Origin: Chloroflexota bacterium
GTDB lineage: Bacteria; Chloroflexota; Anaerolineae; UBA1429
DNA length: 64,000 nt
Assembly (NCBI GenBank): GCA_012841405.1
Contig: DUUT01000073.1
Location: forward strand, 62,001-126,000
Direction: 5' to 3'
In this document: positions 1 to 64,000 of the stretch, in pieces
How the letters are laid out: each line of letters starts with the position of its first letter
Position numbering within the stretch: the stretch's first letter is position 1
The notes under the pieces: generated by a model
What the model was told of the DNA's origin: nothing
Databases searched by the model: none
Seen by the model: only the letters and a program-made list of their open reading frames with translations
Position numbers and translations under genes: made by a program

Positions 1-1649
1 ATGCCGGCGCCGATGACATCCGCATAGAGGTCGTCCAGGGGGGACGACGCCTCATTCGCGTGAGCGACAACGGCTGCGGGATCCCAGCCGCCGAGGTCGA
101 GCTGGCCTTCTCACGGCATGCCACCAGCAAGCTCTCCTCGGCCGACGACCTCTACCGCGTCCAGACGCTGGGCTTTCGCGGTGAGGCGCTGGCGAGCATG
201 GCCGCCGTCTCGCGCCTCACCCTCACCACGCGCCCCGCCGATGAGGAGGCGGGATCACTGGTACGTGTCGAGGGCGGGCAGATCATCGACCGCGAGGCGC
301 TCGGGCGCCCCGTCGGCACCACCGTCCTGGTGGAGAACCTGTTCTTCAATACCCCGGCGAGGCTCAAGTTCCTGCGCTCCGATGCCACCGAGGCCGGCCA
401 CATCGCGCGCCTGGCCAGCAGCTACGCCTTGGCCTACGCCGATCGGCGCATCACCCTGCAGAACAACGGCCGCCTCGTGCTGCGCACCACGGGCACCGGC
501 GCCCTGCTGGACGCCATCATTGCCATCTATGGCCTCGATGTGGCCGAGCAGACGCTCATCGTGCCCCCGAGCGAGTCGCCCGGCGGCATTCGCGTCTCGG
601 GCATCATCGGCGCGCCGTCCGTGCACCGCCCGAATCGTCAGGACATCGTCCTCTTTGTGAATCGCCGCTGGGTGCAGAACACCTCGCTGAACGTGGCAGC
701 CTCGGACGCCTACCGTACCCTGCTGCCCAACGGCCGCTTCCCCCTCGTGATCCTGCACATCGAGCTGCCACCGGAAGACGTGGACGTCAACATTCACCCC
801 ACCAAGCGCGAGGTGCGCTTTCGCCATGCCCGCGATGTCTTTGCCGCCGTGCAACGCACGGTCCGCAGCACTCTCATGGCGCACCACCCCATCCCCGTGT
901 CGCCGCCGGAGTACGGCGGCCCGGCCTCCGGCGGCGGCACGTGGCAGCGACGGGAGGCATTGGCCCACCTGCAACGCCCCGCGCCCGAGCAATCCCACCT
1001 GGCCATGGACATGTACCGGCCGGGGGATCGCCCCAGCGACACGGGGCCCTTTGTGGTCCCCGAGACGCCGCCCGAGCGCCTGCCCATGCTGCGGGTGCTC
1101 GGCCAAGTCGCCCAGACCTATATCATTGCCGAGGGCCCCGGCGGCATGTACCTCATCGATCAGCACGCCGCCCACGAGCGCATCCGCTACGAGGAGCTGC
1201 GGGCCCAACGCGAGCGCATGGGCATCGCCACGCAAGAGCTCCTCGATCCCCTGCCTATCGAGCTAAGCCCCCAGCAAGCGACGCTGCTGGAGGCCCACAC
1301 GGCGACGCTGGCCACGTTCGGCGTGGCGATAGAGCCCTTTGGCGGCAACACCTATCTCGTCAAACGCGTGCCCGCCGGCCTGGCCGATGGAGACATCATC
1401 GCTGCGGTCATGGAGCTCCTCGATGCCGCCGCCCAGGGCGGCGAGGCGTTCTCCTGGGAGGACCAGATCCTCATCACCCTCTCGTGCCACACCGCCGTGC
1501 GCGCCGGCAGGACGCTGTCCATCGAGGAGCAGCGCGATCTGGTTCGGCAGCTCGAGCGTGCCGTCTTGCCCCACACCTGCCCCCACGGCCGCCCGACGAT
1601 GATCCACCTGAGCCAGGCGCAGCTGGAAAAAGAGTTCGGTCGCCGCTAG
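1..1649 (+). CDS. mutL: DNA mismatch repair protein MutL, 5' end outside window
   Basis: The reading frame is open from base 3 and ends at 1649, giving about 548 codons; roughly the first 40-50 residues lie before the window. The N-terminal GHKL ATPase is recognisable from DNGCGI (from about base 66) and GFRGEAL (from about 174). The C-terminal dimerisation domain carries DQHAAHERIRYE (1158-1193), which fits the DQHA-x2-E-x4-E metal-binding motif of endonuclease-type MutL, plus the late SCHTAVRAG and CPHGRP motifs. The protein should therefore nick DNA itself, as in bacteria without MutH. It acts with MutS in post-replicative mismatch repair. The GTG at 60 is an internal codon, not the start. 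Confidence 0.96.
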   Translation, partial: AGADDIRIEVVQGGRRLIRVSDNGCGIPAAEVELAFSRHATSKLSSADDLYRVQTLGFRGEALASMAAVSRLTLTTRPADEEAGSLVRVEGGQIIDREALGRPVGTTVLVENLFFNTPARLKFLRSDATEAGHIARLASSYALAYADRRITLQNNGRLVLRTTGTGALLDAIIAIYGLDVAEQTLIVPPSESPGGIRVSGIIGAPSVHRPNRQDIVLFVNRRWVQNTSLNVAASDAYRTLLPNGRFPLVILHIELPPEDVDVNIHPTKREVRFRHARDVFAAVQRTVRSTLMAHHPIPVSPPEYGGPASGGGTWQRREALAHLQRPAPEQSHLAMDMYRPGDRPSDTGPFVVPETPPERLPMLRVLGQVAQTYIIAEGPGGMYLIDQHAAHERIRYEELRAQRERMGIATQELLDPLPIELSPQQATLLEAHTATLATFGVAIEPFGGNTYLVKRVPAGLADGDIIAAVMELLDAAAQGGEAFSWEDQILITLSCHTAVRAGRTLSIEEQRDLVRQLERAVLPHTCPHGRPTMIHLSQAQLEKEFGRR

Positions 1650-1735
1650 GCTCCCTGAAACTCCCGGCGGGCGCGTGCGTATAGAGGGTGAATCCAGCCG
1701 AAAACACGCACCGCGAGGGCGGAGGGAGTCGCTCC

Positions 1736-2224
1736 ATGGAACGCTTGTATCGCAGCGAGACCGATCGTGTCATTGCAGGAGTGTGTGGTGGGCTCGGCGC
1801 GTACCTGCGCATCGACCCGCTCATCCTACGCATTCTGTTCGTCGTTCTGGCGATGGTGAACGGCATCGGGCTGTTCGTCTATCTCGTCCTGTGGATCGTC
1901 GTACCCTCGTCCGACGCTGTGCAAGCGCAGCAGGACGAGATGATCCGCCACAACGTGAACGAGATTGGCGCCCGGGCCCGCGCCTTTGGGCAGGAGGCGC
2001 GTAGCGCCTTCCAGTCGCATCGTGCGCAACGCCAGGTCGGCGGTGCCGATCACGCGGAGCAGCGCGCCATCATCGGCGGCGCCATCCTCATCGGCCTAGG
2101 GCTGCTCATCCTGATGAGCAACTTTGGGTTGCTCTGGTGGGTCAGCCTCGCCCGGCTCTGGCCCCTCGTCCTCATCGGCGTCGGCCTCGTCATTCTGCTC
2201 AACACGATAAAGGATCGGCACTAG
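1736..2224 (+). CDS. PspC domain membrane protein
   Basis: The 162-residue protein begins with a PspC domain: MERLYRS, then IAGVCGGLGAYL and a hydrophobic helix ending in VLWIVVP near residue 57. A charged middle (about 60-110) leads to a second two-helix segment (about 112-160) of the LiaI/LiaF-like transmembrane type. The ATG at 1736 is preferred over the GTG at 1688 because GGAGGGAG lies 8-15 bases upstream and the PspC domain begins right there. PspC-type proteins respond to envelope stress; the partner here is unknown. The next gene starts 2 bases after the stop, so the two are probably co-translated. Confidence 0.85.
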   Translation: MERLYRSETDRVIAGVCGGLGAYLRIDPLILRILFVVLAMVNGIGLFVYLVLWIVVPSSDAVQAQQDEMIRHNVNEIGARARAFGQEARSAFQSHRAQRQVGGADHAEQRAIIGGAILIGLGLLILMSNFGLLWWVSLARLWPLVLIGVGLVILLNTIKDRH

Positions 2225-2226
2225 GC

Positions 2227-3174
2227 ATGGAAGGCACCTTTCGTCACGACGACGACGTAGACTACACCCGCCGCGGCGCTGGCCGGGCTGCCCGCGGCAG
2301 CCGCGGCATCGTCGGGCCGCTGCTCCTCATCCTCCTCGGAGTGGCGCTCCTCCTCGACAGCCTGGGCCTCTGGTCGCTGAACTGGGGCGATGTCTGGCGG
2401 CTGTGGCCCCTCCTGCTGGTGCTGGCGGGCCTCCAGATCATCTTTAGTCGCACAGCGTGGGGCGGCCTCATCTCGCTGCTCGTGGTAGGGGCGATCGTCG
2501 CGGGCGTGGTCATGCTGAGCCCTGCCGCGACGCGCCCGCACGTGGTGGAGGAGACCGTCGCCTATCCCGCCCAGGGCATCGCCACCGCCATCGTACGCGC
2601 CGATCTGGGCATCGGCGCCCTGGAGGTGGCCGCCCTCGAGGGCTCGGACCAGGTGTTCGAGCTCGCGGCGCACTATGACCAGAGCCGGGTGCGCCTCACC
2701 CACGACGTTCAGGTGGACGGTGACACGGCGCGCGTGCGGCTCGGCACCACCAGCAAGCGCTCGAGCTGGTCACCGCTGGGCCGCAGCATCGAGAATGAGT
2801 GGCGGCTGCTGCTGAACCCCGAGATCGAGACGCAGCTCGATGTCAGCACAGGGGTGAGCAGCGCGCACCTGGCGTTGGAGCGCTTGGATATCCGCCGACT
2901 CACGGTGAACGCCGGGGTTGGCGAGGTGCGGATGGCACTCCCCGAGCGCGGTGGCTATGTCGTCTCGGTGGATGGCGGCGTCGGCGCCCTGCGCCTCGAT
3001 ATTCCCGCTGCCATCGAGGCACGCGTGCGCATCAGCGAGGGGCTCGGGGCCGTCGACGTGTCCCCGCGCTTCCGTCGCCAGGGGGCCGACTATGTGACGC
3101 CCGGCTATGCCAGCGCCAGCGCCGACGTGGAGATCGACATCGACGGCGGCGTGGGGTCCATCACCATCCGCTGA
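2227..3174 (+). CDS. LiaF-like membrane protein with toast-rack C-terminal domain
   Basis: The protein has 315 residues. A charged N-terminus (MEGTFRHDDD) is followed by about three membrane helices (residues 32-100) that match the LiaI/LiaF-like transmembrane region, including a DVWRLWPLLLVL segment. The rest is an outside-facing beta-rich domain with repeated VGALRL/VGSITI-like strands, typical of DUF2154-type toast-rack folds. In Firmicutes LiaF restrains the envelope-stress kinase LiaS; no two-component system is adjacent here, so only a general envelope-stress role is inferred. The ATG at 2227 follows the upstream stop directly; the longer frame back to 2137 overlaps pspC and is rejected. 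Confidence 0.78.
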   Translation: MEGTFRHDDDVDYTRRGAGRAARGSRGIVGPLLLILLGVALLLDSLGLWSLNWGDVWRLWPLLLVLAGLQIIFSRTAWGGLISLLVVGAIVAGVVMLSPAATRPHVVEETVAYPAQGIATAIVRADLGIGALEVAALEGSDQVFELAAHYDQSRVRLTHDVQVDGDTARVRLGTTSKRSSWSPLGRSIENEWRLLLNPEIETQLDVSTGVSSAHLALERLDIRRLTVNAGVGEVRMALPERGGYVVSVDGGVGALRLDIPAAIEARVRISEGLGAVDVSPRFRRQGADYVTPGYASASADVEIDIDGGVGSITIR

Positions 3175-3207
3175 TTGCAGGCTCCCGCACACGGCGTTGC
3201 GCAGGTC

Positions 3208-3334
3208 GGGTAGGGTTCCGCGAGAGCGTCGCGCCACCGAGTGTCCGCCGCGGGTTGAAGCTCAGCGCTCAGGGGGCCAAGGCCACCTGCGTGGGCTTTC
3301 CCGCCGCGGAGGCGGGCTTGGCAAGCTCGGGCCC
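3208..3334 (-). repeat. Candidate degenerate intergenic repeat, copy A
   Basis: Read on the minus strand, this GC-rich stretch runs from GAGCTTGCCAAGCCCGCC to the 15-base core CAACCCGCGGCGGAC (3243-3257) and on to a GCGGAACC end. The same succession of words occurs at 44317-44459 on the plus strand, with about 25 extra bases inside. The intergenic gap 3175-3456 shows no other feature and no credible gene. Confidence 0.35.
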
Positions 3335-3456
3335 CGTATCCCTGAGCCCTTAGCGCGCGGTTAGCGCAGCGACCCGGGATGTGGATCGCGACTCGGTCAG
3401 CGCCTCACCCGGCGGAACGTCGGGCATGCTGAACACACCCGTTGGCGACGATGCCC

Positions 3457-3484
3457 TTGACGGGACCATCCACCGTGCTATACT
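3457..3484 (+). promoter_or_regulatory. sigma70-type promoter of csoR
   Basis: TTGACG (3457-3462), a 16-base spacer and TATACT (3479-3484) preceded by TGc, an extended -10. Transcription would start near 3491, just before the GTG at 3517, which supports that start over the upstream in-frame codon at 3442. Confidence 0.72.
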
Positions 3485-3516
3485 CGGTACGTCCTAGTGC
3501 GCACAAGGTGGTAACC

Positions 3517-3822
3517 GTGAACGAACAGCAACTGGCAGACAAAGACGAGCTCCTGGCCAGACTGCGCAGGGTAGAGGGGCAGATACGCGGCATCCAGCGA
3601 ATGGTCGTGGATGAGCGCGATTGTGAAGCGATCGTCACCCAGCTCCTGGCCGCGCGGGCCGCTTTGGATCGGACGAGCATGGTGATCCTTATGCACCACA
3701 TGCAGCAGTGCTTGGCGGATCCCAGCGGCCGCCCCAGCCAGAAGCAGCTCCAGCGCATCATCGAGTTCTTTGTCAAGTTCGCCGGTCCCGTCTCGGAGAG
3801 TCAGCCCGTCATCGAGGAGTGA
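3517..3822 (+). CDS. csoR: CsoR-type copper-sensing transcriptional repressor
   Basis: This is a 101-residue all-helical DUF156 repressor. Counted from the GTG at 3517, the Cu(I) ligands fall at Cys36, His61 and Cys65, the same spacing (25 and 29) as in mycobacterial CsoR, so copper rather than nickel or formaldehyde is the likely signal. The N-terminal RLRRVEGQIRGIQRMV helix is the family hallmark for DNA binding. The start is set by the promoter at 3457-3484. The trxA gene follows after 31 bases, probably in one transcript. No copper ATPase is in the window, but a CsoR-like palindrome lies in front of the CopZ-like gene at 15006. Confidence 0.9.
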   Translation: MNEQQLADKDELLARLRRVEGQIRGIQRMVVDERDCEAIVTQLLAARAALDRTSMVILMHHMQQCLADPSGRPSQKQLQRIIEFFVKFAGPVSESQPVIEE

Positions 3823-3853
3823 ATCACTCGGTGCACTCGAAATCGGAGGTGTC

Positions 3854-4180
3854 ATGGCGCCGCTTCCCGAAATAGACGATGCCAGCTTTGAGGCGCAGGT
3901 GCTCCAGGCGGAGCGACCGACCCTCGTGGACTTTTGGGCCGAATGGTGCGGTCCCTGCCGCATGATGTCGCCCATCCTGGAAGCGCTGGCGGATGAGCAT
4001 GGCGACAAGTTCTGCATCGTCAAGCTCGACGTCCAGGCCAATCCGGATGTGGCCGTGCGCTATGCCGTGACCAGCATCCCGACGATGCTCCTCTTTGTCG
4101 GCGGAGAGGTAAAGGAACGCCTCGTCGGCTACATGCCCGCCCCCAAGATCATCGAGCAGATCGCGCCCCACACCGGCTGA
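3854..4180 (+). CDS. trxA: Thioredoxin
   Basis: The 108-residue protein has a single thioredoxin fold with the WCGPC active site at residues 31-35 (Cys32 and Cys35) and the cis-proline segment TSIPTMLLF. It has no signal peptide, so it is a cytoplasmic dithiol reductant. The ATG at 3854 has GGAGGT four bases upstream; the longer frame to 3770 overlaps csoR and is rejected. Its place directly after csoR suggests that this thioredoxin is made under copper stress, which attacks thiols; that link is inference. Confidence 0.95.
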   Translation: MAPLPEIDDASFEAQVLQAERPTLVDFWAEWCGPCRMMSPILEALADEHGDKFCIVKLDVQANPDVAVRYAVTSIPTMLLFVGGEVKERLVGYMPAPKIIEQIAPHTG

Positions 4181-4290
4181 CCGCGGCGCATCCCTCCCTG
4201 CCAGCGGGTCGCCGTGACGGTCGCCGTCATCCCGGCGTAGGGGAGCTGTGGCCCCTGTAGGGTGGCGCCGGAATACATCGCGCCAGAGCA

Positions 4291-4319
4291 TTGACACGCC
4301 GCCAGGCCTGTGCTATACT
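4291..4319 (+). promoter_or_regulatory. Strong sigma70 promoter of the T-box transcript
   Basis: TTGACA (4291-4296), a 17-base spacer and TATACT (4314-4319) with an extended TGc. Transcription should start near 4326. This is one of the best consensus promoters in the window. Confidence 0.82.
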
Positions 4320-4567
4320 GCGCTCAAAGACTGTGATCAGGAAGAGTACCTGCCGAAGCGGGGTCCAGAGAGCCGGGGTAAGGTGAGAGCCCGGTACCAG
4401 CGCAGGCAGCGAATGGGCCTGGGAGTTGCGTAACCGAACGGCGCCTGATCCGGCGCCCACTAGGGTACGACGGAGTCGCCACCGTTATCAGGGCTGAGGG
4501 TATCGGACGCCTCAGGTCGTGCTCAGGTGTCCCATACCTGCAAGAGTGAGGCTGGCTCCACCCATCT

Positions 4568-4594
4568 CCCCGCCGTCACGGCGGGGCGTTTTTG
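4568..4594 (+). terminator. Extra terminator-like hairpin inside the T-box leader
   Basis: CCCCGCCG (4568-4575), a TCA loop and CGGCGGGG (4579-4586) are followed by CGTTTTTGTTT. This sits before the T-box motif, where Stem III would be expected, but its T-tract makes it look like an additional intrinsic terminator. Confidence 0.55.
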
Positions 4595-4636
4595 TTTCTG
4601 GGGCCAGGCTAATGAGGGTGGTACCGCGGGAGCGAG

Positions 4637-4672
4637 GGCTCTCGTCCCTTTGTGGACGAGAGCCTTTTTTTT
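4637..4672 (+). terminator. Regulated intrinsic terminator of the T-box leader
   Basis: GGCTCTCGTCC (4637-4647) pairs perfectly with GGACGAGAGCC (4654-4664), followed by eight T residues (4665-4672). It competes with the T-box antiterminator directly upstream. Confidence 0.9.
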
Positions 4673-4888
4673 GTTGCCGCGAGCCGCTGTTGGGCCTCTG
4701 CAGGTGCGGGCAGCGCGGGCACGGTGCGTCCCTCACCACACCGCCCGGTGACGGGGAAAGGAGCGCCGCCACACGATCCCTATCGGGTGCCCCGCCGACC
4801 GCCACTGGCGTAGGCTGAGCGTCATGCCTTGGTCCGCCTCGGCGTGGGGAGCCCCACACGCCGCCAAGATCAGAATCAGGAGGACAAG

Positions 4889-6250
4889 ATGATGCAGACC
4901 CACTTTTTGCTGACACAGAATGATATGCCCACCCGGTGGTACAACGCGCAGGCCGACCTGCCCACCCCGCTGCCACCGGCCATACACCCGGCCACCCTAC
5001 AGCCGGTGACTCCGGCCGACCTCGAGCTCATCTTTCCGAGGGAGCTCATCCTGCAGGAAGTCAGTACCGAGCGCTACATCGATATCCCCGCCGAGGTCCA
5101 AGAGATCCTCAGATTGTGGCGCCCGACGCCGCTGATCCGTGCGGTGCGCCTGGAAAAGGCCCTCGGCACCCCCGCCAAGATCTTTTACAAGCACGAGGGC
5201 GTCAGCCCCGTGGGCAGCCACAAGCCGAACACCGCCGTCGCCCAGGCCTACTATAACAAGATTGCCGGTATCGAGCGGTTGAGTACCGAGACCGGCGCCG
5301 GCCAGTGGGGTTCGGCGCTGGCCATGGCCTGCAGCTTCTTCGAGATGGCCTGCAAGGTGTACATGGTCAAGGTCAGCTACCAGCAAAAGCCCTATCGCCG
5401 CTCCCTCATGCGCCTCTTTGGCGCCGAGGTCACCCCGAGCCCCAGCAACGAGACGGAGGCGGGTCGCGCCATCCTGGCGCGAGATCCCGAATCCACCGGC
5501 TCCCTGGGCATGGCCATCAGCGAGGCCGTCGAGGTGGCCATGAAGGATCCAGGGGTCAACTATGCCCTGGGGAGTGTGCTCAACCACGTGCTGATGCACC
5601 AGACGATCATCGGCGAAGAGACCATCAAGCAGCTCGATCTGGCGGGCGTCGCGCCGGATGTCGTCATCGGCTGCGTGGGTGGAGGGTCCAACTTTGGGGG
5701 CTTGGCGCTGCCCTTCTTCCGGCAGAACGTCCAGGACGGCGCCACGACACGCCTGGTCGCCGTCGAGCCCGCCGCCTGCCCCACCATGACCAAGGGCATC
5801 TATGCCTTTGACTATGGCGACACCGCCCGGATGGCGCCGGTGGTCAAGATGGATACCCTGGGGCACGAGTTCGTGCCGGCGGGCATCCATGCGGGCGGCC
5901 TGCGCTACCACGGCGTCTCTCCGCTGTTGGCGGCGCTTCACCGCCAGGGGTTCATCACCCCGGTGGCCTACCCGCAGAATGACGTGTTTGAGGCCGCCAC
6001 GATCTTTGCGCGTTCCGAGGGCATTATCCCGGCGCCCGAGTCATCGCACGCCATCCGCGCCGCCATCGATGAGGCGCTCGAGGCCAAGGAGCGCGGCGAG
6101 GAACGCGTCATCGTCTTTGGGCTCTCGGGGCACGGCCATTTTGACCTCAGCGCCTATGACTTGTACCTCGAGGGCAAGCTGACGGACTATGCCTACCCCG
6201 AGGAGATGATCCACCAGGCCCTGGACAAGCTGCCCAAGGTCGCGCTCTAG
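4889..6250 (+). CDS. trpB: Tryptophan synthase beta subunit, TrpB2 type
   Basis: The protein is 453 residues long, the long TrpB2 form rather than the roughly 400-residue TrpB1. The PLP-binding lysine is in GSHKPNT (about Lys112) and the phosphate-binding loop is [10 protein letters not shown]. It condenses indole with serine to give tryptophan. No trpA is adjacent, as is common for TrpB2, which can act alone on free indole. AGGAGG at 4878-4883 sits five bases before the ATG at 4889; a second ATG at 4892 is equally spaced for use. The longer frame to 4829 is rejected. Expression is set by the Trp T-box upstream, and serA, which makes the co-substrate serine, follows. Confidence 0.95.
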
Positions 6251-6389
6251 GACGTCGCCCGCAATTCGCTCCCCCGTGCGTGCGGAGAGCGCCACAGCCG
6301 ACCACAATCCACGGCCCGTGGCCTCTCCTCGCGCGGGGAGCGAGATGCGGGCGGCGTGCCACGGGAGCCATTACGGAGGTGAGACGTCC

Positions 6390-7967
6390 ATGCGTCCCAA
6401 GGTTCTGATCACCGAACCCCTGGCAGAGGCCGGGATTGAGGCGTTGCGCACTTGCTGCGACGTCGCCATCCACCTGCACCCCTCACCATCAGAGCTGTGC
6501 GCGCTGGTGGCCGATGCGGACGCCCTCATCGTCCGTTCGGCGACGCGCATCACCGCCGAGGTGCTGGCCGCCGCTGAGCGCCTCACCATCGTGGCGCGCG
6601 CCGGCGCAGGGGTGGACAACATCGACGTCGAGGCGGCGACGCGCCGCGGCGTCGTCGTGGTGAATGCCCCGGACAGCAACTCCATCGCCGTCGCCGAGCA
6701 CACCATGGCCCTCATGCTGTGCCTGGCGCGCCCGATCTGCCGGGCCAACGCCGGCATGCACGCCGGCCGATGGGAAAAGGCGCGCCTCGTGGGGCACGAG
6801 CTCCGCCACAAGGTGTTGGGCCTCGTCGGTCTGGGGCGCGTCGGCGCCGCCGTGGCCGAGCGCGCGCGGGCGTTCGACATGCGCATCATCGCCCACGATC
6901 CCTTTGTCTCTCCCGAGCGCGCCGCTCAGCTCGATGCCGAGATGCTGCCGTTGGACGACCTCTTGGCCAGCGCCGACTATGTCTCGCTCCATGCGCCGGC
7001 CACCGACCGTACGCGCCACCTCATCGCGGCGCACGAGCTGGCCCTCATGCAGCCGACGGCCTGCCTCATCAACTGCGCCCGCGGCGAGCTCGTCGACGAG
7101 GCCGCCCTCGTCGAGGCCCTGACGGCAGGGCGCATCGCTGGCGCTGCCCTCGACGTCTACCCCAACGAGCCCCACATCAACCCGGCGTTGCAGCAATGCC
7201 CCAACCTCATCCTCACCCCCCACCTGGGCGCCTCCACCGCCGAGGCTCAGGATGTGGCCGCCGTCGTCGTGGCGCAGCAGGTAGTGGACGTCGTCTCTGG
7301 GCGGCCCCCGCGCTACCCGGTGAACGTGCTCGCCCTCTCCAGCGAAGAGATGGCCGTCACCCGCCCGTATGTCGATCTCGCCTACCGCATGGGGCGCTTC
7401 TATGCGCAGTTCGCTCAGGAGAGCCTCGCTCGGGTGGATCTTACCTTTGCCGGTGAGGTGTCGCACCACGACACGAGCCTGGTCACCGCCTCCGCCCTGG
7501 CCGGCCTGCTCTCCGAGGCCAGTGAGGAGCCGGTGAACGTCATCAACGCGCCAGTCATCGCCCGAGAACGCGGACTCGTCGTCAATGAGGTGCGCACGAC
7601 CGAGGTACAGGACCTGGCGGGGCTCATCACCCTTGAGGCGCAGGCCAACGGGCGCACGCGGCTGCTGGCGGGAACCATGCTGCGCAATCAGCCCCACATC
7701 GTGCGCATCGACGGCTATTGGATCGACGTGGTCGCCACGGGCATCCTGCTGGTGAGCGAGCACGTGGAGCAGCCCGGCGTCATCGGGCAGATGGGTACGC
7801 TACTGGGGGAAGAGGGGATCAATATCTCGTTCGTGCAGGTGGGGCGTCAGGAGCGTGGTGGGCGCGGCATCATGGTGGTGGGGGTGGACGATGCCCTCTC
7901 ACCCCGCACGATGGACCGCGTCATGGCCATGCCGAGCATCATCGACGCCTGGCTCGTTCAGCTGTAG
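6390..7967 (+). CDS. serA: D-3-phosphoglycerate dehydrogenase, long form with ACT domain
   Basis: The 525-residue enzyme oxidises 3-phosphoglycerate, the first step of serine synthesis. The NAD-binding fold carries GLGRVGAAVA, followed by NCARGELVDE and HLGAST around the catalytic Arg, Glu and His. An intervening allosteric domain and a C-terminal ACT domain (GVIGQMGTLLGEEGINI) indicate serine feedback. GGAGGT ends nine bases before the ATG at 6390; the frame back to 6276 lacks a binding site. The 139-base gap after trpB holds a hairpin (CCCGTGGC at 6315-6322 with GCCACGGG at 6358-6365) and no clear promoter, so read-through from the T-box transcript is likely. Confidence 0.95.
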   Translation: MRPKVLITEPLAEAGIEALRTCCDVAIHLHPSPSELCALVADADALIVRSATRITAEVLAAAERLTIVARAGAGVDNIDVEAATRRGVVVVNAPDSNSIAVAEHTMALMLCLARPICRANAGMHAGRWEKARLVGHELRHKVLGLVGLGRVGAAVAERARAFDMRIIAHDPFVSPERAAQLDAEMLPLDDLLASADYVSLHAPATDRTRHLIAAHELALMQPTACLINCARGELVDEAALVEALTAGRIAGAALDVYPNEPHINPALQQCPNLILTPHLGASTAEAQDVAAVVVAQQVVDVVSGRPPRYPVNVLALSSEEMAVTRPYVDLAYRMGRFYAQFAQESLARVDLTFAGEVSHHDTSLVTASALAGLLSEASEEPVNVINAPVIARERGLVVNEVRTTEVQDLAGLITLEAQANGRTRLLAGTMLRNQPHIVRIDGYWIDVVATGILLVSEHVEQPGVIGQMGTLLGEEGINISFVQVGRQERGGRGIMVVGVDDALSPRTMDRVMAMPSIIDAWLVQL

Positions 7968-8008
7968 AGCAGGGGCAACGATCGCGCGCCGCTCCCACAC
8001 GGCGCCGC

Positions 8009-9367
8009 TTAGTACACCCCCGGCCGGTCTGACGGCGGTGGCGGCAGCCCCTGGCGCGTGGCCCACGCCTCGCGCACCTCGGCCACGACGAACAGCGATC
8101 CCGTGGCCAACACGAGGTCGTCGGGACCGGCCTCGCGCAGCGCCGCCGACAGAGCTTGGGCCGGCGTCTGGGTGACGATGGCCCCGCGTCCCAGCTCTTG
8201 CGAAATGGCGGCGAGCTCCTCGGGCGGCGTGGCCTTGGCGTGGCGCGAGCGCGTCGCGTACACGGTGTCAGCGGCGGGCAACAGGGTGGCCAGGAGGTCA
8301 CGCGGGCTGTGCGTCACGCCGATCCCCACGATCACGATGAGCCGTCGGAACCCATCGAGCGCGCCGAGGGCGCCCAGCAGGCGCTCCAGCGAATAAACGT
8401 TGTGGGCGCCATCCACCACCACCCAGGGGCGCCGTCCGAGCACCTCGAGCCGCCCGGGCCACCACACCGCCTCCAGCCCGCGGTGCACGGCGTCCGCCGA
8501 CACCTCCGTGCCGCCTACCTTGAGGGCCTCGATGGCGGCCACAGCGACGCAAGCGTTCTCCTGTTGATGCATCCCCAGCAGCGGGATGTGCAGGTCGGCG
8601 TACTCGGGCGCCTCCTCACTGCCCGGCCGAAAGACGTCCAGCCGTTGCCCATCCGCGCTCACCGCACGCACGCGCCAGCGCCAATCGCGCCCCACCTCCA
8701 CCAGGCGTGCATCGCGCTCGGCGGCGATCTGGCGCACCACCGCCAGCGCCTCCGGGGTCTGCGGCGCCGTGACCACGGGCACGCCCTGCTTGATGATGCC
8801 CGCTTTTTCCCCCGCGATGGCCGTCACCGTCTCGCCCAGCACCTTGACGTGATCGAGACTGATGGAGGTGATGACCGATACCAGTGGGTGCAACACGTTG
8901 GTGGCGTCCAAGCGCCCGCCCATACCGACCTCGAACACCCCCACCTGGACGCCGATCTCGGCAAAGTAGCACATGGCCAGCGCCGTGATCGTCTCGAACA
9001 CGGTGACCTCGGGGCGCGCGTCCAGGATGGGTGCCATGCGCTCCACCAGCCGCGCCACGTCGGCCTCTGGGATGAGCCGCCCCTGCGCCTGGATCCGCTC
9101 GCGAAAGGTATGGAGGTGCGGGGAGGTGTACATCCCCGTGCGATACCCCGCCGCCCGCAGAATCGCCTCGGTCATGGCGGTCACCGAGCCCTTGCCCTTG
9201 GTGCCGGCCACGTGCACGGCGGCAAAGGAGCGCTGGGGGTTGCCGAGCTGCGCCAACAGCTCTTCCATGCGCGCCAACCGGTAGGAGCGTTCGGCGTACG
9301 GGGGTTGGGGTTGGCGCTCGAAATCCGTGCGGCGGAAGATGGCGCGCAGCGCGGCCTCATAGTCCAT
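8009..9367 (-). CDS. folC: Folylpolyglutamate synthase / dihydrofolate synthase
   Basis: The 452-residue ATP-dependent ligase of the Mur ligase family adds glutamate to folates (and to dihydropteroate if bifunctional). The P-loop AGTKGKGS lies at residues 54-61, followed by TSPHL; the central domain has GGRLDATN, and the C-terminal domain starts near the PGRLEVLGRRP segment. The ATG at 9367 has AGGAG eight bases upstream. The gene is convergent with serA (41-base gap) and divergent from the lipoprotein gene at 9522. No other folate gene is nearby, so monocistronic transcription from the promoter at 9401-9429 is expected. Confidence 0.94.
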   Translation of the reverse strand: MDYEAALRAIFRRTDFERQPQPPYAERSYRLARMEELLAQLGNPQRSFAAVHVAGTKGKGSVTAMTEAILRAAGYRTGMYTSPHLHTFRERIQAQGRLIPEADVARLVERMAPILDARPEVTVFETITALAMCYFAEIGVQVGVFEVGMGGRLDATNVLHPLVSVITSISLDHVKVLGETVTAIAGEKAGIIKQGVPVVTAPQTPEALAVVRQIAAERDARLVEVGRDWRWRVRAVSADGQRLDVFRPGSEEAPEYADLHIPLLGMHQQENACVAVAAIEALKVGGTEVSADAVHRGLEAVWWPGRLEVLGRRPWVVVDGAHNVYSLERLLGALGALDGFRRLIVIVGIGVTHSPRDLLATLLPAADTVYATRSRHAKATPPEELAAISQELGRGAIVTQTPAQALSAALREAGPDDLVLATGSLFVVAEVREAWATRQGLPPPPSDRPGVY

Positions 9368-9400
9368 GATGCGGGCTCCTAGTGAGTCGGTATACGGCAC

Positions 9401-9429
9401 ATTGTACAGCACTCAGCACACCGCTCCAA
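9401..9429 (-). promoter_or_regulatory. Promoter of folC
   Basis: On the minus strand, TTGGAG (9429-9424), a 17-base spacer and TACAAT (9406-9401). Transcription would start near 9394, about 27 bases before the ATG. Confidence 0.6.
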
Positions 9430-9435
9430 GACCAT

Positions 9436-9464
9436 TTGACGAACCCCCACCCCTCGGCTACACT
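9436..9464 (+). promoter_or_regulatory. Promoter of the Ig-domain lipoprotein gene
   Basis: TTGACG (9436-9441), a 17-base spacer and TACACT (9459-9464). It lies back to back with the folC promoter and predicts a start near 9471, consistent with the GTG at 9522. Confidence 0.62.
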
Positions 9465-9521
9465 CCCCCGCACCAACTCCATCGAGGTCAGGTTTGCCCC
9501 CCCAGGAGGTACCCAACGCTC

Positions 9522-10727
9522 GTGACCAAGCGCCTCGCCTCGTTGCTCATCCTCCTCACTCTCGTCAGCGCCGTCGCTGCGGGCTGTGGACCGCGGCCCC
9601 TGCTTGAGGGGATGGCGATCCGCCCGGCGACCATCTCGCCGAACGCCGACGGCCATGAGGATATCGCCGAGATCAAGTACACCATCACGCGCCAGGCCAA
9701 CGTCAGCATCTACTTCCTTGATGCCGAGGGCGAACGCCATGACTTTCGGGTGAACAAGCGCCGCTCCAAGGGAGAACGTACGGCCTACTTTGGCGGTGTG
9801 ATTGCCGATCGCCTCCTCCCGGACGGCGTCTATACCGCCGTCATCGAGGCCACCGACGAGCGCGGCCGCGCGGAGCGCGTCGAATCGACCATCACGCTGA
9901 TCGACGGCGACAAGCAGCCCCTGCGTATCGAGGGGCTCAGCATCTGGCCCAAGGTGTTTACCCCCAACCGCGATGGTATCACCGACCGCGTCACCATCGG
10001 CTATAACCTCAGCAAGGAGGCCACCCGCGTCGAGGTCTATTTGCTGGACGCCGAGGGCGCCAAGTATCCTGTGGCCGAGGACAAGATCCGCGAGATGGGA
10101 GCACCCGGCGCGCACGAGCACGACTATGACGGCGGGATCGACCTGGGCGCCACCCCACCCGCGGATGGCGACTATACCGTCGTCGTCGAGGCGGAGGATG
10201 CCGTCGGCAATCGCGAGTGGGTCACGGGGACGCTCACCATCGAGGGGGGTGGGGTGCCGCGGGTCTCGATCGTCAACCGCGCCGCCGAGATTGCCCCCAG
10301 TGTCGTGCCCCTGGGAGAGACGTTGACCTTTACGTGCACCGTCAAGAACGAGGGCACGGTGCCCGTACGCACCAAGGGGCCCGAGCCAGGCACCGAGTAC
10401 TCGAGCCTCGAGAACTATAACACGCTGGGCGAGTTCGAAGAGCCCGGCCTCTTCCGCATCGGCCTGGACTTTGAGGGCAACAGCGCGGGCCGCTCCTACC
10501 CCTACCGCTGGCAGCTCGGCACGGATGACGAGCTGACCACTATCGACACCGAGATCGGCCCGCAGAAGTACCTGATGCCGGGGCAGACGGTCACCGTGAG
10601 TGGCAGCGTGCGCATCGTGGAAAAGACCTACACCACCGAGCCCTACTTCTGGGTCGGACTGCTCCACGAGCACGTGGTCATCGTGCAGGACCGCGTCGAC
10701 CCGGTGCAGGTCTCCATCGGCTTCTGA
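9522..10727 (+). CDS. Lipoprotein with FlgD-like Ig domains
   Basis: The protein has 401 residues. A lipoprotein signal peptide (TKRLASLLILLTLVSAVAAG then Cys near residue 22) anchors it outside. Two FlgD/gliding-type Ig repeats follow, marked by SPNADGHEDIAEIKY and TPNRDGITDRVTIGY, each ending in a DGVYTAVIEATD-like strand. The last third (from about residue 245) resembles a CARDB-type adhesive domain. Such domains usually act as scaffolds or binding modules on the surface; the ligand is unknown. The GTG start has AGGAGGT 11 bases upstream. A glycosyltransferase gene begins seven bases after the stop, suggesting a surface-structure operon. Confidence 0.75.
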   Translation: MTKRLASLLILLTLVSAVAAGCGPRPLLEGMAIRPATISPNADGHEDIAEIKYTITRQANVSIYFLDAEGERHDFRVNKRRSKGERTAYFGGVIADRLLPDGVYTAVIEATDERGRAERVESTITLIDGDKQPLRIEGLSIWPKVFTPNRDGITDRVTIGYNLSKEATRVEVYLLDAEGAKYPVAEDKIREMGAPGAHEHDYDGGIDLGATPPADGDYTVVVEAEDAVGNREWVTGTLTIEGGGVPRVSIVNRAAEIAPSVVPLGETLTFTCTVKNEGTVPVRTKGPEPGTEYSSLENYNTLGEFEEPGLFRIGLDFEGNSAGRSYPYRWQLGTDDELTTIDTEIGPQKYLMPGQTVTVSGSVRIVEKTYTTEPYFWVGLLHEHVVIVQDRVDPVQVSIGF

Positions 10728-10734
10728 GCCCACG

Positions 10735-11670
10735 ATGGACCTGGGCATCATCGTCGTCAGCTATAACACGCGCGAGCTCACGTGCCACGCGCTCGCGGCG
10801 GCATACGCCTCCATCGAGGCCTCGCGCCTCGAGGCCCACATCTGGGTGGTCGATAACGCCTCCTCCGACGGCAGCGCCGAGGCGGTGCGCCGTCGCTTCC
10901 CCCAGGCGACGCTGATCGCCAGTGACACCAACCGCGGCTTTGCCGGCGGCAACAATATCGCCCTCCGCGCCATGGCCGCCATGGAGCGCCCGCCCCGGTA
11001 CATCCTACTGCTCAACTCGGACACCGTCGCCCACCCGGAGGCTCTGGGGCACCTGGTGTCCTTCCTCGACGCCACGCCGCGAGCCGGTGTGGCGGGAGCA
11101 CAACTCCTCTATGGGGATGGCTCCTTCCAGCACGGCGCCTTTTCGTTCCCGACGCTGTGGATGGCGCTGTTCGACTTTTGGCCGCTCCACAACCGCCTCG
11201 CCGATTCGTGGCTCAACGGCCGCTACCCCCCCTCACGCTATGCGGCGGGGGCGCCGTTTCCCATCGATCATCCCCTCGGTGCAGCGCTGATGATGCGCTG
11301 GGAGACGTTCGCCGAGATCGGCCCATTGGATGAGGGCTACTTTATGTACTGCGAAGAGATCGACTGGTGCCTACGGGCCAAAAAGGCGGGCTGGGAGATC
11401 TATTGCGTGCCGCAGGCGCGCGTCGTGCACCTCGTCGGTCAGAGCAGCAACCAGTTCCGTGAGGCCATGTTCCTAGCACTGTGGCAGAGCCGCTACCGCC
11501 TCGCCGAGAAGCACTACTCCCGTGCCTACCGCTGGGCACTGCGCCGCATCGTGGCGGCCGGCATGGCCGCCGAGGAGCGCCGCGTCCGCCGTGCGCTGCG
11601 CCGTGGTGCGCTGACCGCCGCCGAAGCGGAGCGCCGCATCGCCACCTATCACGCTGTGAGGGCCCTATGA
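10735..11670 (+). CDS. Family 2 glycosyltransferase, rhamnosyltransferase-like
   Basis: The 311-residue cytoplasmic protein has a GT-A fold: LGIIVVSYNTRE at the start, VVDNASSDGS, the LLLNSDT metal-binding region and a late MYCEEIDWCLRAKKAGWE segment that holds the catalytic base. This pattern is typical of WbbL-like rhamnosyltransferases, but the sugar cannot be read from sequence. The ATG at 10735 is chosen because the GT-A strand begins there; the longer frame overlaps the lipoprotein gene. The next gene overlaps by four bases (ATGA), so the two are translationally coupled. Confidence 0.88.
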   Translation: MDLGIIVVSYNTRELTCHALAAAYASIEASRLEAHIWVVDNASSDGSAEAVRRRFPQATLIASDTNRGFAGGNNIALRAMAAMERPPRYILLLNSDTVAHPEALGHLVSFLDATPRAGVAGAQLLYGDGSFQHGAFSFPTLWMALFDFWPLHNRLADSWLNGRYPPSRYAAGAPFPIDHPLGAALMMRWETFAEIGPLDEGYFMYCEEIDWCLRAKKAGWEIYCVPQARVVHLVGQSSNQFREAMFLALWQSRYRLAEKHYSRAYRWALRRIVAAGMAAEERRVRRALRRGALTAAEAERRIATYHAVRAL

Positions 11671-12440
11671 GCGCTCCGACCATCACCGCCGCCCTGCTGG
11701 CTCGCGACAACGAGGACGACATCGCCTCCTGCCTGGAGAGCGTCGCCTGGGCCGATGAGCGCCTCGTCATCCTCGACACGCGCAGCACCGACCGCACCGC
11801 AGCGATCGCCCGCACCATGGGGGCCCGCGTGGTACCCCACCCCTTTCGCAACTTTGCCGAGCAGCGCGACGTCGGGCTGCGCCACGCCAGGGGGGAGTGG
11901 CTATTCTACATCGACACCGACGAGCGCGCCACACCCGAGTTGGCCGAGGAGATTCGTCGCGCGGTGACCGATGATGCCCACGTGGGGTGGTGGGTGCCCC
12001 GGCGCAATTGGATCTGGGGACGCGAGATCCGCCACGGAGGCTGGTACCCCGACCATCAGCTCCGGTTGCTGCGCGTCGGCTGTGCTCGCTTTGACCCCGC
12101 CCGCCCCGTCCATGAGGTCGCCCTCCTCGACGGCTCCGCGGGCTATCTCTGCGAGCCCCTGCTCCACGAGAACTATCGCACCCTGGCGCAGTACATCGCC
12201 AAGCAGCGCCACTACACCGATCTCGATGCCAGGCTCCTCTACGAGCGCGGCGTTCGCCCCAAGCCCTGGACGTACCTCACCCAGCCCCTGCGCGAGTTCT
12301 GGCGTCGTTATGTCACACTCCGCGGCGTGCGCGATGGTTTCCCCGGCCTCGTACTGTGCCTGTGGACGGCCTACTACTATGGCCTCGTGACGACCATCAA
12401 GCTCGGACGCCTGTGGCGCCGCCCGCCGCGCGACGCATAG
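11667..12440 (+). CDS. Family 2 glycosyltransferase, WaaE/KdtX-like
   Basis: The protein has 257 residues and the short GT2 form: TITAALLARDNEDDIASCL, then VILDTRSTDRT and FYIDTDERATPELA, the metal-binding stretch. The layout resembles WaaE/KdtX-like transferases that add hexose to lipid-linked or core sugars; donor and acceptor are unknown. The ATG at 11667 overlaps the stop of the previous gene. It closes the operon that starts with the Ig-domain lipoprotein, and a hairpin at 12444-12471 follows the stop. Confidence 0.87.
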   Translation: MSAPTITAALLARDNEDDIASCLESVAWADERLVILDTRSTDRTAAIARTMGARVVPHPFRNFAEQRDVGLRHARGEWLFYIDTDERATPELAEEIRRAVTDDAHVGWWVPRRNWIWGREIRHGGWYPDHQLRLLRVGCARFDPARPVHEVALLDGSAGYLCEPLLHENYRTLAQYIAKQRHYTDLDARLLYERGVRPKPWTYLTQPLREFWRRYVTLRGVRDGFPGLVLCLWTAYYYGLVTTIKLGRLWRRPPRDA

Positions 12441-12443
12441 CAA

Positions 12444-12471
12444 CGAGGGGCAGGGAGATCCCTGCCCCTCG
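12444..12471. terminator. Convergent hairpin between GT2 and hpf
   Basis: CGAGGGGCAGGGA (12444-12456) is the perfect reverse complement of TCCCTGCCCCTCG (12459-12471). No T-tract follows on either strand, so it may act as an RNA-processing or pausing hairpin for both converging transcripts. Confidence 0.5.
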
Positions 12472-12496
12472 CACACACCCCTGGCGCGGGTGCGGA

Positions 12497-13051
12497 TCAG
12501 GCTAGTTCCGGCTGCAGCAAGCCATACCCGCCATCGCGGCGGCGGTACACCACGCTAAGACTGTTGTCAGTGGCGTCAAAGAAGGCGAAAAAGTCATGAC
12601 CGAGCAGTTCCATCTGCTCGATTGCCTCCTCCGTGGTCATCGGTCGCGTGCGAAACCGCTTGGTACGCACCACCACGGCCTCTGCCTCGACCTCAGCTGC
12701 CTCTTCTTCCTCAGCCAGTGCCTCCGCCTGCGCGGACGCCACACGGCTCTGTGAACGGTAGGTCTTGCCCTTGTAGCGCTCGATCTGCCGGGTAATCTTG
12801 TCCATCACCGCGTCAATGGAGGCCTGCATGTCCGCCGAGCGCTCCTCCGAGCGCAGGATCGCGCCATTGGCGCGCAAGGTCAACTGCACCACCTGGCTGT
12901 CACCAATGCTCCGCGTCTTGTGCACCGATAGCTCGACTCTCGCCTCATCAATCGTCGGAAGATAACGATCGAGCTTGCCCACCTTGCGTTCGACGTACGA
13001 CCTGAGCCAGTCAGAGAGCTCGACGTTCTTGGTGGTAACGATGATTTGCAT
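12497..13051 (-). CDS. hpf: Ribosome hibernation promoting factor, long form
   Basis: The 184-residue protein has the HPF/YfiA fold at residues 1-105 (MQIIVTTKNVELSDWLR, then VQLTLRANGA), an acidic Glu/Ala-rich linker at about 112-130, and the C-terminal dimerisation domain (TKRFRTRPMTTEEAIEQME to the end). Long HPF dimerises 70S ribosomes into inactive 100S particles in stationary phase. AAAGGAG lies six bases before the ATG at 13051; the upstream frame to 13417 is not coding. Its own promoter is at 13181-13209, and the 5' leader of about 120 bases contains a hairpin. Confidence 0.95.
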   Translation of the reverse strand: MQIIVTTKNVELSDWLRSYVERKVGKLDRYLPTIDEARVELSVHKTRSIGDSQVVQLTLRANGAILRSEERSADMQASIDAVMDKITRQIERYKGKTYRSQSRVASAQAEALAEEEEAAEVEAEAVVVRTKRFRTRPMTTEEAIEQMELLGHDFFAFFDATDNSLSVVYRRRDGGYGLLQPELA

Positions 13052-13111
13052 CTCTAGCTCCTTTCCCCGTGGTGAGAGCGGCACGAGATCATTGGGGCGA
13101 GCGTAGAAGCA

Positions 13112-13151
13112 CTCGAGCGAGGGGGGCGGCCACGGCCGTTCATCGCTCGAG
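13112..13151 (-). promoter_or_regulatory. Stem-loop in the hpf 5' leader
   Basis: CTCGAGCGA (13112-13120) pairs perfectly with TCGCTCGAG (13143-13151) across a GC-rich 22-base loop. It lies between the hpf promoter and start codon. A regulatory role is only a possibility. Confidence 0.4.
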
Positions 13152-13180
13152 AAGTACCGTGAACCCTGCCGCTTATTGTC

Positions 13181-13209
13181 ATGGTAACATGGATGGGGGG
13201 CCCTGTCAA
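13181..13209 (-). promoter_or_regulatory. Promoter of hpf
   Basis: On the minus strand, TTGACA (13209-13204), a 17-base spacer and TACCAT (13186-13181) preceded by TGt. Confidence 0.68.
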
Positions 13210-13311
13210 CGCGTGCGCCAATGGAGCGGATAAAACTCATGTAAACCGATATCCATGTAGGCCGATCCGCCCGCCTCGAGCGCCACCGCAAGCGCGCATG
13301 CGCCCTCCGAC

Positions 13312-13354
13312 GGCCATGCGGGGCGTGAGAAGGCCCCTCACGCCCCGCATGGCC
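13312..13354. repeat. 18-bp perfect inverted repeat abutting the Rrf2 promoter
   Basis: GGCCATGCGGGGCGTGAG (13312-13329) and its exact reverse complement (13337-13354) flank a 7-base spacer. The right arm ends at the base before the -35 hexamer of the next promoter. No T-tract follows, and no gene ends here on either strand, so a terminator role is unlikely. Confidence 0.8.
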
Positions 13355-13384
13355 TTGACACCCACCGCGCCCTCGTGCTACATT
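13355..13384 (+). promoter_or_regulatory. Promoter of the Rrf2-cysK operon
   Basis: TTGACA (13355-13360), an 18-base spacer and TACATT (13379-13384) preceded by TGc. Transcription would begin near 13391. Confidence 0.68.
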
Positions 13385-13416
13385 CCCATAGGCATAGTAT
13401 GTATTAGGTGAAGGCA

Positions 13417-13860
13417 ATGAGACTAGGAACCAAAGTTCGCTACGGAACGCGCGCCCTACTCGAGCTCGCCTTGCGCCCGCAGCACGAGATGACGAGCCTC
13501 AAAGAGATCGCCAGGAGCCAGGAGGTCTCCCAGAAATACCTCGAGCACCTCTTCTCGGCGCTCCAGGTGGCTGGGTTGGTGCGTTCGGCGCGAGGCCCCC
13601 GTGGAGGGTACACGTTGGCCCGCCCCGCGGGCGAGATCACGGTGCGCGAGATCTATGAGGTGCTGGAGGGCTTGGACGACTTTGCCCCCTGTACGAGTGG
13701 TCCCGAGGTGTGCAACCGCTACGATATCTGTGTGACCCACGAGCTGTGGGAACGGATGCACGAGGCGGCGATGCGCGTGCTCGACGAAACGACCATCGAA
13801 GACCTGGCGCGCGCAGCGCAACAGAAACAGGTGGCATCGGCCCGGATGTACCACATCTGA
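13417..13860 (+). CDS. Rrf2-family regulator with three cysteines (IscR/CymR-like)
   Basis: The 147-residue winged-helix repressor opens with [17 protein letters not shown] and carries the recognition segment [16 protein letters not shown] and wing [13 protein letters not shown]. Three cysteines ([14 protein letters not shown], spacing x6 and x5) stand where IscR binds an Fe-S cluster (x5 and x5), so a cluster-sensing role is plausible; CymR-type cysteine regulators lack them. The ATG at 13417 has AGGTG seven bases upstream and matches the family N-terminus better than the GTG at 13408. The cysK gene follows after 40 bases, suggesting control of cysteine supply. Confidence 0.85.
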
Positions 13861-13900
13861 GCCGCGACGCCACCCCACGCGCGACGAAGGAGTGTTCACG

Positions 13901-14833
13901 ATGGGTAGGATCTTTGCCGACATTACCGAGACGATCGGCCGCACGCCGCTCGTGCGGCTCAATCGCGTCACCGCCGGCCTCGGCGCCGAGGTGGTGGTCA
14001 AGATGGAATCGTTCAACCCGCTCTGGAGCGTGAAGGACCGCATCGCCGTCAGCATGATCAACGCCGCCGAAGCCGAGGGCAAGGTCACCGCAGACACGAC
14101 CATCATCGAGCCGACGAGCGGCAACACCGGCATCGGGCTATCGTTCGTGTGCGCCGCCCGCGGGTACAAGCTCGTCCTGACGATGCCCGAAACGATGAGC
14201 ATCGAGCGGCGCCGCGTCCTCGAGGCGCTGGGAGCCACCGTGGTGCTCACGCCCGGTGGGGAGGGCATGCCCGGCGCCATCCGCAAGGCCGAGGAGCTGC
14301 GCACCGAGATCCCCGACAGCTTTATCCCCCAGCAGTTCAAGAACCCGGCGAACCCCCGCATACACCGCGAGACGACCGCCGAAGAGATCTGGAACGACAC
14401 GGACGGCCGCGTTGACATCGTCGTCGCCGGCGTCGGCACGGGGGGCACCATCACCGGCATCGGCCAGGCCCTCAAGCCACGCAAGCCGAGCCTCCGGCTG
14501 GTGGCCGTGGAGCCCTCCGGCTCGCCCGTGCTCTCGGGGGGACGCCCCGGGCCGCACAAGATCCAGGGGATCGGCGCTGGGTTTGTGCCCGACGTGCTCG
14601 ATACGAGCCTCCTCGACGAGGTCATTCAGGTCGATGAGCAGGAGGCGACGACCATGTCGCGCCGCTTGGCGCGTGAGGAGGGCATCCTGGCGGGCATGTC
14701 CTCCGGCGCGGCGGCCGCGGCGGCGCTACGGGTGGCGGCCCAACCTGAGAACGCGGGCAAACTCATCGTCGCCATACTCCCGGACCTCGGCGAACGCTAC
14801 TTGAGCACGCCGCTGTTCGCAAGCGGCGCGTGA
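13901..14833 (+). CDS. cysK: Cysteine synthase A (O-acetylserine sulfhydrylase)
   Basis: The 310-residue PLP enzyme makes cysteine from O-acetylserine and sulfide. The PLP lysine is in [11 protein letters not shown], the substrate loop is [10 protein letters not shown] and the phosphate-binding loop is [10 protein letters not shown]; the late [12 protein letters not shown] is also typical. The LWSVKDR variant replaces the usual PGGSVKDR, a small difference in the PLP pocket. AAGGAG nine bases before the ATG at 13901 decides the start. It is downstream of the Rrf2 gene in the same direction. No serine acetyltransferase gene is in the window. Confidence 0.95.
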
Positions 14834-14883
14834 TACGCGCCCTCGGGAGCATGGTGCAAAGGCTCCGAACGGCGAGCCAGGTA

Positions 14884-14912
14884 TTGACCACAGCTTCTTT
14901 CCATGCTATTCT
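14884..14912 (+). promoter_or_regulatory. Promoter of the CopZ-like gene
   Basis: TTGACC (14884-14889), a 17-base spacer and TATTCT (14907-14912) with an extended TGc. Start expected near 14919, immediately before the CsoR-like operator. Confidence 0.68.
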
Positions 14913-14924
14913 GTAGATGCCCTC

Positions 14925-14939
14925 TACCCCTATAGGGTA
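14925..14939. promoter_or_regulatory. CsoR-type operator palindrome
   Basis: TACCC-CTATA-GGGTA is an inverted repeat of the form bound by Cu(I)-CsoR in front of copper genes of other bacteria. It lies just after the -10 element, a position where a bound repressor would block transcription. Confidence 0.65.
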
Positions 14940-15005
14940 TAGGCGCCACAGAGTGCGTATCATCTCGCCTGGGGTGGCATGCCCCCAACGACAGGAGGCC
15001 CGACC

Positions 15006-15218
15006 GTGGAGCAGAGCATCACCCTGTACGCCGACGACATCTCGTGCCAGCACTGCGCCATGACGATCAAGCGCGAGCTGGCTTCGGTGGATGGCATCGC
15101 CGACGTGCAGGTCGATGTGGCCGCAAAGGCCATCACCTTTGGCTACCGTGATGATGAGGCCTTGGCACGCGCCAAGGCGACACTGGACGAGATCGGCTAC
15201 CCGATTCGTGCCGCCTAG
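15006..15218 (+). CDS. CopZ-like heavy-metal-associated domain protein
   Basis: The 70-residue protein is a single HMA domain with the metal-binding loop ISCQHCAMTI (CxxC) near the N-terminus and the typical DVAAKAITFGY strand. HMA domains of this size bind Cu(I) and hand it to a P-type ATPase; none is nearby. The GTG at 15006 has AGGAGG seven bases upstream; the frame to 14979 lacks this and contains the binding site. The CsoR-type operator at 14925 implies copper induction through the repressor at 3517. A mercury or zinc role is less likely given that operator. Confidence 0.86.
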   Translation: MEQSITLYADDISCQHCAMTIKRELASVDGIADVQVDVAAKAITFGYRDDEALARAKATLDEIGYPIRAA

Positions 15219-15356
15219 CCCCGCACGGGGGCGCTCCCGCGGGGGCGCCCCCGCCCCATTCTCCCACACGGTTCGGATTGGCGTTCGCCGCCCTTCATGG
15301 TAAGATCACCGGTCGTGTGCCCTTGCAGCGGACAATCCAGCGGATGGATGCTTCAC

Positions 15357-15953
15357 ATGATCACGAGGCGAACGGTACTCGGCCTGCTCGTGGCCGTGGT
15401 GGTCTGTTCGGGCTGTGCGCCCCGTCACGACGTGGCCACGCCCCCTCCGGCGGCCACAACCGATGCCACCCCCGATGCCATCGCCGCTGCAGCTACCTAC
15501 TCGGCGATCGCGGTGGGCCCACGGCCGGGGCAGGCAGCCATCGACCTGACGCTGCCGACCATCGATGGCGCGAGCATCACCCTCTCAGAGCTCGAAGGCC
15601 GGGCAGTCGTTGTTATCTTTTGGGCTTCCTGGTGTGCCTATTGCCGGCAAGAGCTGGCCACCCTCGTCGAGGTGTATGAGGAGGCCCACGAAAAGGGCCT
15701 CGAGGTGCTGGCCATCAACACAGAAGAGGAGCCGGAACGCGTGGTGGCGTTCGCGGCCGAGCACCGGCTCCCCTACCCGGTGCTCCTGGATCATCGCGGC
15801 GAGGTGGCCACGCGCTACCGCGTGCTCGGCCTCCCCACCACGGTGTTCATCGATGCCGAGGGCATCGTCCAGCATGTTCACCCGGGAATCATGGAGGCAG
15901 CGGTGCTGCAGGAGTATGTCGACGCCGTATTGCCGAGTGAGGTGAGCCCCTAG
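15357..15953 (+). CDS. TlpA-like thiol-disulfide oxidoreductase lipoprotein
   Basis: The protein has about 198 residues. A signal peptide (MITRRTVLGLLVAVVVCSG) ends in a lipobox cysteine, then an Ala/Pro/Thr linker leads to a TlpA/ResA thioredoxin domain with FWASWCAYC as active site and LPTTVFIDAEG around the cis-proline. It should act outside the membrane, reducing disulfides such as apocytochrome c thiols. ATG codons at 15348 and 15357 are both possible; neither has a strong binding site. It is followed by the DUF2085 gene and by ccdA, whose product would supply electrons. Confidence 0.86.
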   Translation: MITRRTVLGLLVAVVVCSGCAPRHDVATPPPAATTDATPDAIAAAATYSAIAVGPRPGQAAIDLTLPTIDGASITLSELEGRAVVVIFWASWCAYCRQELATLVEVYEEAHEKGLEVLAINTEEEPERVVAFAAEHRLPYPVLLDHRGEVATRYRVLGLPTTVFIDAEGIVQHVHPGIMEAAVLQEYVDAVLPSEVSP

Positions 15954-15966
15954 AACGGGAACGCGC

Positions 15967-16626
15967 ATGCCAATCCAAACCCCTCCGCCCGACACGGTGC
16001 ACAACTGGACCGAGCGCATCACCATGTGGATGTCGCGACTGCTGCGCTGGATCAGCGCCCACTGGCTGGCGCTGGCCAACCTGGGGTTTGGTGTGCTCGT
16101 CGGCCTCCCCATGCTGGCCCCCATCCTCTACCATTGGGGCTACGATGGTCCCGCGGCCCTCATCCATGCGGCCTTTCATCCCCTGTGCCACCAGCTCCCC
16201 GAGCGATCATTCTTCCTGTTCGGGCCCAGTGTCACTTATTCGTATGACGAGCTGGCCGCCCTTCTCGGCACGGGCCACGTGCCCGCACGCTGGGTCGGCG
16301 CGCAGGACCTCGGCTTCAAGATGGCCGTCTGCCAGCGCGACATCGCCGTCTATGGCTCTATGGTGCTAGCGGGGATCGCCTTCGCCGGGCTGCGGCCGCG
16401 ACTGCGCCCCCTATCCGTGCGCCAGTTTCTGCTCTGCATCGCCCCCATGGCCGTCGACGGCGGCGGGCAACTCGTCGGCCTCTGGAGCAGCACCTGGCTG
16501 ACGCGCATCATCACCGGTGCCCTCTTTGGCATCGCCTGTATCCTGCTCACCTACCCCTACCTCGATCGGGGCATGCGCGAGGTGCACGCCGAGACCTCCG
16601 CCGCCCTGGAACGTGGGAGGCTCTAG
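15967..16626 (+). CDS. DUF2085 integral membrane protein
   Basis: The 219-residue protein has four or five predicted membrane helices. The DUF2085 hallmarks are present: FHPLCHQLPERSFFLFG and MAVCQRDIAVYG, giving conserved Cys and His residues that could bind a metal or form redox pairs. The function of this family is not established. It starts 13 bases after the TlpA-like gene and its 3' end supplies the ribosome binding site for ccdA, so all three should be one operon. A link to thiol redox or cytochrome maturation is inferred from these neighbours only. Confidence 0.85.
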   Translation: MPIQTPPPDTVHNWTERITMWMSRLLRWISAHWLALANLGFGVLVGLPMLAPILYHWGYDGPAALIHAAFHPLCHQLPERSFFLFGPSVTYSYDELAALLGTGHVPARWVGAQDLGFKMAVCQRDIAVYGSMVLAGIAFAGLRPRLRPLSVRQFLLCIAPMAVDGGGQLVGLWSSTWLTRIITGALFGIACILLTYPYLDRGMREVHAETSAALERGRL

Positions 16627-16627
16627 G

Positions 16628-17344
16628 GTGGATCCCCAGAGCGTGTCCCTGCTGGCAGCGCTGGTCGCCGGGCTGCTGTCGTTCTTTTCGCCGTGCGTCC
16701 TCCCCCTCGTGCCCGTCTATCTCGCCTACATGACCGGCGCCTCGACGCTGCACGCCGAGGGGCAGAGCCGCCTGCGCGCCGTCGCCCACGCTCTGTTCTT
16801 CGTGCTCGGCTTTGGGTTCGTGTTCGTCGCCCTCGGCGCAGGCTTTGGCGCCCTCGGGGGATTGATCTACCCGGCCCTCCCCTACATCACCAAGATCGGC
16901 GGATTACTGCTCATCGCCCTCGGTCTGCACTCTGCGGGGCTCATCCGCGTACCGTGGCTGCAGATGGAGCACCGCATCAGCGTTGCGGCGCCGCGCGGCC
17001 GCGGGCTCCTGACATCCTTCATCGTGGGGCTCGTCTTTGCCGGTGGCTGGACGCCCTGCGTGGGCCCCGTGCTCACCGCCATCCTGCTCCTGGCGGCCGA
17101 CAGTCAGACGGCTGCGCGCGGCGCGGGCCTGTTGATCGTCTACACGGCCGGCCTCGGCCTCCCCTTTGTGGCTGTCGCCGGCCTGCTCGATCTGGCGGCG
17201 CCCGCGCTCCAGGGCATGCGTCGCTCCCTCCGCTTTGCCGGCGCCGTGGGTGGCCTGTTTCTCATCGCCATGGGCTTTCTCCTCGTCACCGATCTCTTTC
17301 AGCGGATGATCAACTGGTTGAACGCTCTCACCTACGGCGGCTAA
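16628..17344 (+). CDS. ccdA: Cytochrome c biogenesis / thiol transporter CcdA
   Basis: The 238-residue membrane protein has six predicted helices and two internal repeats, each with a redox cysteine: FFSPCVLPLVPVYLAYMTG near the start and GWTPCVGPVLTAIL in the middle. CcdA carries reducing equivalents from cytoplasmic thioredoxin to outside thioredoxin-like proteins such as the TlpA-like lipoprotein two genes upstream. The GTG at 16628 has GGGAGG seven bases upstream, inside the end of the DUF2085 gene. Together with trxA at 3854 the full electron path is encoded in the window. Confidence 0.92.
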   Translation: MDPQSVSLLAALVAGLLSFFSPCVLPLVPVYLAYMTGASTLHAEGQSRLRAVAHALFFVLGFGFVFVALGAGFGALGGLIYPALPYITKIGGLLLIALGLHSAGLIRVPWLQMEHRISVAAPRGRGLLTSFIVGLVFAGGWTPCVGPVLTAILLLAADSQTAARGAGLLIVYTAGLGLPFVAVAGLLDLAAPALQGMRRSLRFAGAVGGLFLIAMGFLLVTDLFQRMINWLNALTYGG

Positions 17345-17385
17345 AGGCCTCGCCCCGGCCCCCCGTCACTGCTCCGCGGCCCGAT

Positions 17386-17414
17386 TTGGCAGCAACTGCC
17401 ATCTCTTGTATACT
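17386..17414 (+). promoter_or_regulatory. Promoter of tRNA-Pro
   Basis: TTGGCA (17386-17391), a 17-base spacer and TATACT (17409-17414), 12 bases before the mature tRNA end. Confidence 0.7.
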
Positions 17415-17425
17415 CGCCCTGTGTT

Positions 17426-17500
<75 letters not shown>

Positions 17501-17507
17501 AGAACAG

Positions 17508-17536
17508 AGCCGCAGATCTCACGATCTGCGGCTTTC
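17508..17536 (+). terminator. Terminator of tRNA-Pro
   Basis: AGCCGCAGATC (17508-17518) pairs with GATCTGCGGCT (17523-17533), then TTCGTCT. An 11-bp perfect stem with a short loop directly after the tRNA. Confidence 0.82.
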
Positions 17537-17647
17537 GTCTGAGCGCGTCCCGCCAATCCCTCGAGGGCGCCTCCCCCGTTGAGGGCGAGGGCCGAGAGGC
17601 GTTGCCACCGCTCGCGCGCCCCCAGGCGCGCCCATGGGCGTCTGCCA

Positions 17648-17677
17648 TTGTCCCTTTTTTTGGTGGGATGGTATAAT
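17648..17677 (+). promoter_or_regulatory. Promoter of the glycan export operon
   Basis: TTGTCC (17648-17653), an 18-base spacer that includes a T-run, and a perfect TATAAT (17672-17677) preceded by TGg. It would drive the nine genes up to 30088. Confidence 0.65.
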
Positions 17678-17746
17678 GCGCGCTACCATAGTCGCCCAGG
17701 CACGGGAGGAACCCTCCCAGGGCGACCTATCCGCAGGATTCCGTCG

Positions 17747-19084
17747 ATGACCATCATCCAGGTCGATCACATCTCCAAACGCTTCGAGCTACAGCCAGAC
17801 CGTCCTCGCTCGTTCCAGGATCTCGTGCTCAACGGGTTCCGTCACCGGCGCCGCGCCCCCAAGGAAGAGTTCTGGGCGCTGCGCGACGTCTCGTTTACCG
17901 TCAAACCGGGCGAGAACCTTGGCATCATCGGGGCCAATGGTTCCGGCAAGAGCACCTGCCTCAAGCTCCTGACGCGCATCATCGAGCCCACCAGCGGCAC
18001 GATCCAGGTCCATGGACGCGTCGCCGCGCTCCTCGAGCTCGGCGCCGGCTTTCACCCCGAGCTCACCGGCCGGGAGAACATCTTCCTGAACGGCTCGGTG
18101 CTCGGCCTGAGCCGCCGCGAGATGGCGCGTCGCTTTGACGAGATCGTAGCCTTTGCCGAGCTCGAGCGCTTTGTCGATATCCCCGTCAAGTTCTACTCCT
18201 CCGGTATGTACGTGCGCCTGGCGTTCGCCACAGCCATCAACGTGAGCGCCGACGTCCTGCTCGTCGACGAGGTGCTGGCCGTCGGCGACCAGCGCTTCCA
18301 GGACAAGTGCTTGGGCCGCATCCACGAGCTACGGGCGGGCGGCACGACGATCGTCTTTGTCTCGCACAGCCTCGATGCCGTGCGCTCGCTGTGCGATCGC
18401 GTCATCTGGCTCGACGAGGGCAGACTCGTCGCCGATGGGCTCGCCGAGCCGACCATCCGCCGCTACTTGCAGCACGTCCACAACCGCAGCGAGAGGGAAG
18501 GGCTGGCCCGTATGCAGGCCCGTCGCCAGGCCTCGGCTGCTGGGCTTGATCCCTCTGCGGCGCGCTTCTCCGACGATGGGCATGACGGCTCCGGACTCCA
18601 GCCCCTGCACAACGGCCGGCGCTGGGGATCGTTCGACGCCGAGGTGGTCGACGTGGCCATTCTCGACGCCGACGGCCGCGAGCGCTACATCCTGGCTCCC
18701 GGCGAGCCGATGCGCATCGTCATCGGCTATCGCGCCCACCGACGCATCGAGCACCCCATGTTCGGCCTGGCAATCCATCGCGACGACGGGCTGCACATCA
18801 GTGGCCCCAACAATGTCTTTTCCGGCTATGACATCCCCTACATCGATGGCGCCGGGTGTGTCACCTACTACGTCGATACGCTGCCTCTGCTCGAGGGTAC
18901 CTATCACGTGACGGCCGCCATCCACGACACCAAGGGCGAGCACACCTACGACTATCACAAGCTCAACTGGACCTTTCGCGTCCAGCGGGGAGATGTGCAA
19001 GAGCGCTATGGCATTGTCTACATGCCCTCGCGCTGGGAGCACGTGCCCGGTACGACCCTGGAGCGGCAGGAGGCGCAGCCATGA
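17747..19084 (+). CDS. Polysaccharide ABC exporter ATPase, Wzt-like with C-terminal binding domain
   Basis: The 445-residue protein has an ABC ATPase (about 1-240) with Walker A GANGSGKST, a KFYSSGMYVRLAFA signature, Walker B VLLVDEVLAVGD and the SHSLDAV switch, all in the polysaccharide/teichoic acid subfamily form. A linker leads to a C-terminal beta domain (about 290-435) like that of Wzt, which recognises the finished glycan chain. Such a domain implies that chain length or a terminal modification gates export. The ATG at 17747 begins the ATPase; the permease gene overlaps the stop by four bases. Confidence 0.9.
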   Translation: MTIIQVDHISKRFELQPDRPRSFQDLVLNGFRHRRRAPKEEFWALRDVSFTVKPGENLGIIGANGSGKSTCLKLLTRIIEPTSGTIQVHGRVAALLELGAGFHPELTGRENIFLNGSVLGLSRREMARRFDEIVAFAELERFVDIPVKFYSSGMYVRLAFATAINVSADVLLVDEVLAVGDQRFQDKCLGRIHELRAGGTTIVFVSHSLDAVRSLCDRVIWLDEGRLVADGLAEPTIRRYLQHVHNRSEREGLARMQARRQASAAGLDPSAARFSDDGHDGSGLQPLHNGRRWGSFDAEVVDVAILDADGRERYILAPGEPMRIVIGYRAHRRIEHPMFGLAIHRDDGLHISGPNNVFSGYDIPYIDGAGCVTYYVDTLPLLEGTYHVTAAIHDTKGEHTYDYHKLNWTFRVQRGDVQERYGIVYMPSRWEHVPGTTLERQEAQP

Positions 19085-19908
19085 TCGCACGTTTCGTCGA
19101 GCTGCTGCGCTATCGCGAGTTGATCGAGAACCTCGTTATTCGCGACCTCAAGGTGCGCTACAAGGGGTCGGTGCTCGGAGTCCTGTGGTCGTTGCTCCAC
19201 CCCCTGCTGCTCATGACCGTCTTTACCCTGGTGTTCACCGTCATGGCGCCCAACGCCGAGATCCCCAAGTTCCCGGCATTCCTCCTCTGTGCGTTGCTGC
19301 CGTGGAACTTTTTCAGCTCTTCGATGGTGGGCGCCGTACACAGCATCACGGGCAACGGACACCTCATCAAGAAGGTGTTCTTTCCTCGCGAGATCCTGCC
19401 GATCTCGGTCGTGATGTCCAGCTTTGTCAACTTTTTGTTGGCCTTGCCGGTGCTATTTCTCCTGCTGGCTCTGTTCCGCATCCCCTTCACCATCTGGCTC
19501 GTCTACCTGCCGGTCATCATGGTGGTGCAGGTGCTCTTTGTCGTCGGCATCGCCCTCATCCTGGCCACGCTCAACGTCTACTATCGCGACACCGCCGTCA
19601 TCCTAGAGGTCATCCTCCAGGCCTGGTTCTTTCTGACGCCCATCTTTTACCCGGCCGAGTTCCTGCCCGAGTGGCACACCGTGCTGGGGACCGAGCTCCC
19701 GGTGCGCCGGCTGACCTACATCCTGAACCCCATGGCGTCCATCGTGGCGTCGTATCGCTCGGTGCTCTATGGCTTTACCAATGGCTCGCCGCCCGCGCCG
19801 CCGGCCTGGGACTTTTTCTCGCGGACCGCCGTCACCGCGGTGCTCTGCTTGCTCGTGGGCTATGCCGTCTTTACGCGGTACAGCCGGTACTTTGGGGAGG
19901 AGGTCTGA
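19081..19908 (+). CDS. ABC-2 type polysaccharide export permease, Wzm-like
   Basis: The 275-residue membrane protein has six predicted helices. The LENLVIRDLKVRYKGSVLG motif before the first helix and the late PIFYPAEFLPE are typical of Wzm/TagG permeases. It pairs with the ATPase encoded upstream, whose stop it overlaps by four bases (ATGA). The complex would move a lipid-linked glycan across the membrane. There is no Wzx/Wzy gene in the window, so export of a chain completed inside the cell is the expected mechanism. Confidence 0.92.
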   Translation: MIARFVELLRYRELIENLVIRDLKVRYKGSVLGVLWSLLHPLLLMTVFTLVFTVMAPNAEIPKFPAFLLCALLPWNFFSSSMVGAVHSITGNGHLIKKVFFPREILPISVVMSSFVNFLLALPVLFLLLALFRIPFTIWLVYLPVIMVVQVLFVVGIALILATLNVYYRDTAVILEVILQAWFFLTPIFYPAEFLPEWHTVLGTELPVRRLTYILNPMASIVASYRSVLYGFTNGSPPAPPAWDFFSRTAVTAVLCLLVGYAVFTRYSRYFGEEV

Positions 19909-19912
19909 CACC

Positions 19913-20887
19913 ATGCCACGCGTGTCGATCGTCATCCCCACGCGCAACGCCGGCCCCTCCTTTGCTGCGACCCTGGACGCCATCGCCACCCAGGATCGTC
20001 CGCCGGACGAGCTGCTGATCATCGACTCGGGCTCCACCGACGGCACCCCCGAACGGGCCGAGCGCTTTGGGGCGCGGGTAATGGCCATCGACCCGTCGGC
20101 GTTTGGTCACGGCCGCACGCGGAACGCCGGCATTGCCGCCTCCACGGGCGACCTCGTCGTGCTCACCGTCCAAGACGCCATACCCGCCGACGGACAGTGG
20201 CTGTCGGCGCTGGTGGATGCCCTCACGGCGCACCCGCACGCCGCCGGGGCATACTCCCGCAGCCTACCGCGCCACGGCGCGGGATTTATCGAGCGCTACC
20301 TCGCCCTGCGCGACACCCCCGCCACCGCCGGGGATGCGCCCATCGAGCAGAGGTGGCCGTCGAGCGAGCGCCTCGCGGCGCTGTCCCTCGATGAGCTGCG
20401 CCGCTGCTGTGCCTTTACCGATGGCAGCAGCATCCTGCGCCGCACCGTGTGGGCGCAGTGTCCCCTGCCTGACGTGGCCTATGCCGAGGACTTGGCCTGG
20501 AGCATCGCGGTGATGCGCCGGGGCTATAGTATCGTTCACGTACCCGCATCGCGAGTGTACCACTCGCACCATCGGTCGCGGTGGTACGAGCTGCGGCGCA
20601 GCTACATCGATCGACGCGCCCTCTTGGCGCTGCACGCCAACGTTGTCCCGCCGACGGAAGGTTTCGACCGTCCCGCCGTCGGATCGGGCCGAGAAGTCCA
20701 AGGCCTCGTGCGCGACATGACGGCCCGCGCCAGGGCCGAGGGGGTCCTCACGCCGCGCCTCTGGTGCGAGATCCGTGCGCGGGTACTCGTCGGTGCCGTC
20801 GGCGTAGGGCTGGCCAACCTGGCTGCTCGGCGCGCGAACGGCCTCTGGCCACCGCAGTTCGAGCGCTGGCTCGCCCACGGCATCTGA
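19913..20887 (+). CDS. Family 2 glycosyltransferase
   Basis: The 324-residue GT-A protein starts with PRVSIVIPTRNAG, followed by LLIIDSGSTDGT, an AFGHGRTRNAGIAAS donor-site stretch and VLTVQDAIPAD where the DxD-like metal site lies. The second half has an AEDLAWS acidic motif and a long helical tail. It resembles RfbF/WcaA-like rhamnosyl- or hexosyltransferases. GGGGAGGAGGT lies before the ATG at 19913, four bases after the permease stop. Sugar and linkage cannot be assigned. Confidence 0.87.
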   Translation: MPRVSIVIPTRNAGPSFAATLDAIATQDRPPDELLIIDSGSTDGTPERAERFGARVMAIDPSAFGHGRTRNAGIAASTGDLVVLTVQDAIPADGQWLSALVDALTAHPHAAGAYSRSLPRHGAGFIERYLALRDTPATAGDAPIEQRWPSSERLAALSLDELRRCCAFTDGSSILRRTVWAQCPLPDVAYAEDLAWSIAVMRRGYSIVHVPASRVYHSHHRSRWYELRRSYIDRRALLALHANVVPPTEGFDRPAVGSGREVQGLVRDMTARARAEGVLTPRLWCEIRARVLVGAVGVGLANLAARRANGLWPPQFERWLAHGI

Positions 20888-20935
20888 TCCGTTCGGCCCG
20901 ACCGCAAGGGCCCTGAGGAGGCATGACACGATCCC

Positions 20936-23386
20936 ATGACGCGGCCACCATCTCCCGACGTACACCCTACGCCAGCGCCATCGCCTGGCGAGATGGATCA
21001 CGGCACCGAGCTGGCGCAGCCGTCCTCTGGCAACGGTGAGACACCATCCGCCCCCTTCGAGGAGCAGGACGACCGCCTATGGTGGCTGGCGCGTGAAGTC
21101 GAGACGCGGCGCATGCTCACCATCGAATACCAGCGCGAGCTCGCCGCCCAGGAGCAGCGCATCGAGGCCCTACGCGCCGGCTTTGGCCAGGTCGCCGAGC
21201 TCCGCGCACTCCTGGCGGCCCACGAGTCGCGCTGGGCAGACCTCGAGGCGAGCGTCGGCTGGGCGCTCCTCACCCGTCTGCAGGCGCTCCGTGCCCGCCT
21301 CTTGCCGCCGGCGAGCGCCCGCAATCAGTGGCTGGAGGCCCTGTGGCGCCGCTGGCGCGCGCGCCACTCCCTCGAAGGCTATGAGGACCGGCTGTTCACC
21401 GTCGAGCCGGTCTCCGAGCGCCCAGCGCCACCACCCCACCAGCAACCCGTGGCCATCATCGTCTGTGTGCACAATGCCCTGGACGATATCCAACGGTGCC
21501 TCGCCTCCGTGCTGGCGCATTCGACGGCTCCCTACGACCTCATCCTCGTGGACGACGGCAGCGACCGCGCCACGGCAGAGTTCCTGTCGGCCTTTGCCGC
21601 GCAGCACGGGGCGACACTCCTGCGCAACGACACGGCTCGCGGCTACACCCTCGCCGCCAACCAGGGATTGGCCGCTGCCGATGCACCGTGGCTGCTGCTC
21701 CTCAACAGCGACACCATCGTGACTCCCGGCTGGCTCGACCGCCTCATCGCCTGCGCCGCGTCGGACCCGCGCATCGGCCTGGTGGGGCCGCTGTCGAATA
21801 CCGCCTCGTGGCAGTCGATTCCCGACATTGAGGACCACGGTGATTGGGCCGCGAACCCGCTGCCCCCCGGGATATCGGCAGCGGATATGGGGGCGCTACT
21901 GGAGGCGCACTCGGCACGCCTCTATCCCCGCGTCCCCTTGCTCAACGGCTTTTGTCTCCTCATCCGCCGGGCCGTCATCGACGCCATCGGCCCCTTTGAT
22001 GAGGAGACCTTTGGTCCCGGCTACGGCGAGGAGGATGACTTGGCGCTGCGGGCGCGCAAGGCGGGCTGGTCGCTGGCCATCGCCGACGACACCTACGTCT
22101 ACCACGCACAGTCGCGCAGCTACACCTCTGAGGCGCGCCAGCGCCTGGCGAGCGCGGCCGGCCAACGCCTCGCCGCCAAGCATGGCCAATCCCTCATCGA
22201 TCAGAGCGTCGCCCACTGCCTGCACGACCGCGTGCTGCAGGGGATTCGGGCGCGCTCGCGCGCCATGGTGGCCAGGCGCGATTGGATTGCCAGGGGGCGC
22301 GAACGGTTTGCGGGCGCGCGACTCCTCTTTGTGCTCCCCGTCACCCTGCCCGGCGGCGGTGCCAACGTGGTCATCGATGAGGCCCTGGCCATGCGCGCCA
22401 TGGGCGTCGAGGTGGGGATCTTTAATTTGCTCACCAACCGTGCCGAGTTTGAGCGCGCCTACCCCCACATGCCCCTACCGGTGCACTATGGTCAGCCCGA
22501 GGACCTCGGCGATCTCTCCAGCGACTATGATGCCGTCATCGCCACGTTCAACACGTCCGTAGAGTGGTTGGCGCCGCTGAGCGACCTAGCGGACCCTCCA
22601 GTGCGCGGCTACTACGTCCAGGGGTTCGAGCCGCTCATCTACCCGCAGCACCTTCCGGGCTACCAACGTGCGCTGCAATCCTACACGCTGTTCCCAGACC
22701 TCGTGCGCTTTACCAAGACCGAGTGGACGCGGCGCCAGGTGCTCGAACACACCGGCGCCGATAGCACCGTGGTCGGCCCCAGCGTCAATATCGACCTCTT
22801 TCGCCCCCGGCCGGCGGGCACCGAGCTCCGCTCCGAGGCGCCGCTGCGCATCGCCGCCATGGTTCGGCCCAACAGCCCCTACCGGGCGCCCCACGTGACC
22901 ATGCGCGTCCTCCAACGGGCGGCGCGGCGCTATGGCGACGCCATCGAGATCGTCCTCTTTGGCACCACTCTGGACGACCCCGAGCTGGCGCGCCTCCCGC
23001 ATCGCTTCCCGTGGCGCCTCGCCGGTGTGCTCAGCCAACGCCAGGTGGCGAGCCTGCTCGCGAGCGTGGACATCTTTTGCGATTTCTCGTCGCATCAGGC
23101 GATGGGCCTCACGGCCCTGGAGGCCATGGCCTGCGGCGCCGTGACCATCGTGCCGCGCCACGGTGGTGCCGTCGAGTTCACCCGACACAACACCAACGGG
23201 CTGGTGATCGATACCTCGTCCGTCGGGGCGTGCTGGCGGGCGCTGCGCCGCCTCATCGAGCGCCCCGACCTGCGCCAGCGCCTCCAGGAGCGCGCCATCG
23301 CCGACGTCTGCGAGCTGTTCCCCGAGCGCGCCGCCTACGGCATCCTGGAGGCCTTGCTCGGTTCTGGCAGGAGAGGTACGCCATGA
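20936..23386 (+). CDS. Bifunctional GT2-GT4 glycosyltransferase fusion with coiled-coil N-terminus
   Basis: The 816-residue protein has three parts. Residues 40-110 are charged and helical (RLWWLAREVETRRMLTIEYQ onward), probably a coiled coil. Residues about 150-400 form a GT2 domain with VAIIVCVHNALDD, LLLNSDTIVTPGW and GEEDDLALRARKAGW. Residues about 455-810 form a GT4-type domain with LPGGGANVVIDEA, EWLA and a DFSSHQAMGLTALEAMACG nucleotide-sugar motif. Two consecutive sugar additions by one chain are likely. The start is uncertain: AGGAGG lies 14 bases before this ATG, and Met20 is an alternative. Confidence 0.87.
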   Translation: MTRPPSPDVHPTPAPSPGEMDHGTELAQPSSGNGETPSAPFEEQDDRLWWLAREVETRRMLTIEYQRELAAQEQRIEALRAGFGQVAELRALLAAHESRWADLEASVGWALLTRLQALRARLLPPASARNQWLEALWRRWRARHSLEGYEDRLFTVEPVSERPAPPPHQQPVAIIVCVHNALDDIQRCLASVLAHSTAPYDLILVDDGSDRATAEFLSAFAAQHGATLLRNDTARGYTLAANQGLAAADAPWLLLLNSDTIVTPGWLDRLIACAASDPRIGLVGPLSNTASWQSIPDIEDHGDWAANPLPPGISAADMGALLEAHSARLYPRVPLLNGFCLLIRRAVIDAIGPFDEETFGPGYGEEDDLALRARKAGWSLAIADDTYVYHAQSRSYTSEARQRLASAAGQRLAAKHGQSLIDQSVAHCLHDRVLQGIRARSRAMVARRDWIARGRERFAGARLLFVLPVTLPGGGANVVIDEALAMRAMGVEVGIFNLLTNRAEFERAYPHMPLPVHYGQPEDLGDLSSDYDAVIATFNTSVEWLAPLSDLADPPVRGYYVQGFEPLIYPQHLPGYQRALQSYTLFPDLVRFTKTEWTRRQVLEHTGADSTVVGPSVNIDLFRPRPAGTELRSEAPLRIAAMVRPNSPYRAPHVTMRVLQRAARRYGDAIEIVLFGTTLDDPELARLPHRFPWRLAGVLSQRQVASLLASVDIFCDFSSHQAMGLTALEAMACGAVTIVPRHGGAVEFTRHNTNGLVIDTSSVGACWRALRRLIERPDLRQRLQERAIADVCELFPERAAYGILEALLGSGRRGTP

Positions 23387-24444
23387 CCCGCCGACGCCTC
23401 CATGTCCTCTACGAATGGGGCGACGACCTGCGGCCCCATGGCAGCGCCTACATCCGCCTGCTGCGCCCGCTGTCGCACCCCGCCGTCCAGGGCGCCCTCG
23501 ACGTCACCTTTGGTCGCGATGACGAGGGTCAGCCCGTTGACGCCGTCATCGTGGACCGACTGTGGCGCCCCGAAATGTGGCTCGGCGACGACGCCGCCAT
23601 GGCCCGCGCGCGGCGGCTCGTGGAGGCGGCGCACGCCAGGGGCGCCCGCTTCCTTTACGCCCTGGACGACAACCTGCTGGAGGTGCATGGCCCCGATGCG
23701 GGCGCCAACCCCCAGGCCGCCGTGGTGGACTATTGGCTGCGCGCGGCGGATGGCGTCCTGGTCACCACCGAGGCGCTGCGCCAGCGGTTCGCGCCGCTGA
23801 ACCCGCGCATCGTCGTGGTGCCGAACGCCCTGGACGAGCGCCTCCTGCCCGGCGCCGTGCGCCCGACCTCAGCGGACGACCGGGTGGTCATCGGCTACAT
23901 GGGCACCCTCACCCATGATGAGGACTTGCGCATGATCGCCCCCGCCCTGCGCACGGTATGCGCGCGCCACCCGGGCGAGGTCGAGCTGCAGGTGGTGGGC
24001 GTCGTCGAGCGCCGGGAGACGCTGAACGCGCTGGACGGGCTGCCGCTGCGCATGGTGTCCCCGTTCCCCGAGGAGGGCGAGTACCCCCTGTTCATCGTCT
24101 GGCTCACCCACCGCCTGCGCTGGGACATTGCCCTGGCGCCGCTGGTCGACACGCCGTTCAACGCCTGCAAGTCGGACCTCAAGCACCTCGACTATGCCGC
24201 CATGGGCGCGGCGGGCGTCTACAGCCGGGTGCCCTCGTATGCCGGAACCGTCCGCCACGGCGAGACGGGGTGGTTGGCCGCCAACGACACGGCTTCCTGG
24301 GTGGAGGCCTTGGAGACCCTCATCGCCCGGCCGGCGTTGCGCCATGCGCTGGCCCGCGCCGCGGCGGATTACCTCTACACCGAGCGCGTGCTCGCCCGGA
24401 GGGCCGGGATGCTGATCGGCGCCCTGGAAGAGCTGCTGGCATGA
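23383..24444 (+). CDS. Family 4-like glycosyltransferase
   Basis: The 353-residue protein overlaps the previous stop by four bases. It lacks the usual long N-terminal Rossmann half of GT4 enzymes and begins with HVLYEWGDDLRPHGSAYIR, then FLYALDDNLLEV, VVVPNALDERLL and VIGYMGTLTHDEDL, the start of the nucleotide-sugar half. A KSDLKHLDYAAMGAAGVYS segment replaces the common E-x7-E motif. Similar proteins occur in O-antigen and surface-glycan loci. The substrate is unknown. Tight coupling makes it part of the same pathway as its neighbours. Confidence 0.82.
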   Translation: MTRRRLHVLYEWGDDLRPHGSAYIRLLRPLSHPAVQGALDVTFGRDDEGQPVDAVIVDRLWRPEMWLGDDAAMARARRLVEAAHARGARFLYALDDNLLEVHGPDAGANPQAAVVDYWLRAADGVLVTTEALRQRFAPLNPRIVVVPNALDERLLPGAVRPTSADDRVVIGYMGTLTHDEDLRMIAPALRTVCARHPGEVELQVVGVVERRETLNALDGLPLRMVSPFPEEGEYPLFIVWLTHRLRWDIALAPLVDTPFNACKSDLKHLDYAAMGAAGVYSRVPSYAGTVRHGETGWLAANDTASWVEALETLIARPALRHALARAAADYLYTERVLARRAGMLIGALEELLA

Positions 24445-24478
24445 CGGCGTCGAGGACGGGGACAGGGTAGGATAGGCG

Positions 24479-26107
24479 ATGGCCGAGGTGATACGCGCAG
24501 AGAGCGCCATAGATACCGCCCGGGTTGCGGCCTCGCGGCTGCCGAGCCCGCTGCGCGCCCTCGCCCGGCCGACCATCGCCGTCGCCATGGTGCTGTTCGG
24601 CGCCTCGCTCGTCAACGGCTTCGCCCTCATCTACGACGATCTGAACCTGCACTACCCCTTTATGTTCCCGGATTCGTACGACTGGATCGCCAACGGCCTG
24701 TATCACGCCGGGTACGCGGTGCGCTTTACCGCGCGTGCCCCCGGCCTTCCCCTGATCATCGCCGCGCTGACGCGTGCCGACGCGCTGCGCTTCCTTCCCT
24801 TCGTCAACCTGGCCGTGATGCTCGGCGTTCTGGCCACGTGCTATCGCCTGTATGCCCGCGCCGTGGCAGGGCCGGCGGCGCTGGTTGCAGTGACATTGCT
24901 CTATGCCAGCTACTTTTTCCACTCCTTTCCCTTCTGGGTGCTGGCAGACCTGTACTGCTTGTTGTTCATCGCGCTGAGCCTGCACGAGTTCCTGGGCGCC
25001 CGCGAGGCGCCACGCCGTTACGTCACCTCGGCGCTGTACCTGGGCGTCAGTGCGGCATTCCAGTACGCGGGGATCGTGCTGCTGCCCGCCTACGGGCTCG
25101 TGTGGTTCCTCTGCCGACGGAGGACGCCGGCATGGCGGTACCTGGGCCTCGCCGCCGTGACGCTCGCCGTCACCCTCGCCCCCTGGATGCTCTACCGCTG
25201 GGTGGCTTTCGGCGACCCGCTGTACAGCCACGTAGAGCAGGTGCAACTGGTGCGTTGGCATCTCGACAGCATCCCGTTCTACCTGTTCAACACGGTGGGC
25301 GCCGTTGGGATCGTGGCGTGCGTCATCGCGCTGGTGGGGCTCATCAGCGCCCTGCGCCGCGGCCGAGACGAGACGCTGCTGCTGATGATCCTGGTCCTGG
25401 CGGGCAACATCCTCTTCTGGGTACTGCTCTATGACTGGAACGAACGCCGCTTTGTGCTCTACTGGCTGGTGCCGATCTACTACCTAGTGGCCCATGGTGT
25501 GCGTGCGGCCCAGACGGTGGCACGCCCCGGCCGCTGGCGATGGCCCCTCACCACGGGCCTCGTGGTGGTATTGGCGCTCTATGCCAACCTCGATGTCGGC
25601 TCGCCCCTGAGTGTGGATCGCATCGCCCTGTCGCCGCGACATCACCTCGTGGCGCCCACGATAGCCAAGGATTCCGGGGTGAGCATCGACGTGAGGGCCC
25701 TCCGTGTGGAGCGCGTCGACCGCGGCCTCCTCGGCAGCCTGGCCGTCAGCAAGCCCCTCGCCGCCCGCCGGTTACCCGTCCCGCCGCCGTCGGCGGCGGA
25801 CGTGGCCGAGGCCCGACGGCGCCTGGCCGAGCGCTACCCGGATGGCTCCCCCAGACTCTGGTTCCACTATGGCGCGGGCCGGCCCCATTCATGGTACGAC
25901 TACCGCAACCGCTACGGCAACGCCTTCCTCACCACCCTGGAGCGAGCCGATGCGCTGGCGGATGTGCCCGTCGGTGAGCCGCTGCTGATGCTCAAACCCC
26001 ACGACCCCGCCGCGCAGCACGCCTGCGAGGTGCTGTGGGACCTACCCGAGTCGACCCTGCTGGTGATGCGGGTGGCTCCCGGCCCCGCGGAGGGCGACGC
26101 ACCATGA
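24479..26107 (+). CDS. Multi-spanning membrane glycosyltransferase, GT-C/ArnT-like
   Basis: The 542-residue protein has about ten predicted membrane helices between residues 35 and 370 and a soluble C-terminal tail. The first outside loop has the acidic pair in PDSYDWIANGLYH, as expected for GT-C enzymes that use polyprenyl-phosphate sugars (ArnT/PMT type). It would act on the outer face of the membrane, adding sugars after export. There is no strong binding site, but the ATG at 24479 fits the helix pattern. The C-terminal tail is unusually long and has no motif I recognise. Confidence 0.7.
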   Translation: MAEVIRAESAIDTARVAASRLPSPLRALARPTIAVAMVLFGASLVNGFALIYDDLNLHYPFMFPDSYDWIANGLYHAGYAVRFTARAPGLPLIIAALTRADALRFLPFVNLAVMLGVLATCYRLYARAVAGPAALVAVTLLYASYFFHSFPFWVLADLYCLLFIALSLHEFLGAREAPRRYVTSALYLGVSAAFQYAGIVLLPAYGLVWFLCRRRTPAWRYLGLAAVTLAVTLAPWMLYRWVAFGDPLYSHVEQVQLVRWHLDSIPFYLFNTVGAVGIVACVIALVGLISALRRGRDETLLLMILVLAGNILFWVLLYDWNERRFVLYWLVPIYYLVAHGVRAAQTVARPGRWRWPLTTGLVVVLALYANLDVGSPLSVDRIALSPRHHLVAPTIAKDSGVSIDVRALRVERVDRGLLGSLAVSKPLAARRLPVPPPSAADVAEARRRLAERYPDGSPRLWFHYGAGRPHSWYDYRNRYGNAFLTTLERADALADVPVGEPLLMLKPHDPAAQHACEVLWDLPESTLLVMRVAPGPAEGDAP

Positions 26108-27450
26108 GAATCTACCTCGTCGTCCACCGCTTTTCGCCCGAGGGGATGGGCGGTACCGAGCTGTACACGCTGCATCTCGCCCACGGCCTGCTGGACCATG
26201 GCCATGAGGTGACCGTCCTGACCCACGCCGAGGGCGAGGGCGCCGACATCGCGGTGTGTGAGGACGTCCATGAGGGGATCCCCGTCCAGCGATTGGCCTT
26301 TGCCCCCGACGCCGGCGGCGACCTCGTCCGCGAGGAGTATGACAACCGTCGGGTGGCCTCCGCCGTGCGCCGCCTCTGGGAGGCGCAGCGCCCCGACCTC
26401 GTCCACGTGACGCATTTCGGCCACCTCAGCACCTCCGTGGCCCAAGTCGCCGAGGCGCTGAGCATCCCCTGGGTGGCGACGCTCACCGACTTTTGGGCCG
26501 TCTGTCCCACGGGCTGCCTGTTGCGCACCGACGGCGCGCTCTGCACCGGGCCCCACGAGCTCGGCGCGTGCGTGCGCTGTCTCACGCACATGGGCTCCCG
26601 GGGCGCCGGGTACGCCGCGCTATCACGGGCCGTCCCCGACTGGGGGTGGTCTCTCGCCGCGCGCGCCGCGGCATGGCCGTTGCTGCGGGCGCTGCCCCCG
26701 GCGCGCTGGTTGGCGGCGCTGCAGGCCCGTAGCGCCGTCATCCGCCGGCGTCTGCGGAGCGCCGGGGCGATACTCACTCCCGGTGCCCATGCCCGTGCCA
26801 TGCTCTTGGCCAACGGGTACCCGGCGGACCTCATCCGCCACGCCCCCCACGGCATCGACGCGCCAGAGGCGCTCCGCGGCCATGGTCGGCCCGCCGAAGA
26901 GTCCGTCCTCCGCTTGGGGTACCTGGGACCCCTGACTCACGCCAAGGGCGCCCACCTCCCCCTCGAGGCGGTGACGCACCTGGGACCAGACGCCCCGGTG
27001 ACGCTCACCTACCGCGGTGGTTTGCCGTCCGCCGCCGCGCTGAATGCCTACGCGCGCTCAATCCTCGAGGGCCTCGACGCGTCCGATCGTGCGCGGCACG
27101 AGGGGCCCTACCACCAGGATGAGCTGCCTACCATCCTGCGGGCGTTGGATGTCGTCATCGTCCCCTCGCTCGCCTACGAGAACACCCCCACAGTGATCTA
27201 TGAGGCGATCGCCGCCGGGGTGCCCGTCATCGCCAGCGACCTCGGTGGGATGCGCGAGCTCGTCGAGACGCTCCGCGGCGGTTGGCTCTTCCCGCGGGGC
27301 GACGCCGCCGCGCTGGCGCAGCTGATCGGCGCGCTCGCCGCGGACCGCCAGCGCGTCCGGCGGGTGGCCGCGGGGCTCGCCCCCGTGCCGACGTTCGCGG
27401 CGCACCTGGAATACGTGCGCGGCCTGTACGCCGCCATCCGAGGAGCGTAA
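26104..27450 (+). CDS. Family 4 glycosyltransferase with cysteine cluster
   Basis: The 448-residue protein overlaps the preceding stop by four bases. It begins MRIYLVVHRFSPEGMGGTELY, the donor-side Rossmann fold of GT4 enzymes, and ends with PSLAYENTPTVIYEAIAAG, holding the E-x7-E motif. Residues about 137-175 (DFWAVCPTGCLLRTDGALC, then CVRC) form a cysteine-rich insertion that could bind zinc. The gene at 28802 shares the layout and the insertion, so the two are paralogues. Acceptor and donor unknown. Confidence 0.88.
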   Translation: MRIYLVVHRFSPEGMGGTELYTLHLAHGLLDHGHEVTVLTHAEGEGADIAVCEDVHEGIPVQRLAFAPDAGGDLVREEYDNRRVASAVRRLWEAQRPDLVHVTHFGHLSTSVAQVAEALSIPWVATLTDFWAVCPTGCLLRTDGALCTGPHELGACVRCLTHMGSRGAGYAALSRAVPDWGWSLAARAAAWPLLRALPPARWLAALQARSAVIRRRLRSAGAILTPGAHARAMLLANGYPADLIRHAPHGIDAPEALRGHGRPAEESVLRLGYLGPLTHAKGAHLPLEAVTHLGPDAPVTLTYRGGLPSAAALNAYARSILEGLDASDRARHEGPYHQDELPTILRALDVVIVPSLAYENTPTVIYEAIAAGVPVIASDLGGMRELVETLRGGWLFPRGDAAALAQLIGALAADRQRVRRVAAGLAPVPTFAAHLEYVRGLYAAIRGA

Positions 27451-27452
27451 CC

Positions 27453-28805
27453 GTGGCCCCGTCGGACGCTACCGCCGTGCTGATCCTCAGTATGGACTCT
27501 ATTGGCGCGCGCATGGCGGGCCCCGGCATCCGCTGCTGGGAGCTGGCGCGGGTGCTGTCGACGACGTGCCGCGTCACCCTCGCGGCGCCCACCCAGGGGG
27601 ACCTCTCCCCCGCTGGATGGCGCGTCGTCCCCCTGACGCTGAGCGCCGCCAGCGAGATCGACCCGCTCCTGGCGGATGCCGATGTGGTCGTCGCCCCCAG
27701 CTTTTTGCTCGCTGACTATCCTCAGCTGGCCGCCGTGGACATCCCCTGGGTGGCCGATGCCTACGTACCCGCGAGCAGCGAGACGTTGGCCAGCAACCAG
27801 CTCGCCGATCTGCCAACGCGCCTGGCGCGCCACAACGCCGACACGGCGCTGCTGAACCGCGTGCTCGCCTCGGCGGATTTCGTCCTCTGTGCCTCAGAGC
27901 GACAGCGCGACCTGTACCTTGGCCTGATGGCCTCCCTCGGGCGCCTCAACCCCTACACCTACGACGACGACCCGACGCTGCGGCGCCTCATCGACGTAGT
28001 GCCCTTTGGTCTGCCGTCCGAGCCGCCGGTGCGCACGCGGCCGGTGCTCAAGGGCGTCCACCCCGCCGTCGCGCCCGAGGACAAGGTGCTTCTGTGGGGC
28101 GGCGGCATCTGGGATTGGTTTGACCCCCTGACGCTCATCGAGGCCGTGGACCGCGTCGTCCGCCAGCGCGACGACGTACGCCTCTTCTTTCCCGGCCCCC
28201 GCGCCCCCTTCCGGCGGCGCGTCCCCACCATGGCCATGCACCAGCGCGCCGTCGACCTCAGCGACCGCCTCGGCCTGACGGACCGCTACGTCATCTTTGG
28301 GGAGTGGCTGCCGGTGGAGGAGCGCGCCAACTATCTCCTTGAGGCCGACATCGGCGTCTCGACCCACCCCGCGGGGATCGAGGCGCGCTACGCCTTTCGT
28401 ACGCGGCTGCTCGACTATCTCTGGGCCGGGCTACCCATGGTCGTCTCGGAGGGGGACGCCCTCGCCGACCTCGTGCGCGAGCGCGACCTGGGGCTCGTCG
28501 TCCCGCCGGGGGATGCGTGCGCCCTGGCCGACGCCCTCCTCTCCCTCCTCCTGGAGGACGATCCGAGGGGATCGCGCCGGGCGCAGTTCGAGGCCGTCGC
28601 CGCCAGCTTGACGTGGGAGCGCTGCGCGGCCCCCCTGGTCGCGTTCTGCCAGCAACCGCGGCGCGCCGCCGACAGGCTCGCCGGCTATGACGTGGGCGCG
28701 CCCCTCGAGCAGCTCACCGCCTACTATGAAGGGTGGCGCGTCATGCGCGCCTTCAAGGCGCTCAAGGGCTGGCAAGAGCGCCTGCTGGGGGTATTCCGCC
28801 GATGA
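27453..28805 (+). CDS. Family 4-like glycosyltransferase
   Basis: The 450-residue protein starts at a GTG with GAGGAG seven bases upstream, just after the previous stop. The N-terminal half has SMDSIGARMAGPGIRCWELA, typical of a GT subgroup that takes whole-cell-surface glycans, then CASERQRDLYLG. The C-terminal half has LLWGGGIWDWFDPLTLIEAV and THPAGIEARYAFRTRLLDYL, a variant of the GT4 nucleotide-sugar site. The paired GT4 genes on both sides overlap or abut it. No donor can be assigned. Confidence 0.84.
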   Translation: MAPSDATAVLILSMDSIGARMAGPGIRCWELARVLSTTCRVTLAAPTQGDLSPAGWRVVPLTLSAASEIDPLLADADVVVAPSFLLADYPQLAAVDIPWVADAYVPASSETLASNQLADLPTRLARHNADTALLNRVLASADFVLCASERQRDLYLGLMASLGRLNPYTYDDDPTLRRLIDVVPFGLPSEPPVRTRPVLKGVHPAVAPEDKVLLWGGGIWDWFDPLTLIEAVDRVVRQRDDVRLFFPGPRAPFRRRVPTMAMHQRAVDLSDRLGLTDRYVIFGEWLPVEERANYLLEADIGVSTHPAGIEARYAFRTRLLDYLWAGLPMVVSEGDALADLVRERDLGLVVPPGDACALADALLSLLLEDDPRGSRRAQFEAVAASLTWERCAAPLVAFCQQPRRAADRLAGYDVGAPLEQLTAYYEGWRVMRAFKALKGWQERLLGVFRR

Positions 28806-30088
28806 GAATCCTCCTCCCCATCCATCAGTACCTGCCCCACAGCCGTGCGGGCACCGAGGTGTACACCCATTCCCTCGCCCGCGAGTTGGCGCAGCGCCAC
28901 GATGTCCTCGTCTATTGCCACGAGCCGACCCTAGACGGCGGCGACGAGCCCGCGAGGGAGGCCCCCTACGAGGGGATCACCGTCCGGCGCGTGGCCGCCT
29001 TTGGGCGCGGCGCGGCGCGCGGTCCGTGGGCCGAGTTCCGGCGTGATTATGCCAACCCGTACATCGCCGCCGATTTCGGCCGTACCGTCGACCGCTACCG
29101 CCCGGTCGTGGTCCATGTGCAGCACCTCAAGGGGCTGTCCGCCGGGCTGGTAACGCAGTGCGCCCAGCGCGGCATCCCCGTCGTCATGACGCTGCACGAC
29201 TATTGGGCCGTCTGCCCCAACGCCCAGTGCGTCCGACCGGACGGAACGATCTGCTACCGGAGCCACGCCCGCCTCGCCTGCGCCCACTGTGCCGCCGAGC
29301 GCGCGGGCATGCCCGCGCTGCGCTGGGCCGCCCCGGCCCTCGCCCCCGCCTTTTTCGCGCGCGATGCCGCCATCCGCCGCGCGCTGCGCGGCGTGCGGCG
29401 CTTTATATCTCCCTCCCACTTTCTCAAGGGGCGCATGGTGGCCGCCGGCGTGCCGGCGGAGCGCATCGTCGTGCTGGAGAATGGATTGGATCGGGCGCGC
29501 CTCGCGATATCGTGCGCCACGCCGCGCGGGCCGTGGCGGGGGCACTATGCCTTCATCGGCTCGCTGGCCTGGCAAAAGGGGGTGGAGGTCCTGGTGCGCG
29601 CCTTTGGCGACGCCGCCCTGGCCGCGGCGCAGCTGCGCATCTGGGGGAATCCGGACGCCTTCCCCGCCTATGCACGGCGCCTGCGCGCTCTCGCTGCCTC
29701 ACGCCCCAACGTCACCCTCGAGGGCGAGGCCGATGATCGCGCGGTGGACGCCGCCCTCGCCTGGGCCGACTATCTCGTCGTCCCCTCCCTCTGGTGGGAG
29801 AACTCGCCCGTCACCATCCAGGAGGCCTACGCCGCCGGCGTGCCCGTCATCGCCTCGCGGTTGGGCGCCCTCGAGGAAAAGGTGCGCGACGGTGTCAGCG
29901 GCCTGCTCTTTGCGCCGGGCGACGTCGGCGATCTGGTGAGCGTTCTGCGGCGCACCATCGACGAGCCCGACCTGCTAGCCCGCCTCCGGGCGGGCATCCC
30001 GCCCGTCACCACTATCGCCGACCACGCCGCTCAGCTCGAGGCGCTGTACGCCGCGGTGCGAGCAGAAACGGGGAGGGGCGGCTTCTGA
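28802..30088 (+). CDS. Family 4 glycosyltransferase with cysteine cluster
   Basis: The 428-residue paralogue of the gene at 26104 opens with MRILLPIHQYLPHSRAGTEVY and has the same cysteine insertion, here DYWAVCPNAQCVRPDGTIC then CAHC. The nucleotide-sugar site is PSLWWENSPVTIQEAYAAG. The ATG overlaps the previous stop by four bases. It is the last gene of the operon; a strong terminator stem begins inside its last codons, so translation and termination may interfere. Confidence 0.88.
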   Translation: MRILLPIHQYLPHSRAGTEVYTHSLARELAQRHDVLVYCHEPTLDGGDEPAREAPYEGITVRRVAAFGRGAARGPWAEFRRDYANPYIAADFGRTVDRYRPVVVHVQHLKGLSAGLVTQCAQRGIPVVMTLHDYWAVCPNAQCVRPDGTICYRSHARLACAHCAAERAGMPALRWAAPALAPAFFARDAAIRRALRGVRRFISPSHFLKGRMVAAGVPAERIVVLENGLDRARLAISCATPRGPWRGHYAFIGSLAWQKGVEVLVRAFGDAALAAAQLRIWGNPDAFPAYARRLRALAASRPNVTLEGEADDRAVDAALAWADYLVVPSLWWENSPVTIQEAYAAGVPVIASRLGALEEKVRDGVSGLLFAPGDVGDLVSVLRRTIDEPDLLARLRAGIPPVTTIADHAAQLEALYAAVRAETGRGGF

Positions 30089-30107
30089 CCGCCCCTCCCC
30101 GCTTTTT
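30069..30107 (+). terminator. Terminator of the glycan operon
   Basis: CGGGGAGGGGCGG (30069-30081) and CCGCCCCTCCCCG (30089-30101) form a perfect 13-bp stem, followed by five T (30103-30107). The loop contains the TGA stop of the last glycosyltransferase gene. Confidence 0.92.
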
Positions 30108-30127
30108 CCCGATGGGTACGCAATCCC

Positions 30128-32101
30128 TCAGCGGAGCGCCTCCAACTGGGCGGCAGCATCCAGCAGCCCCAGCGCGCGCAGGCGCTCGGATGTCGGCCAG
30201 CCCGTCGAGCAATCCCAGCCACGCAGATCATAGTAGCGGTCGAGCAGCGCGCGGAACTCGTGGGCGTCCGCACTCAGGTGGGTGCCATCGGTCTTTTCTG
30301 GCCACTGGTAGTGGGGGATCACGGCTTCGTCCACCGCGCGGTTCCGGCCAAAATTGCGCACATCGATGCACCGCTCGAGGTTCACGATCCGCTCGGCGAT
30401 GGGGCGCTCCATCTCGCGGATATCGAGGTCGATGCCGGTGCACGGGCGATACAGGGCAGCCTCAGCCCCCATGTCGCCGAGGATCGACCCCTGCTCCGCA
30501 GCGAGCTCGCGCTCCAGATCCTCGCGCGTATCGAACGTGCGCCGCGTGAGCGGAAACACCCAGTCGCAGAGGGCCATCGAGTCCTTGATGATCGTCCGGT
30601 GCTGGTGGAACGCCGTCACGTGCTCGATGTAGGCATCCCCTGGGTACACCGCCTCCTCCGACCCGTACAGCACCTCTGCCAGCTCTTTGAGGCGCGCCGG
30701 GATCTCGGCGGGGTCCTTCGGCGCGTCCGGATAGCCGTACAGCCCGTTGAGGAAGAAAAAGTCGTGGGTGCTGGGCGTCACATCGCGCGTCGATACGGCG
30801 TATAGCAGCGCCGAGTACTCCCAGAAGGGGCTGGGGTGCGGCTCCATGGCGCGGCCGTCGCGATGCCACCCATGCCCGCGGCTGCCGGCATCCTCGATGA
30901 AATCCACCAGGTGCCGGGGCCCTACCGGGTGCCGCTCGTAAAAGCGCGCCAGACCCTCCGCATAGTCATTACCCAACCCCTCACGCCGGGCGACGCGCAT
31001 CAGCCACTGCCGCCACCACTCGGGGTCGTCCACGTCGAGGCGCTCACCCTCGATCTCGTGGATGCCCAGCTCCTTGAGGGCGCCAAAGTAGCGGTACCAG
31101 GTATCATAGACCCAGGTCGTCATCCCTAGGTCCTCCACCAGGCTACCGACGTTCAGGCCCATCTCTCCGAGGCCACGCGGCCGAGGGACGAACAGCTCGC
31201 CATGGAGCGAGCGACCGCGGTACTCGGGGTGTGACCCCCTGGCCCAGCCGCTATCGACGCACAGGCTCATCTTGTACGCGGCGCCGACGCCATAGTGGTC
31301 GGTGAGCGGCTCCATGCGCGCGCCACAGCGGACGGTGCACCCATGGGTGCAGGCCACCAACGGGAAACCGGAGTCGATCTGGCCGATGCCACCGATGCCG
31401 CCGCGCGCCAGCTGCCACACGCGCTGCACCTCTGAGACAAAGCCGGCCGGGTCGGCGAGCGCCACTCCGCCCGTCCCCCGGATGGCGATCGCCTTGAGGT
31501 TCTTGGCCCCAAACACCCCGCCAAAGCCGCCGTTACCCACCGCGTTCTTGAGGCGGTGGCCAATGGTGGCAAAGCGCACCCGGTTCTCGCCCGCCGGACC
31601 GATGGCCGCCACCTGGTACTGCTGCCCGTGGCGCTCCTTCAGGGCTCGTTGCGTGGCATAGAGCCCCTGGCCCCAGAGATCGTCGGCCTCCTCCAGCGAG
31701 ACGCGGTCATCCTCGATGCGCAGGTACACCGGGGTGCTGGCCCGCCCCTGGATGATGATGCCGTCATAGCCGGCGTACTTGAGCTCGGCGCCCCAGTACC
31801 CCCCCATCGTCGCCGAGGCCCACATGGGCTGTGGGTAGCCCCGCGGCATGAGGCTCGACACCACGACACGCCCGGATGTGGGCGCGCACGTGCCCACGAG
31901 GGGGCCTGCACTCAGCACAATGCGGTTCTCAGGGTCGAACGGCCCGACGCCGGGCCGAACCTCGTTCCAACCGATCAGCGCGTTCCACCCGCGCGGCCCC
32001 AGCCATACCGTCGGATCGGGGGTCTCCTCTACCGACACGTTGGCCGCGTCGAGATCGACCCGCAGCATCCTGCCCGTGTAACCACCCTTTGCAGCGTTCA
32101 T
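30128..32101 (-). CDS. Aldehyde:ferredoxin oxidoreductase, tungsten/molybdenum family
   Basis: The 657-residue enzyme has the AOR layout: an N-terminal domain with GYTGRMLRVDL, LSAGPLVGT and GFGGVFGAKNLKAI for the bis-pterin cofactor, and the Fe-S cysteines. The first three are in ACTHGCTVRC, spaced x3 and x3 where characterised AORs have x2 and x3; the fourth is in DSMALCDW. It would oxidise aldehydes to acids with ferredoxin as acceptor in an anaerobic or microaerobic setting. The ATG overlaps the upstream ferredoxin gene by four bases, so the pair is coupled. The substrate is unknown. Confidence 0.92.
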   Translation of the reverse strand: MNAAKGGYTGRMLRVDLDAANVSVEETPDPTVWLGPRGWNALIGWNEVRPGVGPFDPENRIVLSAGPLVGTCAPTSGRVVVSSLMPRGYPQPMWASATMGGYWGAELKYAGYDGIIIQGRASTPVYLRIEDDRVSLEEADDLWGQGLYATQRALKERHGQQYQVAAIGPAGENRVRFATIGHRLKNAVGNGGFGGVFGAKNLKAIAIRGTGGVALADPAGFVSEVQRVWQLARGGIGGIGQIDSGFPLVACTHGCTVRCGARMEPLTDHYGVGAAYKMSLCVDSGWARGSHPEYRGRSLHGELFVPRPRGLGEMGLNVGSLVEDLGMTTWVYDTWYRYFGALKELGIHEIEGERLDVDDPEWWRQWLMRVARREGLGNDYAEGLARFYERHPVGPRHLVDFIEDAGSRGHGWHRDGRAMEPHPSPFWEYSALLYAVSTRDVTPSTHDFFFLNGLYGYPDAPKDPAEIPARLKELAEVLYGSEEAVYPGDAYIEHVTAFHQHRTIIKDSMALCDWVFPLTRRTFDTREDLERELAAEQGSILGDMGAEAALYRPCTGIDLDIREMERPIAERIVNLERCIDVRNFGRNRAVDEAVIPHYQWPEKTDGTHLSADAHEFRALLDRYYDLRGWDCSTGWPTSERLRALGLLDAAAQLEALR

Positions 32102-32604
32102 TCACCGACCTCCACGATGTACGCGTCGGGCTCATAGGTCAGCGCCTTCCCCGCCAGTGGGCACATGGCCACACACTGCGGTCCATCATCGCGATCGCTG
32201 CACAGGTCACACTTGATGGCCAGCCGCCGGTCGGGATGGCGACGCGGTGCCCCCCAGGGACACGCCTTCTGGCAGCGCATGCAGCCGATGCACACCTCCT
32301 CCAACACGCGCACGGCGCCGGAGCGCGCATCGCGCGTGAGCGCGTCCACCGGGCATGCCGCGATGCAAGGCGCCTCGGGGCACTGCACGCACAGCGTCCC
32401 GCTAATCGGGTTGGCGCCGTCGAACTCGTTCAGCTGCACCATAATGCGGGCCACCGCCGGTCGCGCTACTCCCTCCTTGGCGATGGAACAGGCAATCTCA
32501 CAGACTCGACACGTACGACACCACTGGGGATCAAAGCGTACCCTGCCCCTGGCGCCTGCGGTTGGCTCGGGGCTCCCCTCAATGCGACGATGCGTTGCGG
32601 TCAT
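32098..32604 (-). CDS. Multi-cluster ferredoxin subunit partnering AOR
   Basis: The 168-residue protein carries four cysteine groups for up to four 4Fe-4S clusters: CRTCRVCEIAC, CVQCPEAPCIAAC, CIGCMRCQKAC and CDLCSDRDDGPQCVAMC. This is the HycB/DmsB-type electron-transfer layout. It should take electrons from the AOR encoded immediately downstream. The ATG at 32604 has GAGAGGG upstream; the longer frame to 32646 has an Asp/Glu-rich extension without a binding site. The promoter at 32683-32711 serves both genes. The final electron acceptor is not in the window. Confidence 0.92.
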   Translation of the reverse strand: MTATHRRIEGSPEPTAGARGRVRFDPQWCRTCRVCEIACSIAKEGVARPAVARIMVQLNEFDGANPISGTLCVQCPEAPCIAACPVDALTRDARSGAVRVLEEVCIGCMRCQKACPWGAPRRHPDRRLAIKCDLCSDRDDGPQCVAMCPLAGKALTYEPDAYIVEVGE

Positions 32605-32682
32605 TGCGCCCTCTCTGGCCTCAGGATCGATGGTCGGTGGTAGCACCGCGATGCTGGCATCGCGCTGCCAGCCAGCCCTGCG

Positions 32683-32711
32683 ATGCTAGCACCGCCCGGA
32701 TGCACTGTCAA
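32683..32711 (-). promoter_or_regulatory. Promoter of the AOR operon
   Basis: On the minus strand, TTGACA (32711-32706), a 17-base spacer and TAGCAT (32688-32683) preceded by TGc. A divergent pyrG promoter lies 125 bases away. Confidence 0.63.
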
Positions 32712-32835
32712 TCTGAGCGGGCTCCCTGCAGAGCCACCGCACACGCCCAGGCGCCGCCGAAAGACGACGGCTCGGACGACGGAGCGTCGGATGACGCCGT
32801 CATCCTAACCGCAGTGGTCGCCTTGGGCCAGCTAT

Positions 32836-32864
32836 TTGGCCGCATCCCCACGCGATGCTATACT
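32836..32864 (+). promoter_or_regulatory. Promoter of pyrG
   Basis: TTGGCC (32836-32841), a 17-base spacer and TATACT (32859-32864) preceded by TGc. Start expected near 32871. Confidence 0.68.
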
Positions 32865-32908
32865 ATGTGCCCGGGCGCGTGTGCCCCACACAAGATTGGA
32901 GGGCACCC

Positions 32909-34531
<1,623 letters not shown>

Positions 34532-34546
34532 ACCACAGACACAAAG

Positions 34547-34578
34547 AACGCGGCACTCTTCTGGGGGAGTGCCGCGTT
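34547..34578 (+). terminator. Hairpin after pyrG
   Basis: AACGCGGCACTC (34547-34558) pairs with GAGTGCCGCGTT (34567-34578), a 12-bp perfect stem 15 bases after the stop. There is no T-tract, so termination may rely on other factors. Confidence 0.62.
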
Positions 34579-34754
34579 CATGTATCTGCCCTTGTCCCGC
34601 CGGCGCGCATCAATGCGCCCGCGCCGGCCGAGCGGTCATCCTGCGACGGACCGAAGGCGCATGTGCAGAGCACGCGGACACGTCGTCCCCGAGCGATCGC
34701 CAGGGGCCGTGCCGCCTTTGCCGTGTTTTGAAAACGCACCCGACGTCGAAACGA

Positions 34755-34840
34755 TGCCGCCCTGAGCGCAAGCGAGGGGCCTTGACGCCCATCGACAAGG
34801 TTTCTCGCCGCGAGGTTTCACGCCTCGCTCAGAACGACGC
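34755..34840. repeat. Palindromic intergenic element between pyrG and the solute-binding gene
   Basis: CTGAGCGCAAGCGAGG near 34762 and CCTCGCTCAG at 34823-34832 form imperfect terminal inverted repeats around a core that has a second small palindrome (TCGCCGCGA). The right end, read outward, is GTCGTTCTGAGCG, like widespread interspersed elements. The rest of the gap 34532-34864 holds a GC hairpin (34600-34627) and no gene. Confidence 0.45.
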
Positions 34841-34864
34841 TGTGGCCCTTTTTCCCAACGCTAC

Positions 34865-36295
34865 CTAGCCCTCTAGCAGCGCATCGATGCGCGAGGCCAC
34901 TGCCGCGGCGCAGGCCTCGGGCGTCGTGGCGCCCCGCGCCAGCTGCTCCGTCTCTGCATGCCACACACTCAGGCACTCGGCGTGGCGCAGGTTCCAGGGC
35001 AGCCGTTCCGCCGCGGCGGTCTCGGCTACATCGGCCACACGGGCGCACAGGGGGCAGCGCTCGAGCACGCGGGGATCACGCCACGACGCTGCGCGGCAGC
35101 CGGGTTCGGCATAGCCCCGCAGGAACATCTGCACCCCCATCTCGCGGCTGCACATGAACCGAATCCACTGGAAGGCCTCGCTGGGGTGCGGTGACCGCGC
35201 GCTGATGCCATAGGCCACGCCCTCCGCCACGGCTCCGGGAGGCCCTTCCACGACGAGCGGCGGGAGCAGCGCCCCGTCGACGTCCTCGCCCCCGAGGTGC
35301 TGGAGGGACACGTACCCCATCAGGTCGGCGCGCACCATCGCCAGGCGCCCCTCCGCGAACATGCCCGCCATGCTCCCCTCCGCCTCGTGAGGGCGCGGCG
35401 CCACGCTGTCGGTGTGCATGGCGTCATACAGCCAGCGGAGGAATACCACCCCCTCGGCGCTCTGGATGGTACAGCTCCGCCCCTCGGCATCAAAGAGCTC
35501 GGCGCCAAAGGCACGCATGAGCGGGTACGCCGCCGGCAGGCGATAGCTATCGCCATAGCCATAGATGGGCGGCTTCTCGGCACAGAGGCCGCGCGTCACG
35601 GCGCCCGCCGCCTCCAGAAGGTCCTGCAGCACCCACTCTCGCGAAGGGGGCTCGACGCCAACAGCGTCCAGCAACGAGCGGCGATAGGTCAACAGGCAGT
35701 CACCGGCGTGGGTGAGGAGGGGGATGGCCATCACCTGCCCCTCGCGGGTACAGGCGCTCAGCGCCCCGCGAAACACGCCCGAGGTATCATAGTGCTCATC
35801 CGCCATGATGGCGTCCAGCGGCTGGAGCACCTCCTGAGCATGCCACTGGGAGAGGAGCGCGCCAAACGGCACCTCGACCACATCGCCCAGTTGCCCGGCG
35901 GCCCGCAGCGTCGCCACGCGCCGCGGATACGTGCTCCAGTTCGACGTGGCGCGCCACTCCACGCGGATGGCGGGGAACATCTCTTCAAAGGCCGGCGCCA
36001 TGGCGCGCCCAAAGGCGGTCCAGCCATAGTCCAGCGCGTCGACCACGAGCGCCACCGTGGGTCGCTGCGTCGGTTGCGCGGTGACGACCATCGGCACCGC
36101 GATGGTGCGCTCGACGACCTTGGGCGTGCCCTCGACGATCACCGTCTCACGGACGATCTCGGTGATGACTGTGGTGACCTCTTTTTCCACCACCCGCTCC
36201 ACCTCGACCACCCGTCGAGCGCAAGCACTCCCCACGGCCGCGAAACAGCCGAGGGAAAGTGCGCGCAGTATATGGCGACGCGTCAGGCCCTTCAT
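34865..36295 (-). CDS. Extracellular solute-binding lipoprotein, family 1
   Basis: The 476-residue protein has a twin-arginine-like signal (TRRHILRALSLGCFAAVGSA) ending in a lipobox cysteine, then a Val/Glu/Thr-rich linker (about 30-80) and a sugar-type periplasmic-binding fold with EEMFPAIRVEW, VEVPFGALLSQWHAQ and a late PSEAFQWIRFM. The region near the end contains several cysteines (CPLC). No permease or ATPase is adjacent, so it is an orphan receptor; its ligand is unknown. ATG 36295 is chosen because the signal starts there. The upstream frame to 36448 is a shadow. Confidence 0.82.
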   Translation of the reverse strand: MKGLTRRHILRALSLGCFAAVGSACARRVVEVERVVEKEVTTVITEIVRETVIVEGTPKVVERTIAVPMVVTAQPTQRPTVALVVDALDYGWTAFGRAMAPAFEEMFPAIRVEWRATSNWSTYPRRVATLRAAGQLGDVVEVPFGALLSQWHAQEVLQPLDAIMADEHYDTSGVFRGALSACTREGQVMAIPLLTHAGDCLLTYRRSLLDAVGVEPPSREWVLQDLLEAAGAVTRGLCAEKPPIYGYGDSYRLPAAYPLMRAFGAELFDAEGRSCTIQSAEGVVFLRWLYDAMHTDSVAPRPHEAEGSMAGMFAEGRLAMVRADLMGYVSLQHLGGEDVDGALLPPLVVEGPPGAVAEGVAYGISARSPHPSEAFQWIRFMCSREMGVQMFLRGYAEPGCRAASWRDPRVLERCPLCARVADVAETAAAERLPWNLRHAECLSVWHAETEQLARGATTPEACAAAVASRIDALLEG

Positions 36296-36335
36296 GGGGA
36301 TGCCATCCTCGAATCCATGGGAATACCACAGCGCC

Positions 36336-36364
36336 ATTATAGCATAGCGCTCCAGCGAGAGGAA
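36336..36364 (-). promoter_or_regulatory. Promoter of the orphan solute-binding gene
   Basis: On the minus strand, a perfect TATAAT (36341-36336) with an extended TGc; the -35 (TTCCTC, 36364-36359) is poor. It is divergent from the lon promoter 22 bases away. Confidence 0.5.
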
Positions 36365-36385
36365 TCGTTCGCCTCTGAACAGCGT

Positions 36386-36414
36386 TTGATCCCCACTTGC
36401 CCCTGTGGTATAGT
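36386..36414 (+). promoter_or_regulatory. Promoter of lon
   Basis: TTGATC (36386-36391), a 17-base spacer and TATAGT (36409-36414) preceded by TGg. No CIRCE or other heat-shock operator is visible nearby. Confidence 0.62.
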
Positions 36415-36457
36415 GCTCTAGCACAAGAAAGACCTGAGGTGGAGGCACAACAGCCGT

Positions 36458-38881
<2,424 letters not shown>

Positions 38882-38919
38882 CGGCCAGCACCCACGCCAA
38901 GGGCAGGGCTAGAAACGAG

Positions 38920-38968
38920 GGCCCGTCCTCCACATGCCGGCTGGCATGCGGAGGACGGGCCTTTCTTC
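38920..38968. terminator. Bidirectional terminator between lon and mfd
   Basis: GGCCCGTCCTCC (38920-38931) and GGAGGACGGGCC (38950-38961) form a 12-bp stem with an inner CATGCC/GGCATG stem, then TTTCTTCT. It serves the converging lon and mfd transcripts. Confidence 0.85.
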
Positions 38969-38995
38969 TGCCCCGTGTCGTCGGTCCTCGCGCGG

Positions 38996-41900
38996 CTACG
39001 CCGCCACCGCGGCGGGGACCAGATCCTTCAGCGTGCGCAGGAGGCTCAGCAGGTTCTCCTGCCACCCCTCATCGATGCGCAGCCAGATGCGCGTCCCGCG
39101 GGCTCGTACTCCCAACAGCAGCGCCGACACCCGCTCTCCGGCGGATACGGAGAGCGGCAGGGGCAGCGCCAGCGCCACCTGGTTGTCGTCGGTGCTGACG
39201 GACTGAATCCCCGCATCGCTGGCCAGGACGCGCACCCGTAGCAGGTAGAGCAGCCCTTTCACCGGCTCGGCGAGCTCGCCGAACCGATCGGCCATCTCTT
39301 GCTCGAGCTCGTCCACATCCTCCACCGTGTCCACCCGTGCCATGCGCCGGTAAAAGCGCAAGCGCAGCTGGCTATCCGGGGCGAAATCCTCCGGCAGATA
39401 AGCCGATACCGGCAGATCGATGCTCGGCCCCACACCCAGAACGCTGGACGCGGCCACGGCGTGCTGCGCCTTGCGGATGGCGGTCACGGGCTCGCCCGCC
39501 GAACGGCGCAGCTCCTCCACGGCATGCTGCAAGAGCCGCACGTAGAGGTCGAACCCGATGGCGGCAATGTGGCCGTGCTGCTCGGCGCCCAGGATCTCGC
39601 CGGCGCCGCGAATCTCCATGTCGCGCATCGCCACCCGGAACCCAGCGCCCAGGTCGCTCGCCTCCTGAATCGTCTGCAGGCGCTTCTCCGCGATCTCGCT
39701 CAGCGGCTGCTTGTAGAGCAGGTAGGCATAGGCGCGGTTCGAGCCGCGGCCCACGCGCCCACGGAGCTGGTAGAGCTGTGCCAACCCAAAGGTATCGGCG
39801 CGATCGATGATGATCGTGTTCACATTCGGGATGTCGAGCCCACTCTCGATGATGGTGGTGCACAGCAGCACATCGTGCTCACCCTGGGCAAAGCCCAGCA
39901 TCACCTGGGCCAGCTCATCCTCGGCCATCTGCCCGTGACCGATTACCACCGATGCCTCCGGCACGATGCGGCGCAGCTCTTCCGCCACGAGATAGATGTC
40001 CTGGACGCGATTGTGCACCAGGTAGACCTGTCCGCCCCGATCCATCTCGCGCAGAATCGCCTTGCGGATGAGCCCCTCGTCCCACTCGGCCACAAAGGTG
40101 CGCACCGGAAGGCGATCCTCCGGTGGCGTGTCGATGATGCTCATGTCGCGTGCGCCGCTGAGCGCCATGTAGAGCGTCCGGGGGATCGGCGTCGCCGTGA
40201 GCGTCAGCACGTCCACCTCGCGCCGCAGCTGCTTCAGCTGCTCCTTGTGGCTCACGCCAAAGCGCTGCTCCTCGTCGATGATGAGCAGCCCGAGATCGCG
40301 AAAGGTGACGTCCTTCGAGAGGAGGCGGTGGGTGCCGATGACGATATCCACCCGCCCAGCGACGAGCCCCTCGATGACGTCGTCCTGCTCGGAAGGCGAC
40401 AGGAATCGCGACAGCATCGCCACCTCGACGGGAAACGCGCGCAGGCGCCGCCGAAAGGTGTGGTAGTGCTGTTGGGCCAGCACGGTGGTGGGCACGAGCA
40501 CCGCCACCTGCCGCCCGGCCATCACCGCCTTAAAGGCCGCACGGAGCGCCACCTCGGTCTTGCCATAGCCCACGTCGCCGCAGATGAGGCGATCCATCGG
40601 CTTGGGCCGCTCCATGTCCGCCTTTACCTCGGCCAGAGCACGCAGCTGATCATCCGTCTCCTCATACGGGAAGGATGACTCGAGCTCGTGTTGCCAGGTG
40701 GTATCGGGCCCAAAGCTATAGCCCGGCGCCACCTCGCGTGCGGCGTACAGCTCGAGCAGCTCCTCGGCGATATCACGCACCGCCTTCTCGGCGCGCGCAC
40801 GGGCGACGGCCCATTCCCCCCCGCCCAAGCGGTGCATGTACGGTTCGCGGTCGTCGGCGCCCAGGTAGCGCCCTACCCGATTCGCCTGATGGATGGGCAC
40901 AAAGAGGCGATCGCCGGCCGCGTACTCGATCTCGAGGTACTCCCGCTCGAGGGAGCCGATCGTCTTGCGCACCATGCCATGGTAACGCCCGATGCCATAC
41001 TCGATGTGGACGACATAGTCGCCCTCTTTCAGGTCGGCGAACAGCGTCTCCGGGGCGACGCTGCGCCGCTGGGCCGGGCGCCGGCGCCGCGGGCGGGACC
41101 ACCCAAAGACCTCGGCATCGGTGAGCACCACGACCTGGCCAGCATTGTAGACCCACCCCTCCATCACGATGCCGTCCACCACCTGAACACTGCCCGTGGG
41201 CGGGACGTCGCCGAGGTCGGTGGTCGGCTCGCAGTAGACGTTCTTCTCGCGCAGCAGGTTGCACATGCGCTCAGCCTGCCGCGTAATGACGACGACGCGC
41301 CGCCCGTCGGAGCGCAGGTCTGCGATATCATCGAGGGCGTGCTGCACGTGCCCCCCGAACTCGGGGGCCGCCACGAAGGCGCTCTCGCCCAGCAAGGGCT
41401 CGCCCTCGTGGGCGCCGAATCCCAGCGTCACCGCACGCTTGGCGGCCAGGCGCGCTTTGAGCTCCTCCCAGGTGAGGTAGGGCACGGCCACGTTGGGCGG
41501 CAGTTGGCGGTCGCTCACCATGTCTGCCCGCATCCCCAGCGACTGGTTCTCCAAGCCCAGGGCCGCCGATTCCAGCGCCACCATGTCGTCCAGCAGCACG
41601 AGGGCGTTCCGGGGTAAAAAGTCGAGGAGCGTCGAGCCCCGCGGATAGAGGTACGGCAGGTAGAACTCGATGCCGGTGAACGGCTCTCCAGCGATCAAGC
41701 GCTCGATCTCTTCGCTCATGCGCTGGCGGGTGGCATAATCCGTCTTGTCCAGGTCCAGCGCCCGCAGCGACTCGGCGGCCGGCGCCCCCCATTCGGCCAG
41801 CGCCTCACTCGCCGGCACGAGGGTGACCTCCTTCAGGTCATCCTTCGAGCGCTGCGTGCCGGGGTCGAACGTGCGCATGCTGTCGATCTCGTCGCCAAAA

Positions 41901-42559
41901 TAGTCGATGCGCACCGGTTCCCGCCGATCGGGCGGGTAGACGTCCACGATGCTACCACGGTGGCAAAAGGTCCCCGGCTCCTCCACCACGCCCACCGGCT
42001 CGTAGCCGGCCCGCACGAGGTGCTCCATGAGCTGGTAGGGTGGCAGCACATCCCCCACCTGCAGACGGCGCGTGGCGCGTCGGAACGCCAGCGGTGAGAC
42101 GCTCTTGGTGATCAGCGCCCACACCGAGGTGGTGATCACCAGGCCCCGGCCGGCCTCCCCCTCTGCAGGCGCCGTCCCGGCCCCGCCAGCTTCCATGAGG
42201 GCGGCGAGGGCGCTCACCCGCGCATGGATGGTCGAGCGATCCCACGGCATGCGCTCATAAAAGATGGCGTCGGGCGCCTGATAGTAGAGCACCCGCTCGG
42301 CCTCAGCCGACCAGGCACGGATCTGGTCGGCAGCCTGCCGGCCGTTCTCGGGTCGCGCCGCAACGAGCACGATGGGCCCCGGCCAGATGCGCTGCAGTGC
42401 CGCGATGACGTACGGGCGAGCGGCCTCGAGCAGGCCGATGGACAGCACCGGCAGCTGCCCATTCTGCGCTGGCTCGTGCACCGCGTCTCGGAGCGCGTCG
42501 ACGAGTTGATGGTACCGCGGATCGCCCTCGAGTAAGGAGAGCAGCCCTGTCAGATTCAC
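38996..42559 (-). CDS. mfd: Transcription-repair coupling factor
   Basis: The 1187-residue protein displaces stalled RNA polymerase and recruits UvrA. It has the UvrB-like N-terminal part, the RNA polymerase-interacting region near [21 protein letters not shown], and the RecG-like translocase with Walker [23 protein letters not shown] and the TRG segment ending in [15 protein letters not shown]-terminal UvrA-binding domain follows. The GTG at 42559 has AGAGGAT seven bases upstream and overlaps the pth stop by four bases (GTGA). The frame extends further upstream inside pth but is not used. Confidence 0.96.
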
Positions 42560-43164
42560 CGCATATCCTCTTGCTTCTCGGCGGCGCGGGTCGCCAGGCC
42601 ATTGAACTGGTTCATCGCCTCGCGGATGCCGTGCGTCAAAAAGCACGCGATGGCGTCCGCCGCCACATCGCATGCCGCCAGCAGCAGGGGCTCCTGCTCG
42701 CGGCTGATATCGTTCAACACATAGTCGATCGGGTCACCATACTCGGGGCGGCCGATGCCGATACGCAGGCGGTTGAACGTGCGCACGCCCAAGGCGGCGA
42801 TGATCGACTCGACACCGCGGTGCCCCCCGCTGCTGCCCCCCGGGCGTAGGCGCACCCTGCCGGTGGGCAGATCCAGGTCGTCGTACACCACCATGATGCG
42901 CTCCGGCGAAATCTTGAACCAGCGGCTGAGCGGCTGCACCGCGAGGCCGCTGTCGTTCATATAGGTCTGCGGCATGGCGAGGATCACCGACTGCCCGGCG
43001 ATCTGCCCTTGCCCCCACACCGCCTTGAAGCGCTTTTTGTTCAACACGATGCCGTGTTCACGGGCCAGCCGCTCCACGCAGCGAAACCCAATGTTATGTC
43101 GATTGTTCCGGTAGCGCTCGCCCGGGTTGCCTAGGCCAACCACGAGATATGGCTGCGCTCCCAT
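42556..43164 (-). CDS. pth: Peptidyl-tRNA hydrolase
   Basis: The 202-residue enzyme releases peptides from prematurely dissociated peptidyl-tRNA. Its signature residues are present: VVGLGNPGERYRNNRHNIGF with catalytic His23, PQTYMNDSG, and VVYDDLDLP with the Asp that supports the His. AGGAG nine bases before the ATG at 43164 decides the start; the long upstream frame is a shadow. It overlaps mfd and follows the secreted-protein gene at 43310 after 145 bases, in the same direction. Confidence 0.96.
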   Translation of the reverse strand: MGAQPYLVVGLGNPGERYRNNRHNIGFRCVERLAREHGIVLNKKRFKAVWGQGQIAGQSVILAMPQTYMNDSGLAVQPLSRWFKISPERIMVVYDDLDLPTGRVRLRPGGSSGGHRGVESIIAALGVRTFNRLRIGIGRPEYGDPIDYVLNDISREQEPLLLAACDVAADAIACFLTHGIREAMNQFNGLATRAAEKQEDMR

Positions 43165-43309
43165 CGTGGAAGCTCCTCGCCCCTTCATCATTCTCCTGAT
43201 CCATGTGCCGACGACGCGGCCCCGTGGGCATCGCACGGCACGACAACAGGGGGCCAGCCCCATCGACCGGCCCCTCCGAGGTTTCATCCTATTCTCACGC
43301 CGCACACCG

Positions 43310-44002
43310 CTACAGCAGCCGGCGTATCCCGAACACAATACCCACGAGCACAAACACGACGCCCGTCGCCAGGGAGCCATAACAGAAGGCCTGGGGCCAC
43401 CCCTTGGGATCGATCGGCAACTCGTTCTGTTGGATCGGCCGGCTCAGGGTCGGCGTCGGCGACGGCTGCGACAGCGCCGCCGTGGGCGCAATGATCTGCA
43501 CAGTGGCTGTTGCCCGGGGCGTCACCTCCAGGGGTGGCTCCGTGGGGCTCGCCTCAGGCGTCGGCGTCTCCTCAGGTGTCGGCGTCTCCGTCGGCGCGGT
43601 GTTCGCGATGACAATCTGCCGGACGATAAACTCTTCGAAATTGCCGTCTTGCTTGACGGCGTGCAGGCGCAGGCTATAGACCCCGTCGGGCAGGCGCGTC
43701 GTATCCCAGACCTCGAGCTGTCCGTTCACCACGGACTGGTCGTGCATGTTGCCGATAATGGCCCACTGGGCGGGGTTCGGCCCCACGCCAAACTCGACCT
43801 TGTAGAACTGGAAATCCGGCACCAGCGCCGACCCCATGATCGGCACCATGCCCCGCACCTCGGCATTGATCTCGGGCGATGTGATCTGCACCTGCGTCTG
43901 CTGCTGCGCCGGCGCAGCCAAGGCGGGCGTCACTACTCCCAACAACGCGGAGCCCAGCAGCACGGCCACCAGTACATAACGTAGCGTTATCGGTCTACCC
44001 AT
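43310..44002 (-). CDS. Secreted membrane-anchored protein of unknown function
   Basis: The 230-residue protein begins with a signal peptide (ITLRYVLVAVLLGSALLGVV, cleaved after ALA). Residues about 30-125 form a single Ig-like domain (VQITSPEINAEVRGMVPIMG, LPDGVYSLRLHAVKQDGN). A Thr/Pro/Glu-rich linker (130-185) leads to a C-terminal membrane helix and RRLL at the end, so the domain is displayed outside. AAGGAG five bases before the ATG at 44002 supports the start. The FlgD-like Ig motif echoes the lipoprotein at 9522. Function unknown. Confidence 0.7.
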   Translation of the reverse strand: MGRPITLRYVLVAVLLGSALLGVVTPALAAPAQQQTQVQITSPEINAEVRGMVPIMGSALVPDFQFYKVEFGVGPNPAQWAIIGNMHDQSVVNGQLEVWDTTRLPDGVYSLRLHAVKQDGNFEEFIVRQIVIANTAPTETPTPEETPTPEASPTEPPLEVTPRATATVQIIAPTAALSQPSPTPTLSRPIQQNELPIDPKGWPQAFCYGSLATGVVFVLVGIVFGIRRLL

Positions 44003-44485
44003 CACTGCTCCTTGCGGGGTGACAGGGAGGCGCCGCTCAGCCCCCGTGGGGCCGACCCAATCCACTCCACTTCCCTGGCATATGGTATCAAGTCTACCAC
44101 AAACCTCGCGCATGGCAAAGCAGCGAGTCACCACGAGGTGCGTCCCGGATGGTACGGGCTCAGCCGGGTGCGCGCGTTGCGGACTGAGATGGCGATCCAT
44201 ACCGCGGATCGCATCATCGCCTCGCGTGCTTTCGGGCTGCAGCCGGTGCAGGCGCTGGGCGCCCACGCTACGCCGCGAGCTAGAGCTCGGCGCGAGCGGC
44301 TCAGGCGTACGACGCCTGAGCTTGGCCAGGCTCGCCTACGCGGGCTCCGGGAAGGTGCCCCCGCCCTGCTACGCGACAGCGGCCTGTTGCCCGAGGAATT
44401 CGTCAAACATCGTCAACCCGCGGCGGACGCGCGGCGGTGCGCCGTGCTCCGTGGATTTGGGATACACCTCTCGAGAGCCGATTGC
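44003..44485. other. Non-coding region upstream of the ECF sigma gene
   Basis: This 480-base stretch between two divergent genes holds no credible ORF. It contains a perfect 10-bp hairpin (GCTCAGGCGT at 44299-44308 with ACGCCTGAGC at 44312-44321), the second copy of the GC-rich intergenic repeat, and otherwise no recognised feature. I could not place a convincing promoter for the minus-strand gene at 44002. Confidence 0.55.
44317..44459 (+). repeat. Candidate degenerate intergenic repeat, copy B
   Basis: From GAGCTTGGCCAGGCTCGCC to the core CAACCCGCGGCGGAC (44414-44428) and a CTCCGTGGA end, in the same order as the minus-strand copy at 3208-3334. Only the ends and core are well conserved. 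Confidence 0.35.
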
Positions 44486-44513
44486 TTGACAGTCCCTCGG
44501 TTCCGCTTACACT
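44486..44513 (+). promoter_or_regulatory. Promoter of the ECF sigma gene
   Basis: TTGACA (44486-44491), a 16-base spacer and TACACT (44508-44513). This is a housekeeping-type promoter, not an obvious ECF autoregulatory one. The leader to 44637 is about 117 bases. Confidence 0.6.
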
Positions 44514-44636
44514 CAGCGTACCTCAGCACCCTCCGGGGAGGGGGTTACGGCCGCCCTCCATCCGCCAGCTACCGATCGCAACCCCGCCCATCGCATGGTG
44601 TTGTCACCAGGGGGCGCGGCGCCACGGGGAGTGGGT

Positions 44637-45194
44637 ATGACCGAGCCGGACGAGGGAAAGCGCGTCGAAGCGGCAAAGACCAGCCCCGAAGCCTTCGGCG
44701 AACTCTATGAGCAGTATGTGGATCGCATCTATAGCTATATCTATCACCGCGTCGGAAACGTGCACGACGCCGAGGACCTCACCTCGCGCACCTTTTACCG
44801 GGCGCTCTCCCACCTCTCGACGTACGAGGACAAGGGCGTGCCGTTCTCGGCGTGGCTCTACCGCATCGCCCACAACCTGGTGGCCAATTGGCACCGCGAT
44901 CGTGGGCGCAGGCCGGTGATCGCCCTCGACGAGATCGTGCTCCGCTCCCGAGCGGATCTCCACCCCGAGCGCGTCGTCGAGTCGAATGACGAGACGCGCC
45001 TCCTGCTCGAGGCGATCGAGCGGCTCGACGGGGTGCGTCGCGAGCTGTTGGTGCTCAAGCATGCGGAGGGGCTCTCCAATGCCGAGATCGGCGCCATCAT
45101 GGGGCGTAGCGAGGGCGCCATCAAGTCGCTGTACCATCGCACCCTCCTCGCCCTCCGCAAGGATCTTGCCAAACGAGGTGTAAAGGTCGAATGA
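44637..45194 (+). CDS. ECF-type RNA polymerase sigma factor
   Basis: The 185-residue protein has sigma region 2 at about 15-85 (FGELYEQYVDRIYSYIYHR, then AEDLTSRTFYRAL and WLYRIAHNLVANWHR) and region 4 at about 125-180 (RRELLVLKHAEGLSNAEIG, MGRSEGAIKSLYHRTLLAL). Regions 1 and 3 are absent, as in ECF factors. GGGGAG lies six bases before the ATG. It overlaps the next gene, a small membrane protein, by four bases; such pairing usually means sigma and its membrane-bound regulator. The signal is unknown. Confidence 0.92.
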   Translation: MTEPDEGKRVEAAKTSPEAFGELYEQYVDRIYSYIYHRVGNVHDAEDLTSRTFYRALSHLSTYEDKGVPFSAWLYRIAHNLVANWHRDRGRRPVIALDEIVLRSRADLHPERVVESNDETRLLLEAIERLDGVRRELLVLKHAEGLSNAEIGAIMGRSEGAIKSLYHRTLLALRKDLAKRGVKVE

Positions 45195-45580
45195 GCCGAG
45201 CGGATATGGCCACGCGCAAGGGGCTCCTCTCTGCGCTGCAGGGGACCCTCGAAACGATCGATACCGCCTGGTGGTGGCTCGAGGGCGCCCTGCGGGCGAT
45301 CGGCATACTGCCACGCCAGCAGGCGGCGGTCGAGCCCTTGGAGAGTATCGTTCAGGAGACGTTGCGCCGCGTCGAGCCCTCTGATGCCTTTCGTCAGTCC
45401 CTGCGTAGCGAGCTAGCTTTTGCCGCCCACCAGCGCAACGCGGGCCTCATCGTCGAGCATCCCCGCCCATTTTGCCAGGGGCTCATCGTCGGCGTCTCCT
45501 TGGGGCTCGCCGCCATCCTCGGCACCACCCTCCTCGTCATCTTTTGGCCCCGACGGCGCGTCGTGGTAGACCACGCCTGA
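45191..45580 (+). CDS. Small single-pass membrane protein, putative sigma regulator
   Basis: The 129-residue protein has a soluble N-terminal half with amphipathic helices (ESIVQETLRRVEPSDAFRQS) and one membrane helix near the C-terminus (GLIVGVSLGLAAILGTTLLV) followed by RRRVVVDHA. It lacks the HxxxCxxC zinc motif of classical ZAS anti-sigma factors. ATG 45191 overlaps the sigma stop. Anti-sigma function is inferred from that overlap and topology only. I recognise no family. Confidence 0.72.
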   Translation: MSRADMATRKGLLSALQGTLETIDTAWWWLEGALRAIGILPRQQAAVEPLESIVQETLRRVEPSDAFRQSLRSELAFAAHQRNAGLIVEHPRPFCQGLIVGVSLGLAAILGTTLLVIFWPRRRVVVDHA

Positions 45581-45601
45581 GGCCTCGCCCACCAAAACGC
45601 A

Positions 45602-45629
45602 GCGAGGCGCCCCTTGGGGGGCGCCTCGC
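45602..45629. terminator. Hairpin between the sigma operon and oppF
   Basis: GCGAGGCGCCCC (45602-45613), a TTGG loop and GGGGCGCCTCGC (45618-45629), a perfect 12-bp stem. On the minus strand it is followed after four bases by TTTT, so it best serves the opp operon. Confidence 0.7.
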
Positions 45630-45660
45630 ACGAGGATCGGTACAGCACCGCCGCGACGCG

Positions 45661-46689
45661 TTACACGCGATGGCAGGCTACCCAGTGCCCATCGCCCACA
45701 TCGCGCCATTCGGGCTCGACGGTGGCACACATATCGATGCGCCACGGGCAGCGCGTCTGGAAGCGGCAGCCACTCGGCGGGTTCGCCGGGCTGGGCACAT
45801 CGCCCTCGAGAATGATGCGCTGGCGCTTGTCCTCCACTTGCGGGTCGGGGATGGGTACCGCTGAGAGCAGCGCCTTGGTATACGGGTGCAGTGGGTTCTC
45901 GTAGAGCTCCTGGCGCCCCGTCAGCTCGACGATCTTGCCGAGGTACATCACCGCCACGCGGTCACTAATGTGGCGCACCACCGACAGGTCGTGGGCGATA
46001 AACAGGTACGTCAACCCGAACTGCTCCTGCAGGTCCTCCAGCAGATTGATGATCTGCGCCTGGATCGACACATCCAGCGCCGAGATCGGCTCGTCGCAGA
46101 CGATGAACTCGGGCTGTACCGCCAGCGCTCGGGCGATGCCGATGCGCTGACGCTGGCCGCCGGAAAACTCGTGGGGATAGCGGTTCACAAAGTAGGGATT
46201 CAGGCCCACGATGCGCAGCAGCTCTTGGACGCGCTCGCGCCGCTCCTGGCGCGTCAGGAGGTTGTGCACCTCGAGCGGTTCGCCGATGATGTTGCCCACG
46301 GTCATGCGCGGGTTGAGGGAGGCGTACGGATCCTGAAAGATCATCTGCATGTTGCGCCGCATCCGCCGCAGTGCCTCGCCGCGCAGCTCCAGCAAGCTCT
46401 CCCCCTGGAAGCGCACATCGCCGCCCGTGGGGCGGTAGAGCTGCAAGATCGCTCGCCCCGTGGTCGATTTGCCACAGCCGCTCTCCCCCACGAGGCCGAG
46501 CGTCTCGCCGCGTCGGATCGAGAACGTGAGGCCATCCACGGCCTTGATGTCGCCGATGTGCCGCTGAAAGAGCACCCCCTGGGTGATGGGGAAGTACATG
46601 CGCAGATCCGTCACCTGGACGAGATCCTGGCCGTTCTCGGCGCCCATGGCGCCGGTTGCCGTGGTGTCAAGTGCGTTCGTGGCGCCCAT
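45661..46689 (-). CDS. oppF: Peptide ABC transporter ATPase OppF
   Basis: The 342-residue ATPase has Walker [13 protein letters not shown], signature [15 protein letters not shown], Walker [13 protein letters not shown], and the Opp/Dpp-specific C-terminal cysteine-rich tail ([15 protein letters not shown]) that may bind an Fe-S cluster. It energises peptide uptake with OppD. The ATG at 46689 shares one base with the oppD stop (TGATG) and GGGGAG lies upstream; the longer frame to 46821 is rejected. It is the last gene of the opp operon, followed by the hairpin at 45602-45629. Confidence 0.94.
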
Positions 46690-47678
46690 CAGCCTTGTCT
46701 CCCCTTCCCGTCTACCTCCACCCAACAAGCGATCTCGTGCGACGGTGCCACGGTCCGCAACGGCGGGTTCTCCTCCAGGCACCGGCCCACGCGGAATCGG
46801 CAGCGCGCATAGAACGGGCAACCCGGCGGCATCATCACGAGATCGGGGGGCAACCCTTCGATGGGCGTCAGCTTTTCGCGCCTCGTGGCATCGAGGCGCG
46901 GCAGCGAGCCCAGCAGCCCCAAGGAGTAGGGGTGGCGCGGGTTGGCATAGTACTCGCGCACCGTGGCGCGCTCGACGATATAGCCGGCGTACATCACCTG
47001 CACGCGATCCACCAGCCCAGCGACGATCCCCAGGTCGTGGGTGATCCAGATGATGGCCATCCCCAGCTCGCGCCGCAGCTCCTTGACGATATCAACGATC
47101 TGCGCCTGGATGGTGACGTCCAGCGCAGTGGTCGGCTCGTCAGCAATGAGCAGTTGGGGGTTGCACGACAGGGCCATGGCGATCATGACGCGCTGGCGCA
47201 TACCACCGGAGAACTGGTGGGGATAGCTATCCAGCCGCGAGCGCGCCTCGGGGATGTTGACCATCTCGAGGAGCTCGATGCTGCGCTCGCGCGCCTGGTC
47301 CTTGGTCATGCCCAGGTGCAACTCGAGTGCCTCGCCCAGTTGCTGGCCAATGGTCAGCACGGGGTTGAGCGACGTCATCGGGTCCTGAAAGACCATGGCG
47401 ATCTGGTTCCCGCGGACGTGACGCATCTCCTCTTCGGAGAGCTTGAGCAGGTCGCTCCCCTGAAAGAGCACCTCACCATCCGCGATGCGCCCGGGAGGCT
47501 CGGGGATCAGCCGCATCATCGAGAGCACGCTCACGCTCTTGCCGCAGCCGCTCTCCCCCACGATCCCCAGGGTCTCGCCCTCCTCAAGATCAAAGCTCAC
47601 CCCATTCACCGCATTGACGATGCCATCTTGGGTGAGGAACTGGGTACGCAGGTTCCGCACTTGGAGCAACGTCGCCAT
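46689..47678 (-). CDS. oppD: Peptide ABC transporter ATPase OppD
   Basis: The 329-residue ATPase has Walker [16 protein letters not shown], the Q-loop [11 protein letters not shown], signature [15 protein letters not shown], Walker [13 protein letters not shown] and the C-terminal [15 protein letters not shown] cysteine tail. It pairs with OppF. The gene lies between the second solute-binding protein gene and oppF with 42 and -1 base gaps, so it is in one transcript with the permeases. Confidence 0.94.
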
Positions 47679-47720
47679 CAGTGCAGCCTCCCTGCCATAG
47701 TACGTAGAATGCTCATGGTG

Positions 47721-49376
47721 CTACCTTTCGAGCGTAACGTGATGGAGCCACGGCGAGATCGCTCCTGTGGCCCGGTATCCCCGTACATGGGGCTTGACAA
47801 GCACATACACCACGCCGTGGGTCAGTGGGATCCAAGGCGCATCCTCAACGATTATCCGCTCCGCTTGGCGATAGAGCGCGGTACGGCGCTCCGGATCGTC
47901 CTCGATCCGCGCCTCCTCCAGCAAGCGATCTACCTCGGGGTTGGCGTACCCCATGTGGTTCTGCGAGCTGGCGCTATGGAACAAGAGATCGACAAAGTTC
48001 TGCGAGTCCGGAAAGTCGGCGATCCACCCAGCAGAAAAGAACGCGTAGCGGCACGCGTTCAGGTCCTGCAAAAAGTCGCTCCACTCGACCTGCTCCACCG
48101 TCGCCTCGATGCCCAGGTTCTCCTCGAGCATGCTGAGGATGGCGCGATCGAGCGTCGACAGGTACCCGCTCGTCCCGCTCACCGAGAGCACGATGGGCGG
48201 CATGGCGCCCTCGCCGCCGTAGCGTGACGACGCCAACAGCTCCCGGGCCCGGGCTGGATCGTAGGCCAGCCCCTCCAACGTCGGGTCGAAATCCGGCATG
48301 GCCGGCGGAAGGATCCCCTTGGCTGCGGTGGCCGTGCCCCGGAGAACCAGGTCGGCGATCTTGGTCCTGTCAATGGCGTGGGCGAACGCCTGGCGCACCG
48401 CCCGATCATCGAACGGTGGCTCGGTCACGTTGAAACCCAGGTACTGCACGCTGGGTTCCGCCCCCGTCACCAGCTCGCGCGACAACGGGTTCTCCGGATC
48501 CGTCACCCGCTCAACTTCTGACGGCACCACCTGCACGATGTCAAGCTCACCCGTCTCGTACATGGTGAGCGGATGCCCACCGCTCAGCACGTACTCGACG
48601 CGACGCACCGACGGCTTGTGGCCATAGAAGGCGTCGTTCGCCTCCAGGGCGATGAGATCGCGGCTGATGCTCGCCAGCTTGTAGGGCCCCGACCCATTGG
48701 GCCGCGTTATCCACGCGTCGCCCTGCGCTTCGATCTGCACGCGATCGACGACGAACGCCACCGGGTAGGTCAGCTTGGCGAGAAAGTAGGCCTTGGGAGC
48801 ATCGATGGTGATGCGCAGCGTGTGCTCATCCACGGCCTCCAGGCCACTGATACGCTCTGCCTGCCCCTGCATGACGGCGCGAGCGCCCACGATGTCGTCC
48901 AGATAGCTACTGGCCACCGGCGATCCCGTCTCGGGGCGACAGGCCCGCTCCATCGAGTACACCACGTCCTCGGCTGTGATCGCCCTACCGTCGTGAAAGG
49001 TCGCCTCTGGGCGCAGGTAAAAGGTGTACGATAGCCCGTCCTCGCTCACGACGTAGCGGCTCGCCACGTCGGGTACGACGTCGAGATCCTGGTCGAGGGA
49101 CACCAACCCGGCAAAGATGTGCACCACGTACTCGGCAGAGGTGCTATCCTGCACCAGGGCCGGGTCCAGGGTAGGCGGCAGCCCCCCAGAGATGCGCAGC
49201 GTCCCAGACGAGGAGGCCGTCCTTTCCACGGGGCGCGTCGCCGACGCTTGGGGCGGTGCTTCGGGCGCAATCCGCAAATAGTCATAGGCAAGATACGCGC
49301 CCAGGCCGCACGTGCCGGTAAGCACGCACAGCAACAGCAGGACGAACAGGATGATCAACCACGTCTTGCGCGTCAT
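47721..49376 (-). CDS. Solute-binding protein family 5, membrane-anchored
   Basis: The 551-residue peptide-binding protein starts with an uncleaved helix (RKTWLIILFVLLLLCVLTGT) followed by GLGAYLAYDY, with no lipobox, so it stays anchored by a membrane segment. The family 5 core has GLPPTLDPALVQDS, FYLRPEATFHDGRAITAEDVVYS and a late YFSAGW-like FFSAGWIADF segment. ATG 49376 is preferred to the GTG at 49403. It is the second such receptor in the operon; the first, at 51690, is frameshifted at its start. Ligand: probably oligopeptides. Confidence 0.9.
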   Translation of the reverse strand: MTRKTWLIILFVLLLLCVLTGTCGLGAYLAYDYLRIAPEAPPQASATRPVERTASSSGTLRISGGLPPTLDPALVQDSTSAEYVVHIFAGLVSLDQDLDVVPDVASRYVVSEDGLSYTFYLRPEATFHDGRAITAEDVVYSMERACRPETGSPVASSYLDDIVGARAVMQGQAERISGLEAVDEHTLRITIDAPKAYFLAKLTYPVAFVVDRVQIEAQGDAWITRPNGSGPYKLASISRDLIALEANDAFYGHKPSVRRVEYVLSGGHPLTMYETGELDIVQVVPSEVERVTDPENPLSRELVTGAEPSVQYLGFNVTEPPFDDRAVRQAFAHAIDRTKIADLVLRGTATAAKGILPPAMPDFDPTLEGLAYDPARARELLASSRYGGEGAMPPIVLSVSGTSGYLSTLDRAILSMLEENLGIEATVEQVEWSDFLQDLNACRYAFFSAGWIADFPDSQNFVDLLFHSASSQNHMGYANPEVDRLLEEARIEDDPERRTALYRQAERIIVEDAPWIPLTHGVVYVLVKPHVRGYRATGAISPWLHHVTLER

Positions 49377-49437
49377 AGGCGATGTCAGTGGGCGCTCCCG
49401 CACAGCCGCTCCCCGCCGGCCACCTCATGCGCAACGA

Positions 49438-50502
49438 TCATGACGTGCCCTTCATGCGCGGATCGAGCGCATCGCGCAGGCCGTCACCGAGAAAGTTGAA
49501 AGAAAACATGGTGATCGCCAGGGCGATGGCCGGGAACAACACCTGGTTCGGGTACGACCGGATGGCACGGGAGCCGTCCGAGATCATGGACCCCCAACTC
49601 GGCGTGGGGGGGTCCACCCCCAGCCCGATAAAGCTGAGGAATACCTCCGTACTGATGTGGGAAGGGATGTTGAGCGTCACAGCCACGAGGATCGGCCCAA
49701 TGATGTTGGGCAGGATGTGGCGCACGATGATGCGCAGATCCCGAGCGCCAATCATGCGCGACGCCTCGACGAACTCTTTTTCCTTCAGCGACAGGATCTG
49801 TCCGCGGGCCAGACGGGCAATACCCATCCACGCCGTCACCCCGATGCCCATAAAGATGAACAGCATGCCGCCGCCCTGCAGGCCCAAGAGCCGGTCGACC
49901 GCGCGGTTGATCTGGTTAAAGGTATAGGCGGCCGTGCCGGGATCCTGGTTACCGCCAAAGCTCGTCTTGAAGAACGCCATCAACAGGATGATGAGCAGCA
50001 TCGTGGGAAAGGCGTACATAATGTCCACGATGCGCATCATGATGTTGTCGACCGTGCCACCGTAATAGCCCGAGATGCAGCCATAGACCAAGCCGATGAT
50101 CAAGGCCGTCATGGCGCCCATAAAGCCCACCGGCAACGACACGCGAATGCCATAGATGATGCGGCTCAGGAGGTCGCGCCCCAGGTAATCCGCGCCGATG
50201 GGATAGATGTCACCGATCTGGGTGTACTGCTCCATATTGCCCGGCATGATGTCCGCCACCCACTGGGGCACCATGTGATTGAGCGCCGAATCCCCCTCGG
50301 CATAGTGGTACGGAGTCAACGCATCGGCAAAGACCCCCGCCAAGATGAGCAACAGCAGCAGTACAGCGCCGAGCACTGCAGCGCGGTTGCGCAGCAGACG
50401 GTGCCAGGCATCGAGCCACAGGTTGGCGGTGCGCTGCTGTCCCTCACCCTCGGCAGGGGTTACGCGCACGAGCCGCTGTGCGGCACGTTCTTGTTCAGAC
50501 AT
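49438..50502 (-). CDS. oppC: Peptide ABC transporter permease OppC
   Basis: The 354-residue protein has five to six predicted helices. The OppC N-terminal segment (WLDAWHRLLRNRAAVLGAVL) and the late EAA loop (VEASRMIGARDLRIIVRHIL) that contacts the ATPases are clear. A loop of about 40 residues with GNQDPGTAAYTFNQINRAVD is longer than in enteric OppC. It follows oppB with a 63-base gap. It forms the channel with OppB. Confidence 0.94.
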   Translation of the reverse strand: MSEQERAAQRLVRVTPAEGEGQQRTANLWLDAWHRLLRNRAAVLGAVLLLLLILAGVFADALTPYHYAEGDSALNHMVPQWVADIMPGNMEQYTQIGDIYPIGADYLGRDLLSRIIYGIRVSLPVGFMGAMTALIIGLVYGCISGYYGGTVDNIMMRIVDIMYAFPTMLLIILLMAFFKTSFGGNQDPGTAAYTFNQINRAVDRLLGLQGGGMLFIFMGIGVTAWMGIARLARGQILSLKEKEFVEASRMIGARDLRIIVRHILPNIIGPILVAVTLNIPSHISTEVFLSFIGLGVDPPTPSWGSMISDGSRAIRSYPNQVLFPAIALAITMFSFNFLGDGLRDALDPRMKGTS

Positions 50503-50565
50503 TGCGACTCTTCTCCTCGAGCAGGTTGCTTCACACGACGGGGCGAGGGACGCACCGTGCGCCGA

Positions 50566-51513
50566 TCACGTGAACTTGATCCTGGGGTCCAGGAACGCAT
50601 AGGTCAGATCCACGAGTAGGTTGGCGATCACGAGAAAAACAGCATAGAGCAGCACCGTGCCCATCACCACGGGATAGTCACGGTTGGTGATGCTGGTCAC
50701 AAAGTACTTGCCCAAGCCAGGGATGGCAAAAATCTGCTCGACCACAAAGGTGCCGGTCAGCAGGGCGGCGAACATCGGCCCCAGGATGGTCGCCACCGGT
50801 ATAAAGGCGTTCTTGAGAGCGTGGCGCACCATCACCATGCGCTCGCTCAGCCCCTTGGAGCGCGCTGTCCGGATATAGTCCTCGCGGATCACCTGCAGCA
50901 TGCTGGCACGCGTCAGGCGCGCGATGATGGCAGACTCGTGCAATCCTAGGGCAATCGCCGGCATGACGAGCTGCTCCGGCCTGCCCCAGCCCGCCACGGG
51001 GAACCACCCGAGCGTGAGGGCGAACACGAGGATGAACAGCGGCCCGAGAACGATGTTGGGGACCGAGACGCCAAAGATGGCGACCCCCATCGTGAGGTAA
51101 TCCCAGATGGTGTTCTGCTTCAGGGCGGCAATCACACCGAGGGGCACCCCCATCCCGACGCCGATGGCCAGGGCGGCGAGGCCTAGCGTCGCCGATACCG
51201 GCAGGTGCGCCGCAAAGATATCATTCACCGTACGGCCGCGGCTGGCGTAGGAGGGTCCAAAGTTGCCCTGCAGCAGCCCGGCGAACTCGCCGGAGGGGTT
51301 GCGCGTAAACCCCATATAGTCGGTGTACTGCTTCCAGAGGGGTTGGTCGAGGCCGTAGTGCTTGTTCAGATTGGCAACGATCTCGGCCGGCAGGGGTTTC
51401 TCGCGGTCAAACGGGCCCCCCGGGACGGCGTGAGCCAGAGCAAAGGTAACGATTGAGATAAAAAAGAGCACCGGGATCATCCACAGGACCCGGCGGACGA
51501 TGTAGCGTCCCAT
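50566..51513 (-). CDS. oppB: Peptide ABC transporter permease OppB
   Basis: The 315-residue membrane protein opens with MGRYIVRRVLWMIPVLFFIS, has the family GGPFDREKPL loop and the EAA loop DYIRTARSKGLSERMVMVRH, and ends with six predicted helices in total. AAGGAG four bases before the ATG at 51513 sets the start; the upstream frame to 51597 is not used. It lies 176 bases downstream of the first solute-binding gene; that gap carries a strong hairpin. Confidence 0.95.
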   Translation of the reverse strand: MGRYIVRRVLWMIPVLFFISIVTFALAHAVPGGPFDREKPLPAEIVANLNKHYGLDQPLWKQYTDYMGFTRNPSGEFAGLLQGNFGPSYASRGRTVNDIFAAHLPVSATLGLAALAIGVGMGVPLGVIAALKQNTIWDYLTMGVAIFGVSVPNIVLGPLFILVFALTLGWFPVAGWGRPEQLVMPAIALGLHESAIIARLTRASMLQVIREDYIRTARSKGLSERMVMVRHALKNAFIPVATILGPMFAALLTGTFVVEQIFAIPGLGKYFVTSITNRDYPVVMGTVLLYAVFLVIANLLVDLTYAFLDPRIKFT

Positions 51514-51622
51514 GCCACTCCTTCTCCTCAGCCAGCGGTCTTGCACGACGAACGGGGTAGGGCTGCACCGTTCATAAGCAGTGGCCCATTGTACCACAAA
51601 CCGGCGAATCGTACATAATGAG

Positions 51623-51657
51623 GGCAGCCACGCAGCCCCGAGGGCTGCGTGGCTGCC
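51623..51657 (-). other. 16-bp perfect hairpin between the solute-binding gene and oppB
   Basis: GGCAGCCACGCAGCCC (51623-51638) and GGGCTGCGTGGCTGCC (51642-51657) form a perfect stem around a 3-base loop. No T-tract follows on the minus strand, so it is probably a transcript-stabilising or partial stop structure rather than a full terminator. Confidence 0.8.
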
Positions 51658-51689
51658 GTGGACGGTGTATCACACAGCACAACGCCGGG

Positions 51690-53344
51690 CTAGTGCGCCA
51701 ACACCTTCCACTTGTCAATGTGCTCACCGCCGAGCGGCGCATAGGAGCGCTCGACGTACGGCTTGGTGCACACGACGGATGTGTAGTAGTAGATGGGGAT
51801 GATGATCGCTTCGTCCACCGTGAGGATCTTTTCCGCCTCAAAGTACAGCGCCTGGCGCTCGTCGGGGTCAGAGGACGCGGCGGCATCCTCGACGGCCTTC
51901 ATATAGGCCTGCGCCCCGGGAGACGCGGGATCCCACTTGGGGTTGTTCTGGCTCTTGGTCGGGTGAAAGACCTCCAGCAGCCAGTTGTTGGCGTCCGGAT
52001 AGTCCGCACACCACCCGTTACGATAGATCTGCGGCGCATCCTCATCGAGGGTATCGAGGTAGACGGCCCACTCCTGGTTCGCCAGCTTGACCTCGACGCC
52101 AAGGTTTTCCTTCCAGCTCTGCTGCATGAACTCGGCGATCTTTTGGTGGCCTTCGCTGGTGTTGAACATCAGCGTCACTTCCGGCAGGCCCTGGCCGTCA
52201 GGATAGCCGGCCTCTGTAAGCAGCTCCTTCGCCTTGTCCGGGTCAAAGCTGATACCGACAAAGTCATCGTTGTCGGCCACGCTGCCAAAGATACCGGGGC
52301 ACGCCAGGCTCTTGGCCGGCCGCTGCTCGCCCTTGGTCACCGTGTCGATCAGCTTCTGCCGGTCGACGGCGTAGGAGAACGCCTGGCGCACGAGAGGATT
52401 GTCAAAGGGCGGCTTGGTGGTGTTAAAGCCATAGTAGTAGGTGCACAGGCTGGGGGCGATGTACAGCTCTTCCGAGAGCGTCGCGTCCGCCTTGATGCGG
52501 TCGATGTCATCCAGCGGCGCATTAGCGACATCGAGCTCGCCGTTCTCGTACATGGCGAACGCCGTCGAATCCTCGTTCACCATGAAGAAATTGACCTGCT
52601 CGATGCTGACGTCCTCAGCGTCATAGTACTCCGGGTTCTTCATCATGACCATGCGGTTCTCGTGCTCCCACGTGTCGAGCACGTAGGGGCCGTTGGTCCA
52701 GATGGTGCCCGGCTCGGTCCACGTGTCGCCGCCGGCCTCGATCGCCTCGCGCGGCTGCGGGCGGTTCACCCACATCCCAGCGATCCCCGGGAAGTACCCT
52801 GCGGCCTGCTCGAGGGTGAACTCGACGGTATAGTCGTCGATGGCGCGCACACCGATGCTGTCCAGGTCGGTGCTCTCACCCGTGTTCACGGCCTCGGCGT
52901 TCTTGATGATATAGTCCACGTAGGCATAGTCCGACGCGGTCTCGGGGTTGAGGGTGCGCTGGACGCCATACACGACGTCGTGCGCCGTCACCGGGCGCTG
53001 CTTGGTGACCTTTTTCGTGGCGGGGTCGTAATGCACCCAGCTGACGTCGTCGCGCATCTTGAACGTCCACGTCAGGCCGTCAGCAGAGGCACTCCACTCG
53101 GTGGCCAACTCGGGGATCACTTCCAGGGTCTCGTCGTCAAAGTCGGTGAGGCCCAGGAAGAGCAACTCGACGCACTGCACCGACGTGGTATCGGTCGAGA
53201 GCGCCGGGTCGATGGTCGGTGGCTCGGTGTACAGGTTATAATTCAGCTCCTTGGCCAGGGCTTGGCCGCGAGAGCACCAATGAGCACCGTCGTCACCAAT
53301 AGGACGATGCTCAGCAGCACGAGCAGCTGCTTGTTGCGCAACAT
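51690..53344 (-). CDS. Peptide-binding protein OppA-like, N-terminal frameshift
   Basis: The mature family 5 binding protein is intact: KELNYNLYTEPPTIDPALS, then VQCVELLFLGL through to the end at 51690. GTG at 53180 is internal, not the start. The true start is the ATG at 53344, with GGAGGAG five bases upstream, which opens a typical signal peptide (MLRNKQLLVLLSIVLLVTTV, then LIGALAA). That frame stops at 53243-53245. The mature part is in the frame reached by a loss of one base (or gain of two) near 53245-53275. Either the gene is a recent pseudogene or the base call there is wrong. It heads the opp operon. Confidence 0.88.
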
Positions 53345-53538
53345 CTTTTCTCCTCCGGTCAAACTGCTAATGTCGTTCGGCACTTCGGGACAGACGCTCG
53401 CGGTCCAGCCTCCCTCCTTTCACCACACAGGGCCCACCGCGCGGCGATACACGGCATTCCATCGACGCAGCAGGCTCCATGCACACGATCATAGCATCCG
53501 GGCGCACGACACGATACCGCGCCACTGGCATTGGGGGC

Positions 53539-53566
53539 ATTATACGCGGACAAGGCGACTCGTCAA
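53539..53566 (-). promoter_or_regulatory. Promoter of the opp operon
   Basis: On the minus strand, TTGACG (53566-53561), a 16-base spacer and a perfect TATAAT (53544-53539). The predicted start near 53532 leaves a leader of about 190 bases before the ATG at 53344, in which I see no known riboswitch. Confidence 0.72.
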
Positions 53567-53657
53567 TCACGCCCAAAGCGCGAGACCCGTGCGCCACAAA
53601 AGGGCATCGCCACGAACCTCACGCTAGGACCGATACGGTAGAACGGCGACGGTCGCG

Positions 53658-54560
53658 CTATGGAATAATCAACGTCTGCCCAACCCGGATGCGGCTCGGG
53701 TCCGTTAGGCCATTGGCGCGTGCCAGCGCCTGGGTGGTGATGCCATAGCTCTCGGCGATGGTCGACAGGCTCTCACCGACCCGCACCACGTGGCGCCGTG
53801 GGGCGCTCTCAGCGCCAGCAATGACGGTGAGCACCGTTCCTGCGTCCAACGCATCTGCGGTCGCCAGGTCAGGGTTGAGGCCGTGGAGGGCCTCCACCGT
53901 CGTGCGGTAGTAGCCAGCGATCCGTTCCCAGGTCTCTCCGGCTTGCACCCGGTGCTGGATCATACTCCCCGTGGGCAGGGCTTCGGTGTGGGTCGCCGGG
54001 ATGATCAGCGTCTGCCCCACACGGATGACGGTCGCATCGCTGAGACCATTACGCGCCAGGATGGCGGCCGTCGTCGAGTTAAAGAGCACGGCGATCGAGC
54101 CCACCGAATCCCCCGGCTGCACGCGATAGGCAATCTCGGGCAGCGGCGTCGGGGGCACCTCGTCAGGGCTCGATGGGGGCGTTTCAGGCGTTGGTGGGGC
54201 CGTAGGAGCGACCGTTGGCACGCTCGTGGGGGTCGCCGTGGGTGGCGCCGTGGGTGGCGCCGTGGGTGGCGCCGTGGGCTCTGGCGTCACCTCTGTGGGG
54301 GTTGGCGCGGAGGTCTCGGCCGCTTCAGGGGATGGGTACGCCGCCTGCGATACCACCGTGGCCGGAGCCGTTGGCGCTGGATACCCGGCATCTGCCGCGG
54401 CTACCCGCGCGATCACCGGCGTTTCGATCCGAGGATTCACCGCCAGGGGCACGACCGTACGGGCGGGTTTGGCGCGCTGGCACCCGACGGTGCTGGGCAA
54501 AAGCCCGAGCAGGATTACAAGTAGACATAGCGTTATTAGGCGCCCAACCCGACCCTTCAT
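53658..54560 (-). CDS. Lipoprotein with three LysM domains
   Basis: The 300-residue protein has a lipoprotein signal (ITLCLLVILLGLLPSTVG then Cys27), a long Pro/Thr/Ala-rich linker (about 55-140), and three LysM modules near 143-188, 200-245 and 253-300, each marked by a YRVQPGDSVGSI-like start. LysM binds N-acetylglucosamine-containing glycans, so the protein probably sits on the outer wall face. The linker includes a 12-bp tandem repeat. It follows lepB after 230 bases, and that gap holds a folded element. Confidence 0.88.
   Translation of the reverse strand: MKGRVGRLITLCLLVILLGLLPSTVGCQRAKPARTVVPLAVNPRIETPVIARVAAADAGYPAPTAPATVVSQAAYPSPEAAETSAPTPTEVTPEPTAPPTAPPTAPPTATPTSVPTVAPTAPPTPETPPSSPDEVPPTPLPEIAYRVQPGDSVGSIAVLFNSTTAAILARNGLSDATVIRVGQTLIIPATHTEALPTGSMIQHRVQAGETWERIAGYYRTTVEALHGLNPDLATADALDAGTVLTVIAGAESAPRRHVVRVGESLSTIAESYGITTQALARANGLTDPSRIRVGQTLIIP
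54241..54276. repeat. 12-bp tandem repeat in the LysM gene linker
   Basis: Three exact copies of GGTGGCGCCGTG (54241-54252, 54253-54264 and 54265-54276) encode a repeated APPT unit in the linker. Length variation here would only change linker size. Confidence 0.9.
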
Positions 54561-54699
54561 GGCGGCAGTCTCCCATCGTTGAGGACATTGTAGTATCTAC
54601 CCGCCCATGGTGGACGGTGCGCAGCGTTCCCGCTGGACTGCCGCATCATAGCACAGCAGCGCAAGCGAGGTCAAGGGCAACGACTGCCAAATAGCACAA

Positions 54700-54769
54700 C
54701 ACCTCCCACGCGTTCCCCGCCTACCACGCTCGGCAGCCGAGACGTTAGCGGGAGAACCTATGGGAGGTG
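54700..54769. other. Nested folded element between lepB and the LysM gene
   Basis: Three stems nest without overlap: CACCTCCCA (54700-54708) with TGGGAGGTG (54761-54769); GTTC plus CCCGC (54712-54720) with GCGGG plus GAAC (54748-54757), with one bulged A; and ACG plus CTCG (54726-54732) with CGAG plus CGT (54738-54745), with one bulged A. I recognise no known RNA family. Strand is undecided. It lies in the 230-base gap between lepB and the LysM gene. Confidence 0.5.
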
Positions 54770-54789
54770 CCTTGGGAGGCCGCACCGCC

Positions 54790-55383
54790 TTAGCGGGGCG
54801 ATACGGGGCCAAACTCGGACGGGGGCCAGTAGCGCAGCCAGGCGCGGCCAACGATATCGTCGATCGGCACCACGCCAAAAGCGCGTGAATCGTTGCTCGA
54901 CCGGCGATTGTCGCCCATCACAAAGACGTGATTCTCTGGCACGACGACCGGCTCCATCGAGCCCCACGTGGGCTGATCGAGGTAGGGCTCCGACAAGGGC
55001 TCACCATCGATGTAGACCATGGCATCGCGGATGGTTACCGTCTCACCGGGCAAGCCGATGACGCGCTTGATGAGGGGATCCACGGAGCGCTGCGGACGCC
55101 GCAGCACGATGATATCGCCGCGCTGAGGAGAACGGAAACGGTAGGAGACCTTTTCGATGATGAGGCGCTCATTGTCATGCAAGTTGGGATCCATGCTCTG
55201 CCCCTCGACGCGCGTCGCCTGCGCCAAAAAGATGTTGACGACGAGCACGATCACTAGCGCGGGCAGCACCGCCTCGAGCAGTTCACGGAGCCACGAACGC
55301 ACCACATCGGCCGGCCCCGAACGCTCTTCCGCCGAACCCCGAAGCTCCTGCTCAGCCCTGTCCTGATGCTCTTCGTTCACCAC
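54790..55383 (-). CDS. lepB: Signal peptidase I
   Basis: The 197-residue membrane protease has one membrane helix (about 38-57) and the catalytic dyad: Ser63 in EGQSMDPNL and Lys106 in LIKRVIGLPGE. MGDNRRSSNDSR near residue 157 is the substrate-site box. It removes signal peptides from exported proteins; the lipoproteins in the window need signal peptidase II instead. The start is one of two consecutive GTG codons (55383 or 55380) with AGGTGAGG upstream. It lies downstream of pnp, after a hairpin. Confidence 0.95.
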   Translation of the reverse strand: MVNEEHQDRAEQELRGSAEERSGPADVVRSWLRELLEAVLPALVIVLVVNIFLAQATRVEGQSMDPNLHDNERLIIEKVSYRFRSPQRGDIIVLRRPQRSVDPLIKRVIGLPGETVTIRDAMVYIDGEPLSEPYLDQPTWGSMEPVVVPENHVFVMGDNRRSSNDSRAFGVVPIDDIVGRAWLRYWPPSEFGPVSPR

Positions 55384-55422
55384 GCCTCACCTGTGCCTGG
55401 AAACGATTCGCTCGGAGACAAG

Positions 55423-55455
55423 ACAGCACAGGCCCGGCATTCGGGCCCGTGCTGT
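55423..55455 (-). terminator. Hairpin between pnp and lepB
   Basis: ACAGCACAGGCCCG (55423-55436) pairs with CGGGCCCGTGCTGT (55442-55455) with one central mismatch. On the minus strand TCTTGTCT follows, a weak T-tract; partial termination before lepB is possible. Confidence 0.5.
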
Positions 55456-55523
55456 GATGTCACTTGCCAGTGGACCTGGCGACCTTGCGGCCTGGACCAC
55501 CTTCGCTGCGGCGTTGACCGGTG

Positions 55524-57698
55524 CTAGCGGCCGCCACCACGCCGAGACTCACCACGTCGGCCAGAACCGCCACGGGGCGGGCCACTCGGTCTGCGGTCGC
55601 GCTGGCGCGCTTCCTCGGCCGTCCAGCCCTCCAACACCGCCTGGCGCGAGAGCTTGATCTTGCCCTGGTTATCGATATCGATCACCATGACCATGATCTC
55701 GTCTCCGACCTTGCACACATCCTCCACACTCGGGACACGATAGTCGGCGAGCTGTGAGATGTGGACCAGGCCATCCTGGCCGGGCAGAATCTCGACAAAG
55801 GCCCCAAAGTCGGTGGTTCGCACCACCTTGCCCGTGTAGATGCGCCCGATCTCGGGGGTGGCGGTCAGCTCGGTGATGCGCCTGATCGCCTGCTCCGCGC
55901 CGCTGCCATTGACCGAAGCGATGTACACCGTGCCGTCATCCTCGACGTCGATCTTGACGCCGGTCTCCTCAACGATGCTGCGGATGGTCTTGCCACCCGG
56001 CCCGATGAGGGCGCCGATCTTGGCAACGGGAATCTGCATCGTATGGATGCGGGGCGCAAAGGCAGAGAGCTCGGCACGTGGCTCGGCGATGGTCGCCTTC
56101 ATCACATCGAGGATCTGCAACCGCGCCTCGCGCGCGCGATGCAGCGTCTCCTCAATGATCTCGTACCGCAGCCCCGTGATCTTGATATCGAGCTGGATCG
56201 CCGTGATCCCCTTGGTCGTACCGGTAACCTTGAAATCCATGTCCCCAAGGTGATCCTCGAGGCCCTGGATATCCGTCAGCACCGCCCAGCGATCCCCTTC
56301 GGTGATGACGCCCATGGCGATACCAGCCACCGGCGCCCGCAGGGGCACGCCGGCATCCAGCAGCGCCAGGGTGCAGGCACAGGTGCTGGCCATGGAGGTC
56401 GAGCCGTTCGATGAGAGCACCTCAGAGACGACGCGAATCGTGTACGGGAACTCGTCCTCTCCGGGGAGTACCGGCACCAACGCCTTTTCGGCCAGAGCAC
56501 CGTGGCCGATCTCGCGGCGGCGCGGCCCTCGCAGGGGATAGGCCTCGCCCGTCGAGTACGGCGGAAAGTTGTAGTGGTGCATATAGCTCTTGGACGTGTC
56601 GCCGCTGAGCGACTCGATCATCTGCTCGTCCGACGCGGTCCCCAACGTCGCGATGCTCAGCACCTGCGTCTCACCGCGGTTGAACAGGCCCGAGCCGTGG
56701 GTGCGGGGGAGCAACCCCACCTCAGCACTCAACGGGCGGATCGTCTTCAGGTCGCGTCCATCGATGCGGATGCCCGTGTCTAGGATGCGGCGGCGCATGA
56801 GGTCCTTGAAGAGGTCCTCGAACGCCTCACCCACCTGCTTGGCGTCCACATCGGGGCCCATCTGTTCGAGGACCTGGTTGCGAATCGCCTCTTCCGCCTC
56901 CCGGCGGTCGCTGCGCGCGGCGCCCTCGGCCACCAGGGCGGCCAGCGGCTCCGTCGCCAACTCGCGTACTCGGGCGACGATCTCCTCGTCGAGCACGTGG
57001 CGCACGCCGGGGTTCTTTTCTTTGCCGATTTCCTCCGCCATCTGGCGCTGCAAGGCGATAATGGGCTGCATCGCCTCGTGGCCGCGGCGGATGGCCTCCA
57101 GCATCTTGTCCTCAGGGAACTCGTTCGCCCCCGCCTCGATCATCAACACCGACTCGGCGGTACCCGCCACCGTCAGGTCGAGCTCGCTGTTGGCCATCTG
57201 GCTGACGGTGGGGTTGATGACGTACTCGCCGTCGATATAGCCCACCCGCACCGCGCCGATGGGCCCCATGAAGGGGATGTCCGAGATCATGAGCGCTGCC
57301 GAGGCGCCGATGGCCGAGATCATGTCGATCTGGTGTTCCTGATCGGCCGAGAAGGACGTCACGATCACCTGGACGTCATTGCGATAGCCCTTGGGAAAAA
57401 GGGGGCGCAAGGGTCGGTCGATCATGCGGCAGAGGAGGATCGCCTCCGTCGAGGGGCGCCCTTCCCGCTTGAAAAAGCCCCCGGGGATCTTGCCTGCAGC
57501 GTAGCGACGTTCCTCATAGTCGACGGTGAGCGGAAAAAAGTCGATCCCCTCCCGCGGTTCCTTGGACGCCGTCGCCGTCACCAACACCATCGAGTCGCCA
57601 AGCCGCACCGTAACGGCGCCGCCTGCCTGTTGGGCGAGTTTGCCCGTCTCTATGACGACCTCCGCATCACCAAAGGCCGCCTTGTACTGTCTAGCCAT
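55524..57698 (-). CDS. pnp: Polynucleotide phosphorylase
   Basis: The 724-residue 3'-5' exoribonuclease has two RNase PH domains ([20 protein letters not shown] at the start; the second with [20 protein letters not shown]), a KH domain with [16 protein letters not shown], and an S1 domain with [20 protein letters not shown]. An Arg/Gly-rich tail of about 30 residues ends the protein. It degrades mRNA and is part of RNA decay complexes. AGGT eight bases before the ATG at 57698 sets the start. The leader folds into nested stems, and rpsO lies upstream in the usual order. Confidence 0.96.
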
Positions 57699-57727
57699 GT
57701 GTTTACCTACTCTCCCATCTTTCCATA

Positions 57728-57822
57728 GGGAGGTCGGCGCGGATTGTCCAGGGACTGGGGGATGCGTCCCAGCCGTGTGAGGCCCATCCCCCAATTCCTG
57801 CACAAACCGCCCCGAACCTCCC
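57728..57822 (-). promoter_or_regulatory. Structured leader of pnp
   Basis: Two nested stems: GGGAGGT (57728-57734) with ACCTCCC (57816-57822) on the outside, and GGGGGATG (57757-57764) with CATCCCCC (57785-57792) inside. In other bacteria a leader stem mediates RNase III-dependent autoregulation of pnp; whether that applies here is unknown. Confidence 0.55.
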
Positions 57823-57869
57823 GCGTGACACTAGAGTCCCTTGCGCAGGATAGAACGCATCGCTGGCGT

Positions 57870-57909
57870 AAAACAAAGAGTAGATGGCCCAACACAGAAC
57901 CATCTACTC
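57870..57909 (-). terminator. Terminator after rpsO
   Basis: On the minus strand, GAGTAGATGG (57909-57900) pairs with CCATCTACTC (57887-57878), followed by TTTGTTTT (57877-57870). It lies 46 bases after the rpsO stop, so pnp expression needs read-through or a separate promoter. Confidence 0.85.
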
Positions 57910-57954
57910 ATTTGGTCATGCAGTGTTGCCTCTTGCCAGAACCCACGAGGGCAA

Positions 57955-58224
57955 CTACCGACGGAGGCCGAGCCGCGACACGATCTCGCGGTATCGCGCC
58001 TCGTCTTTGTTGCTCAGGTACGTCAGATGGCGCCGCCGCTGGCCGACGAGCTTGAGCAGACCACGGCGAGAGTGCTCGTCATGCTTGTGCTCTTTGAGAT
58101 GCTCCGTCAACCGGTTGATGCGCTGAGTCAGCAGGGCTATCTGGACCTCCGGCGACCCCGTATCCGTCATGTGCCGGTGGTAGCTCTCAAACACACTATC
58201 TTTTTCGCTCTTGGTCAGCGCCAT
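57955..58224 (-). CDS. rpsO: Ribosomal protein uS15
   Basis: The 89-residue protein matches S15: [18 protein letters not shown], then [40 protein letters not shown] and a C-terminal IVSRLGLRR. It binds the central domain of 16S rRNA. The ATG at 58224 starts the conserved protein; the frame to 58320 includes promoter sequence. The gene has its own promoter and terminator, and precedes pnp as in many bacteria. Confidence 0.98.
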
Positions 58225-58267
58225 GCAGATGCTTCCTTCCTGCCACAATGGTAAACCCCTACTCGGC

Positions 58268-58296
58268 ATTATAGCACAGTAGGGGCATGTCGCCAA
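58268..58296 (-). promoter_or_regulatory. Promoter of rpsO, overlapped by an inverted repeat
   Basis: On the minus strand, TTGGCG (58296-58291), a 17-base spacer and TATAAT (58273-58268) preceded by TGc. CCCCTACT (58256-58263) and AGTAGGGG (58278-58285) flank the -10 as an 8-bp inverted repeat. Confidence 0.74.
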
Positions 58297-58412
58297 ATGC
58301 CAGCGCATCTCTCTTAACACCCACTAGGTGCAAGAAACCCGCTCCATCCCGAGGAGGGGCCTGCGAACCATCGTCGCGCGCACAAGGCAGCGCCCGCCCC
58401 GCACCGGCGCCC

Positions 58413-58871
58413 TCACTTCAGCCTCTTTTTCTCGATGATCATGGGAATCGCCCGCTCGATGCGCCGCGTGCGCGTCTCGGCGCGCTTGGCGCCATTGATC
58501 CAGGCCGCATAGTCCTTCCGGTACGAGTAGGACAGTGCCTCCCAGCCCGCCCAGGCGGCGGGAGAGGCATCTAGCGCCTCCTGCAGGTCCGGTGGCACGT
58601 CGACCGACCGCTCCCCCTCGTCACACTCGACGGTCACGTGGACGACGTCGCCGAACCCCTTGCCGATCTTGGCACGGATGGCCTGCGTCACCCCCAGCCA
58701 GTAGCCGCCTCCCATCCTGACGATGGATCCGCGGTACGGCGCGCCGTCAAAGGTGGCGACGATCTTGACGCGCTTGGCGCCGAACACCTCCTCGACGTCA
58801 AAGGGGAGATCCACGTAGGCGGCGTTCATCCCCTCGTGCTGCTTGATGATGGCGTCGAACTCTTGCTTCAT
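58413..58871 (-). CDS. DUF1905 and YdeI/OmdA-like protein
   Basis: The 152-residue protein has an N-terminal DUF1905 beta barrel (about 18-90: FDVEEVFGAKRVKIVATFDG, YWLGVTQAIRAKIG) and a short C-terminal OmdA-type helical segment (ALDASPAAWAGWEALSYSYR then WINGAKRAETRTRRI). Relatives are annotated as bacteriocin-protection proteins, but no molecular function is known. GGGAGG lies upstream of the ATG at 58871. The gene is monocistronic, 23 bases after the QueG-like gene stop in the same direction. Confidence 0.84.
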   Translation of the reverse strand: MKQEFDAIIKQHEGMNAAYVDLPFDVEEVFGAKRVKIVATFDGAPYRGSIVRMGGGYWLGVTQAIRAKIGKGFGDVVHVTVECDEGERSVDVPPDLQEALDASPAAWAGWEALSYSYRKDYAAWINGAKRAETRTRRIERAIPMIIEKKRLK

Positions 58872-58893
58872 AGAGGGCCTCCCACGGCGATCG

Positions 58894-59820
58894 CTACTCG
58901 ACTGACATCCCCAGGGCGCGGAGGTTCCGCGGCAGGGCGCCGAGGAAACCCGCCATGTCGAGGGCGTTCACCTTGGCCTGGAGCTCCGCCGGCAGCTCGT
59001 CCACCGACAACCCTTGGAGGAACAGGGCCGTCGCTTCCTCAGCAACGGTGACTTCGACCCCGGGCCTCCCGATGTACGCTCGGTTCTGGGGGCAGGCTTG
59101 GGTGCACCGGGAGCAGCCGTAGGCCGCATGGTGCGCCGACGGCGGCACCCACTCGGAGAAGCCATCGTACTCGCGGCCGGCCTCGTTTAGGCACGTCAGG
59201 CAGCGGGTGTTGTCGATGAGGAACCGGTCCCGCAGGATGGCCCCCGTGGGGCACGCATCGCGGCAGGCCGCACAACCATCGCACGCATCCATCGCCCGCA
59301 CGGGATGCCACGTCCCCTCTAGACATAGGCCGTCACAGAAAAAGGTGGTGAGGTTCAGCAGGCTGCCCATCCCCTCCACGTAGCATAGGTTGTTCCGGCC
59401 ATAGACGCCCAACCCGCTCCGCACCGCCAAGAGCTTGTGCGGGAGCCGCGTTGCGCGGTGCACGCGGTAGCCCAGGGGTGCGAGCGCCTCGTTCAGGTAG
59501 CGCTCGGCGGCGATGGGCGCGCTCACGTGGCCCACATAGCCGGGCGGTATCGCGACGGGGATACTCCGCCCCCGGTGCGCGAGGGTGATCGTCGCCGCGG
59601 GGCTCGGCGTGGCAACGATGACGATCGAGCGCACCACTAGACCCTCCTCGGGGATGTCGAACCCATAGATGCGCTCGACGATGTGCCGCTGATAGTCATT
59701 CAGCACGTTGGCACGCCTGAGGTCGGCGATGTCGCGTCGCAGATCGTCCAGGCGCGAGATCGGCACGACGACCGCCTTGTCTCCATGGGCCCGCGCCGCT
59801 CGGGCGATACGCTCGATCAT
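58894..59820 (-). CDS. QueG-like 4Fe-4S protein
   Basis: The 308-residue protein has the epoxyqueuosine reductase-type core: LLAVRSGLGVYGRNNLCY, then two cluster motifs CDGCAACRDACPTGAI and CLTC with CSRCTQACPQN. It is about 60 residues shorter than QueG and lacks its C-terminal HEAT region. QueG reduces epoxyqueuosine in tRNA using cobalamin; this may be that enzyme or a related corrinoid-type reductase. GGGAGGG seven bases before the ATG at 59820 decides the start. No queuosine genes are in the window. Confidence 0.78.
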   Translation of the reverse strand: MIERIARAARAHGDKAVVVPISRLDDLRRDIADLRRANVLNDYQRHIVERIYGFDIPEEGLVVRSIVIVATPSPAATITLAHRGRSIPVAIPPGYVGHVSAPIAAERYLNEALAPLGYRVHRATRLPHKLLAVRSGLGVYGRNNLCYVEGMGSLLNLTTFFCDGLCLEGTWHPVRAMDACDGCAACRDACPTGAILRDRFLIDNTRCLTCLNEAGREYDGFSEWVPPSAHHAAYGCSRCTQACPQNRAYIGRPGVEVTVAEEATALFLQGLSVDELPAELQAKVNALDMAGFLGALPRNLRALGMSVE

Positions 59821-60023
59821 GGCAGTCCCTCCCCCGCGTTCGTGTGGCCCCCTCGCGCGCCGCGCGTCTCGACTCCAACCGTCGCCCTGGAAAGCGTCAC
59901 GCATCGAGGCAGGCGGGCGGTCCCGATGGGGGTATTGTGGCATCAGCCTGCACGGAGCCGCTCCAGCCAATCCCCGTCTACCAGCCCGTCCTCACGGCTC
60001 ACACTCCCCCAGCCACCGACACC

Positions 60024-60401
60024 CTATTTGGCTCTGTGCTGATCCACCAGGATGAGGTTTCCATCGGGATCCTGGATGAGAAAGCTGCCGGGCCCCTCCG
60101 ACGCCGGATCAGCCTCGGTGATAAAGGCGATCCCCCTCTGCTTGAGCTCCTCTTGGAGCTCGCGGATATCCTTGAACGGGTTCACCTCCTCGGCGTTGCT
60201 GTCCCAGCCGGGGTTAAAGGTTAGCATATTCTTCTCGAACATCCCCTGGAACAGGCCGATGATGCAATCGTCGTTCTTCATGATGAGCCAGTTCTGGGCG
60301 ATATCCCCTCCAAAGATGGTGAACCCCAGCTTTTCATAGAACTGCCGAGATGCCGCGATGTCCTTGACCGCCAGGCTTACCGAGAATGCGCCGATGCCCA
60401 T
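60024..60401 (-). CDS. VOC-family protein, glyoxalase-like
   Basis: The 125-residue protein has the vicinal-oxygen-chelate fold: FSVSLAVKDIAASRQFYEKL, then NWLIMKNDDCIIGLFQG and DPDGNLILVDQ. A full set of metal ligands is not obvious, so binding or chaperone roles are possible. Its base composition is less GC-rich than its neighbours, which suggests recent acquisition. AAAGGAG lies in the last codons of the upstream acetyltransferase gene, 12 bases before the ATG. Confidence 0.83.
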   Translation of the reverse strand: MGIGAFSVSLAVKDIAASRQFYEKLGFTIFGGDIAQNWLIMKNDDCIIGLFQGMFEKNMLTFNPGWDSNAEEVNPFKDIRELQEELKQRGIAFITEADPASEGPGSFLIQDPDGNLILVDQHRAK

Positions 60402-60408
60402 AGTGATC

Positions 60409-61060
60409 CTATTCTCCTTTGTGGTGGGGATCTTGATCGTGCTCCGTTATCGCCCGAAGCACCCTGCAGGGATTTCCTACGGCAACGACATCCGGCGGCA
60501 GGTCTTTGGTGACAACGCTGCCCGCGCCGATGACGGTATTATCGCCGATGGTGACGCCGGGGACAATGATCACGCCCGCCCCCAACCAGCAGTTGCGCCC
60601 GATACGCACTGGTGCGTTGTACTGGTAGGCCTTTTCGCGCAAGTGAGGTGAAATCGGGTGCCCCGCTGTTGCCACCGTAACATGGGGGCCGAACTTGGTA
60701 TAGTCGCCCACATAGATGTGGGTGTCATCGACGAGCGTCAGACCAAAGTTGGCATAGATATTCCTGCCGAAATGCACATGGCGCCCACCCCAGTTGGCGT
60801 ACAGCGGCGGCTCGATATAGCAGCCCTCTCCGATCTCGGCGAACATCTCTCGTAGCAAGGCGTTACGCTGCTCCAGCTCGGAAGGTCGCGTGTGGTTGAA
60901 TGCGTAGAGCTTGTCGAGGTGTATGAGCTGTTCCTTCAGCAGCGCCTCATCCGTGGGGAGATAGAGTCGGCGGTGGCCACGGCAAAGCTGATCCCCTCAG
61001 CAGCGCCTCATCCGTGGGGAGATAGAGCTCCCCGCTATGCATTCTCTTGTGGATATCCAT
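60409..61060 (-). pseudogene. Maltose O-acetyltransferase-like gene broken by a 61-bp insertion
   Basis: The hexapeptide-repeat acetyltransferase is intact from REMFAEIGEGCYIEPPLYA (60855 down) to 60409, with the HVTVATAGHPIS motif and coenzyme A-binding repeats. The N-terminal half starts at ATG 61060 (MDIHKRMHSGELYLPTDEA) but runs to a stop at 60949 region because a 31-bp segment is repeated with a 61-bp period. Removing one period restores MHSGELYLPTDEALLKEQLI and joins LDKLYAFNHTRPSELEQR in frame. An ATG at 60858 gives a 149-residue truncated product that may still fold, but it lacks the N-terminal domain. Confidence 0.84.
60936..61027 (-). repeat. 31-bp direct repeat with 30-bp spacer in the acetyltransferase gene
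   Basis: Copies at 60936-60966 and 60997-61027 are identical over 31 bases. The 30 bases between them (60967-60996) have no counterpart in the expected gene. The 61-bp period is not a multiple of three, so the gene is frameshifted. Confidence 0.93.
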
Positions 61061-61204
61061 GAGCTGTGTCTCTCGCTTTCAAACGTTCCGTTCACACACG
61101 TCGCTCGCAGGGAATCGATGGCCTCTCTTCTCGTCTGGCATGGGATATCGCGCATGGGGTATCACTTTCGGTACTTGCGGGTGCGCAGGCCCATGCGATG
61201 GCGC

Positions 61205-61981
61205 CTACACATCCCGGTACGCCGCGATCGCCTCAGTGAGTGAGCGGACGAGCGCCATCAGCTCGGGCGCGTCGACCCACCACCTGCCCACATCCTCCCC
61301 GCGGTAGGCGCGCATCGCCAGCCCAAGTATCGCCCCCTGCTCCTCCGGCACCTGAGGCATCGCCCATTCCGCGGCCACATCCTTGGGAGCAATCGCACCG
61401 ACGGCCAACGTAAACCACATGCGGGCCAGGGTCAGAATGACGTTCCGCTCATCGCCCGTGAGGTTCGCCAGGAGCCCCGGCAAGGACTCGTGGATGGCTT
61501 TTCGAAGGTCCGCCATGGGCACCGGCTCGAGGACATCAGATGCCTTGGGGCCGTACAACGAAAGGGAGTGCTCCCGCGCTTGAGCCAGCAGAACGGCGAG
61601 ATCCGGATCCGCGGTGGTGCCCGCGATGCGCCCACTCTCAAAGGTGTCCCTCAGCCACTCCCCGTAGAGGAGCTCGCGCGTCGGTGGATACCGCCACGGC
61701 ACGATATCCTCTTGGGCGACGCCCGTCACCTCGAGGGGGCGCACGGCCTCTGGGTTGCCCAACCTGCCCGAGATGCGCATCAGGGCGTCACCGAGCATCC
61801 TACGCTGCGCGTCCGACAGGCGCGCGCGCGTGACGACGACGAGATCAACGTCGCTGTCAACGCGCAGGCCGCCCACCACGGCCGAACCATACAGATAGAC
61901 CCCCACGAGGCCGTCACCGAACAGCTCCTGGACAACGCTCGATGCGCGGAGGGCTTCAGGCGGTATCGCTACCTGCTCCAA
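61205..61981 (-). CDS. AadA-like aminoglycoside nucleotidyltransferase
   Basis: The 258-residue protein has the ANT(3'')/ANT(9) layout: VYLYGSAVVGGLRVDSDVDL with Ser33 and the metal Asp44 and Asp46, RPLEVTGV with the catalytic Glu84, NVILTLARMWFTLAVG and IAPKDVAAEWA. It would adenylylate streptomycin or spectinomycin, or an unknown natural amine. The only start is a TTG at 61981 with AGGGGG five bases upstream; no ATG is in frame nearby. It is a stand-alone gene with no mobile-element genes beside it. Confidence 0.86.
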   Translation of the reverse strand: MEQVAIPPEALRASSVVQELFGDGLVGVYLYGSAVVGGLRVDSDVDLVVVTRARLSDAQRRMLGDALMRISGRLGNPEAVRPLEVTGVAQEDIVPWRYPPTRELLYGEWLRDTFESGRIAGTTADPDLAVLLAQAREHSLSLYGPKASDVLEPVPMADLRKAIHESLPGLLANLTGDERNVILTLARMWFTLAVGAIAPKDVAAEWAMPQVPEEQGAILGLAMRAYRGEDVGRWWVDAPELMALVRSLTEAIAAYRDV

Positions 61982-62049
61982 ATCATCCCCCTACTCTCCC
62001 ATGGGACGGTGCCACCGCGTCGCTCAATAGCGGCATGCGCTGCATACTC

Positions 62050-62808
62050 CTACTTGAATAGTAACCGACCGCACACGTCCGCAAGGGCACCGATTGCCTT
62101 CTGAGCAGGATTCAGATGAACATCATAGTAATAGTCTGACGCAAACCATCCCATGGCGCGATAATAGTCGTAATCATAGAGTCTGGGTTCAGAGCGTTCA
62201 AGCCCTGAACGCGCCATCCTGAACTTGATGATCTCCAGCACTGGAGGATTCATCGATTCTTCGTCCAGTTTCTCAGAGAACCGATGGGCGAGCTTGGTCA
62301 TTTTGGCTCTCAAGTCGGCAAGCCGCTCTTGCGGTAACGGTTCCGGCGTGATCACCGTGGCACCACGGAGGACATCGAAACCGAGATTACTCCCGACTCC
62401 TTCGAGGTATTTCTGCACCTGATTTCCAAACGGAACGAACTGCACTCCAATCGCCGTGAATGTTTTCCTAAAGAATCGCGGTCGATGATAGATAAATGCG
62501 ATGTGGTCGATGAAATTCTTCATTCGCCCGGAAACGTTAAAGGCATAGCTTGGGCTCGCAAAAACGACGCCATCCGACTGTGCCATCTTTTCTAGGAGCG
62601 CGTCACGGTCATCATGGTGAGGGCAGAATTGCTCGCCTCGATCAAAACACAGCTTGCACCCCGTGCAGAACGCGAGATGGTAGTCGTTCAAAAAGACATT
62701 ATCGAAATCGATATCGTCGTTCTTTTTCAGGCTCTTCTCGAACTCTTGTACGGCCAGATAGGTACCCTTTTTGCGCGCACTGCCAATAAAGGCGGTAACC
62801 CTTTTCAT
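62050..62808 (-). CDS. NADPH-dependent FMN reductase family protein
   Basis: The 252-residue flavodoxin-fold protein begins MKRVTAFIGSARKKGTYLA (the FMN phosphate loop), has FCTGCKLCFDRGEQFCPHHD with cysteines of the iron-sulfur flavoprotein type, and FASPSYAFNVSGRMKNFIDH. The C-terminal part is Tyr-rich (RLYDYDYYRAMGW) and not typical. Its AT content is clearly higher than the rest of the window. GGAGGGG lies before the ATG at 62808; the longer frame to 62982 is rejected. Confidence 0.84.
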   Translation of the reverse strand: MKRVTAFIGSARKKGTYLAVQEFEKSLKKNDDIDFDNVFLNDYHLAFCTGCKLCFDRGEQFCPHHDDRDALLEKMAQSDGVVFASPSYAFNVSGRMKNFIDHIAFIYHRPRFFRKTFTAIGVQFVPFGNQVQKYLEGVGSNLGFDVLRGATVITPEPLPQERLADLRAKMTKLAHRFSEKLDEESMNPPVLEIIKFRMARSGLERSEPRLYDYDYYRAMGWFASDYYYDVHLNPAQKAIGALADVCGRLLFK

Positions 62809-62872
62809 GGAGCCCCTCCGCTTACGGGAGCTTGCCACCAGGTTGGTTGACTGGCAGACGACCTGGCCACAG

Positions 62873-64000
62873 CTAGGTGAGAAACGTGACGCTGTCGAGC
62901 GTGAGCTCTTGGAACGCAGCATACCTGTCGACCAAATCCTGTATGCCCGCCCTGGACACGTTCCCATCATCCCACAAGGCAACGCTTACGCGTATTCTCT
63001 TGCCTCTCTTCCTGGATTTCCACGTGCCCACGACGCACCCCCGCCAGAGCACAGCACCGGGGTTGGAGACGGTCCGCCAGATGTGTTTCTGCCTTACCCT
63101 ATTATCCAGGATAACCTCACGGTCTTGCAGACTCAAATAGGGATCGTGTCCTCCGAGCAGGTGCAGCCTTCGCTTGGGCTGCGGCGGCGATAGGAGCCGC
63201 TCTTTGTCATCGGTTAGCACATAGAGCACTTTGCCGTTCAGCGTGACCGGTTCGATGTGATCAGTAACGGTGTGCCACATGCGTTCGGCCTGTGCCGGGG
63301 AACACCCAAGCCAGCCCATGAACCCGCGGCTGGATGCCGGGCCGTAACCGTGGAGGTACTTGCGCACCAGCCTTTGCTCGGAGATGCCCTCGCTCTCCAG
63401 TGAATGACCTGTCCAGCTCTTGTACGAGGTGAATGTGGGGCTGATGCCCTCCCGCTTGCCAAAAACGACCAAGCCCATAAACGCACAGGGCCGAAGCAAG
63501 AAGGACACCACGGCCCCGCCAACGGTCTGCCTCTCTGGGTTCCCGTACATCGAGGGCTTGGCCCACAGAGACCTCCTGTCCTGTGGAAGCAGCGGCAGCA
63601 CCCCCGCGGCCAGGGTCTGGTCGAGCACGGCCTTGCTTCGTATCACCTGTCCGTCCAGTTTCGGCATGACCTCTGTGAGCAGTTGCAGCAGTTCCTCAAA
63701 GGGCATCCGCAGGTAATCAAGGGCCAGTTGTATGCCGCGCGTATAGATCCGGGGCTCCCCTCGTGTGGAGACGAGGGCCGTCAGAAACGCACCACTCTCA
63801 GCGGCGGGAAAGACCACCGGCGCACCACGGAAGCTCCATGCCTGCAACAGGGTCCTCTCCTCTTCGAGCATCTGTCGCATGTCGTCCTGTGTGCAATCGG
63901 CGACCCGGTTATGTAGCGCCACCTCCCACGCACCGGGTGGCGAGTTCTGCAAACCACAAGCGCCCGCAATGCGCTCTACGTCCGCCTTGGCGTACCATGT
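62873..64000 (-). CDS. Winged-helix DNA-binding protein, AlkZ-like, 5' end outside window
   Basis: The frame is open to the right edge of the window, so the start is missing; the TTG at 63952 is internal (residues before it read ACGLQNSPPGAW). The protein matches the AlkZ/YcaQ-type HTH_42 family: VALHNRVADCTQ, RGAPVVFPAAESGAF, LTEVMPKLDG and WRGCVVGTWKSRKRGKRIRV near the end. AlkZ excises interstrand crosslinks and bulky alkylation damage; other members are of unknown function. Glycosylase activity depends on a QxQ motif that is not plainly visible here (LQNS instead). Confidence 0.82.
   Translation of the reverse strand, partial: TWYAKADVERIAGACGLQNSPPGAWEVALHNRVADCTQDDMRQMLEEERTLLQAWSFRGAPVVFPAAESGAFLTALVSTRGEPRIYTRGIQLALDYLRMPFEELLQLLTEVMPKLDGQVIRSKAVLDQTLAAGVLPLLPQDRRSLWAKPSMYGNPERQTVGGAVVSFLLRPCAFMGLVVFGKREGISPTFTSYKSWTGHSLESEGISEQRLVRKYLHGYGPASSRGFMGWLGCSPAQAERMWHTVTDHIEPVTLNGKVLYVLTDDKERLLSPPQPKRRLHLLGGHDPYLSLQDREVILDNRVRQKHIWRTVSNPGAVLWRGCVVGTWKSRKRGKRIRVSVALWDDGNVSRAGIQDLVDRYAAFQELTLDSVTFLT

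Follow-up and report, generated by a model that had tools for sequence, protein, structure and literature searches.

Two described systems come closest to the present locus: the SBP_bac_5 family of solute-binding proteins (PF00496; OppA/DppA), and the release factor 2 gene (prfB) with its programmed +1 frameshift, in which a short 5′ frame ends at TGA and the remainder lies in another frame. The OppA gene analysed here, in a window of 64,000 nucleotides, shares with the former a full-length domain, two permeases and two ATPases encoded in the same operon, and a lipoprotein N-terminus in its orthologues; it differs in that the signal peptide and the mature part lie in different frames, in the present assembly only. 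The arrangement of a short TGA-terminated frame and a displaced remainder resembles prfB, a real example of which is found in the same genome; however, the OppA gene has no slippery stop signal, would need a shift in the opposite direction and is unsplit in relatives. This example (L116, G000:C225, 1282-2380), identified by its Pfam PCRF and RF-1 matches, carries the classical CTTTGAC; its shift is taken to be of the programmed +1 type, and the gene provided a control for the frame scan. Nothing on the present case was found in the literature.

The operon, from a Chloroflexota (Anaerolineae-like) bacterium, encodes an Opp/Dpp-type ABC transporter and is ordinary. The window lies on a contig of 130,886 bp (C234) in a draft genome of 4.0 Mb and 238 contigs, with an estimated contamination of 7.46%. 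The mature OppA matches PF00496 over profile positions 1-367 of 368 (E=5e-92; 309 bits, where the cut-off is 32.4), which assigns it to the SBP_bac_5 family. It shares the operon with permeases (BPD_transp_1, OppC_N), a second binding protein and ATPases (ABC_tran, oligo_HPY), all of which match their Pfam models and are unbroken at 45661-51597 (Table 1). Comparison with relatives, which covered 14.3 kb of the contig, found no further frame breaks; the two pairs that it flagged are forward frames, opposite to the genes.

Table 1. Coordinates of the OppA gene and its operon within the window
Feature	Position	Strand	Evidence or remark
Shine-Dalgarno region CCGGAGGAGAAAAG	53345..53358	-	before ATG 53344; GAGGAGGAAAG or similar at the same place in orthologues
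33-codon frame with signal peptide h-region, TGA stop at 53245-53243	53243..53344	-	orthologous N-termini
Frame break: lipobox glycine codon lacks one nucleotide; cysteine codon TGC 53276-53274 (in the mature frame) follows immediately	53274..53278	-	alignment with 10 orthologues
Mature OppA (SBP_bac_5), lipobox cysteine to stop, unbroken	51690..53276	-	PF00496 match
OppB-type permease (BPD_transp_1), intact	50566..51597	-	Pfam
OppC-type permease (BPD_transp_1 and OppC_N), intact	49438..50502	-	Pfam
Second family-5 solute-binding protein, intact; hydrophobic segment at the N-terminus	47721..49403	-	Pfam
OppD-type ATPase, intact	46689..47678	-	Pfam
OppF-type ATPase, intact	45661..46821	-	Pfam

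The OppA gene begins at an ATG with a good Shine-Dalgarno sequence in front, and its first frame reads MLRNKQLLVLLSIVLLVTTVLIGALAAKPWPRS* up to the TGA stop. The mature frame is open from just past TAG 53369 to the end of the gene at 51690, and holds no ATG, GTG or TTG between that stop codon and GTG 53180. The latter opens a frame of 496 residues, and the rare start codons ATT 53300 and CTG 53258 lie upstream in the mature frame. The remaining 500-odd codons are stop-free, with up to 80% identity to relatives. A codon-usage frame model, applied to the whole 130.9-kb contig, located the switch of frame unprompted (window 53260). The sequence-only reading had described a signal peptide ORF starting at 53344 behind a good ribosome binding site and stopping at 53243, a mature protein in another frame without a start codon upstream of 53180, and an otherwise intact gene and operon, all of which agree with the present analysis.

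Orthologues were collected from 60 related genomes and a species-level genome collection. The start, the hydrophobic signal segment and the lipobox cysteine share one frame in 36 of 39 distinct orthologues, including every one of the 13 at 65% identity or more, and a Shine-Dalgarno-like site is also present in nearly all of the one-frame orthologues. The nearest N-terminus, MLRNKLLLVLLAIAVVVPMVLSGCSKGEALAKELN, belongs to an orthologue of the same family (G002). Up to the lipobox glycine, the 5′ frame of the window matches it at 15 of 23 residues (MLRNK.LLVLL.I...V..VL.G), and from the cysteine onwards the mature frame matches it at 10 of 12 residues (CSRGQALAKELN / CSKGEALAKELN). This match in two frames to a single orthologue indicates that the split is not due to chance. 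DNA alignment with ten orthologues revealed a single-nucleotide gap in the glycine codon of the window, next to the cysteine codon, so that the size and the position of the break can be read directly from the alignment, and the earlier description of a single-base-type break was borne out. As the cysteine codon is kept in the mature frame, the DNA of the window lacks one nucleotide of the lipobox glycine codon, which places the break at about 53278-53276, between the signal helix and the lipid-carrying cysteine. The window possesses all elements of a lipoprotein N-terminus (start, n-region, hydrophobic segment and [LVI][ASTVI][GAS]C lipobox), but the cysteine and the start lie in different frames. 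The orthologue N-termini and the alignment at the cysteine identify the gene product as a lipoprotein; this, the location of the break at the lipobox and the intact orthologues in the same family and class are additions to the sequence-only reading.

We propose an ordinary Opp/Dpp operon in which the first solute-binding lipoprotein gene lacks one nucleotide at the lipobox; translated as it stands, this gene would yield a signal peptide fragment of 33 residues, and an exported binding protein would not be made. Regarding the origin of the break, we infer that a consensus or assembly error of the draft, or a minority variant that entered the consensus, is slightly likelier to account for the missing nucleotide than is a fixed mutation (probability roughly 0.58). 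The one-frame N-termini of the orthologues, the one-nucleotide gap at the glycine codon, the intact remaining codons, the 238-contig state and estimated contamination of the draft and three further unexplained breaks elsewhere in it are consistent with such an error. The slight lean comes from a survey with the codon-usage frame model, in which about 15% of the genome, sampled in stretches (599 kb), was compared with 704 kb of four relatives. The first-pass flags were noisy, and a break was accepted only if the first 60 nt or more of the coding signal were free of start codons. Five strong breaks were found in the draft, namely those of OppA, an acetyltransferase, an aldo/keto reductase and, less certainly, a GAF-domain gene, together with the release factor 2 control, leaving four unexplained; in the relatives the model flagged just three cases, all borderline at the threshold and none of them as strong. 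The excess of four against none is small: with an even spread of breaks across the 1303 kb, the chance of finding all four in the draft would be about 4-5%. Two of the draft's other breaks differ in type, being duplications, and the OppA site, which contains neither a homopolymer nor a repeat, is not where an error would typically be expected. The earlier statement that the break is either recent or an assembly error therefore stands, with a modest lean towards assembly or consensus error from the draft-genome context.

Less probable, yet to be taken seriously, is a real and recent one-nucleotide deletion in the sequenced population, which would make the first binding protein a very young pseudogene, while the second binding protein may keep the transporter working. 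That the site is single and lies outside any homopolymer or repeat accords with such a deletion, as do the presence in the operon of another binding protein that is intact and the single copy of the gene; a search of the genome for a further, intact copy found none. Viral contigs gave no exact 30-mer match, and plasmids gave only short distant matches. Against a deletion, the gene shows no decay elsewhere, so that the event, if real, would be very recent, and the closest genomes compared belong to other genera of the family, none being of the same species that could show fixation.

Programmed -1 recoding or transcriptional slippage, which would join the two frames and yield a regulated lipoprotein, is very improbable, although both halves look conserved and the cysteine-carrying frame is open upstream beyond the break. 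As the earlier reading had held, no X-XXY-YYZ slippery heptamer is found in 53375-53243, where the longest run is AAAA, and none of the 13 close orthologues has split frames. The shift would also have to occur exactly before the cysteine codon, where the tRNA paired with GGT would be unable to pair again with TGG in the -1 frame, and the only known type of programmed site found in the genome, that of release factor 2, does carry its signal, CTTTGAC. A homopolymer longer than four or a nearby simple repeat, as in phase-variable genes, was not found at the break, nor was a direct repeat of at least 12 nt in 53150-53500. The lack of a slippery heptamer, homopolymer or nearby repeat renders both recoding and phase variation unlikely, and programmed frameshifting, transcriptional slippage and phase variation were rejected on the sequence and the relatives together. 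Equally improbable is translation of the mature frame from an internal or rare start, giving a product that is cytoplasmic or exported otherwise. The 496-residue frame and the few rare start codons upstream would allow it, but GTG 53180 has no visible ribosome binding site in front of it and would lose the stretch TEPPT.DPAL.TDTTS conserved among relatives, and ATT or CTG would give no signal sequence; such starts were rejected accordingly. The least credible reading is an undescribed recoding at the lipobox, by which one gene would yield two products, a signal-peptide fragment and a binding protein with a lipid anchor.

The OppA gene, one nucleotide short at its lipid-attachment site, is thus most simply explained by a sequence error or a fresh mutation rather than by a new kind of gene, and as an ordinary feature it carries little biological weight. 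Automatic gene callers are likely to begin it at GTG 53180 or to label it a pseudogene, by which its lipoprotein nature would be lost. For isolated frame breaks in draft metagenome genomes, relatives and reads should be checked before a pseudogene is called.

The acetyltransferase gene (maltose-acetyltransferase-like, Mac and Hexapep; 60409-61060, minus strand) is broken by a 61-nt insertion at 60933-61027 of the window, which consists of two 34-nt direct copies around a filler of about 27-33 nt. The filler is identical to a stretch of an unrelated gene at another place in the genome (G000:C86:6743-6769), and the insertion represents either template-switch filler or a chimeric assembly join. 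In the aldo/keto reductase gene (L125, G000:C235, 17600-17639), an exact tandem duplication of 20 nt breaks the frame, and the Pfam profile continues from one frame to the other. The GAF-domain signalling gene (L122, G000:C231, 6710-10302) has a weakly receiver-like N-terminal part without an in-frame start codon, possibly a further frame break. In one of the other genomes (L020, G026:C308), an OppA-type binding domain shares its open frame with a protein-kinase-like region, as read by eye, and a hydrophobic segment, both of which precede it, an arrangement that may perhaps represent an extracellular peptide-sensing kinase.
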